Shown: positions 1-64,000 of the stretch, piece after piece
Layout: every line of letters begins with the position of its first letter
Position numbering within the stretch: the stretch's first letter is position 1
NCBI RefSeq assembly: GCF_000002985.6
Contig: NC_003283.11
Coordinates: 3,410,001-3,474,000, forward strand
DNA from: Caenorhabditis elegans
Taxonomy: Eukaryota; Nematoda; Chromadorea; Rhabditida; Rhabditidae
Reading direction: 5' to 3'
Length of the DNA stretch: 64,000 nt
The notes under the pieces: generated by a model
Database searches by the model: none
Seen by the model: only the letters and a program-made list of their open reading frames with translations
What the model was told of the DNA's origin: nothing
Translations under genes and position numbers: made by a program

Positions 1-526
1 AACTCCGGGAAATCATAGTCTCTACCACAAATTTCAATATATTTAGTACCCCTTATTGCTGTTTTACAAGAAAAAAATTTCAAATTTTTGTGACCAAATG
101 AAGAACCAATCAGCCAAAAATAATTTCGGGACCCTGGAACTAGGCCACGGAAATAGCCAAAATTGTGTAGATTTACGGAACGTACCCTTAAGTGGGTATG
201 TCTGTGTCTCTTCACCTTTCCTGTCACACTCTGGGTAATACTGATGTATCTGTTTCTTTTTCACTAGTTGTAAGGAAAACAGTGTTCTTTGACCAGTTCT
301 CTTTCTCCGCTGTTCCCTCTTTTTCTCTGCGGCTCTCGATGAGGCGCGGAGTGCATATTTTTTCGTTCTTCACTACTGCATGTGTCTGCTGGGTTCGTTT
401 CAATCGCCTCTTCTCCCTCCTTTGCTCGCAAAAAAAAAACGTTTTTGGAGAGTCGTCTGAAGCTTTTTCTCTTTATTTCTTTATATCATTTAATTAAAAT
501 CTTAAAATTTTTGTTTCAGGGTCGTC
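1..526. promoter_or_regulatory. 5' flank and trans-splice acceptor of the arrestin gene
   Basis: No coding region is supported here. The stretch is pyrimidine-rich between about 270 and 510 and ends in a consensus nematode 3' splice site (TTTCAG, ending at 519) only seven bases before the arrestin ATG at 527. No matching upstream donor is apparent, so this is most simply a spliced-leader (SL1) acceptor with the preceding sequence acting as promoter and outron. Confidence 0.5.
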
Positions 527-2716
527 ATGCCAAAAACGGAGCTGCTCCAAGTTATATTCGATCAACCTGACGAAGTGTTCCTCCCGGGACAACCGATTTC
601 CGGGCGAGTGGTGCTCACAACGAAGAAAAAGTTGTCGGCTCGTGCGGTGAATATCAAGATCGTGGGATTGGCTCACACCAGCTGGAAGAACTACGAAAAT
701 TCTTGCAAACTGTAAGGGATTTAAAACTAAAAACTATTGTAACAGAGCTACAGTTTTTTTTCAAAAAGTTGCAAAAACTCAATAATTGCGAATTTTTTAA
801 AACAATTTTTATTATTTATGATGTCTGATCTTTTTAGCACCATGAAAGACAATTTACAATTTTTCCCGCTGGCCCTACTCCATTTTTGAAACAATTATTC
901 GAAGTTTTATAAAAACAAAGTATACTAAATTTGAATGTTCAGTTCGTTCCACCGAATCGTATCCTATCGTCCACATGGTGTTTACTACTCTGCAAATGTG
1001 AAGTACCTCGACTATACCCAGCTTCTTTGGACTTGTGGAGAAGGACCGGTAGGTATTACAATAAACACGTGGTGTCAGACTGTCCCATAACGGTACGATC
1101 TACAATAAATGCGTGAATTGAGACGCAGAGTTTTCAACCAGTGTCACACTTTTCCGGGCGAAAAATTCACCCATTTTTGTAGATCATAGTCTAACACCAC
1201 GTGAATACATATACGGTATAATCTCTATTAGTGTTATAACATTGCCTCACTTGGAAATGGTAAATCTCGGTTCATTTTAAAAATAACAATAAAAAATCAA
1301 TTGCATAACTATAGAAAAGGAATTAAAAATTATTTTTACAGTTGACAGTTTTTCCATAAAACTAAAGAGAACCGAGATATGATCAGTCAAAGTTGAAAAA
1401 TAGAGTGCAGCACTTATTGAAATAGAAGGTGCATAAGTACATACATATTTTTTAAGAACACATGTTTGCTATCATATTTATTGAGACAATTTTATAAGTT
1501 TAGATCAAACTAAAAAAATTCAAAATTTCAGAAAGAGTTGAATGCTGGAGAATACGCGTGGCCATTCTCCTACACTCTTCCTCTCAATATTCCACCGAGT
1601 TTTGAGGGAAAATATGGATATTTGAGATATACTGTGAAGGTAGAAGTGGATCGGCCATGGCGTGTGGATAAGGCCAAGAAGATGTGCATAACTGGTATGA
1701 TTTACAACTTTTGGAAATGTACTGAAAACAATTTTATTTTGCAGTTTCTCCATTGCTCGATCTAAATGTCATCCCGCACTCGCTTACTCCAATCAACACC
1801 CAGGCGAGTGAAAATCTCGGTTGCTGTTGCTTCAAAAATGGATTTCTCGAGATGAATGTAAACATCCCGAAAACTGGATTCGTTCCCGGCGAAACTGTCC
1901 CCCTGAACATCCATCTGATCAACCACTCCTCTTCAACTGCTAAAAAAATCGAAGCAAAAATTCTGCAGCAGTGCAAGTTCACTGGATACAAGGATGGTGC
2001 CACTTACAATTATGGTGGTGATGAAAATATGTCCGAAAAGGCCCAAAGAATAATGTTCGACACGAAAACTGTCGTCAGGGAAAGTCAGAAACTGGTAGTG
2101 GCTGCCAAAAATGAGCACAAGTTCGTTTTGGAACTCCGTATTCCGTCTGTAACTCCAACCATCAATCAGTTCTCCCCTGTGGTTACTGTAGAGTACCTTA
2201 TACAACTTAAAGTGGACACCAGTGCAATGTCACATAGTGAAGTTCGTTGCGAAACATCAATCTTACTTGGATCAGTCCCTATTCGCCAGTGCCTTCCACC
2301 TTCTTACTATCAACAGGATCCAAGTGTACTACCGAGCAAGCCAACTCCAATTGGAGAAGGAGTCGCTCCACCACCAGGTTATGGGTCCCTACCAATGACC
2401 GACGATTCCGAGAAAGGCACCGATGCACCATATCCACTTGGCTTGTACCCTAATGTCAATGATGTGAATCTTCCATATCCAAGCGTAGTTCAGGATGGTA
2501 ATGCAGTGATTCCAAGTGGTAAGTTGCTTACTATTAGATTTATCGGAGGTTTCTTCAATACACAAATTTTCAGCTCCACCGCCATCTTACCAAGAATCAA
2601 TGTATGGAAAAGGAGGAACCGTGCTCGACGCCAAAGAAAATGAACCATATGTTCCGAAATACCCAGTATTCAACAATTTGCCAGTCTATAACCCAACTGC
2701 TCCACCTCCAGAATAA
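527..2716 (+). CDS. alpha-arrestin (arrestin-domain) protein with PPxY motifs
   Basis: Five exons fit in frame: 527-711, 943-1048, 1532-1694, 1745-2518 and 2574-2716, giving 456 residues. The N-terminal half reads as an arrestin N domain (start MPKTELLQVIFDQPDEVF, then LPGQPISGRVVL, a tract ending TQLLWTCGEGP, and the strand YLRYTVKVEVDRPW). The second half has an arrestin C-domain opening (NVNIPKTGFVPGETVPLNI) and then a proline-rich tail. The tail carries three PPxY motifs (PPSY, PPGY, PPSY), the usual docking sites for WW domains of NEDD4-type ubiquitin ligases. In this family (ARRDC in vertebrates, arrd in worms) the protein is a cytoplasmic adaptor linking membrane cargo to ubiquitination and endocytosis. 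The number of the worm arrd gene cannot be told from sequence alone. Intron 2 contains a palindromic repeat at 1066-1203. Confidence 0.88.
1066..1203. repeat. palindromic dispersed repeat (CACGTGGTGTC family)
   Basis: Inverted repeat inside arrestin intron 2. The left arm starts CACGTGGTGTCAGACTGTCC and the right arm ends with the diverged complement GTCTAACACCACGTG. GATCTAC and GTAGATC boxes sit inside each arm. A second copy with the same architecture lies at 46610-46795. It is a non-autonomous element with no coding capacity. Confidence 0.75.
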
Positions 2717-3343
2717 CAAAGTTTAATTTGATTCTGTCTGTTTTGCTGTTTATCGTACTCAACGCTTTCTTTGCCTGTATTCAAGCTACATATTTACCTC
2801 ATGTTTCAATGACCATTCAACTTTCTTACGCATAATTTGATAAATTATTTGTATTCGTTTTCTATTTTCCTACTTGGCCAGAATTTAATTTAAACTTGCC
2901 GTTTCAATTCTTCTGCTTCCACGTGCGTTTTTCCATAGTTACTTATAAAAATTGCACACTTATGAAAAGGAAACCATTGGAATCATAAAACACTTACACA
3001 ATTGCAAAAACTTTCTACTCATCCAGATTAGCAAAATATCACTTAATTGTTATGTTCCCGCAGTGAAATTCGCGGTTTGCCGAATTTTTCAAGATATTAA
3101 GCGGTAAAGATCAAAATAATGTTTTTATAGCATTCGATCAGACATCTCGCAGATGAAATACTTTTTGAACTCTTCAGATTTGCACGACTACTTCCGTGTT
3201 TCATGCCACAAAGATCCCTATCAATCGCCGGAAACTAGTTTCTTGTCATCTTGACCTTGGGTCACTGGTGAATTCTTTTAAAACGAACTATATTCGTTTT
3301 TCAAACACTTTTGAGTAGTCTATCTCTTGTGAAAGAAGAGAAA
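2717..3343. promoter_or_regulatory. intergenic; 3' UTR of arrestin gene and duplicated promoter of the first PAW gene
   Basis: About 630 bases without a gene. The last part, roughly 3120-3343, is repeated with few changes at roughly 8040-8262, directly upstream of the second PAW gene. The promoter was therefore duplicated along with the gene. Shared text includes GCATTCGATCAGACATCTCG and TCTTGTCATCTTGACCTTGG, good candidates for conserved control sites. Confidence 0.5.
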
Positions 3344-6300
3344 ATGCAATCACAAGACCCTGTTTATTCACAAAACGATCCACTATTGGTAGATAGTTCA
3401 AACAGGTATGCTCTTATTTTAAAGTCTTAAATGAGTCTCATGAGTTATCTAACAAAACCAACGAACATCTTTTGATTGATTATTACCCTTTGTTCAAGAA
3501 AAAACACCAAAAAATATTACGTGCAGAAATCTGTTAGCTTTTGAGAAAGCCTTTTAGAACTTCTAGAGAATTTTTCAGATCGAAAAAAAGAGATCACTGG
3601 AAGTCAATCGCTAAGATTGCTACAGTATTCATTGGAATCCTGTTCATAACATCGGAAGTTGTTGGCAAAAATAATGAAAACAAACACGGTAAGCATAGGG
3701 GTTTCTGTTGGAAAGTAGAGATAGTCGTGAGTTTATATTAGTTTTGCAAAATATGATAATACCCGAACTTGAAATTAAATCACGGACATATTATAAAAAA
3801 TGTTCCTGAAACCCAAACGAAACCTGCTTAAGTGTTTTTTTGATTCTTGTGATGCTGAAATAATTTTGATGAACTGTACAAAAGAACATCGTTGCCTCAA
3901 TTTCAGTTCCACTGTTGCATCGTACACACTTCAAAACACAGATAAAAATTATACAGTTGAGACCAAAACCGGGACAAAACTCTGTAAAATTCACGTATGA
4001 CATTATCAAGAACACATATTCACACGACAATGACGATGGCTCCCAGTTTAGGCCATTTGTTGCTTCTAATATTGAACGAGTCGTAGACAAGGAGAATAAT
4101 GAGACATACTTATATCCTGAATATCCTCTTGAGTTTGCACATGTACGTTTTTAATTGTTTCAACAAAAATTGTTAATGTTTAAATTTTAGATTCATTGGG
4201 TTTTTAATGTGGAGATTCCTGGAAAATCAGTAGAAAATATAATGGTCCAAGTTCCCGGAATGGAAAATATTACCCGTGATGAAGGAGAAGTATATGCAAA
4301 AACTTGTTTCAATCAATTGGATGTATGAAAAAAAAAACGGTGAAACTGTTTTAATTTATGTTTTTTAGTTTCTTCCAAATAAGACTGGCAATATTATTCC
4401 GATGAACAAAACCCTGGCATTGGATCATAATATTGATTATGTAACGATGAACGTAAGTATTTCCAATGTTTGTCAATATAACCATAAATTAATCTCAGAT
4501 TATAATACACAAACCTATTAAATTTTTGAAAACCAATGCAAAGGAAAGCAGTGGGGTAACGTTTTCAATCGAAGTTTACTGGAGTGAGTAATGTTGACAA
4601 ATTACAAACTATACTAGGTTACTTTGGTTTTTTAATATTAGGGTGGAGTAGCGGCAGTAGGGAAAATGTTAAAAAACCAATTCTTTGGTCCTAAAATGAC
4701 CAAAAATCATGATAAAACTTTTCAAAATATTTTTGAAAATTATTTATTTACTTTCAAAAAGTGGCAATTACTCAGTTTTTGTCACTCATAATTTTGGAAG
4801 TCGACCAAAAAAAATTTTGTTTGAATTATTTGTATTAAAACATTGTAGGGGTCGAAACATGAGATATTTCTTTAAATTTCTCAAAAGCTCGTATTTTTAG
4901 AAAATTTTGGCAATTTTCCAAAACTTTGACCGGAAATTATGAAAAATCTTTTTGGAAAATTTTTTGGAGTGTTTTATTATGATATTCGGTTGTTTCGAAT
5001 TATTATAAGTGCATTTAGACAAAATTCCCACTGGCGCTACTCCACCTTTAATGTGCCTTTTTCAGAAACAGTCAATTTTCCAACACCAGTATCTTCCAAT
5101 ACGACTACGTCTGAAAAGTTCTCTACATCTTCAAGATCGAACGATACGGGTGAGTGTTTGAAAATCTTAACAACAATTTACATTTTTGACTCTTTGACTT
5201 CTGACACCTCTCAATGAATGTATGTTCAGAACTACTTCGTCGTTCTGAAGAACTTAAAGAACAGAGCGAATATATTCAATTGCAACCAGAGTCAGGACAA
5301 AATCATGTCAAGTTCACTTACGACATTATCAACAACATTTATTCACATGATAACCAGGATGGGTCACCAGTTAACCCGAAACAAGTCTTTAACATTAAAC
5401 GAGTAGTAGACGAGGAAAACAATGAGGCATACATAGGTCAGGAAGCCCCTTATAGACGGTCAAATGTATGCTATAAACTTAAAAACCCATGTTTATGACT
5501 GATTTCCAGATCTACTGGATGTTCGATTTAAGGAACAAAGGAAGAAATGTTGAAAAAGTAGTGGTCAAAATGACCGGAATGGACGATATTACCCAACACC
5601 GAGCAGGAACTGTTGAATGCTGTTTAAACTATTTGATAGTCTGCAAATCTGACAAACTTACTCGATTCATTAAAAAAGTTTCAGAATTGCACTGGTATCC
5701 CGATTAATGAAAGTTTAACAATTGAGCAGAATGTTGGAAAATTATACATAGAGGTGAGCGAAAAAAAGTATTGCAGTCATAAATCAGTTTTAGATTGCAC
5801 TTCACAACCCCATTAAAGTATTAAAAACCAATGTCAAAGGTAGAAAAAGTGTGGAATCTTTTTCAATTGAAGTTTACTGGAGTGAGCCCTTTTTTCAATT
5901 ATATTATCTTACTGTGTCGCCAGAATGATTGTTTTGTATATTCAGAAGACGAACCATCTTACCCATTAACAACTACTACGGCAGTGACTGAAATGAATAC
6001 TAAACCGAAAACAATTGCTACATCTTCAACTTTGGAACTTCCAAGTGAGTGTCACCAAATTGGAGCATTGCGATAATTAATAAATACACTCAAAACTAAA
6101 AAAAACTCGTGGAAGAAACTCGTTTAAAAAAACCAGTGGAGTATACGCACAATTCCCAAAACTTAGGAGAAACAAATTTCCCACCTTTTTTGTACTTTCT
6201 CTGTGAATATACCAAAATCGGGAGCTCAATCAGTATCACGTGCCGACAGCTCACGGGCTCTGCGCTATACTTTATTTACCTCGTACCGTACTTGTTAAAA

Positions 6301-7726
6301 TTCTATAGAGTATTTTTAATTGAGCCTTAATTCTATTGTGTCCGGTGGAATGGAGTGACATTATACTCACAATCAGTCGGTTTTTGTAAGAGCATAATTT
6401 GATATTACACCTTTGAAGAAGAAGGAGGGAGCATAGACTTCAGAGCAATAATTCATATTGGGAGTCACATAAGTTTTGTAAGGGTGGGCGTAGGGACTTT
6501 GAGGAGTTGGCGGAGAATGTCTTAAGAATTTGTTTAGGCCTGAACATGGCTAGGCAACTAACTTTAATTATGTGGTGTTCAAACTTGAGCTTATAATCAG
6601 TAATTAGACCAAAGTTTCGAACAGTGGAGGATGGGGTAATGGGGACACCATAGACAAAATATGAATGGTTTTTTGTTGCGAGTGCCGAGTGCTAGTAAAC
6701 CCGACTTACTAGTTGGAAACCTTCTCACTTTAATTTTCAATTGGGGTCGACACTTTATTCATCCTGATCACTACAAGTGTTGCCTAAAGTTTGAGAGGGT
6801 CAACCCTTTTCCACCCATGTGCACCCCTATCTTTTATCAACTATCATTTTCAGAATTGCACTTTCAATACGATAACACAACAACAACTTTCACAGAAGAA
6901 GAAAAGCTGATCGATTTGAAGCCCACATCAGAAGCAAACTATGTGAAATTTTGGTACAATATTGTAAGGAACACGTATTCACAAACACACACAAATGGAT
7001 CTCCAGTTAAACCATATTTGGTTGCTAATATTGAAAGAACTATAGATACACGACTTGGCGAAGTATTTTTACATAAAAAAGAACGGAGTGAACATTGGGC
7101 ATCAGTGAGTTTTTCAATTCTGAAAGAAATTATATTAGGTTTTTCATTTTCAGATTGCATGGTTTTTCAATATAGATGTCAAGGGGAAATTAGTTGAAAA
7201 AATAATAATTCGTATGTCAGGAATTGAAGAGTTGATTCTTAATTCTGGGACAACTCAAATTGGCGAAAATTTAAATTTAATATCGGTATTTAAAAAGTAT
7301 GCAGACTGAGAAAATATGCTGATTTTTTAGAAATCTACCAGAATTCCAATAGAACAAAATTTGACGATTGACAATCCCCAATTAGAAGTTTTCTACATAA
7401 TGGTACATTTATTATCAAAATTATCGATATGTGCATTTTTTTATATGAAATTTTTAAGGCGCTCTGGACAATAAGTTTGGACGCGAGAGCTTTCAAAGCT
7501 GATCTGGAGGATGGGATAAACTCGGAAAGTTTTTCAGTCGAAGTGTTCTGGAGTAAGTCGGTTGGAACTTTTGTTGTGTTTAGGAATGAGTTGGGAAAAT
7601 ATGTATCTCTTACTTTTAACAATTTACAACCTCAAGTTTTTTTTTTTAATTTTTGATAAAATATAAGAAACTATGTTGTTTTCAGAATCGAAACAGGATC
7701 ACAATCAAACTACTATTTCAATCTGA
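3344..7726 (+). CDS. type II membrane protein with three tandem PAW-like domains (copy 1)
   Basis: Seventeen exons join in frame: 3344-3405, 3579-3688, 3907-4142, 4191-4322, 4369-4452, 4499-4583, 5066-5149, 5230-5465, 5510-5638, 5685-5753, 5794-5881, 5946-6044, 6854-7104, 7154-7285, 7331-7402, 7459-7552 and 7686-7726, giving 667 residues. A short cytoplasmic N-terminus (MQSQDPVYSQNDPLL) is followed by basic residues and a single membrane segment (IATVFIGILFITSEVVG), predicting type II topology. Three repeats of about 175 residues follow, each spread over four or five exons. Each has VKFTYDII or VKFWYNIV, then a W-F-N/D-V/L strand, and ends SIEVYW or SVEVFW. Thr/Ser-rich linkers separate them. 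The pattern resembles the PAW carbohydrate-binding sandwich of peptide:N-glycanases and worm proteins; this assignment is mine and unconfirmed. A 51-base exon present in copy 2 is missing, and intron 6 carries a transposon. The exon 16 acceptor ends AAG. An AATAAA lies near 7753. Confidence 0.75.
4641..5047. mobile_element. MITE with TIR GGTGGAGTAGCG, inserted in intron 6 of PAW copy 1
   Basis: The ends are inverted copies (GGGTGGAGTAGCGGCAGTAG at left; complement of CTGGCGCTACTCCACCT at right). The element is flanked by TTA at 4638-4640 and 5048-5050. The matching intron of PAW copy 2 (9572-9644) has one uninterrupted TTAATGTG at this place, so it preserves the empty site. There is no transposase. 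Related ends occur near 15260, 35896 and 48474. Confidence 0.85.
6045..6853. other. expanded intron 12 of PAW copy 1
   Basis: An 809-base intron where most introns of this gene are about 45-80 bases. It contains a fragment related to the palindrome in the same intron of copy 2 (GTGCCGACAGCTCACGGGCTC near 6240), plus non-coding sequence I cannot assign. The 3' end just before exon 13 is conserved between the two copies. Confidence 0.5.
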
Positions 7727-8262
7727 AGCTGAATTTATTTTAATTTTCCATTAATAAATATGAACCAATTTATTGTTTTGAGAATGAATGCACAGCTGCT
7801 ACAAGGTGCCGATAGTGTCTGAAACATAGAGACTTAGTCGAGTATTTGCTCATTTCATTGACTATCAACAAGGAAAGTGTGAAAATATTGTTCATCTTTG
7901 GTGGGAATATAGTCATTTGAATCTGCAACTATAAGCTCCAAAGCCACCACGCAGAACATTGTTAAAATCAAAGGGGCTTCAGCCTGAGTCCAACCGTAAA
8001 AATGCTTTGAAAGAGATAGGAAACGTTAAAGATCACACTGTTTTTGTAGCATTCGATCAGACATCTCGCTGATGAAATACTTTTTGAACTCTTCAGATTT
8101 GCACGACAACTTCCTTGTCTCATGCCACAATGATCCCTATTAATTGCCCGAAACTAGTTTCTTGTCATCTTGACCTTGGGTCACTACCGAATTGTTTTAA
8201 AACGAACTATATTCGTTTTTCAAACACTTTTGAGTAGTATATCTCTTGTGAAAGAAGAGAAA
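7727..8262. promoter_or_regulatory. intergenic between the PAW genes, with duplicated promoter
   Basis: Holds the 3' UTR of PAW copy 1 (poly(A) signal near 7753). The last roughly 220 bases are a near copy of the sequence in front of copy 1. The duplicated unit therefore starts upstream of the coding region. No gene is seen. Confidence 0.5.
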
Positions 8263-11200
8263 ATGCAATCACAAGACCCTGTTTATTCACAAAACGATCC
8301 ACTATTGGTAGACAATTCAATCATGTAAGTACTTTTTTAAAACTTTTGAGTTCCATGAGTTATCTAAAGAAACCTAGAAACAGCTTTTAATTGTTTTTCA
8401 ACCTCTGACCAAGAGAAAATCACTGAAAACTATTACGTGCAAGTCTCTAAGAGCGATTCTAAAGTGTCCCCATTAGAGAACTTCTAGAGAGTTTTTCAGA
8501 TCGAAAAAAAGAGATCATTGGAAGACAATCGCTAAGATAGCTACAGTATTCATTGGAATCTTGTTCATAACATCAGAAGTTGTTGGAAAAAATAATGAAA
8601 ACAAACACGGTAAGCACAGGTATTTCTGTTGAAAAGTAAAGTGAGTGGTGTTACAGATTCTCTTGCAAATCAAACATTAGGAGATAATGCAACAGAAGCT
8701 AATAGTCGTGAGTTTTATATTAGTTTTGCAAAATATGATAATACCCAAAATTAAAATTAAATCACGGACAGATCATAAAAAATGCTCCTGAGACCCAAAC
8801 GAAACATACTAAAGTGATTTTTTTATTCTTGTGATGCTGAAATAGTTTTGATGTTTTTGACTGTACAAAAAATATCGTTGCCTATAATCAATTTCAGTTC
8901 CACCGTTGCATCGTACATACTTCAAAACACAGATAAAAAGTATACTGTTGAGACCAAAACCGGGACAAAACTCTGTAAAGTTTACGTATGATATTATCAA
9001 GAACACTTATTCACACGATAATGACGATGGCTCCCAAGTTAGACCATATGTTGCTTCTAATATTGAACGAGTTGTAGACAAGGAAAATAATGAGACATAC
9101 TTACATCCCGAATATCCTCTTGAAATTGCACATGTACGTTTGTAGTTGTATTAACAAAGATTGTTGATGTTTAAATTCTAGATTCATTGGGTTTTTAATG
9201 TGGAGATTCCTGGAAAATCAGTGGAAAAAATATTGGTCCAAGTTCCCGGAATTGAACATAATGCAGATGATGAAGGAGAAATATATGCAAAAGTTAGTAT
9301 CAAACATTTAGATGTATGAAAAATAACGATAAAACTGTTTAATTTATGTTTTTTAGTTTGCCGTAAATAAAACTAGCAATAATATTCCGATGAACAAAAC
9401 CATGGCATTGGATCGTAATATTGATACTGTAACGATGAACGTAAGTATTTGCAATGCTTGTCAATATAACCATAAATTAATCTCAGATTATAATACACAA
9501 ACCTATTAAATTTTTGAAAACCAATTCAAAGGAAAGCAGTGGAGTAACGTTTTCAATCAAAGTTTACTGGAGTGAGTAATGTTGACAAATTACAAATTTT
9601 ACTAGATTACTTTGGTATTATTATATTAATGTGACTGTGTTCAGAAACCGGCAAATATCCAACTCCACCAGTATCTTCCAATACGACTACGTCTAAAAAG
9701 TTTTCTACATCTTCAAGATCAAACGATACTGGCAAGTTTCCCATTGATTCTGCAACTTAGCTTGTTCTTAGGCTCAGGCTTAGGTTTAAGCTTAATAGGA
9801 AACCGTCAGAAAGGTCCATTCGATAGCCCATGTCTTAAAACGGTCACTCAAAAATTTTCAGCTGCGAATCTCCACAATCAAGCTCACGGCGGGATCTCAA
9901 AGACTCTAAAATAGCACTGTAACAAAGCACTGTAATAAACTAAGAAACAATTTTCCTAATTCTCCTTGGTAGCTCATATCTCCGTGTATAAATTTTTTAC
10001 ATAAAAGTAATCAACTGATAAGTTGTTGATATTTTTGTAAAGAACAAGTTTGTAATTGGAAAATTTTATCGAAAACAATTTTGCTTCAGATAAAAACATT
10101 AGAATAGCAGTAGCAGCATTAAAATAGTAACAACAGTTGCCGCACTTCACACGCTTCTATCTGAAACAACAATTTTTTGATAAAAACTTTCAACTACAGA
10201 CTTGTTCTTTACAAAAGTATCAACAACTGATTAGTGGATAACTTTGCTGTAAAAAATTATCCGCTGAGATATGAGCTACCAAAGTGAATTTGGAAAATTG
10301 GCCCTTCAATGCTTGTGCTATTTTAGGATCTTTGAAAGCCCGCCGTGAGCTTGGTTGTGGAGTTTTGCCGCTAAAAATTCACGGGTAACCGTTTTAAAAT
10401 ATGGGCTATCGAATGGGATAGATCTCATATGCAAGTCCGATGGGCACCTTCTGACGGTTCCCTAGCTTAGGCCTCTGGCACTTCTCAAACGTTTTATTTT
10501 CAGAACTTCGTCGCTCTGAAGAACTTAAAGAACAGTACGGATATATTCAATTGCAACCAGAGTCAGGACAAAATTATGTCAAGTTCACTTACGACATTAT
10601 CAACAACATTTATTCGCACGATAATGAAGATGGATCACCAGTTAACCCGAAACAAGTCTTTAACATTAAACGAGTAGTAGACGAGGAAAACAATGAGGCA
10701 TACATAGGCCAGGAAGCCCTTTATAGACGGTCAAATGTATGCTATAAACTGAACAACGTTTGTTTATGACTGAATTCCAGATGTACTGGCAGTTCGATCT
10801 GAGGAACACAGGAAAAAATGTTGAAAAAGTGGTGGTCAAAATGACCGGAATGGACGAAATTACCCAATATGCAGGATCTGTTGAATGTTGTTTGAATTAT
10901 TTGATAGTCTGCAAATCTGACAAACTAACTTTATTCAATATTATTTTTTTCAGAATTGCACTGATATCCCGATAAATGAGAGTTTAACAATTGAGCAGTA
11001 TGTCGGAAAATTATACATAGAGGTGAGCATTTCCAGTATCTGCTAGTATTACAGTCATAAATCAGTTTTGTAGATTACACTTCACAGACCCATTAAAGTT
11101 TTAAAAACCGATGTCAAAGGTAGAAAAAGTGTGGAATCATTTTCAATTGAAGTATACTGGAGTGAGCCCTTTTTTCAACTATACTATCTTACTGTGTCGC

Positions 11201-12733
11201 CAGAATGATTGTTTTGTATATTCAGAAGACGAACCATCTTACCCATTAACAACAACTACGGCGGTGACTGAAATGAATACTACACCGAAAACAATTGCTA
11301 CATCGCCAACTTCTAAGGATCCAAGTGAGTGTCACAAAATTTAAACGTTCTGTGAAAAAATGTACACTCGAAACTTTAAAAAAATCTTCGTGGAGTATAC
11401 ACACAATTCTCAGAATTTAGAAAAAACTAATTTTCCACCATTTTTGGATTTTCTCTGGGAATCTGGCCCCCAGTAAATATCACATGCCGACCGCTCACGG
11501 GCTCCTTCGACGATCCGACCCATCCACAGCGAAGGTTAAATAGTGAGGTGTGGAACTCACCCGTGAGGTGTCGGCATGTGATATTGACTGGGGGCGATGT
11601 TCCTGTGTAGTAGGTCTGCTTAACCATCGAAATAACTAAATTTTGTGTCATTTTACCAATAGTAAATTTTTGGTGAAAAAATCAACAGTTTTGGTCAAAA
11701 TTGTACTGTCAAATTTTTGACGTGTGCGGCAAATTTCAAAATTTGCCGAGCTCGGCAAATTCGGCAAATCTACTTATTTGAAATTTGCCGCACACTCCTG
11801 GTACATACGAGGTAGACGTCTTGCTAACAAGATGCGTTATCAATTATTATTTTCAGAACTGCATCTTCAATATGATAACACAACAACAACTTTCACACAA
11901 GAAGATAAGCTTATCGAATTGAGGCCCACATCAGAAGCAAACTATGTGAAATTTTGGTACAATATTGTGAGAAACACGTATTCACAAACACACACAAATG
12001 GATCTCCAGTTAAACCATATTTGGTTGCTAATATTGAAAGAACTATAGATACACGACTTGGCGAAGTATTTTTACATAAAAAAGAACGGAGTGAACATTG
12101 GGCATCAGTGAGTTTTTCAATTCTGAAAGAAATTATATTAGGTTTTTCATTTTCAGATTGCATGGTTTTTCAATATAGATGTCAAGGGGAAATTAGTTGA
12201 AAAAATAATAATTCGTATGTCAGGAATTGAAGAGTTGATTCTTAATTCTGGGACAACTCAAATTGGCGAAAATTTAAATTTAATATCGGTATTTAAAAAG
12301 TATGCAGACTGAGAAAATATGCTGATTTTTTAGAAATCTACCAGAATTCCAATAGAACAAAATTTGACGATTGACAATCCCCAATTACAAGTGTTCTTCA
12401 TAATGGTACACTTTTTTATCAAAATTATCGATATGTGGATTTTTTAAATGAAATTTTTAAGCTACATTGGTCAACAGATGAGAATCAACAGATGGACGCG
12501 AGAGCTTTCAAAACTGATCTGGAGGATGGAATAAACTCGGAAAGCTTTTCAGTCGAAGTGTTCTGGAGTAAGTCGATTAGAACATTTGTTGTGATTAGGA
12601 ATAAGTTGGGAAAATATGTCTTTTAACATTTTACATACTCAAGTTGTTTTTTTTTGTTTATGATATACTATAAGAAACTATGTTTTTTTCAGAATCGAAA
12701 CAGGATCACAATCAGACTACTATTTCAATCTGA
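8263..12733 (+). CDS. type II membrane protein with three tandem PAW-like domains (copy 2)
   Basis: Paralog of the gene at 3344-7726, with 18 exons and 687 residues: 8263-8324, 8500-8609, 8657-8707, 8898-9133, 9182-9313, 9357-9440, 9487-9571, 9645-9731, 10504-10736, 10781-10906, 10954-11022, 11074-11161, 11226-11324, 11857-12107, 12157-12288, 12334-12405, 12462-12567 and 12693-12733. The cytoplasmic tail, membrane segment and three repeats are as in copy 1. The additional exon 3 encodes DSLANQTLGDNATEANS just after the membrane segment and contributes two N-glycosylation sequons (NQT, NAT). The intron after exon 8 uses a GC donor (GCAAGT at 9732), where copy 1 has GTGAGT, and carries a 0.67 kb inverted-repeat element. 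The third repeat is nearly identical to copy 1 including its introns, unlike the rest of the gene. An extracellular glycan-binding role is inferred from the PAW resemblance only. Confidence 0.75.
9796..10464. mobile_element. 0.67 kb inverted-repeat element in PAW copy 2 intron
   Basis: Long imperfect palindrome. The left arm has AACCGTCAGAAAGG, GATAGCCCATGTCTTAAAACG and CTCACGGCGGGATCTCAAAG; the right arm has the complements (TTTGAAAGCCCGCCGTGAG, CGTTTTAAAATATGGGCTATC, CCTTCTGACGGTTCC). It is absent from the matching 80-base intron of copy 1 (5150-5229). No transposase is present, so it is non-autonomous. Confidence 0.8.
11466..11595. repeat. palindromic repeat in PAW copy 2 intron
   Basis: The arms GCCCCCAGTAAATATCACAT and ATGTGATATTGACTGGGGGC are inverted around a centre near 11530, with CTCACGGG / CCCGTGAG next to them. 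A related fragment lies in the same intron of copy 1 near 6225-6260. It has no coding capacity. Confidence 0.7.
11721..11797. repeat. small palindrome of the TTTGCCG family
   Basis: The arms CGTGTGCGGCAAATTTCAAA and TTTGAAATTTGCCGCACAC are inverted around a core GCCGAGCTCGGC. Sequence of the same type (TTGCCGATTTGCCG ... CCACTCCTGG) is spread over 58926-59365. Confidence 0.7.
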
Positions 12734-12948
12734 AGCTGAATTTATTTGAAATTTCCATTAATAAATATGAACCAATTTATAGTGTGAAAAAAAAAGAAAG
12801 TGTGAAAATGTTGTTCATATAGTCCTTTGAATAAAAATCTGCAATTATAAGCTCCGAATGTCAGCCCGCAGAACACTGTTCTAACCAAGCAGGACCAATT
12901 ACTCAGCCTAAAAATGCTTTGAAAATAATTCGACAATTCATTAATAAT

Positions 12949-14441
12949 TCACTGCCACGCCTTCTTAACATTCACAAAGTATATATTATGATTGGCATGC
13001 ACATGAGTTTCCAGAGACTTCACAACCGTCACCCTGTTCAATCGATCTCTTCTGAATAAAATTACAATGGAACCAACAGCATAAATTGGATAGCCAGCAT
13101 TCACTGAAATTCTTTTTGTAATACGCATTTAAAAAAAATCGTACTATAATTTTGTGAATACTGTTTTTCATTTTTTGTAAACCTTTGTAAGTTGAACCTT
13201 TTTTACTAAATCTAGTTTTAGAGTTTTAGTCATTTTAGAATCATTTAAAAAATCCTGAAAAATTAAATTTTCATACACTATAGGCTATAATTCTTAAGTT
13301 TGACTCAAGTTTGACAATATATTCGAAAAAATAGGGTTCGGACATTCCGAAATTTCGGAGCTTACATTTTTAGCAACTTACATTCTATCAAAGAAATATA
13401 GGTAGTTGTATCAATTTTCTGCCCAATATAAATGATGAATAGTAAAATAGTCATCTGGGCAGTGAGAAAAATTGATTGCAAGTTAGCGAAAACTTTTAAG
13501 GTTCTCGTAGATTTTAGATTTTGCTCTAGAGAGTATCGATTTGAAAGTGATGACGTTAATCGTTTCGATCGGAGCTTCTGAAAAAAAATTATTCTTTTTT
13601 TTTTAATATTTAAAAATAATTTTCAAGCTCACCTCGTTCTTCCGAAACATGTACTCGAATAATATTCTTCCAAAAATTTGAGTTGCAACTCCCAACGAGT
13701 GAATAACTTCAGTACTGCCAAAGACTCCAATTTTAAAAGAAATACAATAATCCATAAAAGGATCCGTGAATGAAAAAGTGGAGAATGAAACAGCTGTCGA
13801 GAAAAATCCTATTGAGAGCTGAAAGTCGATGATTTTTATATTTATTTCCTAGAGAACTTTTATCATACCTGCAATATCGCCATAAGTATACCTAATGTGC
13901 ATCCGGAATGCTCATAACTTTTTGATCTAACTGTGGCAATGTATCTTTCAATGACAAAAGGCACTGTTGTTGCGCTAACTAATCGAATTCCAAATAAATA
14001 CTGCGATCGGAACACAAAACATCGAATTGTGCTAGCAGCCATATCACAATAGTCAAATACTGCATAGTTATAGAGATCCAAGCCATGGAGAATTATTCTG
14101 AAATAAATAACTTCTTCGTTCGATTCGGTTTTGTTCTCAAGTGTAAATTTGAATTTAATTAAATTTTTCTATCAAAGTTTACAAATCTGTAACCAAAAAA
14201 TTCCTTCGGCGTACCTACTAAAAAAATGAATGAAAAATCCGAACAGATGAACTTGAAATATAATAGTCACATTTATATGAAATAGCCTTGCATTTCTCGA
14301 CTTCCACAACCAATAACTTGCTACAACAACTACCGGCAACGCAATTAAAGAACACAACAGTTCAAATATTAATGTCAGTTGGACCAAAAGTGATGTAGAT
14401 ATGATCTCCATCATTTGGCAATGCACTTGATAGGAAACCAT
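12949..14441 (-). CDS. serpentine chemoreceptor, probably class Srab (paralog A)
   Basis: Five exons on the - strand (14441-14215, 14097-13869, 13818-13633, 13577-13382, 13103-12949) give 330 residues. The same exon sizes (227, 229, 186, 196, 155) recur in the two + strand paralogs, which strongly supports the model. The protein starts MVSYQVHCQMMEIISTSL, has repeated hydrophobic membrane segments (for example LTLIFELLCSLIALPVVVVA), the ERYIATVRSKSYEH motif after the third segment, and ends VKKAWQ. The ERxxAT and YEH pattern belongs to the nematode Sra superfamily (Sra, Srab, Srb, Sre). Srab is my best guess because of the early Cys and the C-MM-I-TS start. Such proteins are candidate odorant GPCRs in sensory neuron cilia. 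A TTTCAG directly abuts the ATG, suggesting trans-splicing. It is oriented opposite to the other two copies. Confidence 0.8.
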
Positions 14442-16375
14442 CTGAAATCATGTTCATTGCCTAATCGGTGTCAGAACTAACTATATACATAGAAAATAAA
14501 ATCAACCGCCAAGTTTAGAAACGTTATTCTAATTGAAAAATAACAATAACTTAGAAATAATTGTGTTTTGAGCCATAGGTGGTCACAAAAAACAACACCA
14601 AAGGTGATCTAAACAACATTGGTGTGAGCGGGTATTATTCGGTAAGTAGCACCTTTTACGTATTTGATGAAAAATGTTTAGCTTCTAAAAATATCAAAGG
14701 AAATAAGTTCCGGATCAAAAATCATTACTTTTTCGTTGCAAATTGATTTTTTTCTGAAATAGTGAGAGTGTATGTTATCGATTTTGCTGAGTTCTCAGTA
14801 TTTAAAAAAGAAAAATTTTGGATTGAATTTTAAACGGAAAATAAAAATAATTATCATAATTTTTGTCTAAACCTGGGACTAAACACAATAGAAGTTTCAA
14901 CGGGTTTTTGAGTAGTTTGAAAAGGACACTGCCGGCAGAGCAGTACTTAAGTGGTGGGGGCAAGATATGTAGATGGCAATTACTAAAACTTCTCATAGTT
15001 GTCAAAATCGAATTTGTTGCAGTTGAAGTTTGAAATAGGATTACGGGTGCTTCATTTGCACCGGGAATGACCAGATTTTCTTTTCACCTTTTTTAAGTTT
15101 CAGCATTACATGAGGCTTAAATTTCCGAAAAGCTCAATATTTTCTTGAACGTCAAAATTTTGACAAACTTTATGAAAGTCTATAATAGATTTAGAGTGTT
15201 CATAAACGATGTTTGAACATAATTATTAGTCTATTGAGACTAAATTCCTACTAGCGCTACTTCACATTTAAGAATCTCGAAAAAAAAAATTGAAATAAAA
15301 TTTCAATTTCCAAGACTGCCAAGGTTGCCATTATATATCATGCCTCAAAGCCGAGAAAGCAGTTATTAGAACAAATTTTCAACTATCATTTTGAAAAAAT
15401 GTGCCTCAACTTGGGTCTGCAATCTTCCCGTTTTCCTTGTGATTTGAGAGAAATTGAACGAATTGATGTGATAGGATTTTTTTTTGGAAATATTACCGTT
15501 TCTGATGTAGACTCGCAAGATGTCGGCCGCTCAATCTGTTTTCATAGTTATGATTTAAATCGATTAAAGACATTACACGTTTTTGCATTTGTTTTTTGCT
15601 TGTTTCGAAAAACACTTTGTTTTTGATGTAGCCGACCCAAAAATAGACCCGCGTTACAACCCCTACGTCAAATACAATTTCCGGAAACTGCAAGTAAAAG
15701 AGAAAATTATTCAGTCTGTGGTTTTCAAGAAACTTGTTCAGACATCACAAATTATCACTAGATTTTGAAAAATATTTAAAATAGATGTTTCAATCTTTCT
15801 CATGTGGGTAATAATATGCTTACTCTCTGTTCATTTTAAGAACACTTTGACATTCTTGATGTATTTTACAGAGATATATGTTTTAGACTTTTTAATTTTT
15901 TTTGGATGTCACATAACATGTTCAACCAAAGCTACTACTTTTTTAACTGACAGCTCTTTTTATTCGTTTTATTTTCTTTGTATGCTGTTTATTTTGAATG
16001 AAATACTATAAGGCTGCCACCAAAAAATGTTCACTCTACAACATTGTGACTAGTTTGAATTTTGGTTTTGAGTTTTCAAAACGCTTCCGTCCGAAAAAAA
16101 GCCAAATTATTCCTTTCAATAATCGTCCGCCTGTGTTATCTATTGATCGATTTTTTCAAAGTAGATTAACGTAGCGGAAATAGGGTGGGCGCTAACATTT
16201 CCGACCGGCAACATTTGATATTGTTACATCTAACAATATTCTGATAATGAACATGATTTCAGATTAAAAATAGACTATATTCCCCTTTAGCTTTCACGTC
16301 CATTCATTTTTAAATATTACGATTTACCACTACAACAACAAAAATAAAGATAAAAGGTTTAAAAAGCGATTCCAG
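14442..16375. other. intergenic between divergent Srab-type genes
   Basis: About 1.9 kb acting as 5' flank for genes on both sides. No gene is supported. Around 15225-15500 is a block (CAAGACTGCCAAGGTTGCC, AATGTGCCTCAAC) repeated in degraded form at 17938-18170, 5' of the next receptor. At 15258 a fragment of the GGTGGAGTAGCG-type MITE is seen (ACTAGCGCTACTTCAC). Just before the receptor start is TACCACTACAACAACA near 16325, matched near 18940. Confidence 0.5.
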
Positions 16376-17733
16376 ATGTCTTCCTATCAAGAGCATTGCC
16401 GAATGATGGAGACCATATCTACATCACTTTCGGTTCAATTGACATTAATATTTCAATTTTTGTGTTCTCTAATTGCATTACCTGTGGTAGTTATAGCAAG
16501 TCATTGGCTGTGGAAGTCGAGAAATGCAAGACTGTTTCATATTAATGTGATTATTATATTTCAAGTACATCTTTTTGGATTTTTCATTCATTTTTTTAGT
16601 AGGTAAGATGCCGAATAGTGGAGTTGGGCCAAGACGTCAAAACCTATCCCATTGCTCAGATTACACATTTCTCTCAAAACCGGACATTTTGAGCCTGTAA
16701 CTTGTAAAAAAGCAAAAAAGCCAGAGCCTTGCAAAAAAAGCTTGAAAGGAATAATTTCACAAAACATTAAGTTCTCTCAGAATAATTCTCCATGGCTTGG
16801 ATCTATATAACTATTCAGTTTACGACTACTGTAATATGCCTGCAAGCACAGTGAGATGTTTTGTGTTCCGAACTCAATATGTACTGGGGATTCGGTTAGT
16901 TAGCGCGACTACAGTTCCAGTTATCATTGAAAGATACATCGCCACGATTCGATCACCAAGTTATGAGCACTCTGGATGCACATTGGGTCTACTCATGGCC
17001 ATATTGCAAGTATGAGAAACGTTTTCGAGAAAACTGCTATAAAATATCTTATACTTTCAGCTTACGATCGGATTTTTCTCGACCGCTTTTACATTCTCCA
17101 GTTTTTCATTTGCGGACCCTTTGATGGATTATTGCATTGCTTTTAAAATTGGAATATTTGGCAGCACGGATGTTATTAATTTGACGGGCGTCGCAATTCA
17201 AATTTTTGGAAGAATACTGTTTGAGCTCATGTTTCGAAAGAATGAGGTAAAGAAAAAAGAAGAATAATTTGTTCAAATTTAATTTTTTTTTCAGGAACTC
17301 CGATCAAAACTACTAACTTCATCACTGTCAAATCGATACTCTTTAGAGCAAAACGTGAAATCTATGGAAACTTTGAAAGTGTTTGCTAATTTACAATCTA
17401 TTTTCCTTACTGCACAGATGACTATATTTCTTTTCATTCTTTATTTAGGGCTGGCAATTGAAAAAACTACCTACATTTCTTTGATTGAATGTAAGTTTCC
17501 GATAAGCTAGCCGTACAAGAACAAAATAATCAGTGGCTTCTCAGTTTTGATGTATATGCATTACAATAAATTTTTCAGTGAATGCTGGCTATCCAATATA
17601 TGCTGTTGTTTCCATTGTCATTTTATTCAGAAGAGATCGATTGAACAGGGTGAAGCTTGAAAAGTCTTTGGAAGCTCACATGTATGCGGATCAAAATATT
17701 TATTTTGTGAATTTCAAGAAGGCCTGGCAATGA
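16376..17733 (+). CDS. serpentine chemoreceptor, probably class Srab (paralog B)
   Basis: Exons 16376-16602, 16781-17009, 17061-17246, 17295-17490 and 17579-17733 encode 330 residues, with exon sizes and phases identical to its two neighbours. It starts MSSYQEHCRMMETISTSL, shows the hydrophobic segments of a seven-helix receptor, has IERYIATIRSPSYEHSG, and ends YFVNFKKAWQ. The start was chosen because CCAG directly precedes the ATG and all paralogs align from there. Expected role: ligand detection in chemosensory neurons, as for the family. No premature stop or frameshift was seen, so I regard it as intact. Confidence 0.8.
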
Positions 17734-18998
17734 GCAAAGAATCCTTGAATTGCTTAAACTCATTCTTAACATTCATATCGGGCTCAACTTTTTTTTGGCA
17801 ACTCGAATGTATACAGTCTAATAAAGTGAACACTATTAAAGAATGTTATACGCTTAAATGTACATAATTCGCATACCACAACACAGTGGCCCACGTAACC
17901 CATAATTTTAACCGAAAATTTTGGAAAATCCTAAATAGTTTGATTTTTATTGAGACAAACTTCTACTGACATTTTATTTTTAAAAATTTGAAAGAAAAGG
18001 TTGAAAAATAAATTTTCAAGACTGCAAAGGTTGCAATTATGTATTATCAGTCCTGACTGGAAACCAGTTGTTAGAGAATTTTAACAATTATTTTTGAAGA
18101 AATGTGCCTCAACCGAGGTGTGCAATTCATTTGTTCTCTCACTTTTGAATACATGTCTGAATTTTTCAAAAGGAGAGCGTATTAGAAGTTTATGATTTTT
18201 ATAAAGATTTTTATATTTTTCAAAATGTTTAACTATTATTATTTGCCACATTTGGTGATGTAGAAACATGAGAACTTACATAAAAATAAAAATAACCTTT
18301 ATAGTGGCAGATGTAAAAATGAAAAATTCCAAAGGGTAAGAACTAAATTCGAGTTTTCTGTTCTGGCCAACTTGATCTCACCCCTCTCCCTGCTCCTATT
18401 TTACATTCTTCTCGTTATTATCACCCGCTAAAAAGAGCTAAATCCTTACACGTTTGTGTTTTAGACTTTTTTCAACAAGTCCTAGAAAGGTGCTAATCAC
18501 CAAATATGCTTACGTTGTGTTGTGTAGATTACATTTTTGTTTCTAGTAACCACCTGAAAAAACAATTACTTCTAACATGAAAAAATGCCGTGATAGTTCA
18601 TTAGTTCAACCACACTTCAATTATTGTTCACTGCATTTCCTCACGCAGTTAGCCAGGGGCAGTAGTGGGAATTAAATTTTTTGCAGAATTTGTCTAAAAT
18701 CTGAGATTTTGCCACGTTTTCTCTTTTGGGACACAGTTTTTTTTCAAAGTATAAGCATTTCATGCATATTTTTTCGGACTTTTTATTTATTTTTTTTTTT
18801 TTATTATTTGCAAAATTTGGTTCTGTTTTTTTGAAACATTAACCTACCATAAAAAAAAACGTTTTGGTAATTTTTTTAGGATATATATATCATAAGCAAG
18901 ATACCCACAAATTTTAAATTTCCACTTTTTAATTCTACGATATACCACAACAACAAAATTTTTAAAAAATTTTAAGAAGCGATTGCTAATTGTTCCAG
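17734..18998. other. intergenic between Srab-type paralogs B and C
   Basis: About 1.27 kb. The part near 17938-18170 is a diverged copy of 15225-15500, showing that 5' flank was duplicated with the receptor gene. The last 100 bases contain TACCACAACAACAAAATTTT, aligned with the flank of paralog B. AT-rich with homopolymer runs near 18780-18860. No gene was found. Confidence 0.5.
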
Positions 18999-20408
18999 AT
19001 GTCTTCCTATCGAGAGCATTGCCAAATGATGGAAACCATATCTACATCACTTTTCATCCAAATGACATTAATATTTCAATTTTTGTGTTCTCTAATTGCA
19101 TTACCTGTGGTAGTTGTAGCAAGTTATTGGTTGTGGAAGTCGAGAAATGGGAAGTTATTTCATATTAATGTGATTATTATATTTCAAGTTCATCTGTTCG
19201 GATTTTTTGTTCATTTTTTTAGTAGGTAAGATGCGGAAAAGTAGAGGATTGCCAATTGGAGAATTTTCGTTAAACCCTTTTTAGTATAAAATAATTTTGA
19301 TTAACTTCTTGTAAAAACGGTTATAACAAATTAATGTTCAAGGCAACTATTTATTTCAGAATAATTCTTCATGGCCTGGATCTTTATAACTATGCAGTAT
19401 TTGACTACTGTAATATGCCTGCAAGCACAATTCGATGTTTCATACTCCGCACTCAATACGTATTTGGAATGCGGTTAATAAGCGCGACTACAATACCTTT
19501 TATTATTGAAAGATACGTCGCCACTGTTAAATCACCAAGTTATGAGCACTCTGGATGCACATTTGGTATACTTATGGCGATATTGCAAGTACGAGAAAAG
19601 TTTTTGAGAAAACTGCTATGAAATATTATCAACTTTCAGCTTTCAATTGTGCTCTTTTCAACTGTCTTTTCATTTTCCAGTTTTTCATTTGCGGATCCTT
19701 TTATGGATTACTGTATTTCTTTCAAAATTGGAAAGTTTGGCAGCACTGAAGTTATTCATTCATTGGGCGTTGCAACTCAAATTTTTGGAAGAATACTGTT
19801 TGAGTATATATTTCAAAAGAATGAAGTGAGTCGTGTGCAAAAAAGTGTCAATAAAATTGTTTTCATATTCAGTCAACTTCAAATTGTTTCAGAAACTCCG
19901 CTCGAAACGGTTAACCTCAACGCTTTCAAATCGATACTCTTTGCAGCAAAATATGAAATCAATGGAAACTTTGAAGGTGTTTGCAAACTTACAATCAATT
20001 TTTCTTACTGCACAAATGACCATTTTTCTATTCATCCTTTATGTAGGACTATCAATTGAAAAACCTACATACATTTCATTAGTCGAATGTAAGTCTGAAA
20101 TATGCTGTGCAAAATTGCTCTGGGAATGACAGTGATGACACGACTGTCAAAAATCGTTTTTTACTTTTAAAATTTTTTTTTCAATTTTTGATACTGAAAT
20201 CTGCAACAATCTTTTAAATCAAAAATTAAAACGTATTACAATACAATTTTCAGTGAATGCTTCCTATCCAATATATGCTGTGGTTTCTATTGTAATTCTG
20301 TTCAAAAGAGATCGATCGAGCAGGGTGAAGCTCGAGAAGTCTCTGGAAACTCATGTGCAAGCGGATCAGAGTATTTACTTTGAGAATTTTAAAAAGGCGT
20401 GGCAGTGA
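18999..20408 (+). CDS. serpentine chemoreceptor, probably class Srab (paralog C)
   Basis: Exons 18999-19225, 19360-19588, 19640-19825, 19893-20088 and 20254-20408 encode 330 residues. The start is MSSYREHCQMMETISTSL; an in-frame TTG at 18990 is ignored because the paralogs begin at this ATG and CCAG abuts it. It has the same membrane segments, IERYVATVKSPSYEHSG, and a C-terminus IYFENFKKAWQ. It is closer to paralog B than to A across exon 1, consistent with B and C being the most recent tandem duplication. Intact by inspection. Family role: candidate chemosensory GPCR of the Sra superfamily. Confidence 0.8.
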
Positions 20409-20668
20409 ATTGATAATGAATAGTCATGAATCTTAACATAAATCTGTTGGTATTCTGCAGCTACAACTGAAAATTTGTAAACAAAAGCTCTTGAAAAAAT
20501 CCAAGTAACTTAAGAATCTTTCAAGATGTTCAAATTTTATTAATATAATCAATTTATAAATTCAAGATTCAAATCACAATTGGCGGCAATTTTTTCTGAA
20601 TATTGCTGAAGTCGCAGTTCATTATGATGTTGCTGATTCCAACGAAATGCTGAAAAAAAAGAATCTCT
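20409..20668. other. convergent gap holding an orphan DUF19-like segment on the - strand
   Basis: Between the convergent 3' ends of receptor C and the DUF19-like gene. On the - strand a TTTTCAG near 20650 is followed by an open stretch (FRWNQQHHNELRLQQYSEKI, then AANCDL) that resembles a lost last exon of the DUF19-like gene. No usable donor lies in front of it. Confidence 0.35.
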
Positions 20669-21446
20669 CTAGAATATATTTTTGGGGTTCCAATTATTGT
20701 AGCAGATGGAATTCTCGTTCTCAAGTTTTTCGGAGCACTCAGCAAAATCTTTGGAATCATAGACAACTGCTTCACAATAGTTTTTAATCATTTTGACATT
20801 TTTCTTGTCGGACTGGGTTTCCAGGCCACATTGTATGGTCTCCAGGCAAGAGGTGAGAGAGGTGCAAGACTTTTCAAACTCATTAACTTCGGTCTTATCA
20901 GTCATGTCAAGCTCATACATTTTTTCGACGTAGTCCGCCAGTCGCTGGAAAAAGAGTAATAAACGTTAATTTTTTGCTAGCACTATTTAATTTTTATTTA
21001 ATTTTTATTTAATATTAATTTTTGCTACCACTATTTTATTTTTATTTTATTTTTATTTAATATAATTTTTTGCTTCCATATTATTCAAGTTTCTTTAAAC
21101 TACTTGAAACATCAAAAAGTCATATTATTATTTTTAAGAAAATTTTTTTTTTTAATTCAATAACTAAAACAAGTTCAGATCTACTATTTTCTGGTTCAAA
21201 GTGCACTAATTTGTCGAAAGGCCCGTGTCCACAAATGACGCAGGTTTTGTTTAAAAGTTCATGAATAAATTTGAATATTTTCCTTGTAAAGGTAAAACAA
21301 ACCAAAAAACAATTAATCGCATGAATTCCATCAGCCGTTGTGCAATTGGAGTCTTTCACTTTTCTAGTAGCCGGACACACACATGCTCCTTCTGCCAAAC
21401 TCGGAAGCACTGTACTGATGGTGATGAATAGAAGGAACAATTTCAT
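20669..21446 (-). CDS. DUF19 / T20D4.11-like secreted Cys-rich protein, probably truncated
   Basis: Two exons: 21446-21303, with donor GTTTGT, and 20944-20669. The start MKLFLLFITISTVLPSLAEG is a good signal peptide, followed by CVCPATRKVKDSNC. After the splice come RLADYVEKMYELD and a Cys-spaced region (KSCTSLTSCLETIQC, MIKNYCEAVVYD, ECSEKLE, ICYNNWNP), then a TAG at 20669. This Cys spacing and the CxxxW near the end resemble the nematode DUF19 family of secreted proteins of unknown function. The model is about 139 residues; family domains usually continue past the W with another Cys-containing segment. Such a segment exists downstream on the same strand without a donor to reach it. The gene is therefore either a truncated variant or a decaying pseudogene. 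The GTTTGT donor is plausible but unusual. Confidence 0.55.
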
Positions 21447-22258
21447 TTTCTGAAAAAAAAACCGAATTTCGTAAAGAGAAATAATTTTTAGATTTTTCGG
21501 AAAATCGAAAAATCGAAAATTTCGTTATATTTTTTTTAGATTTTCCGATTACCTCTAAAAAACGGGATGTAGAAAATTCAAGTGCGAAAAAAAACAGCGC
21601 ACAGTAAAATCAAAGGACGTCTGTTCGATGTGGTCTCTTGTTGCATAAAAGGGTCAACTCCTTGCTGGCCGTCTCTTTTTGCTCCAGATGATCTTATCTT
21701 AACCGTGGAGAGAAGGAGATTTAGGGGGTTACAGGAAAGGAACAATAACTATGGTGGGAAGAAACTAGAGAGTACATAGCATTGAGGTTCTTTACAAAAG
21801 GGTCAACCCGCTTCAAAAAGTGGGCCGGTGCACTTTTTGTTTTTCTGTAACTGTACAGAAAAGTTGACTCTTCAAAAATATGCTATGGCTCCACTCCAGT
21901 ACGTTAAAATAATCCTACTCGTATTTCGAAATCATTTTCTATATTAGTCATTCGATTACATTATACATTTTGATTTTTACTCTTCCCAAGTTCATTTTCT
22001 TCCCAATATGACGTTAAAATAATAATCCTAGGGAAGATGACATAATGAAAACACTAAGTCACCTGCAATTTTTCATGTAATAGATTACTTATTGAAAGGA
22101 ACGCCTTTAATGCAAAAACTCCTTTTTCTTTTGTTTTTGTTCGTCATTAAGCTAAGAAAACACATTCTCGTCAAAACTTCCTGATCTTCTGTGACATAAT
22201 AACCACTGTCTGATATTTTTTTGCTGTTTTGCCCAGCAACCAACTTCACCTCAGGACC
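21447..22258. other. intergenic, divergent promoter region
   Basis: About 0.8 kb between the - strand DUF19-like gene and the + strand Srj receptor. It contains an A/T-rich inverted tract (TTTTTCGGAAAATCGAAAAA near 21495) and unassigned unique sequence. Open frames on both strands here lack splice context and family signal. No gene was seen. Confidence 0.4.
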
Positions 22259-23658
22259 ATGATCTACATTAGCTGGTACCACCAAAATTTGCCACGTATT
22301 TTTGGAATATTCAGCTTTATCATAAACCCAATTTTCATCTACTTGGCTATGACTAAATCTAGATCTCAAATGGGCAAGTACAAGTATTTGTTGATAATCT
22401 TTGCAATCTTTGATATTTTGTACTCGATTTCTGAAATCTTAACGCCGATTGTAAGTTAAAATTATTTAGATATGCATTTTTTAGAGAAATAATTCAAATT
22501 TTAAATGTTCCAGGGTATAACTGGAAACAAGCATGGGTTTGTGGTTTTTCTAACAGAAGGTCCTTTTTTTGAGCATCCAGAAATTGGTCAACATGTAATG
22601 TCAAATCGGTGTGGCTTCATATCACTAAGCTATGCTCTCCTGATAATTCATTTTGTCTACAGATATATGGCTCTGTTTCAGTAAGTTAAGCGCTCGAAGT
22701 AGTTTGGCACTTTTCATATTTCAAAATTAAAAGTTCTGCTCGTTTTTCAAATCTGTTTAATTTAATTTTTTAATCCCAAGTACTATTCCAGCGCCGACAA
22801 GCTGCCCATATTCTTCCAACCTCTTGGAATAATCATTTCCATAATTTTTCTCCTAATGCACGCGGCTTCTTGGTCAGTAGTGAGTTTGAAACACGCAGGA
22901 AGCAACATCATAAAGATATATTTAGATCTGCCAACAATGTCTCGCCGGAAACGAAGAGGTCCGTGAAATCATATCAATAGACTTCTTGGAAAATTTTGGC
23001 GCTAATTCAAAATCGTTGCCTATGCTAGCTGCCATCTATTATGTAAGTTTATTCGTAATTTTTAAAGTTTTTCTTTGAAAAATCTCCCAGGACGCCAGTG
23101 ATTATATTCGTTTTCGTAGCTGGCTGGGAATATTTCTGCTCACAGCATTCTCCTTTTACGCAATGTCAGTCTACATTATTTTGGGATTCAAGGTACTAGA
23201 CTTTGCTTTTTTGGGGGATGACTAAACATTTTCAGATAATGAGGAAAATCACGTTAATGCAATCGACAAACAAGCTCAGCAAAAACAGCATCCGTCTACA
23301 AAAACAACTGTTTCAGACATTAATTATCCAGGTCAGAATTGAAATTCGTCATTTTAATCAAAAATCATCGAGCTACGTTTTCTGATTTCAGACGTGTATC
23401 CCAATCATTGGTAGTTTCCTGCCTACCGTGATCTCTTGGTACGCGCCAATTTTCGGGGTCAACATGGAATGGTGGAATATGAATGTGGCCACAGTTGCAA
23501 TGGCGGCATTTCCGTTTATCGACCCACTTGCGGTGATCTACCTAATTCCGAGCTACCGCAACGCAATTTTGAGGAAAAGAGGGAATATAGTAGATGACAG
23601 TTCTCATGTCAAAACCAGGCAATCTTCGAGGATGCAGTCATATGCTTTTAGTTCTTAA
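22259..23658 (+). CDS. serpentine chemoreceptor, class Srj (Str superfamily)
   Basis: Seven exons join in frame: 22259-22450, 22514-22680, 22792-22879, 22926-23042, 23091-23192, 23236-23331 and 23392-23658, giving 342 residues. The start MIYISWYHQNLPRIFGIFSF followed by IINPIFIYL is the characteristic first helix of Srj proteins. Later marks are FISLSYALLIIHFVYRYMAL, the Cys-rich loop ICQQCLAGNEE, the cytoplasmic LQKQLFQTLIIQTCIP before helix 6, and PFIDPLAVIYLIPSYRNAIL at helix 7, all typical of Str/Srj receptors. The C-terminal tail is short and Ser-rich. The role is inferred from the family: ligand-gated GPCR signalling in sensory neurons. An AATAAA follows near 23672. The closest alternative is class Str. 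No breaks were seen. Confidence 0.82.
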
Positions 23659-24570
23659 ATTGATTGTTCCAAATAAAAACTTTACAAATTTGAAAATTGT
23701 TTTGAAATTTTTAGCTTCGATTGTTCATACACCATAAATTTTTTGTTGTTTTTTTAGAAATTTTCAATAAAAGCACTTTTTTTTCGAACGAATCTGAATT
23801 ATTGACGTTTCAAAAGAAATTGTTGAAATTGGACTTGCGATCCCTGTTTTTTAAAGGTTTGTCAACGTCAAGTATGTAAATAATATGGGTAAACTTTTTA
23901 CAGTAGAAATTGTTTTGCTAGAGCCCCAAGTTGTTGAGTTGTGCTCATTGAAAATTTATTAAAAAATCACTAAAAATCGAGAAGCGAAGAAAAATTCAAA
24001 AATGAATATTTAAACGTTTAATAAATTTTTAAAAGCTGCTGTAAAGCTGAAAAAAATAAAGCAATCAAGAGCAAAATATAAATTTATTTTTTAATGAAGT
24101 TTAATCAAAAAAAAATTGCCTAATCAAATTTGCATTCCCGTGCAAGTGAGTGACGTCATTTTCACATTTTTTGGCTAATTTGTTCGGTTTTTCATAGATT
24201 AAAAATTAAAAAACACCGTTTGTCAATTTTTCAAATTTTTTTCCGTGAAAAAAACTTGTCAACCAAAAAGAAATTGGCCTACAAATTGGCGGTTTATTAT
24301 TTACCAGCCGCTGACCGCGCCTCCGGCGCGGCCAACGACTGGTGACTATCACAATAATTTTTTGAAAATGTCTCAACAGTAAAATAATTTGAAACTTAAA
24401 ACGCTAAATGTATGTATATCATAGTTTACAATTGAGTGACATTCATATCAAGAAATTGAAGCTGAAACACAATTCGAAATAAATTATCAAGCTTTCAAAA
24501 AATTCCACATGTTTATAAGTAGAAAACGCCTACACTCGCAATATTAACCCCACAAACTCCCAAACCAATA
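23659..24570. other. intergenic, left flank of the minisatellite
   Basis: 3' UTR of the Srj gene and then repeat-derived sequence. At about 24128-24190 is GTGAGTGACGTCATTTTCAC followed by TTTTTTGGCTAA, which recurs in inverted orientation right of the minisatellite. A GC-rich hairpin (CCGCGCCTCCGGCGCGG) lies at about 24316 in an otherwise AT-rich context. Confidence 0.6.
24128..24360. repeat. left inverted arm of the element surrounding the minisatellite
   Basis: Contains GTGAGTGACGTCATTTT and a GC-rich hairpin near 24316. The complementary arm lies at 31270-31320 (AAAATGACGTCACTCATTTG). The arms are diverged, so this is an old element. The class could not be assigned. Confidence 0.55.
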
Positions 24571-27500
24571 CCTCTTCTGTAGACAAAAACTCAATTTTTC
24601 TTCAATTACAGTAACCCTACCGTATACTTACAGTACTCCTACAGTACCACTACAGTACCTTGGCATTATCCCTCACCAACTTCCAACCCAATACCTCTTC
24701 TGTAGACAAAAACTCAATTTTTCCTAAACTACAGTAACCCTACCGTATACCTACAGTACTCCTACAGTACCACTACAGTACCTTGGCATTATCCCTCACC
24801 AACTTCCAACCCAATACCTCTTCTGTAGACAAAAACTCAATTTTTCCTAAACTACAGTAACCCTACCGTATACCTACAGTACTCCTACAGTACCACTACA
24901 GTACCTTGACATTATCCATCACCAACTTCCAACCCAGTACCTCTTCTGTAGACAAAAACTCAATTTTTCCTAAACTACAGTAACCCTACCGTATACCTAC
25001 AGTACTCCTACAGTACCACTACAGTACCTTGGCATTATCCCTCATCAACTTCCAACCCAATACCTCTTCTGTAGACAAAAACTCAATTTTTCCTAAACTA
25101 CAGTAACCCTACCGTATACCTACAGTACTCCTACAGTACCACTACAGTACCTTGACATTATCCATCACCAACTTCCAACCCAATACCTCTTCTGTAGACA
25201 AAAACTCAATTTTTCCTAAACTACAGTAACCCTACCGTATACCTACAGTACTCCTACAGTACCACTACAGTACCTTGGCATTATCCCTCACCAACTTCCA
25301 ACCCAGTACCTCTTCTGTAGACAAAAACTCAATTTTTCCTAAACTACAGTAACCCTACCGTATACCTACAGTACTCCTACAGTACCACTACAGTACCTTG
25401 ACATTATCCATCACCAACTTCCAACCCAGTACCTCTTCTGTAGACAAAAACTCAATTTTTCCTAAACTACAGTAACCCTACCGTATACCTACAGTACTCC
25501 TACAGTACCACTACAGTACCTTGGCATTATCCCTCATCAACTTCCAACCCAATACCTCTTCTGTAGACAAAAACTCAATTTTTCCTAAACTACAGTAACC
25601 CTACCGTATACCTACAGTACTCCTACAGTACCACTACAGTACCTTGACATTATCCATCACCAACTTCCAACCCAATACCTCTTCTGTAGACAAAAACTCA
25701 ATTTTTCCTAAACTACAGTAACCCTACCGTATACCTACAGTACTCCTACAGTACCACTACAGTACCTTGACATTATCCATCACCAACTTCCAACCCAATA
25801 CCTCTTCTGTAGACAAAAACTCAATTTTTCCTAAACTACAGTAACCCTACCGTATACCTACAGTACTCCTACAGTACCACTACAGTACCTTGGCATTATC
25901 CCTCATCAACTTCCAACCCAATACCTCTTCTGTAGACAAAAACTCAATTTTTCCTAAACTACAGTAACCCTACCGTATACCTACAGTACTCCTACAGTAC
26001 CACTACAGTACCTTGACATTATCCATCACCAACTTCCAACCCAATACCTCTTCTGTAGACAAAAACTCAATTTTTCCTAAACTACAGTAACCCTACCGTA
26101 TACCTACAGTACTCCTACAGTACCACTACAGTACCTTGACATTATCCATCACCAACTTCCAACCCAATACCTCTTCTGTAGACAAAAACTCAATTTTTCC
26201 TAAACTACAGTAACCCTACCGTATACCTACAGTACTCCTACAGTACCACTACAGTACCTTGACATTATCCCTCACCAACTTCCAACTCAATACCTCTTCT
26301 GTAGACAAAAACTCAATTTTTCCTAAACTACAGTAACCCTACCGTATACCTACAGTACTCCTACAGTACCACTACAGTACCTTGACATTATCCATCACCA
26401 ACTTCCAACCCAGTACCTCTTCTGTAGACAAAAACTCAATTTTTCTTCAATTACAGTAACCCTACCGTATACTTACAGTACTCCTACAGTACCACTACAG
26501 TACCTTGGCATTATCCCTCACCAACTTCCAACCCAATACCTCTTCTGTAGACAAAAACTCAATTTTTCCTAAACTACAGTAACCCTACCGTATACCTACA
26601 GTACTCCTACAGTACCACTACAGTACCTTGACATTATCCATCACCAACTTCCAACCCAATACCTCTTCTGTAGACAAAAACTCAATTTTTCCTAAACTAC
26701 AGTAACCCTACCGTATACCTACAGTACTCCTACAGTACCACTACAGTACCTTGGCATTATCCCTCACCAACCTCCAACCCAATACCTCTTCTGTAGACAA
26801 AAACTCAATTTTTCCTAAACTACAGTAACCCTACCGTATACCTACAGTACTCCTACAGTACCACTACAGTACCTTGACATTATCCATCACCAACTTCCAA
26901 CCCAATACCTCTTCTGTAGACAAAAACTCAATTTTTCCTAAACTACAGTAACCCTACCGTATACCTACAGTACTCCTACAGTACCACTACAGTACCTTGA
27001 CATTATCCATCACCAACTTCCAACCCAATACCTCTTCTGTAGACAAAAACTCAATTTTTCCTAAACTACAGTAACCCTACCGTATACCTACAGTACTCCT
27101 ACAGTACCACTACAGTACCTTGACATTATCCATCACCAACTTCCAACCCAATACCTCTTCTGTAGACAAAAACTCAATTTTTCCTAAACTACAGTAACCC
27201 TACCGTATACCTACAGTACTCCTACAGTACCACTACAGTACCTTGACATTATCCATCACCAACTTCCAACCCAGTACCTCTTCTGTAGACAAAAACTCAA
27301 TTTTTCCTAAACTACAGTAACCCTACCGTATACCTACAGTACTCCTACAGTACCACTACAGTACCTTGGCATTATCCCTCATCAACTTCCAACCCAATAC
27401 CTCTTCTGTAGACAAAAACTCAATTTTTCCTAAACTACAGTAACCCTACCGTATACCTACAGTACTCCTACAGTACCACTACAGTACCTTGACATTATCC

Positions 27501-30500
27501 ATCACCAACTTCCAACCCAATACCTCTTCTGTAGACAAAAACTCAATTTTTCCTAAACTACAGTAACCCTACCGTATACCTACAGTACTCCTACAGTACC
27601 ACTACAGTACCTTGGCATTATCCCTCACCAACTTCCAACCCAATACCTCTTCTGTAGACAAAAACTCAATTTTTCCTAAACTACAGTAACCCTACCGTAT
27701 ACCTACAGTACTCCTACAGTACCACTACAGTACCTTGACATTATCCATCACCAACTTCCAACCCAATACCTCTTCTGTAGACAAAAACTCAATTTTTCCT
27801 AAACTACAGTAACCCTACCGTATACCTACAGTACTCCTACAGTACCACTACAGTACCTTGACATTATCCCTCACCAACTTCCAACCCAATACCTCTTCTG
27901 TAGACAAAAACTCAATTTTTCCTAAACTACAGTAACCCTACCGTATACCTACAGTACTCCTACAGTACCACTACAGTACCTTGACATTATCCATCACCAA
28001 CTTCCAACCCAGTACCTCTTCTGTAGACAAAAACTCAATTTTTCTTCAATTACAGTAACCCTACCGTATACTTACAGTACTCCTACAGTACCACTACAGT
28101 ACCTTGGCATTATCCCTCACCAACTTCCAACCCAATACCTCTTCTGTAGACAAAAACTCAATTTTTCCTAAACTACAGTAACCCTACCGTATACCTACAG
28201 TACTCCTACAGTACCACTACAGTACCTTGGCATTATCCCTCACCAACTTCCAACCCAATACCTCTTCTGTAGACAAAAACTCAATTTTTCCTAAACTACA
28301 GTAACCCTACCGTATACCTACAGTACTCCTACAGTACCACTACAGTACCTTGACATTATCCATCACCAACTTCCAACCCAGTACCTCTTCTGTAGACAAA
28401 AACTCAATTTTTCCTAAACTACAGTAACCCTACCGTATACCTACAGTACTCCTACAGTACCACTACAGTACCTTGACATTATCCATCACCAACTTCCAAC
28501 CCAATACCTCTTCTGTAGACACTCAATTTTTCCTAAACTACAGTAACCCTACCGTATACCTACAGTACTCCTACAGTACCACTACAGTACCTTGACATTA
28601 TCCATCACCAACTTCCAACCCAATATCTCTTCTGTAGACAAAAACTCAATTTTTCCTAAACTACAGTAACCCTACCGTATACCTACAGTACTCCTACAGT
28701 ACCACTACAGTACCTTGACATTATCCATCACCAACTTCCAACCCAATACCTCTTCTGTAGACAAAAACTCAATTTTTCCTAAACTACAGTAACCCTACCG
28801 TATACCTACAGTACTCCTACAGTACCACTACAGTACCTTGACATTATCCATCACCAACTTCCAACCCAGTACCTCTTCTGTAGACACTCAATTTTTCCTA
28901 AACTACAGTAACCCTACCGTATACCTACAGTACTCCTACAGTACCACTACAGTACCTTGACATTATCCATAACCAACTTCCAACCCAATACCTCTTCTGT
29001 AGACAAAAACTCAATTTTTCCTAAACTACAGTAACCCTACCGTATACCTACAGTACTCCTACAGTACCACTACAGTACCTTGACATTATCCATCACCAAC
29101 TTCCAACTCAATACCTCTTCTGTAGACAAAAACTCAATTTTTCCTAAACTACAGTAACCCTACCGTATACCTACAGTACTCCTACAGTACCACTACAGTA
29201 CCTTGGCATTATCCCTCACCAACCTCCAACCCAATACCTCTTCTGTAGACAAAAACTCAATTTTTCCTAAACTACAGTAACCCTACCGTATACCTACAGT
29301 ACTCCTACAGTACCACTACAGTACCTTGACATTATCCATCACCAACTTCCAACCCAGTACCTCTTCTGTAGACACTCAATTTTTCCTAAACTACAGTAAC
29401 CCTACCGTATACCTACAGTACTCCTACAGTACCACTACAGTACCTTGACATTATCCATCACCAACTTCCAACTCAATACCTCTTCTGTAGACAAAAACTC
29501 AATTTTTCCTAAACTACAGTAACCCTACCGTATACCTACAGTACTCCTACAGTACCACTACAGTACCTTGACATTATCCATCACCAACTTCCAACCCAAT
29601 ACCACTTCTGTAGACAAAAACTCAATTTTTCCTAAACTACAGTAACCCTACCGTATACCTACAGTACTCCTACAGTACCACTACAGTACCTTGACATTAT
29701 CCATCACCAACTTCCAACCCAGTACCTCTTCTGTAGACAAAAACTCAATTTTTCCTAAACTACAGTAACCCTACCGTATACCTACAGTACTCCTACAGTA
29801 CCACTACAGTACCTTGACATTATCCATCACCAACTTCCAACCCAATACCTCTTCTGTAGACACTCAATTTTTCCTAAACTACAGTAACCCTACCGTATAC
29901 CTACAGTACTCCTACAGTACCACTACAGTACCTTGACATTATCCATCACCAACTTCCAACCCAATATCTCTTCTGTAGACAAAAACTCAATTTTTCCTAA
30001 ACTACAGTAACCCTACCGTATACCTACAGTACTCCTACAGTACCACTACAGTACCTTGACATTATCCATCACCAACTTCCAACCCAATACCTCTTCTGTA
30101 GACAAAAACTCAATTTTTCCTAAACTACAGTAACCCTACCGTATACCTACAGTACTCCTACAGTACCACTACAGTACCTTGGCATTATCCCTCATCAACT
30201 TCCAACCCAATACCTCTTCTGTAGACAAAAACTCAATTTTTCCTAAACTACAGTAACCCTACCGTATACCTACAGTACTCCTACAGTACCACTACAGTAC
30301 CTTGACATTATCCATCACCAACTTCCAACCCAATACCTCTTCTGTAGACAAAAACTCAATTTTTCCTAAACTACAGTAACCCTACCGTATACCTACAGTA
30401 CTCCTACAGTACCACTACAGTACCTTGGCATTATCCCTCATCAACTTCCAACCCAATACCTCTTCTGTAGACAAAAACTCAATTTTTCCTAAACTACAGT

Positions 30501-31073
30501 AACCCTACCGTATACCTACAGTACTCCTACAGTACCACTACAGTACCTTGACATTATCCATCACCAACTTCCAACCCAATACCTCTTCTGTAGACAAAAA
30601 CTCAATTTTTCCTAAACTACAGTAACCCTACCGTATACCTACAGTACTCCTACAGTACCACTACAGTACCTTGACATTATCCATCACCAACTTCCAACCC
30701 AGTACCTCTTCTGTAGACAAAAACTCAATTTTTCCTAAACTACAGTAACCCTACCGTATACCTACAGTACTCCTACAGTACCACTACAGTACCTTGGCAT
30801 TATCCCTCATCAACTTCCAACCCAATACCTCTTCTGTAGACAAAAACTCAATTTTTCCTAAACTACAGTAACCCTACCGTATACCTACAGTACTCCTACA
30901 GTACCACTACAGTACCTTGACATTATCCATCACCAACTTCCAACCCAATACCTCTTCTGTAGACAAAAACTCAATTTTTCCTAAACTACAGTAACCCTAC
31001 CGTATACCTACAGTACTCCTACAGTACCACTACAGTACCTTGACATTATCCATCACCAACTTCCAACCCAATA
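24571..31073. repeat. minisatellite: 53 tandem units of 123 bp
   Basis: The unit runs from CCTCTTCTGTAGACAAAAAC through four TACAGTA boxes to CTTCCAACCCAATA. The period is 123 bp; four units (near 28518, 28884, 29373 and 29861) lack four As and are 119 bp. Allowing for these, the span is exactly 53 units. Variation is limited: GGCATTATCCCTCA versus GACATTATCCATCA, CACCAACTT versus CATCAACTT, AATACC versus AGTACC. A distinctive variant (CTTCAATTACAG with GTATACTTACAG) occurs in units starting at 24571, 26416 and 28015, which are 15 and 13 units apart. No frame stays open across the array. It lies between the 3' ends of two convergent genes. Confidence 0.97.
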
Positions 31074-31839
31074 CCTCTTCCAACTACAGACTACAGAGTT
31101 CAAAGACCAAAGATCAAAGATCAAACTACATAGGGACAGAAGGACACGCGCTTTATATATAGTAAATGATTTGTATGTTTTTTCTTTGGAAAAGTGTCTG
31201 AAAATTTACAAACATGTATTAAATTTAGAACAAAAAATCCAGAAAAATCATGATTTTAGCCAGAAAACGCGAAAATATAAAAAATGACGTCACTCATTTG
31301 CGTGGGAATTTAAATTCAGTTTGGCCACATTTTGATATAGGCAAAATTCAAAAAAAATGTTAAAAACTTTTTAACAGTTTATTCGGTCATGACGGTCGTT
31401 TTTCTGCCATTTAAAGTGAATTTCAATCGAACACAAGTGTCTTGACTGACAATATTCATGAAATAATCTTCTAATATACCGTAAATGTTTTCAACAAAAA
31501 AATCATCAATTAAAATAATATTTATTAGGTATGTACATTCCGAAAGCTCGACAAGAGGAACAGGCAGTATTCAAAAAACAACACTCTAATAAGATTACAA
31601 AAACATTGTTTTTAGTTATTAAATTTGTGATATTAAAATTATTTGCAAAAACTTTTCTTTTAAAAAAACTGAGAAAGAATGCCGGGAACTTGAGATCAAT
31701 GGGATGATGATGGTGAGAAAGAAGAGGTAAAAGCTCATGAGAAAAAACTAATTTTAACGACTACAAGTATTGTGGAAAGTTGGTCCTGAAGAGGTAGATG
31801 TGCGGGGATCACAAATATTAAATATGCATTTCTTGAGCA
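31074..31839. other. right flank of the minisatellite and 3' flank of cfz-2
   Basis: Starts with a junction remnant (CAACTACAGACTACAGAG) and GACACGCGCTTTATATATAG, a motif I associate with the ends of worm dispersed repeats. The inverted arm AAAATGACGTCACTCATTTG lies at about 31284. The last part is unique AT-rich 3' flank of the Frizzled gene. Confidence 0.55.
31270..31340. repeat. right inverted arm of the element surrounding the minisatellite
   Basis: AAAATGACGTCACTCATTTG plus the adjoining GGAATTTAAATT is the diverged reverse complement of 24128-24175. Together the arms bracket about 7 kb that includes the whole tandem array. Confidence 0.55.
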
Positions 31840-34800
31840 CTACAGCTTGTCAGGAATGCCTCCGTAAAGATGGTTGTGTCGGAGACTTGTGTTGTAGAAT
31901 TGTGAGGATGACATGTCAGATTTAGCGTAAAGTATGTCTGCCGGTTGGTATTTGGGTAAAGATCGGGAGGAACCTAAAATTATTAAATTAATAAAACTTG
32001 TTTAAACTCAAGCTAGATTCAACTTACCCAAACAGCAAATAGCATTTTTCCACGACGATAGAGTTTTGGTGCTGCACACCCAAAATCCGGACGTCCATCC
32101 CAAAATGCACATACAGCAAGTTTTGATAAGGGAGATGATCAGTGAGGAGTCGCCTGAAAATTTAAAATTTATGAAGAATAATAGGGGGGGGGGGGGGGGT
32201 TCAAATTTCAGAAAAAAAATTTGGCGAGAAATTTAAAATTTTTGAAAAAAAATTATTGACACTAATTTAACATTTTTTGAGGAAAAAAATTTGGCGGAAA
32301 TTCAAATTTTCTGAGAAACTTTTTGACAGTAAATTTAAATTTTTTTCTGAGAAAAATTTTAGCTGGAAGTTCGAATTTTTGAAAAGGAAATGTGGAAAGA
32401 AATTCACAATTTTTGAGGCAAAATTTTGCGGAAAAATTAAACTTTTTGAATAATTTTTATCATGAAATTCTAAATTTCAGAGAATATTTTTGGCGGTAAA
32501 TTCAATTTTTTCGAAATAAAATATTGGCGGTAAAATCAAATTTTTAAAAAAATGTTTGCGGAAAATTTGAATTTTTGAGAAAAAATGTTTGGTGGAATTA
32601 AACAAATTTTTGGGAAAATTTTTAGAAAACTCGTTTTTTAATTTTCTAAAAACAATTTTAGCGAGCAACTGAAATTTTTTAATGTGAAAAAAATGTTTAC
32701 TGGGAAATTTAGATCAAAAATTGTTATAGTTTAAAAAAAAACTCACCGATAGTTTGCTTTGGCGAGCATGAGCACAACTGCGATTGCTCCCATAATGATC
32801 GATGATTCTGCTCGTAGAATAGAACACAGATAATCAATAACGATGGAATTGTGTAGAGCAATGAGAAAATCCCGATTTTGCTCATCAACTGCGTGATTTT
32901 ATGGGCACTCTCCAGTGAAGGATGTTGCTTTTGTACTTCGTTTCTGATACTCCACAAATTGCAGAATCCGATTACCAAGAACAAAACTCCAACGATGAAA
33001 TATACGAGCAATGGGAAAAGCACAAAGATTCGTTGGAATTGTAGATCAGTATTTCCCACGTAGCAGATTCCAGTTATCGGATCACCATCGATCGCATTAA
33101 AAACTATTACCAATACAGTTTGAATAGCGGGAAGGCACCATCCGACCACGTGGAAATGGAATGAGAACGAGGAAATCGCTTCGGGGGACCACTTTGAAGC
33201 GGCCGACAGCACCCAGGTTAGCGAAAGGATCACCCACCAAACCGAGGCAGCCATTCCGAAGAAATAGGTGAGCAGGAAAACGACGAAGCACAAGGATCCA
33301 GAGTTATCATCAGCCCCCTTAATCCTCATCGAGTCGCATGCGATCTCCTCGTGGCCCACGAAATATCGAATCATGAATCCGACGGCAACCATGAGCTGAC
33401 AGAATGCCAACATGAAGATCGGACGTTCGGGGTATTGGAATCGATCGGTCTCGATAAGGAATGTGAGGAATGTGAAGGAGGCTAGCACGCAGCATGTGAT
33501 GCTCCAGAACGCCATCCAGTTGCTCACCAGGCTATGACTCTCGGCCAACGCTGGGGAATGGCATGAGTAGGCGCAATTTGTTACATTTCCAACTTTGGAC
33601 TTTTCAGATGCCACAAACTGGAACGGTTGGTTACAAGTGCACTGACACTCGCTGGGACCGGCTATTACTTCATTGTCGATCTTGGAAATTCCGACTTCTG
33701 GGCCATCTGGACTATAGTTATGATTTTGATTTTGATTCTGGTTCTGATTCTTATGATGATGCCCCTTGTGCTGCTTCTTTGGTGTATCTGGTGGAGCTGC
33801 ACAGATGTTCCCAGTCGACATCTGATCCGACATCTTTGGCAGCGCCTCGCAAGACAGTGTCTCGGGCCATCTGAATCCGTACTTGGCCATTATTGGACTG
33901 CACTTGCTGCGTGCCTCCACACAAAGTTCCATGCACGGGAGAATTGGTTTGTCGTAGTTTTCCTGGCAGATCGGGGTGTACATTGTGCAGAGGAAGAATT
34001 TGAGATGTTGGAAACAACCGACCTGGAAATATAAATTTTTTTTTGATTTTTGGAAGAAGGTAAGTTTTTCAAATTTACTTTTTTCTTGATTTTTGCGAAA
34101 AAAATTGTGAATTTGTCGTAATTTAGAGCCTAATTCAATTTTGCGTTTTTGCAAATTTTGAGCGCGAAATTTAAATTTGGATTTTATTTAATTTAGCTCA
34201 AAATTTAAATCTAATTTTTTTTCAACAACTTTGGCACTAAATTAAGGTTCACATTTTTTTAGTATATAACAAATTTAAATTTATAATCTTGTTTAAATTT
34301 TAGCGCCAAATTAAAATTTTAATTTTTAAATTTTTGGCGGAAATTTCAAATTCAGATTTTTTTAAATTTTTGGTGTGATATAAAAATTTCAATTTTATTT
34401 AAAATTTAGGGTTGAGTTTTTTCAAAAATTTGGCGCAAAACTCATTCTGAAAAATTTAAATTTTCAGCGCGAAATTCATATTCGGATTTTTTTTTCGAAA
34501 ATTTTAGCGCCAAGTTAATTTTTTTTTCAATTTAGCGCAAATTCTAAATTTGGTGTCTTTCGAATTTTTAGCGCGAAATTCAAAATTTCTCAATTTGTGG
34601 TGCAATATTCAATTTTTGTTTTTTTCATTATTGCAAAAAATATTTCCTCATAGAAAATTGTTTAAAAAACTCACCTCCACCAGCGGATAAAATTGATGAA
34701 CTTCCAATCCGGCTTCTTCCTGTTTTTCATGTCCATAACTATTCGGGAACGATGTCATATTGTAGCCAATACCTTTGCATAGAGGAATTGTGATTTGCTC

Positions 34801-34875
34801 ACATTTTTGACGTTTTCCAAAAAGAGCCCCACAGGAGCCAAGCAATAGGAACAGCACGCTGATCCGGAGTAGCAT
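31840..34875 (-). CDS. cfz-2: Frizzled-family Wnt receptor
   Basis: Four exons (34875-34675, 34022-32747, 32153-32028, 31973-31840) encode 578 residues. The N-terminus [20 protein letters not shown] is a signal peptide. A Cys-rich Wnt-binding domain follows ([52 protein letters not shown]). A His/Gln/Asn linker ([18 protein letters not shown]) leads to seven membrane segments, including SWMAFW-type helix 1 context, [11 protein letters not shown] and [17 protein letters not shown]. The cytoplasmic KTxxxW motif that binds Dishevelled is present as KTLSSW (residues 522-527). Role: Wnt receptor at the cell surface, in worms needed for cell and axon migration. The gene symbol rests on my memory that cfz-2 is the one worm Frizzled on chromosome V and is adjacent to two nucleoside transporter genes, as here. 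Introns 1 and 2 contain degenerate AAATTTTGGCG-type ladders and a G16 run. Confidence 0.93.
32154..32746. repeat. degenerate A/T ladder and G16 tract in cfz-2 intron
   Basis: Between cfz-2 exons 2 and 3. A run of 16 G lies at 32184-32199. From about 32200 on, blocks of 30-45 bases of the type GAAAAAAATTTGGCGG-AAATTCAAATTT repeat with heavy divergence. Related ladders occur at 34080-34620, 47790-48210 and 49790-50130. Confidence 0.6.
34023..34674. repeat. degenerate TTTAGCGC ladder in cfz-2 intron 1
   Basis: Repeated short blocks such as TTTAGCGCGAAATTCAAATT fill most of this 652-base intron. No conserved coding or RNA signal is visible apart from the splice sites. Confidence 0.5.
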
Positions 34876-35895
34876 ATCTAGAAATAAAATGTTAATTTTG
34901 AAGTTAAAGATATTAGAAAAGGTATAAAGAAAAAGGAAAGAACAAAAAGAAAAACAAAAAAAAAGATAAATGAAATTTGAGATTTAAGTAGCTGAAGGTG
35001 GAGGAGAATAAGAAGACAGGAAAAGTACAAAGGATGCGCTTCCTCCTGAGGAGGGAGGATCGGTGTCAAGTTACGGGAGTTCTTAGAGAAAATGATCCGT
35101 TAAAACACAAAAAAATCAATATCCACGTAGCAAAACTGTGATCGCTTATCACTATTTACCGAGTACTACTACTATCATGACACAATACACACAAGAGCTT
35201 TGACCTAACATCCAGTGATCAGCTATCGGATCGGTATCAAAAATATAAGAGAGAGAGAGATACCCAAAGAGCACTTTTTCATCATACAGAGCATCAAAAG
35301 CATCAAAAAACCAGTAAGGGGAAACGATTTTTTTGCGGGAAATAGTGGAGGATATGTGGAGAGAGTGTTTGCAGGCACTCGAAAAATATATCCAACCAAG
35401 ATATATCGGAAAGGTCTTTATCAAATTAGATATGTTTTTAGCTAAATTCTCTATATTTAGATCTGGGATGAAATCTGAAAAAAGAATATACAAATTTATG
35501 AAAATGAGAAATAAATAAGGCTCAGGATACGAGAATTTTGTTACGTGCTGGGGTATGTAACCTAGTTGTGCAAGCATAGGGGTCTCAAACGGAACACGAA
35601 TGGAATTCAAGGGGTGTCAGGTTGCATAAGAAGAGCCTAGAAAGAGGAGATATGTTTTGACTCTACCACCTCCAACCAACAACTACTGAAGTTATGTACA
35701 TATATATGAATGAGCTGGGGGAGATGGAAAGGGGGAGGAGAGAAGAGTGTGCAAATAGGGGAGGGCAAAGTGGTGGCTGGCAAGGAGTTGGAAAATTTTG
35801 GAAGGTGCTAAAAGGAGGAGGTGACCCCCACTGTGAGCAACAACAGGTGGAATGGAGGATGGGTTAGAGATGTGGATAGGGCTGAAATTATTATA

Positions 35896-36450
35896 GGTGG
35901 AGTAGCGCCAGTAGGGAAAGTGTTAAAACTACTGACTTGGTGCCAAAATAGCCGAATATTAAGATAAAACGTTTCAAAAACTTTTTGAAAATTTTTTATT
36001 TACTGGCAAAAAATGACAATTACTCAATAGGCAAAAACTCATAATTTTGGAAATCGATCAAAATAAATTTTTTGCCCTACATTTTCATACTTTAATTTTG
36101 TTTTATTTGTTTGTATTAAAACATTGTAGGGGTCGGAACATGCGACCGGAAATTATTTTTTTAAAAAAATTTTAAAGAGTATTGGCATGTGTTTTTAAAA
36201 TGACCAAAAATTACAGTAAAAGCTTTTAAAAAATTTTTTTGGAATTTCTTAATGCACTGAAATAATTGGAACAAATTGCATATTTTTCTTCAATTTTTAT
36301 ATTTTAATTGTTTTTTTTATTAATTGTGGAAATTTCCCAAAAGGTACACATTTTTTAAAAATTTGGCAATTTACGAAAACTGACTGGAATCTTTCAAAAA
36401 TCTATATTTTTTGTAGTGTTTTTACTGATGTTTGGTCATGTTAGACAACC
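35896..36450. repeat. one-ended MITE fragment (GGTGGAGTAGCG family)
   Basis: Starts with GGTGGAGTAGCGCCAGTAGG, the same end as the element at 4641-5047. It continues with shared interior text (ACATTGTAGGGGTCG; compare 4845 and 36123), but no right terminal repeat is visible. Confidence 0.65.
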
Positions 36451-39400
36451 TTCAAATAATTTTAATTTTAAAATCGCAAATCCTGAAAACTACTAGAAAA
36501 AAAGTTCCGACTCTACGAAAAGTTGATTAAAAATTAAAAATGTACTGATAAATTATACAAAAATTTAGAATTTTTCCGATACAAAAACAAGTTTTCGAAA
36601 GTATAATTTGTTTTTGAAATTAAAGAAAATTCTTTTTTTAAAACTATTTTTAAAAAAGTTAAAAATGTGAATAAATTCAGAAAAATATTCAAAAAATGGT
36701 ACAAAATGTTGAAAACAAATATATCCAAACGTCACCGACCTTCTAAAAAAAAGGAGCAAAGTTCCAGGAAAACTAAAAAATTTAGAAACTTTGCAATCAT
36801 TGCAATTATTATTACAAGGAGTTTATAATACCGGAACAAAACATAGAATTTCAGTTCAAAATTATGCACATCTACTAAATTATAAGTATGTACCAAACTA
36901 GCATATATGCCAAAAATCAATGCCAAATTTGGCAGGTGCGCTAAATTTCCAGACAGGTGTATGCGAAATTGGCAGGTGTCTATAACTAGGTGCTACTTGG
37001 ATTTTCAGAAGGTTTGCAGCATGAGCTGGGAACATTTTTAATTTCTAGAATAGAAGGATAGTTTTTGAAAATCTGAACATTTTTGGTAGCAATTTCGAAA
37101 CTGGAAATTTAAAAATCAAACATATTTTGAAATTCGAATTTCGCAGTTTCAAATCTACCAACTTATTTTCCAAAATAGGATTATAACAGTGACTGGATTG
37201 ACCTTGCGTTCTCATTTCTCACACACAGAAATTTCGGAACAATGCGTTAGTCCGCATGGTTGGAGACTTATTGACTAACGGAAGAGAGTACTGTAATGAC
37301 GTGGCATTGTAGTGGTCCGTATTTGTCAACGGAAGGAGGTAAGAACGTGTCTAATGACACCTAGAGTGCAAAAGTATGGGAATAAGAGGGTTGAAAGAGG
37401 GAAAATGTTTATAAATGGGAGCAAGTTGGGATACATTTTGGGAGCAAGAAGTATAAACTAACTTCTTATTGGACACAGATGTCGAGAAAAGAACTTGCAA
37501 AAATTTTAACCTTGGCAATTTTTAATTTGAGAGAATTGAAGTTTTGTAGTAGAGTTTCTGAAATTTCAGATGAAATTTTGTTCATGAAACACAATCTGAA
37601 GGTCAAAAAAACCTCTAAAAATCAAAAAATTGACCCAAAGTTGATTGAAGAGAAATTCAAAAATTTAGATTAGAAATAATGTATAATATAATTTTCATAT
37701 ATTTGCAATTCCAAAATAGAGCTTTTGTATAATATTTGCGAAAATATCTTTCAGATTCCAACTACATACTTCAAGCACTCACAAAAATCTGTAAAAATTC
37801 AAAATTCTTTTAAAATTGGAAAAACCTCACATGTAATAACTTTTTGGAAGTCTAAAAAAATTCATTTTAATTATTTTAGAAATATTTTTTCCAAAATAAA
37901 ATTTCAATATCAAAACCCGAAAATCTCATTAACGAAAAAAATTAAACACAACAACGAAAACCCTTCTAAATCCTCTATTTTTTCGAGTCTACCAAATAAT
38001 GTAATCTCGAGAACAAATACAATGATATCTTGGGTAAGTTGCATAACACTACGAGCAGCTGGTACCATGCACCTCTGCGAACAGACGGGATGGAACAATA
38101 GGTGAACATGAACATAGACTACTGACGGGGGGAGAAGAACTTTGTCTACACACTAATTTGCATAAAATATGTTAGTACTTTAGTGGGGTTTTGCAAAGAA
38201 AGGGGGACAGCAATTATGTACTTTTCATCAAGATTTGTTTGGAAAGATTTTCTACCAATTTTCAAAAATTGTGACAAGTTTTCAAAAATCTAGAACAAAA
38301 ATATAGCTCTCACCGCAATAGTTTTATAACTAGGAGCCAGGGGACCAAGATAAGCCACGCCCCAAAAATGGTCAAGTATTCTCAGAAATTTTATTTTTGG
38401 AAAACATTGCTTGTAGCCACTTTGTGGGCATGATCAGCAAATTTAAAAGTTTTAGAAATTGTTTGGTGTCAACCTAAAGATTAAGATTTACAATTACTAA
38501 CATTTTGAATTAAATTTTTTTAATTTAGTTCCTAATTTTTAATTTACTTTCCACTTTTTATTTTCAATTAAAACGTTAAGTCTCAAACTTGAAAAAACAT
38601 TTGCGTTAAAAATTTCTGGAATTTCTAAAATTCCAGAAAAGCTAAATTTTTACTTTCAGGAAAAAAGACTCAGACAATTTTTGTACAATAGAATAATAAT
38701 ACAAATGATTGAAAATACACAATTTTTATCTAAATTTCTTGTTCTAAATTTTTTTGTCCTGAATATTTTCCCTTATGCCAAACAAATATTTTGAAAAAGT
38801 AGTAAAATAGTAAAACTTTTTTTTTGCAAAAAGCGCAACAAGACGCTGAATGGGTACTATAGGTGAAAATTATGATGAATAGAAAAAGAAGACGGACGGA
38901 GCAAAAAGGAGAGGATGCCAGTGCGTTGAAGCATGAACGAAGAAGCACAAGAGACATGAAAAGCAACGTGAATTTTGAATTCTAGTAGAGATGTAGGGGG
39001 TAAGGGAATTTGGAATTCTAGAATAAGAAAATGTCGTCTAGAGGTCTCCAGCTGTGAGAGCACCAAGAGTGAGACATCTGACCTGTTGGGTGGCAGAAGA
39101 ATGGGACTATTAAACGGTCCAATTACAGACAGATGACCAGGTGAAAGTGGGGGTAGAGGAGCGTGGGAATCGGAATTTGAGCCGGAAAAAAGCGAAAATA
39201 AAATCCTAGAAACAATTGTGAAAGAAAACCTGTTCCAAATTGTAAGAATTTTGCCCAAATTCTTTTTAACAGCTAACAGCTGTAAGATAATTAAGCGAGC
39301 GTTTGGAGCTTCGAAATAAAACAATTTTTTTGAATTTTCAGAACACTTGGAAACTATAAAGTTTATGAGCTAGTTTTTCAGATTTTTGAAAAAAAATCAG

Positions 39401-42400
39401 CATTTTTTCTGAATTCCTCCGAAGTTTTTTTAAATGGTTTTTTGCGTTAAATTATAGTAAAAAATTTTCTAATTTTATAATAATTTTTCCAAAAATTTTG
39501 AGAAAAAAATTTAAAAATCGCTAGAAAAATTTGAGATTTTTAAAAAAAAAAAAAAAATAGCCAATAAATGGGCGGCTCTTGGTGAAATCATCGGAGTAAT
39601 TTGGTAGTTTTAGAATAAGATAACATTTCAAAATTTGAAAAAAAAAATTTACGAGAAAAAATCAGAAATGTGCTGAAAAAATCATAAATTTTTAAAAGTG
39701 GGTGTGCTATTTTTGCTAAATTTTAAAAAATTCATATAAAGTTTCGAAAATATTTGTAAATTTTTCTTCAGAATAATTTTTTCAATAAGCTTTTATTTAA
39801 ACCTAGTAGACATTTTCACCATCCAAATACCCCAATTAAAGCTTTCAAACTTCCACCCCTACATCCCTTAATTATGACGTACCAAATAATTATGCTCCAA
39901 CTTCCCCAAATCCACGTAATAAACGTGCTGTTAGTTGCGTAAGGATGCTCCCACCTGCCCCATGGAATTTGTGCTCCCTGGGAGCTAATAACTACTAATT
40001 GTCGTACAGAACATGACAGATGTATGTATGTGGAGAGATGTTTATTTTGATAGGAGATTTGACAGGGGATAGGTGAGAAGGGATTAGTGATGTACATTTG
40101 ACCGGATTACCGGTTGAGGACTACTGTGTGTTTGTGTGTGAATTGGGTGACAGAACACACATGTTAACCTCAAATGGAACTTGAAATTGACAGCAGGAAA
40201 AGTTACCACTAAAAGTTAAAAAATTTGGGTGAAATTGGTTTGAATTTTTATTTTCAAAGTTTGTTTTTAAAACAGTATGCATGGAATTTCAAAGCCACAG
40301 AAAATAATGCAAAAATTAAAACAAATTAAACTTTATCCAAAAAATTTAATTCTAAAAATGTAGGAAATCAAACAGTTTTTCAAATGATCGTTTGCTTCAA
40401 AATTCTATGAACTACTACTACTTCAAAGTGGAGTGGGACATGCCATGGCGTGATGTCAATGAATTTTTAAAAGCGGTCAGAATTTCGTGAAAAGTTGGTC
40501 AACGGAGTTGTTTTTTTTTTCAACTAAATGGTTCCAATAACTTTGGCAAGCCAGCAGACCTAAAATATTTGACAATAATTTTTTGGCGGCTCGCTGTGAA
40601 AATTGAGCACGTTCACATTTGGTCTGGATCATAATTAGAGAGCTCCAAAAAAATGAACAAAAGGAGAAAGGATGTGCATGAACGGAGAGCAGACACTATT
40701 ATATTAACAGGTAGGTATAATTAGTGAGAAAATTGAGAGGTGTGTACTTCCCGCTGAGCATCTGGAGGTGGGGCAGTGGGGGATGGAGTTTTGGGTGCAC
40801 AAAAAGTGAATAGGTAAGAAATAGAGGTCTCAGAAAAAAAAAGAAAAATAGCCAATATATGGGCGGAGCCTAAATTGAATAAATTCCTGGTGGTATCGTC
40901 GGAGTAAATTAAAATTTCGAATAACTAAAAATTTCAAATTTTAAAAACAAAATGAACGCTAATAAAACTTTTTTTTTGGTTTTCACCATACATATTATTT
41001 ATCGATTTTTTTTAATTTTTGTACACAAAATCTCACTGGGTGTCGGTCGGTACTGTTTCAAAAAACGAGAAATGCCTGCGCAATTCACACCTTACATGTC
41101 AAAAAAAAAGAGAATGAACAACATCAAAGGGATACATTTGATCTACCTTAAAAGAAGAGCATATACTAATATTATGCAACCATGCCAAAAATTAGCCAAA
41201 TGCTCCATTAAGGGCGGCACGGTGTCAAAGGAGCCATGGATTGTATTGCCACCCGGATGTATACGGGCGGGGAGAAGGTTAGCTTTTGACTAATGGACCA
41301 CAAATGAATTTGAGAAGTCTTTGGAGCAAACAGGAGGGTTGACAGAAGTTAAATTTGTTTAATACTCATAAATTGATTGAACTAAAATTTTAAATAAATC
41401 TAGGTAAACTGAATAATTGTTGAAATTTTTTTAAGCAGTTTAAATCATAGCAGAGTTTTCTCCAACGTTACAAAACTTGCGATAAAATGTTTTAAGAATC
41501 GTAAAATAAATTTAAAATAATAGGAATTTTTTTGGCATTTAAAAAAACCTAAAATTCTCAGATTTTTTAAGGGTCAAAAAGATAAAATTGTTTTTAAAAT
41601 CATCAATTTTTTTTTAATTTTTCGACATTTTTCCAAATAATTCTCACGAGTAGGACAAATAATGTTTGAAAAGAAAAATTCCGTAAAATTGAAAATGTTA
41701 ACGATCTAAAATAATTTTCAGCAACCTCAGATGCTGGCAATTTTTCTCTGATTCATTCACAAATTGGCTAGAGACTTCCGCCGATTCTCATCTAATTTTC
41801 TAAATGAGAGTTCCCGGAGGATAGACATAAATGGAGCATACGGAGGAACGGGGTGGGATTCTAAGAGTAAATGTGTGAAGAGCCTTTGATTAACAAATTG
41901 TGCAAAAAGGGATGTGTGAGAGAGGAGACAGGAGAAGTGCTTAGAAGAAGCTTATAGAAATGGGACAAAGTGCGAAATTGCGTGAGAGACGTCGGTAGTG
42001 AAAAGAGCAAAGCGGGATGGGGGGATATATTAAAAAGGGATAAAGCTGAAGAGGTGAATGAATGGCGTGTAGAACTTTCTATTTTGAAACTAGGAATATA
42101 GTTTTCATCTTTCACAACTTATTTGTGATGTTTCCATAATGCTTCAGTACAACATTTTAAAAAATTGAGTTTCCTGGAGTGGCGTCTGGTACCACAATAA
42201 CCAAATATCAAAGTAAAAAAATTCTTTAAAAATTCTAAATTTCATATGATTTTTTTTGAAAGTTGTATCATGATATATTTGGTTTGTTTTGCACTACATA
42301 TAGAAGTGATTTTAGAAAATTCCAAAAAAAGAGTATAATTTTCCTTTGCTCCCAAAAAAAGTGCTCCTTAAACCAAAAAAAGGACGTTTGGAGCATTTCG

Positions 42401-44719
42401 TGACTCGAGGACGTTATCTTTTATTCGAATAAAATGGAATGTGGTGGCTCGTTTCGGCAAAAAAAATTAGTGTGCATATTTTTAGAAACATTCGAATTTT
42501 CTGAACATTTGTATCACTAGAGAAATTTTTTAAACTTTTGAATTCAGCACATTTTCAGTTGTAGCTAGCTCATCCACTTGTCTAAAGCTTGTGTGAAAAG
42601 CTAGTTAATGGAACAACTGGCATGTTCCGAAGGAGAAGAAGGAGAAAATCAAGTAAAATTCAATCATAAGCTTAGATATAAAAGGAGGGAGGGTAGGCCG
42701 GACACTGAAAAGATTATGAAATTTGGGCGGAATCGGAACAATTTAGGCGAGGAAGCTGAGGGATGCGAAAGTTTTGAACTTTTATTCAGCTTGGGAAATT
42801 TTGAAACTGGCAACATTATCAAAGTGTCTGCCTATGTACCTGCCTACCTTTCTGCAGTTCTCTGTAAATGCTGGCGTTGTGAGTATCATAATTTTAAAAG
42901 GCGCGGGCAGGTATTCGCCTTTCTGCAAAAATCCACCGCCCTCAATTTTAGTGCAAAATTCCAAATTTCTCAGATAATTCAACTGGGAGAGATGTACAAA
43001 ATAAAATAAAATAAAATTGGTAGGAAAAAAAAAGAAAATAGAGTAGTGGCCACCAATTGAATACTAAAATACAAGGTAAACACTGTTGGCCCTACCCACC
43101 CCTTAGAATAAGATATTAATAAGAAGTGAGCAAATAGGAAAAACGGAGGTAGTGTCTAACGAGCGGAGGGATAGATATAGAGTGAGAGGAACAAGAAGGA
43201 TAGTGTCTTGTTCTCGGCTTGTTATTGTTTCCGCAAATATTCTCTCCGGTTGTGGTGATGAGCATGAAGTGAGCAACGAGATGATTTTGGAATTGTATAT
43301 AATTAAAATTTTAAGCGTGGGGGGGGGGGGGGGAATTGGGCATTTTTTTCAAAAAATTTCAGAAGCCAATGCTCAAACTTGTACAAACACATTTAAAATA
43401 CAAAACGTGCAGAGTTTTTTTTTGCTGGACTTCCGAAAAATATTGCAAGTGGAAACTGATTTTCGCCATTTTTGACTGTAAAATTTAAAAAAATTTTAAT
43501 AAGATTTTTGAAAACTTTAACACTAAATGTTTTGAACAATAAAAAACATTTTATAACCTGAGAAACTTTTAAGCAAAAAAAATTTTGCCAATAGGCGTAG
43601 GTTGCCTTCAAAATGAATTACGCCTACTTTTGCGAGCCTGGTAATTTTCTTGTGCCAATATCCAAACTTGGCTCAAATCTCCGGCACCTAAGTCCAAGTG
43701 GCAAAGTTTTACCAAAAATAAGATAATACAAGTGACTTATAGTTAGGTCAAAACCGAAAAATAATACCAATAAATTATATCAAAAACCGAATTCTTCCCC
43801 CCAACTGCCTAAGTTGATATGCGTGTGTGTTGCTGTCAAATCTCTTCTCAGCGCTTACCATTTCGGCGATAATCGTTGTGACAGCCCCAATCTTCGTTCC
43901 ACTTTCAAATGCAAAAAGTTTCAAAAATATTGGCAGAGGGAGGGAAATGTGAGGTGCGGGGGATTAATTCATCATTCACACCAGCTAAAATAAAGACGTT
44001 TGAGTTCTAAAAAGGAAAGTTGAGATGAAAAATAAAGTTTTTTTTAATTGTGGAAAAATTTTTTGGAATTTTTAAATAAAAATAAAATTATTTTAGGAAG
44101 TGCAAATTTTATCTATATTTATGTATAAATTTACAAAAATTCACGACACAACAATTAGAGAAAATGTGGACTTGAAAACTTTCAAAATGAGCATTTAAAA
44201 AATTTTGTAGAATTTTTATCAATCCTGGGTTCTCAAAAAATAGGCAGGTACAAAGGCACGTAGGCAACACCATGTAAGTTAATTTTTTTTCAAAATAATC
44301 AATTACACTCTAGTTAGAAAACAACTAAAATGCAGAAAAAAAACAGTAGGATTAAATGCAAAACAAGGTTTAAAACTGGGTGTGAGACGGCTGGAAAAAG
44401 TGGAAAAAAGAGGATGCCCCCGGATGGGAAAAACGAGGTGCTATAAAACGCTAATGAAAAACGGAAAAATGGAATAGCGTCATGCTTCTCCTCTCTTTTT
44501 TTTTCTTTAATTTTACGTTTTCTAACTTCCCACCAGCAAAAAGGCACACTTCATAAACATTGGAAAACATGACAAGTTGACAAGATCGAGAGTAATGAGC
44601 AGATAAATTGATGTATATCATCTCATTTTTGTGGGAAAGAGAGGAGAGGAGGAGGACCAGTTGTTGCGGTTTTATTGCCAGATGACTTCCCGGAGGAGAG
44701 TTGAGGGAGAGGAGGGGTG

Positions 44720-44785
44720 CCGAGAGAGAGCGCAGAGAAATGAGAGTGTCTCGTCGTCTGCGCTCTCGCTCTCGCTATCTCTCAC
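44720..44785. repeat. GA-rich hairpin motif, copy 1
   Basis: GAGAGAGAGCGCAGAGAAATG then GTGTCTCGTCGTCTGCGCTC forms a potential stem-loop (GAGCGCAGA pairs with TCTGCGCTC). A second copy with the same order lies at 45934-45988. Confidence 0.5.
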
Positions 44786-45325
44786 CCTAGCTTTCTAGGA
44801 ACTTAAATAACAACGTTACTACACGGTAGAGCTCAGATAAATTGGCCAACCAGACTCCCGACTAAAATGATTATGATGCGCGAAATGTGTTGGAGACAGA
44901 TGGGGGCATGAATGGAGGGGAGGGGAAGGTCTCCTGAAGTGGAAACTTCATAACAATCAAAAACGCAAATTGTCAAGTGTTTTGAGAGTCACAGATGGTC
45001 AGATTATTGTCACTGGTTCGGTTCACACCATACTCTACAAAATTTTGGAAGCTCTTGTTTTGCCTGCAATTTTTTCGGTTCCTGATTTTAGCGAGAAAAA
45101 TATGGAGGTAATGAAAAAACTTCAATTCGACGGAGAACATGAAGAAGCTCAATTTGATAAGGTTGACTTTTATTTTGGCCTAATTTTTTTATATTTCAAA
45201 AACTATAACAAAAACAATAACTTTGGCGTTTCAGCATATTCCGAAATCAATCAACGACACCCGTTCCAAGGAAGATATATGATAGCTTATATATTTCAAA
45301 CGAAACATGTCTTACACAAAAAACT

Positions 45326-45398
45326 TGCTCCCGGTGAGGCTCGAACTCACGACCTTCAGATTATGAGACTGACGCGCTGCCTACTGCGCTACGGAAGC
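45326..45398 (-). tRNA. tRNA-Met (anticodon CAT, elongator)
   Basis: On the - strand, 73 nt. The acceptor stem GCTTCCG pairs with CGGGAGC (one G-T pair), with discriminator A. D-arm and A box are TAGCGCAGTAGG. The anticodon stem-loop CAGTCTCATAATCTG places CAT at the anticodon. T-arm and B box are GTGAGTTCGAGCCTCAC. There is no intron and no encoded CCA, as expected in eukaryotes. The CAGTCTCATAATCTG loop is the elongator Met type rather than the initiator. Confidence 0.95.
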
Positions 45399-45933
45399 AC
45401 GAAATCTTATCATTTCAACACTGATCACAAAAATTCTCTCATGCCAATAGCTGTGTGTCAAGTGTTTTGTGCGTGAGCCGTTTCAACCGGGCCAAATGCA
45501 CTTGTAATGCGCATGTGTTCGTCCGTCCATTATTAGCGATGCTTAACACAATTTCGACTAACGAGGGATGCACAGAGCCAAAAGCACTATTTGGAAGAAT
45601 GGGAGCTCTTTGCAATCAAGCACTTTTAGGCGGGAGGGGGGATGTTCCGAGTTTGGGGCATAACGAATTGGGAATCGGGGAGGATTTTCTAGTAGCTTTA
45701 TATGTATGTCATAAAAATTTACAACATTCTCAAAACTAATAAATCAAAGCCGGGTGACAGGAACAAAAAAGTGTGGAAAATGGAGGTGTTCGGCCGAAAG
45801 AGGCCTCCGCGGGTAGATTCTTATCTTGCACTATTCGTTGGATGCATTTAAGCGGAACAGAATTCCGATTGGGGAAAAAGGAATGAAGAAGAGGGTTAAA
45901 TTAACTGTACAATTGAAGTATCAATAAGAAGAG

Positions 45934-45988
45934 TGAGAAAGTGAGAGAGCGCAGAGAAGCTAGGGTGTCTCGTTGTCTGCGCTCTCTC
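45934..45988. repeat. GA-rich hairpin motif, copy 2
   Basis: AGAGAGCGCAGAGAAGCTAG then GTGTCTCGTTGTCTGCGCTC. The ends can pair (AGAGAGCGCAGA with TCTGCGCTCTCT). The same arrangement is found at 44720-44785. Confidence 0.5.
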
Positions 45989-46609
45989 GCACCTGCACGT
46001 TTTTCGCCCACGGGGTTCTGGCCTTCCTCATTGAATTTTCCGCTCTCCATTGACAATCGCCGGCCGGATAACGCGTGGGAAAGTCGTGTACTCCACACGG
46101 ACAAATACATTTAATTTTACAAGTAAAATCGAGCCGCGAAGCGACACGCAACGCGCCGTAAATCTACCCTAGATATGGCCGAGCTATAATGGCCTAGTTC
46201 GGCAAACTCTTCTATTTCAACCTATGAGGGAAGTCAGAATTCCGTGTTCGCCGCTGTATTAGTTGCGTCATTGAACAAACAACACATCCACTTGTACCGT
46301 TTCGTGCAAAAAACACACGCGCCGCGCGTAGATCAAAGAATTATTGGCACTTGACCGTTATTCAACGAAGAAGATGAACATACACTTGACTGTAGGAACG
46401 GGATGAGCATTGGAACATGTTTTTTTTGAATTATGGCGGGAATATATATTTTACAACAGTAGAAAAGTTTATGGAATTTTTTCTAAATTATGTAAATATT
46501 TTTAAATGTTAGAAAATATGCTAGAAATAGCTAAATTATTTTGGAATTCCTGCTAGAAATTAATTTCGATTTTTTTTCTTTTCGCGTTTTCCAACGAGTT
46601 TCGTTGATT

Positions 46610-46795
46610 CACGTGGTGCCAGGCTGTCCCATTACGGTTTGATCTACAAAATATTCGGGAGTTTTTTGCGCAAAAACTGTGATGTCAGCACGTTTTCAAC
46701 CATGCAAAATCAGCCGAGAACTCTGCGTATCATCTCCCGCATTTTTTGTAGATCTACGTAGATCAAGCCGAAAGGAGACACTCTGTCACCACGTG
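46610..46795. repeat. palindromic dispersed repeat (CACGTGGTGCC family)
   Basis: Left arm CACGTGGTGCCAGGCTGTCC with GGTTTGATCTACAAAATATT; right arm TTTTTTGTAGATCTACGTAG and ending CTCTGTCACCACGTG. It is a longer relative of the element at 1066-1203 and has no coding capacity. Confidence 0.75.
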
Positions 46796-47789
46796 TTGAT
46801 TAATTTAAATCACAACTTGACGAATTTTCAGTCAATTTTTAAGTAGAAAACTACTGAAATCAACTTTAAATAATTGATTTTTAAGCCAATCTAGGCCAGT
46901 TTCAGAAAATTTCTTTTAGATTATCAGGGTTTCTCTACGGAAAAAGTATCTGAAAGTTTGACAGACGAACAAATATGTAGCAAATTAAGTGCAAATGAAA
47001 AAATTAAACAATTCAAAATTGAAAAAAAAAACTTAAAAAATTATAAATTTTTCAAATTAATATTCGGTATATGTATTCAGAATATGCGCTAGATTAAAAC
47101 TAAAATAATTTTTTTAAAAATTAATAAAATTTGTACTTTTTCAGAACAACTTTAATGCAAATTACTGGGTGCCACAGAGAAACTAATTTAAAAAAAACTC
47201 GTAGTGAACATAAATCAAATTGTCACTCATCACCTTCCGGGTAAAAGTGCGAACAACGACAAAGTTAGTATAATAAAAGATTGATGAGGTTTTCGCGGGA
47301 GCTTTCTTGTGCAATATATCTAGCGTCTTCATCTCAAAAATCTCTACTACTGGGTGGTGCCTGTCATAATCTTTGAGTTGGGGTGGAGAGGGAGCCAACT
47401 GACAACTTATGCTCCTCTTCTTGTCCCATCATCATCATCATCTTTGCGCTTATTATTCCTCCGACTACTCGATTTCCGATCTGATATGCACAAGAGAGGA
47501 TGAGCTCATGGACCTCTCGAATATGTTTTGGAAAAGTTGGAGCAGATGATTTTTTTTTATTTGGAATTCTTGGAAAAGCCAATTTCAGATGTTCAGGTTT
47601 TAAGAAAACTGGCTGTCACAAGGAGATAGAATTTCAGACCACATGGACGGTTTTTGCCGGCGGTCAACAATTGGGCTTATGTAAATTTTGATGGACATTT
47701 TCGAGTCTCTGGCATAAAAATGTGTACCTCTGGTAAAATAAATTCCAGGGCGAATATTTTCTATTTGTGTTTGTTGTTTTCAAAAACTT

Positions 47790-48210
47790 TTTTTTTGTGA
47801 AAAATTTGATTTTCTCGCTATTTTTTTTCAGAAAATATGAATTGCCGGCCAATTTTTTTTTAAATAGTTTTCTCAAACTTTTTTTTCGAGAAAATTTGAA
47901 TTTCCCGCAAAAAATTGTTTAAATTTCAACTCTCTATCAGCTAAAATTTTTGTGTATATTAGAACATCTCGGCAATTTTTTTTCAGAACATCTGAACTTC
48001 CCGCCAAAATTTTTGTCAGGAATTTCTATCTTACCACCAAAAAATTTTGAGAAAAATTTGAATTTCTTGCCAAATTTTTTTTTTGAGAAAATTTAATTTT
48101 CCCACCAATATTTTTGTGCAAAATTGAATTTTCGTCATAATTATTTTCAGAAAATCTGAATTTCCGGCCAAAATTTTTATTGGGCATATGTGTGAATTTC
48201 CGGCCAAAAT
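47790..48210. repeat. degenerate tandem ladder (GAATTTCCCGCC type)
   Basis: Imperfect 35-45 base blocks of the form GAAAA-TTGAATTTCC-GCCAAAATTTTT. Two adjacent blocks near 48150-48225 are almost identical (AATTTCCGGCCAAAATTTTT). A second run of the same family fills about 49790-50130. Confidence 0.6.
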
Positions 48211-50224
48211 TTTTATTGGGCATATAACATGTTTGAACGTAAAAGGACTGAATTTGAAAAATGAAAGACTGTGATTTTTTTCTATATTTAAAAAATGTTT
48301 AGTCAATGTTTTGGTAAATCCACAAATTTTCAAAAAATGTGGAAAATGTGAAATCGTTGAAACAAACCACTATTTTTTTGAAAATTTTTCAATGATATCT
48401 GTTCATTTTAATATTTATTAGCAATATGTATATAAGTAGTTGTGATAAATGCACCCACTAGCGCTACTCCTCCAAAAGATAACTTCTTGGTAAATATCCA
48501 ATTTTTTGTCTGCAGGTTTTTACAATTTTAAGGTTCTAATACAAAAAATTCAGGGATAATCAGAAAATGAAAATTGTAGAAAAAGCCCTTTTTGTGTTCG
48601 ATTTCAAAATTTATGGTAGTTGAAAACTGAGTGTTCACAAATTTTTTGACTGCATGTTTAAAAAAATTCCGAGAATTTTTTGTGGAAATGTTTTGTTATG
48701 ATGTTCGGTCATTTTATCACGATATGAGTGGTTTCACGATTTTCTCTTTTACTGACGATACCTTGAAAATAAATTTTAAAAAACTTATTTATTGTGTAAA
48801 TTTGAATCTCTAAATTTCTCACAAAAATGGAAAAACAAAACTAAAAAACCACACGCACAAATTATGCAAAATTTATTGTATTTTCAAAAAAGTTTAAAGT
48901 ATAGTTTCATTTTTTTTATTGTATTGTTGCACTGTTCTACCATGTGAGAATTACCCAAAATGCGTCACACGGCCAAAACTATTCAAATGGCAGAAGTTGT
49001 TGAAAACCTAGAGATATTATTTCGAAGAGAGATTTATAGAAAATGATAAACCTGTGGCTGTGAGAACACGACTTCTCATAAATATTTATGTGTATCGATT
49101 CATTTTTTAATTCGATTTACGATTTGAAACTTTCAATTTTCGGTGTTCGGAATAAGATTAACCTTGTCAGGGATTATGGAAATTTTGAAATTTTTTTTTG
49201 TAAATCCCATGTAAACTACAAACTGTCTCGTGATTTTTGCTTCTTTGGGAAAAGCAAACAATCGTGTTTTTAGTTGATCTTTTCCTTTTATCTATGTTAT
49301 CACTTCCCTATCACTTTTATTTGTTTTTTTTATTTATACTTCCGTTTTCACAAATGACCTGAACTTTTTGAATTTAAAGTTATGCACCTGAAATGTTGCA
49401 TTCTATTTCTTTTTTTTTCTGACACTCAAATGCGGAATTTAATGTATGCAATGAAATTTTTAATTTCAACCAAACCGTATGATATAAAAAGTGAAGAGTC
49501 TTATCAAAAAAGAAGCAAACTGCATTCCATTTTACTTGTTTTTTTCTAAAAACTTGTGGTTTTTTTGTGTACTTTTTTACTTTTTTCATCGCATGAATAT
49601 TCAATAGAACAAATTCAGGTTTTTTTGTATTGAAACAAGTATTTTTAACAATTTTATTTTTTATCAAATGGAAAATGTGTGTGTTATTCAGCTTACCATT
49701 AGAGGATCTGCGCGGTGCCGACCAATCAGCGATGCGCAATGGGCGTGGCTAGTCTCTACAATTGGTCGGTGACTTCAAATTTAAATTTATCGTATTTCCC
49801 GCCAAAATTTTTTTTGAAAGAATTTGAATTTGCCGCCAAAATGTTTTCTGTGAAAATTGTTTTTTTCCTCCAATTTTTCTGCGAAAATTCGAAATTTCCG
49901 CCAATTTTTTTTTCGGAAAAAATGTATGCTTATAGCCAAATTTATTTCCGTGAAAATATGAAATTCCCGCCAAAAATTTGTTTTTAGAAAGTTTCAATTC
50001 CCCGCCAAATTTTTTTCTCACAATCAGGAAACTTGAATTTTTCGCCAAACCTTTTTTTTTTTAGAAAATTTGGACTTCCCGCCAAACTTTTTTTCAGTAA
50101 ATTTGATTTTCCTGTCAATTTTTTTCGGAAGAATGCTCCTTATTTACTTGCATTAATTTTGAGTCCGCGCAAAAAATTTGCGCAGTTCCAACCAATTTGT
50201 TAAAACTCAAAATTCCAGGAAGAT

Positions 50225-52927
50225 ATGAAAATTAGTGATGTGGAAGAAAATAGCACTCCCCAAAAAGAAAATGTGTTGCAAAGGAGTTGTTCTTGTAAGT
50301 TACTCAATTAGTTTTTTTTTCCAATTTCGCGATTTTTCAGTAACCTCCAAAAGTCTGCAAAACAATTTGAACATAATCGAAAAGTTCGGTCAACAAATAA
50401 GGCCGTATTTTGGAATTGGATCACTTTTGATATTTTTGGTGGTCTATCATGGTTTTTTGGGTTAGTTTTTGTGCTCCTCAGAAAACTTTTAACTAGGAAA
50501 TTTCCAGTTGCCGCGGGTATTCATAACTACCAGAAAGCTGCTCCATTAATTTATGTAACATTATTTTTCTGGATATGCTATTTATTAAATTTAATCGTTG
50601 GAACCAAAACATTTAGAGCTGTCTATGATGATGTGGGGCGTAAATTAGAGGAAATTACAGAGCAGAAGAAATTTGTGCCCTTGTAAGTTAAAAAAACGTT
50701 TTTTTTTTCTTTTCAGCAAACAAAAAAAAATTAAAAATGAATTTCAGAAGTCTCAAAATTGCATTTATTTTTGCTCTTTTAGCATTCACTATTATTGACT
50801 CAATTCATGATTTGACCCGTTTGACCGGATTTTTTGCATACGTTTTCTATATTCTATTCATGTTTGTATTTTCCAATAACAGAATGAAGGTGAGTCATAA
50901 AAAGTTACAGTTTTTCAGAAATTATGAGAATTTTTAAACATTACCCTAATTTTTTTCCGAAACTTCCAGAGTTTTTTTGAACCTTCCAGAAGTTTCTCGA
51001 ATCTTTATTATTTGCCTAGAATTTTTTATAAAAAACATTTCCTTTTTTTTGTGAAAATTTCGATTTTTCGCCTTAATTATTTCTGAAGAATTGGGTCTCT
51101 TCCAAAACAAATTCTCAGAAAATTTGAATTTCCGGCCAAAATTTTTATCGGACACTTTGCACTTCCCGGCAAAAAATTTCCCCGAATTTTAGAATTATTT
51201 TTTATTTGAACTCTTTTTTTCTGCGGATCAAAAAAGTAGATTTTCAGATCAACTGGTCCGTTGTATCCAGCGCCTTAATCATGCATTACTGTGTAGCACT
51301 CATCATCCTAAAATGGTCGACAGGACAGTGGTTCTTCCAAAAATTTGCTGAACTTATAGTTGGATTTCTGGAATTTGCACAAGTTGGAGCCAAGTTTGTA
51401 TTCGGATTCATTGCTGGACCACCAAATATTTGTGATTTGGCGCCCGTCTTTATATTCACCTCACTTCAAACTCTCATCTACTTCTCAGCGGTTGTCGCAT
51501 TGCTCTTCTATTTTGGAATTATTCAAGTCGTACTACAAAAGAGCCAATGGTTCATGAAAGTGCTCATTGGCACGACGCCAGTGGAATCTGTAAATGCGTG
51601 GGCGTGCACCTTCCTTGGAATGTCTGAAGCGCCATTGATGGTGGCTCCCTACATCGAGAAGCTCACAGATTCGGAAATTTTTGCGATAGTTACCAGTGGA
51701 TTCGCTTGTGTTGCTGGAACTGTATTCACAGCGTATGTTGCTCTTGGAGCATGCCCAATTTACTTGCTCACTGCAAGTTTGTTGTCGGCTCCAATGAGCT
51801 TGGCCTGCTCGAAGATTATGTTTCCAGAGACCGAGGAGTCGAACGTTAAGGTCTGTTACTATGAACCAAATTTTATAAAGCTTGAAAAATTATTCCAGGA
51901 AGAAGACTTCAAGCTAGAGCACAATGACAAAAGAGGATTTTTCGACACTCTGTGCTCAGCAGGAGTTGCGTTGGTCCCTACGGTTTTTGCAATTGGTGCA
52001 ACGTTGGTGGTTATCATGTCACTTTTAGCATTTTTGGATGCAGTTATGGAGTATATCGGAGACCTCATTGGGTACGATGGTTGGACATTTCAAATGCTGT
52101 TTGGTTACGCGTTCTTTCCATTGGCCTATATGATGGGTGTCAATGATAATTCAGATCAAACTTTATTGTGAGTTCAGTTACAGTAACCTACGGTGCACCT
52201 ACAGTAGCCCTAGAGTACAACTACAGTACCATATCTCTCTCTCTCTCCACTAACCCAAGATAATAAAAACTACAGTAACCCTACAGTACTTCTACAGTAA
52301 CTCTACAGTACTTCTACAGTAACCCTACAATACTACTACAATCGCCTCTCCAATAATTTTTAATTTTTTAAAAACACATTTCGGGGAAACTCAAATATTT
52401 ATTTTTGGTGATTTCCAATGGAATTTAACTTTTATTTTTTCCAAAAATGTACCTCGGAAATTCGAATTTCAACTTAAACATTTTTTGACAGTTTTGAAAA
52501 TAACATTTTTTCAGAGTTGCACAGCTAATGGGTACCAAGACCGCGGTCAACGAATTTGTGGCCTACAACAATTTGGGAATTTTACAAAAAGCAGGCAAGC
52601 TCCAAGTACGTTTTTACCTCAAATTTTTTCAACAAAAATTGAGTACAATTTCAGCCAAAATCAGTCGTTATTGCCACATACGCCCTTTGCGGTTTCTCGA
52701 ATTTCTCCTCAATGGGAATGTCAATTGAATTTCTTGGCGGTCTGGCTCCAAGTAAAAGATCCACAATTTCAAAGCTAGTGCTCCGTGCTCTTTGCGCAGG
52801 GTCCATTGCGTGCTTTATGAATGCCACTGTCGCAGGTTGGGAGGTTTTGCACCTGAAAATAAATAAAAAATTTTGCAGGCATTTTGATCTCATCCCCAGT
52901 GATTTGCCAGTCATCTCAAAAAAGTGA
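50225..52927 (+). CDS. concentrative nucleoside transporter, SLC28/CNT family (copy 1)
   Basis: Nine exons (50225-50294, 50341-50460, 50508-50682, 50748-50889, 51248-51850, 51899-52167, 52515-52605, 52655-52835, 52878-52927) encode 566 residues. A short acidic N-terminus leads to a multi-helix membrane protein. CNT hallmarks are GPPNICDLAPVFIFTSLQTL, FMKVLIGTTPVESVNAWACT, LLSAPMSLACSKIMFPE, TKTAVNEFVAYNNLG, and CGFSNFSSMGM. The family couples Na+ or H+ gradients to nucleoside uptake across the plasma membrane. In the hairpin that forms the nucleoside site this copy reads GMSEAP (Met at residue 294), where copy 2 and other CNTs have Gln. It ends early (CQSSQKK) because of an A7 run that puts the TCFRIPS tail of copy 2 out of frame. 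The 48-base intron at 51851-51898 is a multiple of three and stop-free. I recall two adjacent CNT genes in cosmid F27E11, but did not verify this. Confidence 0.88.
52168..52514. repeat. CTACAGTA-rich intron of CNT copy 1
   Basis: From 52180 to 52340 the intron carries about ten CTACAGTA-type boxes (CTACAGTAACCCTACAGTAC and variants) in irregular spacing. The same box is the building block of the 123-bp minisatellite unit. The rest is AT-rich. Confidence 0.7.
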
Positions 52928-53734
52928 TACGTGTTTCCGGATTCCTAGCGGATAAATTCAAAGTTTTTTTAATGTACATATATTATTCTATTGTATAAAA
53001 ATTTTTTTCTGAAAATTTTAACACCTATTCTGCACCACCACGTGCTTCACACCTCTAAAGTGCCCATAAAATATTATCAGTGAATTTTTTATTCGATTCC
53101 ATTTACACTTGCTCAAGACATGCTTACTGATGTATCTACTGTTCTGTTTTAGAAACTTTTGCTTTTCTTACAATTTGTTCTCATTGTTGGCAGGGTTTGG
53201 TACAGAAAAAGTACATAACAAAGCATTTTTTATTTTTTTTAACCTTTTGTTAGGTATTTGTCAGGTGCGGAAAAAGAAAAAAAACAGATATTTTTCAGAG
53301 AAATTGAAATATTTATAGTTTTTGGCTTCTCACAAAATTATTATATTTACGTTTATAATGATTTAATACTCTTACGTTTATATTGATAATTTGGAAAGCA
53401 AAAAAGGAAATTCAAAGTGATACCAATTTCCCTTCTAAACCAATTAGTCTCACTGATTCTTTTGAACAAATAATAGCTTTCTGCAACAGTATAATTTTTT
53501 CAACTGACAAAAAAAAATTTAATTACTAGATATTTTCAATTTAAAAAAAAAACCCAAAAGATTTAAGAAAACATGTGAATTCTATTCAAATAAACAAAAA
53601 TTAATTTAAAAAGTAACAAAAACTCGAAACATGGAAAAATATGTTTTTTTAACCATTTTAAACTCAATCACCACCGACGCTAATCAACCTTAACAGTACT
53701 CAATTATTTTAAAATAAAGTTTTGAATTTCAGGT
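52928..53734. other. intergenic between the two transporters
   Basis: About 0.8 kb, AT-rich. No gene was seen. TTTCAG ends at 53732, two bases before the ATG of copy 2, a likely trans-splice acceptor. Nothing else could be recognised. Confidence 0.45.
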
Positions 53735-56139
53735 ATGAAGGTAAGGGATGCAGATGATGGAGAAAGTGTCTTAGAGAGGAGTCTTTCTAGTAAGTGAAAT
53801 TTTTTGAGCTTAAACCGGGAAGGAGTTACGATAATGGTTCTTAATAAAAAAGTACACCAAAATAAAGAAAAAAATCTGATTTCAGTTACCAAAAGCTCAC
53901 TTGAACACAATGCAAACTTTTATCAACGGATCTATCAAAAAATTTGCCCTTTCATTGGCCCGGCGGCAATTGTAGCATTCTTATTGGTATATCACGGGTA
54001 TTTAAGTAAGTTTTCAAAACTACATTTCCTGGAATTAAAAAATAAATTTTAATACTTCTGAATTTCAGTAGCTGCGGGAATACACAATTACCAAAAAGCG
54101 TCTCCATTAATCTATGTCACATTATTTTTCTGGCTATGCTTCGTTATCAACTTTATAGTTGGAACAAAGAACTTTAAGGTGGTTTATGCAGATTTTGCAG
54201 GAAAACTAAACGATTTTGCAAAACGACGAGCTTTTGTTCCGATGTAAGGTGTTCTTGTGCTCATTTTCAATAATGAGAATTTCAGAACGTTTAAGCTAGC
54301 ATTTGCTGGTGCTTTGTTCGCTTATACCATTGTAGAATCACTGTCTGAACCGACTAGACTTACCGGATTCGGTGGTTACGTATTTTTTGTGATTTTTATG
54401 GTCGTTTTTTCGAATAGACCAAGGAAGGTAAGTTTTCCAGAAATAGGCGCAAAGAAGCCTACCTGCTTTTAGTTGCGGCCTACCAGAAAAAGTTAAATGA
54501 TAATCACATGAACTATAAATATTTAGATCAATTGGAACATCGTCACATCCGCACTTATATTCCACTATTGCCTTGCTTTAATAGTCCTCAAATGGCCAAC
54601 TGGTCGCTGGTTTTTCGATCAACTATCCCAGTTAATTATTGGACTCCTGGAGTATGCTCAAGTCGGTGCAAAGTTCGTATTCGGGTTTATTGCGGGACCG
54701 CCAAATATTTGTGATTTGGCACCTGTTTTTATATTCACCTCACTTCAAACACTGATCTATTTCTCGGCGGTTGTAGCATTACTATTCTATTTTGGAATTA
54801 TTCAAATCGCACTGAAAAAGAGCACATGGTTTATGAAAGTGCTCATTGGTACGACGCCAGTGGAATCTGTGTACTCATGGGCGTGCACATTCCTTGGTCA
54901 AACTGAAGCTCCGCTGGTGATTAAGCCATACTTGGAGAAGTTGACTGGTGAGTTTGAAGTGTTCAGTTATCCCATAAGGAACCTTGATACTATTTTCTGT
55001 TTCAGATTCCGAGCTATTCGCAGTTCTTACTAGTGGATTCTCATGCACTGGTGGTACTGTATTCGCCGCTTATGTAGCTCTTGGAGCATGCCCAGAATCG
55101 ATTCTAACCGCAAGTATTCTCTCAGCTCCAATGTCATTAGCGTGTTCAAAACTCATGTACCCAGAAGAACAGGAGACAATTATCAAGGTTAGGTTTTGTG
55201 TCAAATATTTCCCAGACAGACAGACAGACATACAAAAACATAGAAAAATGCTTGTCTAATTTTTTTAATTGCCTTGAGGATGACCCATAAGTGAATTTAT
55301 TGTTTTAATAAAGTTAATCGAAACAATAAAAAAGGTCGGGACCTTCACGAGTCCGACAAAGAGGCTTAGATAAATAAACTTAGATAAACTTAGATAAAAT
55401 CTTGAAACTTGAAATCCTTTCCAGGAAGAAGACTTCGAGCTGGACCATGAGAACGAAAAAGGATTCTTCGATACTCTGTGCTCGGCGGGAGTTGCTCTAG
55501 TCCCTACGGTTTTTGCAATTGGAGCAACTTTAGTAGTAGTCATGTCTCTATTAGCTCTGCTGGACCAAATTTTCTTCTACATTGGTGACCTAATCGGGTA
55601 TGATGGGTGGAGTTTTCAAATGTTATTTGGTTATGCATTTTTCCCGTTGGCATACATAATGGGTATTACCAATAATTCGAATCAAACCTTGTTGTGAGTT
55701 AGGTTTGTTTTCGAATAAAAAACACACATATTTGTTAAAGAGTGGCTCAACTTATGGGCTCCAAAACTGCCGTAAACGAATTTGTGGCATATGATAAACT
55801 GGGTCAACTTCAAAAAGAAGGCAAGCTGGATCCCAAATCAGTGCTAGTTGCCACTTACGCACTCTGTGGATTCTCCAATTTTGGCTCAATGGGGATTCAA
55901 ATGGAAGTTATTGGAGGTCTGGCTCCAGGGAGGAAAACCGTGGCTTCCAAGGTTATGCTCCGTGCTCTTTGTGCAGGAGCCATCGCTTGTTTTATGAATG
56001 CTACTGTTGCAGGTTAGAGGGTTTTGAATAGGAAGTTAAATTTATTAATTTGAAAAAATTTTCAGGAATCTTAATTTCCGATCCAGTGGTTTGTAACAGT
56101 GCAAACTCGAATTCCACGTGTTTTAGGATACCTTCATGA
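53735..56139 (+). CDS. concentrative nucleoside transporter, SLC28/CNT family (copy 2)
   Basis: Exons 53735-53789, 53886-54005, 54069-54243, 54286-54427, 54527-54947, 55006-55187, 55425-55693, 55741-56012 and 56066-56139 encode 569 residues, collinear with copy 1. Two intron positions differ: this copy has an extra intron after KLTG and lacks the one between exons 7 and 8 of copy 1. The nucleoside-site hairpin is canonical (FLGQTEAPL, Gln at residue 289), as are NEFVAYDKLG and CGFSNFGSMG. It ends TCFRIPS. Membrane topology is as for the family (about a dozen hydrophobic segments with re-entrant hairpins). Function inferred: Na+- or H+-coupled nucleoside uptake. The acceptor of exon 8 is TTAAAG, not CAG, but the frame and the match to copy 1 support it. 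Confidence 0.9.
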
Positions 56140-57532
56140 TATGAGGGTGTGTTGTGGATATTTGTTTTGTAATTTAATTTGTAACTATGAAAATTTTGAA
56201 TAAACTTTATACAGGGTGTGCCAAAAGTATGGTAACACATGAAGCGCTCTTTTACATGAGCTTTTCGCGCGTCTGCCACGTTATACGTACATTCTTCTAT
56301 CGAATACTAATAGCTGAATAAATTTCCTTCAATTTGACCTAAAATTTGCAATGTTTCCCAATAAGGTGCGGTTTTAATCACCTCGGCAATTTAGCGAACC
56401 CTTTCGAAAAAACGGTGTTTTGGCACGCGGCACTTCCCACACAAACACACCTCCCACGCACGCCAATAATTTTCAGATGTACATATGATTTTTATGTTAA
56501 ATTCAAAGTTAAAGAAGTGAAGAAGCGCTTTTGATTGTTTTTGTAGCCTATAAAAATTTTCTGTGTCGGCACTGGCGCCTAGCAATAACCTTTGAATATT
56601 TCATGAATTCAACTTTGCGAAATTTACTCAGTTTTTTAGGTTTCGCAATCCATCTTTCTGGTGACTGTGTCATTCAAGACTTCAGCTACTGCCACAGTCC
56701 ATGACAGAAATACCACGATAGAAATTTTTTGGGTTTTTGTTTTTAAAGAATCTCCAGACCAAGAGCATTCTTTGAACTATAAAAACTTATAAGAAACTTA
56801 ATGGATTCCTTGAGAAAAATGTAGAAATCCCGCAGAATGCCAACTTGCGTGCCAAAAAGATCGTGATCTCAAAAGTTCTGAAGGCCTGCAGCAATGTGGA
56901 TGGGGATATTTTGAAAATTCAAAACGTTCATCTGGTCAGTATTTTATGGAGAACAAAACTTGTACAAATTGATGTAATAACTCTCTCCACACGTGAAGTT
57001 ATAGAGCTGCAAGCGTGTTACCATACTTTTGGCCCACCCTGTATATTGAGTTATTGAGAAATTCAAAACTGTTTTATATAACGGAAAAAAAATAATTAAA
57101 TTATACATATTTTGGGAACTTCGAAACTGATTGTGAGCGAAAGGTAGGCGTTTTGCGCGTCCGACTTTTTTCGGGATCGGTCATTCATTATGTTTCTTAA
57201 GTGGGTGGTGGAACCCAGAATATGTCGGGCGCGCTAAACAACTCCTAGATTTTGAATTTGCTGCGTCCATTTCGGAATCGCTTGAAACCGGTAAACTGCA
57301 TTTTATAAGAATAATTAAATTTTTTTGCAAATGTTTGTTAATAGTTTCGTTACAAACTTCAGTTTTTTTTTGAAAATTTTCATAAAAATTTTTACGTATA
57401 ATTTTCAGGCAAAACATATTTTTATATAAAGTTTTTCTCAACTTTTTCTACATTTCCAATGTTCATATTTATCAAATAGTTTACAAAAACATTACAATTC
57501 ATGAAAAAAACATTTCAAATAGCCAAAAAAAA
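56140..57532. other. intergenic holding a mariner-like element
   Basis: Lies between the convergent 3' ends of CNT copy 2 and the GST gene. The transposon at 56212-57041 takes up most of it; the rest is AT-rich 3' flank. Confidence 0.55.
56212..57041 (+). mobile_element. mariner-like element, defective (830 bp)
   Basis: Terminal inverted repeats CAGGGTGTGCCAAAAGTATG (left) and CATACTTTTGGCCCACCCTG (right, inverted) match over about 27 bp with one difference. They are flanked by TA on each side (56210-56211, 57042-57043), as for Tc1/mariner insertions. Near the right end, on the + strand, a frame reads LRAKKIVISKVLKACSNVDG, loosely like the end of a mariner transposase. At 830 bp and with no long frame the element cannot encode a full transposase of roughly 340 residues, so it is a dead or non-autonomous copy. 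Confidence 0.85.
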
Positions 57533-58489
57533 TTATTTTGAAGAGTATGGTCTTGTTTCCAAATATGGCTTGAGCTTCGGGTGCTCAGCGATACGCTTGA
57601 AGTAGGCATTGACTACTGGGAAATCGGTTCCCAAAAATCCTTTTTCCAACTCAATCAAAGAAGTTGTGGTTTCGAAGAAGAAGAGATCGGGAAACGAGAT
57701 TCCACTGTCCAGGAGGAATCCTAGAAATAAATGATATAATTTTTCAACGCCTTCTATTTTTTCCAACTCACCAGATTTGCTCTTCTCCAATCTCTTGCTC
57801 AGAAGCTTGAAATACTTCTCCTTAGCAGGGTCCAACGAAGTTTTCTTCAACTCGTCGCGATCCCCAGCAGCACCAGGATACCCAAAGGCAATCATTGCCC
57901 ATGGCTTCATGTCAATCAAGAAGTCCTTGTAAAGATCGGTGAATGCGTCAGCCCAGGCCTTCTCTACCGGAGTTTGTCCAGCAAATCCAAGTTGATTGGC
58001 AACAAAGCGAGCGATTGCAACGGATTGTGGGATCTTCTCACCGTCGACTTCTAGCACAGGCATTTGCCCGAACGGCATCTCGTTTTTAAGGGTGTTTTCT
58101 TCCTTGATCCAGTCATCGATTTCGTATCGGACATCTTCGAATTCGACGCCGGCCATATGGAACATCTGGAGAGAGTTTCAGTTAATAAAAAAATGTGGAA
58201 GGTTTCGAAAAAATTGAAGTCTCGTAGTAGAAATTTTTTAAAAATTTAGAAATTTTTATGGGTAGTCAAAAAGTAGTGAAACTCCGATTTTCAAAAATTT
58301 TGGAATTCGATCCAGATAATTTTTTTCCTACGATTTATTCTTCTAATTTTGTTTTACCTTCAGAAGCAAAATTTCACAAAAAGTAACCAATTTTGGATTT
58401 AGACAATTTTGTTTTAAGTTGAAACTTACAGCTCTCGAAGCCTCTGCATATCCGCGAGCGTTGAAGTAGTGAAGACGGTACTTGGTCAT
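57533..58489 (-). CDS. glutathione S-transferase, nematode sigma-like class
   Basis: Exons 58489-58430, 58165-57772 and 57720-57533 encode 213 residues. It starts MTKYRLHYFNARGYAEASR; the Tyr in HYFNARG is the expected catalytic Tyr that activates glutathione. The thioredoxin-like N domain then has MAGVEFEDVRYE, the cis-Pro glutathione contact QMPVLEVDGEKIPQSVAIAR, and ARFVANQLGFAG. The helical C domain has ISFPDLFFFETTTSLIEL and NAYFKRIAEHPKLKPYLETR. This is the large worm-specific GST group related to sigma class. It is cytosolic, with a role in conjugating glutathione to electrophiles. The segment around residues 120-135 (AAGDRDELKKTSLDP) is slightly longer than in typical members. From chromosome position I suspect gst-33, but sequence alone does not prove that. 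Confidence 0.92.
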
Positions 58490-59489
58490 GTTGAACTCGA
58501 GTGTGTCAAATTTAGAATCTGATGGGAAAAAACTTTCCGAAAACTGTTTATATACTCACCCAGTCACATTTTGATCAGAAAAATTCATAGAAACAGAAAG
58601 TACACAGTTTCGGGTCTAGGCACAAACTAGGCACGGAAAATAGTATTGGAGAATGAGAGAGTGGTAGAGAGTGAGACAAATAATCGGCACAAAGCATGAG
58701 AAACACATACTCCAATATGACGTAGAATGTGGGTGAAGATTATGAAGGAAGAAAATTATTTTAAGGAAGTGAGAGTTTTAAGCTTTGGATTTGAAAAATT
58801 GTAATAAAATTTCTCGAAAATAATTTGAAATACGTTTTTAAGTGCAATCAAAAACTTTAAATTTACTGCGATTTTTAAATTTTAATTAATTTCAATTTTT
58901 TGTATTTTAAAATTATTGGGGTTTGAATATGGTTTGCCGATTCGTCGATTTGCCGGAAAATTTAATTTTTGGCAAATTGCCGATTTGCCGTTTGCCCAAC
59001 ATCAACTTGCCGGAAGTTTTTAGAGCGATTTTTTATAAGACGCAAACACTTTAAACTGTGCCTTTTACAAAATTGTCTCGTTTGGTTTAGATATTTTCGA
59101 AGGAATTTGCTTATTTTCCAAAATAGATGTAAGAGCATACATGAGATGCGTACAATGTTGCCGGTTAAAATAAAAATTCAGAAATTTTCAACAAAAAAAT
59201 GTGCAAAACTACAATTTTCTGAAAATTTTTGGCAATTGCCGTTGTTCCGGTAAATTCGGCAAATCGACAGTTTACCAGTTTACCGATTTGGCGGAAATTT
59301 TCGATTCCAGTAGTTTGCCGATTTGCCGATTTGCTGAAAAAATCGTTGCCGCCCACTCCTGGTTGGAACTTCGATTTTTCAATTATCAAAAGGGCCTAAA
59401 TACCATAATGAAATTTTATTTGCAGTCGTCATTTGGCATTCCGATACAAATATATGTTTTATTTTATAAAAAATCGAAAAATTCAAAAG
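58490..59489. other. intergenic, with a TTTGCCG repeat
   Basis: 1.0 kb. The first part is the GST promoter region. From 58926 to 59365 a dispersed repeat rich in GATTTGCCGATTTGCCG blocks is found, ending in GCCCACTCCTGG. No gene was seen. Confidence 0.5.
58926..59365. repeat. dispersed repeat rich in TTTGCCG boxes
   Basis: Boxes of GCCGATTTGCCG and GGCAAATTGCC occur at both ends (58935-58995 and 59228-59345), partly inverted, ending GCCGCCCACTCCTGG. It is related to the small palindrome at 11721-11797, which ends GCCGCACACTCCTGG. A third area (60945-61420) has the motif in scattered form. Confidence 0.6.
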
Positions 59490-60882
59490 CTATCTGGAAA
59501 TTTTAAATTGCCCAACCGCGACCGAACTTTTCATTTTTGCACTTTTTGGCTTTCCAAAATACAAGAGACTTGAGACGACTGTTGATTCTATGGCACATCC
59601 GATGGTTTTCATTACCGCTGTAAAAGGACCCAGAACCTGTAAAGGGTGCACTTATTTTAGAAATAAAAATTTTTTACTTCAATTGAAAAAATGTTAGGCC
59701 ACATCCCGCCGCAAAAGACCGGAAGAAAATCAAATAAAAACACTGTACAAGTGTCCAGTAATGCCAGACGATTTGCCTGGAAATTGAGGAATTGAAAAAA
59801 TAATTTAGTAACATGTTTTTACTTTTGTAGGTTTGTTATTGATTGGATGTTTCTTTAAGTATTTCCGATTTCGTAGGAATAAATTGACAAAGAGAAGTAT
59901 AGATACAAATACGTTGATGGAAAATACAGTCTGAAATGAATAGAATTTTGTTGTGTTTGGAAGTTTTAGAAACATTTCCTGTCTCACCTGGTAAACTTTT
60001 TTTTCCAGATTTTTTGAATTTTTAGAAACAAAATTTTTTTCAGAAACAAATATTTGAAATTTATTAGGAGGCCAAAATAGTCCCGGGTTAAAAACCATAA
60101 TTTTACACTTTTGCCCTATTCCGCTTTTTCACTATTATTTCAAGTTTGACAGGTGGAAATATTTTATCGAGTTAGAAATTCCCAAAAAAACTCAAAAACT
60201 GCCCGAAACCGAAAAATGTCTGCTGCTTATTGTATAGTTTACTTACACTTCTTTGAATTCTGAAATAGTTGGAGAAACATTTGTTAACTGCACAACCGAA
60301 ATTCTTGCAGTTTTCAGGAATTAAATTTGTTTTGCAGTCACAAAATACAAATAGAACTATATAATCGAAAGAGCCATATACCAGGGCAACTTGGAAAATT
60401 AAAAATTTCGGAACATTCTGAGCACTAGTTCTGTATAAAATTGGAAAGTACACTGCAGTGGCTCGTTCTAGTGCAATTGAAAGTGCGATTATAGAACGGC
60501 ATGATCCGACAATATACCAAGGAAGGCCCAAAAAAATTAAAAAGCTGCGATGTTCGACCATAAACAATGAATTCTCAGAATAAAATAAAAGGAAACTGAT
60601 GTATGACAACACTGGAAATTTTTTAATTAGAAAAAAAGAAAACACTGGTTTAAGCTTACACGACAGACCAAAACAAACGTCCAGAACGAATCGATAATAA
60701 AATAATCGCATTTCAGGTTTCCGCTGGGATTTTTTCCTGGAATAAATGAATATAATGAGAAAAATGGCATGCAAAAATTAGACTCACAAAACAATTATCC
60801 ATACTAAATTGAGATTAAGTAGGACATCAAATATTGCACAGACTATACCAGTCACAAGTACCAGTACAAGGATGGTATTCAT
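59490..60882 (-). CDS. serpentine chemoreceptor, class Srbc
   Basis: Six exons (60882-60788, 60736-60660, 60611-60247, 59930-59823, 59776-59678, 59636-59490) encode 296 residues, the usual Srbc length. The protein starts MNTILVLVLVTGIVCAIFDV. Diagnostic stretches are FYYRFVLDVCFGLSC, LSIALERATAVYFPILYRTS after helix 3, the Cys-rich extracellular loop FCDCKTN and GCAVNKCFSNYFRI, and ANRLALLDTCTVFLFDFLP entering helix 6, followed by KTIGCAIESTVVSSLL in helix 7. All are typical of nematode Srbc receptors. Joining exon 3 directly to the exon at 59930 keeps frame and restores a continuous helix 5. Family role: candidate chemosensory GPCR. No defect was seen. Confidence 0.82.
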
Positions 60883-62040
60883 AATGGATTAATTTCCTGA
60901 AAATCATAAATATTCCGCCAGTTACTGTTGAAAGCAAAGCGGCAAAAAATTCGGCAAAAAACAGCGAAAAAAAGGCAAAACTTTTTATTGAAGCGGCAAA
61001 AAACCCTCACTCTCATGTGCTTTTTAAAAATGTGAATAGGGAGGAAGAAAGGATTTAATTTTTTTAAAATGAAAACATTTAATATTCAGATCATATGTGA
61101 AAACTATTTTGGTCCAATATTTTTAGGCAAAATTTTTTTTTAGGTAAAAAAAGTCGCCGTTTATTAAAACTTCAGCAAACCGGCACACTGGAATTTCACC
61201 AATTTGCCAATTACCAACAGCTTTCTTGTATTACAAAAAAATGCTGAAAATTTGATTTTAAGCAGCAAAATCGAGAAATTTTCCTAAAATTATCATGAAA
61301 ACTGAGGAGGACATTCTTTGAAAAAATTATGAAAAACTGGAAAAATTGCAAAAATGAACAGTTTTACTTATATTCAAATTTTTCATTAACGGCAATTGGC
61401 GTTTATCCACCTCCCACGAAACCCTAGTTTTGATGAACAACTATATTAAGATTGTCACAATTAACCAAATTTCCACAGGAAAAATGTTAGGAAATCAATT
61501 GAAAATATCAAAATTTAAGAAATTCTCAAAATATGCCACTCAAACATAATTTTTTTAAGTGAGCATAAGTTGTGTGAGGATGAAATTTAAAAAATATTAT
61601 GATGTTTGAATTAGTAAGCTAACTGATCTAATGAGCTGAAATTTTTCTTTCAAATAAGAAACAAACATGGCACACATTCATGTCTACCCTAAAAATATAT
61701 TCCTGTCCGAGATTTTGGAACTAATTAAGTAATCTGAAAACAAAAACTTCCGTTGTTTTTCAATTAGTGGAAAGCAGAATGTTCTGTGTGTTTTATTTTG
61801 AGTTTGTTAAGAGAAGTTGCCAAAAACGGATTTACAAGGTATTGACGCTCTTGAAAAATCAATAGGTTCCGGGTCAAAAGGTGTTTTCATTATTTAAGGA
61901 TCATTTTCTGCCAATAAGTGTACAAATATACCGAAAATACAAAAGTAAGGACTAGAAAAAAAAACAAATAAAACTGAAAAATAATATCAATTCTTATTCA
62001 AAACTAGACAATAAAACAACTATATTTTTTACACATATAA
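60883..62040. other. intergenic between Srbc and acyltransferase genes
   Basis: About 1.16 kb. The beginning has scattered GCGGCAAAAAATTCGGCAAA text of the TTTGCCG repeat type (60945-61010) and GGCGTTTATCCACCTCCCAC near 61395. The rest is AT-rich without a recognisable gene or RNA. Confidence 0.45.
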
Positions 62041-64000
62041 TCACAATTCGTTTCTAATTTTTCCGATAGTCTTCTCGAGAATAGGCTCACAAAGTTTGAC
62101 AGCAGCCGGCATCAAATGCCCAGAATTGTCTAGGTAGGATAGTAGCGAGTTTCGATCAAATGTCAGGTACTTGCCCTTTTCCAAGAATGCGGGATTCAAG
62201 TCGATAAACTAAGAGAAATTTAATTAGAAATGATCAAGAGATTCAATTGAATTATGAAGTATGTGGCATACCTGACACTTTTTGCACCGTTTCTCTGCAA
62301 GTTCGAATCTTTTTACTTCGTTTTTCACATCCTCATCCGCTGTTTTTTGGTTCAAGTGCAATTTTTCCATATCTTCCTGACTTTTCATCACGTTTTGTAG
62401 AAACGCATTCAAAAAATTGACCGGATAAGTTGGAAGGGCTCCCAAAATGAACACTTTCTTGGTGTGGCTTTCGTAGAAGTCTATGTTTTCATTGATCTGA
62501 TTCAAAAATGTATCGTTTGCTTGAAAAGAGGTTCTTAAAGATTGGGAGTATCTGAAGTTAAGAGGAAAATTAGGAAAAATAACTAAATTTTATTTACTTG
62601 GCAATGATGAACAACACATCTGGTTTGTGTTGAGCCACGTTTCTTTTGAATGTTTTCAGAGCATTCCCAGAGTCGTAAGAGTCCGCGTATAACGCAAATC
62701 CTTCTGAAAGAAAATTTTATAGTATCACTTTTTAAAAAAATAGGCAGTTACGTACCTTGAAGTGAGTAGTACCAATAATCCGAGTAATTTTGTTTAAAAT
62801 GCGATTTTATCGAGTTGGTGAATTGCATGACATAGCTGTTTCCAATTGTCATAACTGAGATGTTTCCGTCGTTTTTCTTAATAAAGTAGCTTTTAAGTAA
62901 AGTTTCAGTACAGTTGGACTCCCGGCTCACAGTACTTTTCATATCCCCGCTACGTCTACCACATGCAAGAAACTTTTACATACTCCCGACATTATCCGGA
63001 GGTTTACCCAGATTTAGGCTCATAGTCTTGCATACCACTACGTTTTTTTTGCTTTAAATGATTGAAAATATGCCCTAATGACTGAATATGACTGTGAAAT
63101 AGTTTTTAAAAAATTTCTAAATATTTTAATGATTTGTTACAATATGATGCTCTGAATTTTTTCTTCCACAATACAATTGTACTGTAAAATTAATCCCGCA
63201 GTTGCTTATATTACAGTAGGCTTTTTGGAAATTTTTCCCACACTCTTACCGGGTACCGACAATATGCATACACAGTGGTCTTGTCCGTAGAATCGCCAAG
63301 TTGTCTCTCAATACACGTCGAGTTTTCCGCATGGTCACGAACAGAGATCATCTTCAATTGTTCAAAATTCATGTCCACAAATTTCTGAACTTCACTTGGT
63401 ACTTCTCCCTTCCAAAAGGTGTGGTTTCGGACACTGTATTGCAATAGGGAGTTGGCGAAAATTAGAAAAAGCATAAGAAACACTACTGGCTTGAAGTCTA
63501 GTTGAAGGTACTGTTTTTCGAAAATATGATGGAGAGCAATGGAAACGAGGATGGTGGTTACTGTAAAAATGGAATTGTAGTTGTATAAGAGTTCTGCAAA
63601 AATTTGTTAAACCTACCAACACAAAACACATAGCTATTAACATTTGAACTCAAGAAAATTGAAATAATTGGCCAATGGACAAGGTACATGACATAACTAA
63701 TATCTCCTATGTAGCTCAAAGTTTTGGAGTTCAAAATCTGAAATTTTAGTGGGCTTTCTAGCGGTTGACGTTTTGCCAAACATTACCTGATTGCTCTCCG
63801 ATTCTAATTTGATAATAAAAGCAGTAACTACAGTAACCAGTGGCCTGGTCAACAGAACGTTGATTTTGTACGGCAAAAGGCATACGCCCAGAACAACTAG
63901 AGCTACTGTAACCAGATCATCGTTGTATGTTCTAGTTGGAGCAGAGGTTTTGGATTTTTCACACTCATCAATCTTTGCTTCAGCCATGCTCCAATATAGA
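62041..64000 (-). CDS. acyltransferase-3 / SGNH-domain membrane protein, 3' part (5' end outside window)
   Basis: The gene enters from the right edge. Exons seen: 64000-63787, 63737-63617, 63560-63250, one ending at 62756 (start unclear, at or above about 62960), 62703-62598, 62551-62272 and 62208-62041. The first piece has the last helices of an acyltransferase-3 domain (TVALVVLGVCLLPYKI, then LSYIGDISYVMYLVHWPIIS). After a final membrane segment (FKPVVFLMLFLIFANSLLQY) comes an SGNH-type domain with the Ser block MTIGNSYVMQF, then HKPDVLFIIAK, FILGALPTYPVNF, and a D-x-x-H-like end (YLDNSGHLMPAAV). This is the layout of worm oac (O-acyltransferase homolog) genes, which are predicted to acylate extracytoplasmic sugars or lipids. 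The ATG at 63987 is internal: the frame stays open to the edge and most of the membrane domain is missing, so it lies outside the window. One splice junction is unresolved (see findings). Confidence 0.75.

Follow-up and report, generated by a model that had tools for sequence, protein, structure and literature searches.

Tandem Caenorhabditis elegans genes for predicted membrane proteins with three PAW domains in series

Two adjacent genes on the forward strand of the window, the whole stretch of 64,000 nucleotides of C. elegans DNA that was analysed, encode proteins homologous to the PAW domain (PF04721), have the same exon structure, belong to a clustered worm family and diverge from each other with a dN/dS below 1. 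In each product, a hydrophobic N-terminal segment is followed by three PAW modules in a row. The two are probably functional genes that sit in tandem and belong to the worm PAW family already known, and we give a probability of roughly one half to the reading that this is a diversified recognition family, in which topology and ligand are inferred and the recognition arm would be lumenal or exposed at the cell surface.

Passages of three papers spell out PAW as 'PNGases and other worm proteins' (PMC9102325, PMC12248763, PMC8997433). Since this gloss names worm proteins, which make up half of the domain's name, worm PAW proteins are already known as a kind. They seem to be little studied: a literature search on nematode PAW domain-containing proteins, also by gene, InterPro and PDB code, found no paper, and besides PNGase only W09G12.8, like the window pair a worm PAW gene other than PNG-1, was named together with PAW in the passages retrieved, as 'Peptide N-glycanase/PAW domain' in a table row (PMC3651406).

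Gene models

Gene 1 (3344..7726, + strand) was modelled on splice sites and intron phases, with 17 exons encoding 667 aa that comprise a putative anchor and three PAW-type repeats. Exons 1 and 2 (3344..3688; 3344-3405 and 3579-3688) supply the N-terminus and, by hydropathy, a hydrophobic segment at residues 31-49. Repeat D1 occupies exons 3-6 (3907..4583; 3907-4142, 4191-4322, 4369-4452, 4499-4583), with all internal introns in phase 0, and is joined by the Thr/Ser-rich linker exon 7 (5066..5149, phase 1-1) to repeat D2 in exons 8-11 (5230..5881; 5230-5465, 5510-5638, 5685-5753, 5794-5881), where the common Cys pair is kept. A further Thr/Ser-rich linker, exon 12 (5946..6044, phase 1-1), leads to repeat D3 in exons 13-16 (6854..7552; 6854-7104, 7154-7285, 7331-7402, 7459-7552), and the last exon (7686..7726) encodes a short C-terminal tail and the stop.

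Gene 2 (8263..12733, + strand; 17 exons, 670 aa) is a tandem paralogue of gene 1. Its N-terminus and hydrophobic segment are encoded by exons 1 and 2 (8263..8609; 8263-8324 and 8500-8609), repeat D1 by exons 3-6 (8898..9571; 8898-9133, 9182-9313, 9357-9440, 9487-9571), repeat D2 by exons 8-11 (10504..11161; 10504-10736, 10781-10906, 10954-11022, 11074-11161) and repeat D3 by exons 13-16 (11857..12567; 11857-12107, 12157-12288, 12334-12405, 12462-12567). The linkers are exon 7 (9645..9731), followed by a GC donor in intron 7, and the Thr/Ser-rich exon 12 (11226..11324, phase 1-1); the last exon (12693..12733) again holds a short C-terminal tail and the stop.

A spliced aligner using the gene 1 protein as query returned the same set of gene 2 exons, an agreement that is not fully independent because the gene 1 model was drawn by eye. 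Of the boundaries in gene 1, that at the start of exon 16 is the weakest; it is uncertain in gene 2 as well, where the profile splicing run chose a later acceptor (77 nt intron) against the hand model and the spliced aligner. The original prediction had placed two adjacent genes with three modules in series at 3344-12733, and both 17-exon models were recovered there. Between gene 1 and gene 2, dN/dS is 0.32 (665 codons).

Assignment of the repeats to PAW

The repeats had been assigned to PAW, with a profile search against the family named as a check. In that search (Pfam cut-off 31.4 bits) the gene 1 protein scored 64.0 bits (E = 2.2e-17) and the gene 2 protein 58.5 bits (E = 1.1e-15), with three stretches matched in each. 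When the six window repeats were built into a profile and searched against the PDB, the PAW chains of mouse PNGase came out on top (2i74, 2g9f and 2g9g, E between 6.7e-5 and 1e-4; the chain ranked after them, 0.035); in the profile searches the match to mouse PAW was confined to roughly the first 80 of the 160 positions. Besides PAW, Pfam at E <= 10 yielded one match below cut-off for each protein (FimH_man-bind, E 0.087; DUF7699, E 0.03) and no transglutaminase-like catalytic core in either. An AlphaFold model covering half a repeat gave no structural match and was deemed uninformative on the fold.

The landmarks said to be common to the repeats were found again, all four patterns being present in 6/6 window repeats in a form relaxed from the earlier versions. 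Core positions F15, Y17, Y24, S25 and W68 are invariant in 31/31 aligned domains. The Cys-pair columns hold Cys in 30/36 and 31/36 domains; D1 and D3 of both window genes are without this pair.

The repeats could still be some other beta-rich repeat and no homologues of PAW: D2 of gene 1 by itself reaches 26.0 bits and so falls under the cut-off, 6/31 single domains miss E 0.01 (25/31, in a set that includes PNG-1, match PAW at E <= 0.01), and when the single D2 repeat was run by phmmer against the PDB, PKC theta at E 0.57 was the only match and PAW chains were absent. This explanation is nearly refuted already by the whole-protein Pfam scores, the profile matches to mouse PAW and the intron positions common with PNG-1 described below, the same three lines of evidence that uphold the PAW assignment.

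The worm PAW family and its introns

Across the genome, Pfam PAW matches best at G000:C1:11387520-11388648, which we take to be the PAW domain of C. elegans PNG-1 (peptide:N-glycanase). Profile splicing under an intron-length cost yielded 36 domains that span the model, PNG-1 among them; two of the 36 are poorly modelled. Low-scoring or long-intron models of the local spliced aligner, assessed among the matches listed, were regarded as noise and left out. The window pair is part of this clustered set of relatives, in agreement with the multigene worm family that had been proposed. Tandem clusters with diverged repeats and remnant copies were seen in it.

PNG-1 has three internal PAW introns, all in phase 0, at alignment columns 78, 132 and 158, and these positions are used by 36/36, 31/36 and 30/36 domains, respectively, PNG-1 included. 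The entry intron is in phase 1, as in PNG-1, in 24/25 domains for which the script found an acceptor (PNG-1 again included); no acceptor was found in 11. These common columns argue for one inherited exon cassette and point to a single ancestor of the worm modules and the PNGase PAW. They link the probable membrane proteins to the glycan-binding tail of the enzyme and raise a testable question: was a cytosolic quality-control module turned into a surface recognition arm, and for which ligand?

In a tree of 34 rows, 29 rows are split with support of 100/100 from a five-row group that includes PNG-1. The domain at G000:C4:1226737, presumably that of W09G12.8 by its chromosome position, groups with PNG-1 (97/89, long branch), sharing 50% identity with it across 150 columns, which would set this gene apart from the window pair; identity to the PNG-1 PAW is 23-32% for the window repeats. 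Long branches were flagged by the tree tool, among them the C4 and C1:11647767 rows.

The window proteins differ from PNG-1 in architecture. According to a passage on the enzyme, it bears one C-terminal PAW together with a thioredoxin domain (PMC9102325), whereas the window proteins show only PAW above the Pfam cut-off, in three copies behind the hydrophobic segment, and no enzyme domain was found in them.

Topology, ligand and alternative readings

The most hydrophobic segment of gene 1 averages 2.0 on the Kyte-Doolittle scale and follows a Lys/Arg-rich stretch; the best segment beyond residue 60, computed for gene 1 only, reaches 1.17. The two-exon N-terminus recurs outside the window at 9 loci, of which 7 match strongly, counting the query's own locus, and 2 weakly. 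Left out of this count were C5:1081381 (score 108), because it is without exon 1 and requires a 2405-base intron, and other matches at 62-81. The idea of an N-terminal segment unique to the window was rejected on these loci. Hydropathy, flanking charge and the recurring N-terminus make a type II membrane topology plausible. The two proteins contain 13 and 12 sequons.

On the favoured reading, the product would be a type II membrane protein whose N-terminus is short and cytosolic, whose single helix serves as signal anchor and whose C-terminal arm lies in the lumen or outside the cell; in this arm Thr/Ser-rich linkers with N-glycosylation sequons connect three PAW modules. Each module would be a four-exon cassette, entered in phase 1 and interrupted by three phase-0 introns, of one ancestry with the C-terminal PAW of peptide:N-glycanase. 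This cassette may have moved outside the cytosol, been duplicated in tandem and spread across gene clusters while copies were gained and lost; acting together, the three modules could recognise glycans or glycoproteins with avidity, their specificity having perhaps shifted off the mannose site of the enzyme.

For the glycan binding, recognition and defence that had been suggested, the present data give no support, nor do they speak against defence. The block DWNM..YL.RK.G, which mouse PNGase and PNG-1 have in common, is found complete in 0/35 other domains; its Trp is kept in 1/35, its Asn in 21/35 and its Tyr in 24/35. The incomplete block, the 23-32% identity to the PNG-1 PAW and the tandem clusters of diverged repeats would also fit modules that derive from PAW but have given up sugar binding and now serve as protein-protein recognition domains. 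The block is, however, only a candidate ligand site, and the invariant core positions count against such a change of function, which we regard as possible without favouring it.

Two further alternatives concern the place of action, and we judge both unlikely. The proteins might be lumenal lectins of the ER, Golgi or endosomes, acting as cargo receptors or in glycoprotein quality control, and not cell-surface receptors; the early secretory pathway is where high-mannose glycans are most abundant, and the predicted type II layout would suit such a role. Passages of three papers (PMC9102325, PMC12248763, PMC8997433) describe the enzyme's PAW as binding mannose-rich glycans. By eye, however, neither translation has a C-terminal retrieval signal or an arginine signal at the extreme N-terminus, and clustering with remnant copies would be unusual for a housekeeping receptor. 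Alternatively, the window pair has a hydrophobic stretch that falls 7 residues short of that in the 7 strong relatives and might therefore be a cleaved signal peptide, the three-module protein being secreted; it ends in Val-Val-Gly, which fits a cleavage site by the -3,-1 rule. A signal anchor is the better fit to the n-region, which is 30 residues long and holds several Lys/Arg, and to the hydrophobic run, which is longer in 7/7 strong relatives.

The recognition reading can be extended, speculatively and with considerable doubt, to a PNGase-type PAW cassette that reached the cell exterior by phase-1 exon shuffling and gave rise to a clustered, gene-converting repertoire of multi-module surface lectins, a nematode pattern-recognition family with pockets diversified off mannose. 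Within the pair, a recent gene conversion is likely from the tract at 7013..7411, where gene 1 is 98-100% identical to gene 2, introns included, and the adjoining bins are 89-91% identical.

The tandem genes and their PAW domains

In the window (G000:C5:3410001-3474000), the tandem gene pair of the original prediction was borne out by two adjacent predicted 17-exon models on the forward strand, gene 1 (window 3344-7726, 667 aa) and gene 2 (window 8263-12733, 670 aa), for which splice sites were read by eye and phases checked. The exons of gene 2 were recovered with a purpose-written spliced aligner, using the gene 1 protein as query. The least secure boundary is the start of exon 16, and a profile splicing run picked a different acceptor there in gene 2. 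By eye, a small extra exon is possible between exons 2 and 3 of gene 2 (8620-8720), the counterpart in gene 1 seeming shortened. Upstream of the pair lies a gene for an arrestin-domain protein (window 506-2716, forward strand; two open frames, matching Arrestin_N with 57.5 bits and Arrestin_C with 99.8 bits), and downstream, on the opposite strand, a srab-type chemoreceptor gene (window 13866-14447, reverse strand; two open frames, scoring 118.6 and 77.6 bits with 7TM_GPCR_Srab).

Profile searches supported three PAW domains in series. Against Pfam-A, PAW (PF04721, cut-off 31.4 bits) was matched with 64.0 bits by gene 1 and 58.5 bits by gene 2, with three stretches per protein; apart from PAW, each protein gave a single match, under its own cut-off. 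Searched against the PDB, a profile built only from the six repeats in the window returned the PAW chains of mouse peptide:N-glycanase (PNGase) 2i74, 2g9f and 2g9g as the top three (E 6.7e-5 to 1e-4), followed by the next chain at E 0.035, and a 31-domain profile including PNG-1, the C. elegans PNGase, matched the mouse domain at E values reaching 1.7e-10; with both profiles, the alignment to mouse PAW is confined to the first half, about 80 of the 160 positions. With one repeat alone, phmmer did not find the three mouse chains in the PDB. Taken singly, 25 of the 31 domains (PNG-1 among the 31) gave a PAW match at E <= 0.01.

At the N-terminus of the gene 1 protein, a stretch rich in Lys and Arg precedes a hydrophobic segment (residues 31-49). 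The two-exon N-terminus also occurs at 9 loci outside the window, seven of them strong by score (one being the query's own) and two weak. PIVFG lies within a longer hydrophobic run in all seven strong loci and is missing from the window pair, with a net loss of 7 residues. The proteins of genes 1 and 2 carry 13 and 12 sequons, respectively, one of those in gene 1 preceding the hydrophobic segment. A predicted type II topology fits the window proteins best, with a cleaved signal peptide instead of the anchor as a live alternative.

Introns common to the worm repeats and PNG-1

Intron sharing is the strongest evidence that the worm repeats and the PAW domain of the enzyme are one exon cassette. 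In a 36-row domain alignment built blind to introns, three internal phase-0 introns recur: the first at column 78 in all 36 rows, the second at column 132 in 31 and the third at column 158 in 30. The PAW domain of PNG-1 (G000:C1:11387520-11388648) has exactly these three introns and none besides, its junctions being confirmed by direct reading of the sequence. Because family members supplied the splicing profile, the models are not independent of the family; the junctions nonetheless follow splice sites in the DNA. With uniform placement assumed, three introns would coincide with three given positions at a naive probability of 1e-6 to 5e-8.

An acceptor for the entry intron was found by the script in 25 of the 36 rows: in 24 of these, PNG-1 among them, the intron is in phase 1, and in one it is in phase 0. 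In the other 11 rows the script found no acceptor. GT follows one base past the last codon in 28/36 rows, and GTRAG in 23/36, which makes many of the worm repeats modules of phase 1-1, a class tolerated by exon shuffling. The cassette would have moved from the enzyme to the membrane protein.

The PAW family of the worm

SMART describes C. elegans proteins of unknown function that carry several PAW copies. In the genome searched (100,286,401 bases, 7 contigs), the gene 1 protein gave at least 79 exon-level matches at E <= 10 (66 of 97 candidates scored), and the second repeat, D2, at least 90 at the same threshold. Matches of both searches cluster at C5 3.26-3.42 Mb, C5 1.08-1.10 Mb and C1 11.62-11.65 Mb, and others fall at C1 13.24 Mb, at C4 1.23 Mb and in the PNG-1 PAW (C1 11.39 Mb); among the matches listed for either search, none lies in the window beyond 12572. 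Profile splicing over the matched loci yielded 45 hits, 36 of which span the model. The 31-domain set was drawn from the 45, with window repeats taken from hand-made models; left out were six incomplete hits, one hit containing a stop and seven whose models were poor or joined. Two poorly modelled domains of the 36 (C5:3334552 and C1:13237745) were left out of the domain tree. Among its 34 rows, the repeats D1, D2 and D3 each pair gene 1 with gene 2 at 100% bootstrap, and a five-row group including PNG-1 is split from the 29 other rows (100/100), with long branches flagged by the tool.

PAW matches mirrored in order and identical in score, at G000:C1:11617109-11619906 (reverse strand) and 11623472-11626269 (forward strand), point to a probable inverted duplication of a PAW gene. 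The PAW domain at G000:C5:3392574-3393199 has an in-frame stop within its first exon, which may mark a pseudogene or stem from a difference between strains or assemblies. At G000:C5:3262571-3262812, a family remnant retains the two N-terminal exons; no PAW domain scored over threshold within the 3.5 kb examined, and bits resembling last exons are seen downstream by eye.

In the passages available, PAW is glossed as a domain of PNGases and other worm proteins, with mannose binding ascribed to that of the enzyme (PMC9102325, PMC12248763, PMC8997433), and W09G12.8 is tabulated as 'Peptide N-glycanase/PAW domain' (PMC3651406). Since these glosses and this annotation name worm PAW proteins, the kind of protein is already known. 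Within the passages of these papers, no study addresses the worm membrane proteins with PAW domains or the introns they share with PNG-1; such work may exist elsewhere.

Cysteines occupy two columns in 30/36 and 31/36 domains, both being present within the window only in D2. Mouse PNGase and PNG-1 have the block DWNM..YL.RK.G in common; seven of its letters (D, W, N, M, R, K, G) are all present in PNG-1, and none of the other 35 domains has the full set; among those 35, one (the C4 domain) has the Trp, 21 the Asn and 24 the Tyr. Judging from family membership, the worm repeats may recognise glycans, with a specificity that has likely shifted.

Evolution of the pair

Over 665 codons, gene 1 and gene 2 differ with dS 0.175 and dN 0.057 (ratio 0.32), the ratio ranging from 0.16 to 0.49 part by part, as expected for two working copies. 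Gene conversion is likely at window 7013-7411, because identity to gene 2 is 98-100% over this stretch, in the introns as well, and 89-91% in the neighbouring bins. Two introns of gene 1, 6 and 12, show poor alignment to gene 2, and inverted repeats are found in gene 1 intron 6 and in gene 2 introns 7 (9732-10503) and 12 (11325-11856). In the latter two, with arms of 102, 85, 50 and 44 nt that are 84-86% complementary, they look like transposon insertions. The simplest reading of the poorly aligning introns and inverted repeats is insertion later than the duplication. An 83-aa open frame within gene 1 intron 12 (window 6443-6691, reverse strand), with no Pfam match at E <= 0.01, resembles by eye a fragment of the reverse transcriptase of a non-LTR element.
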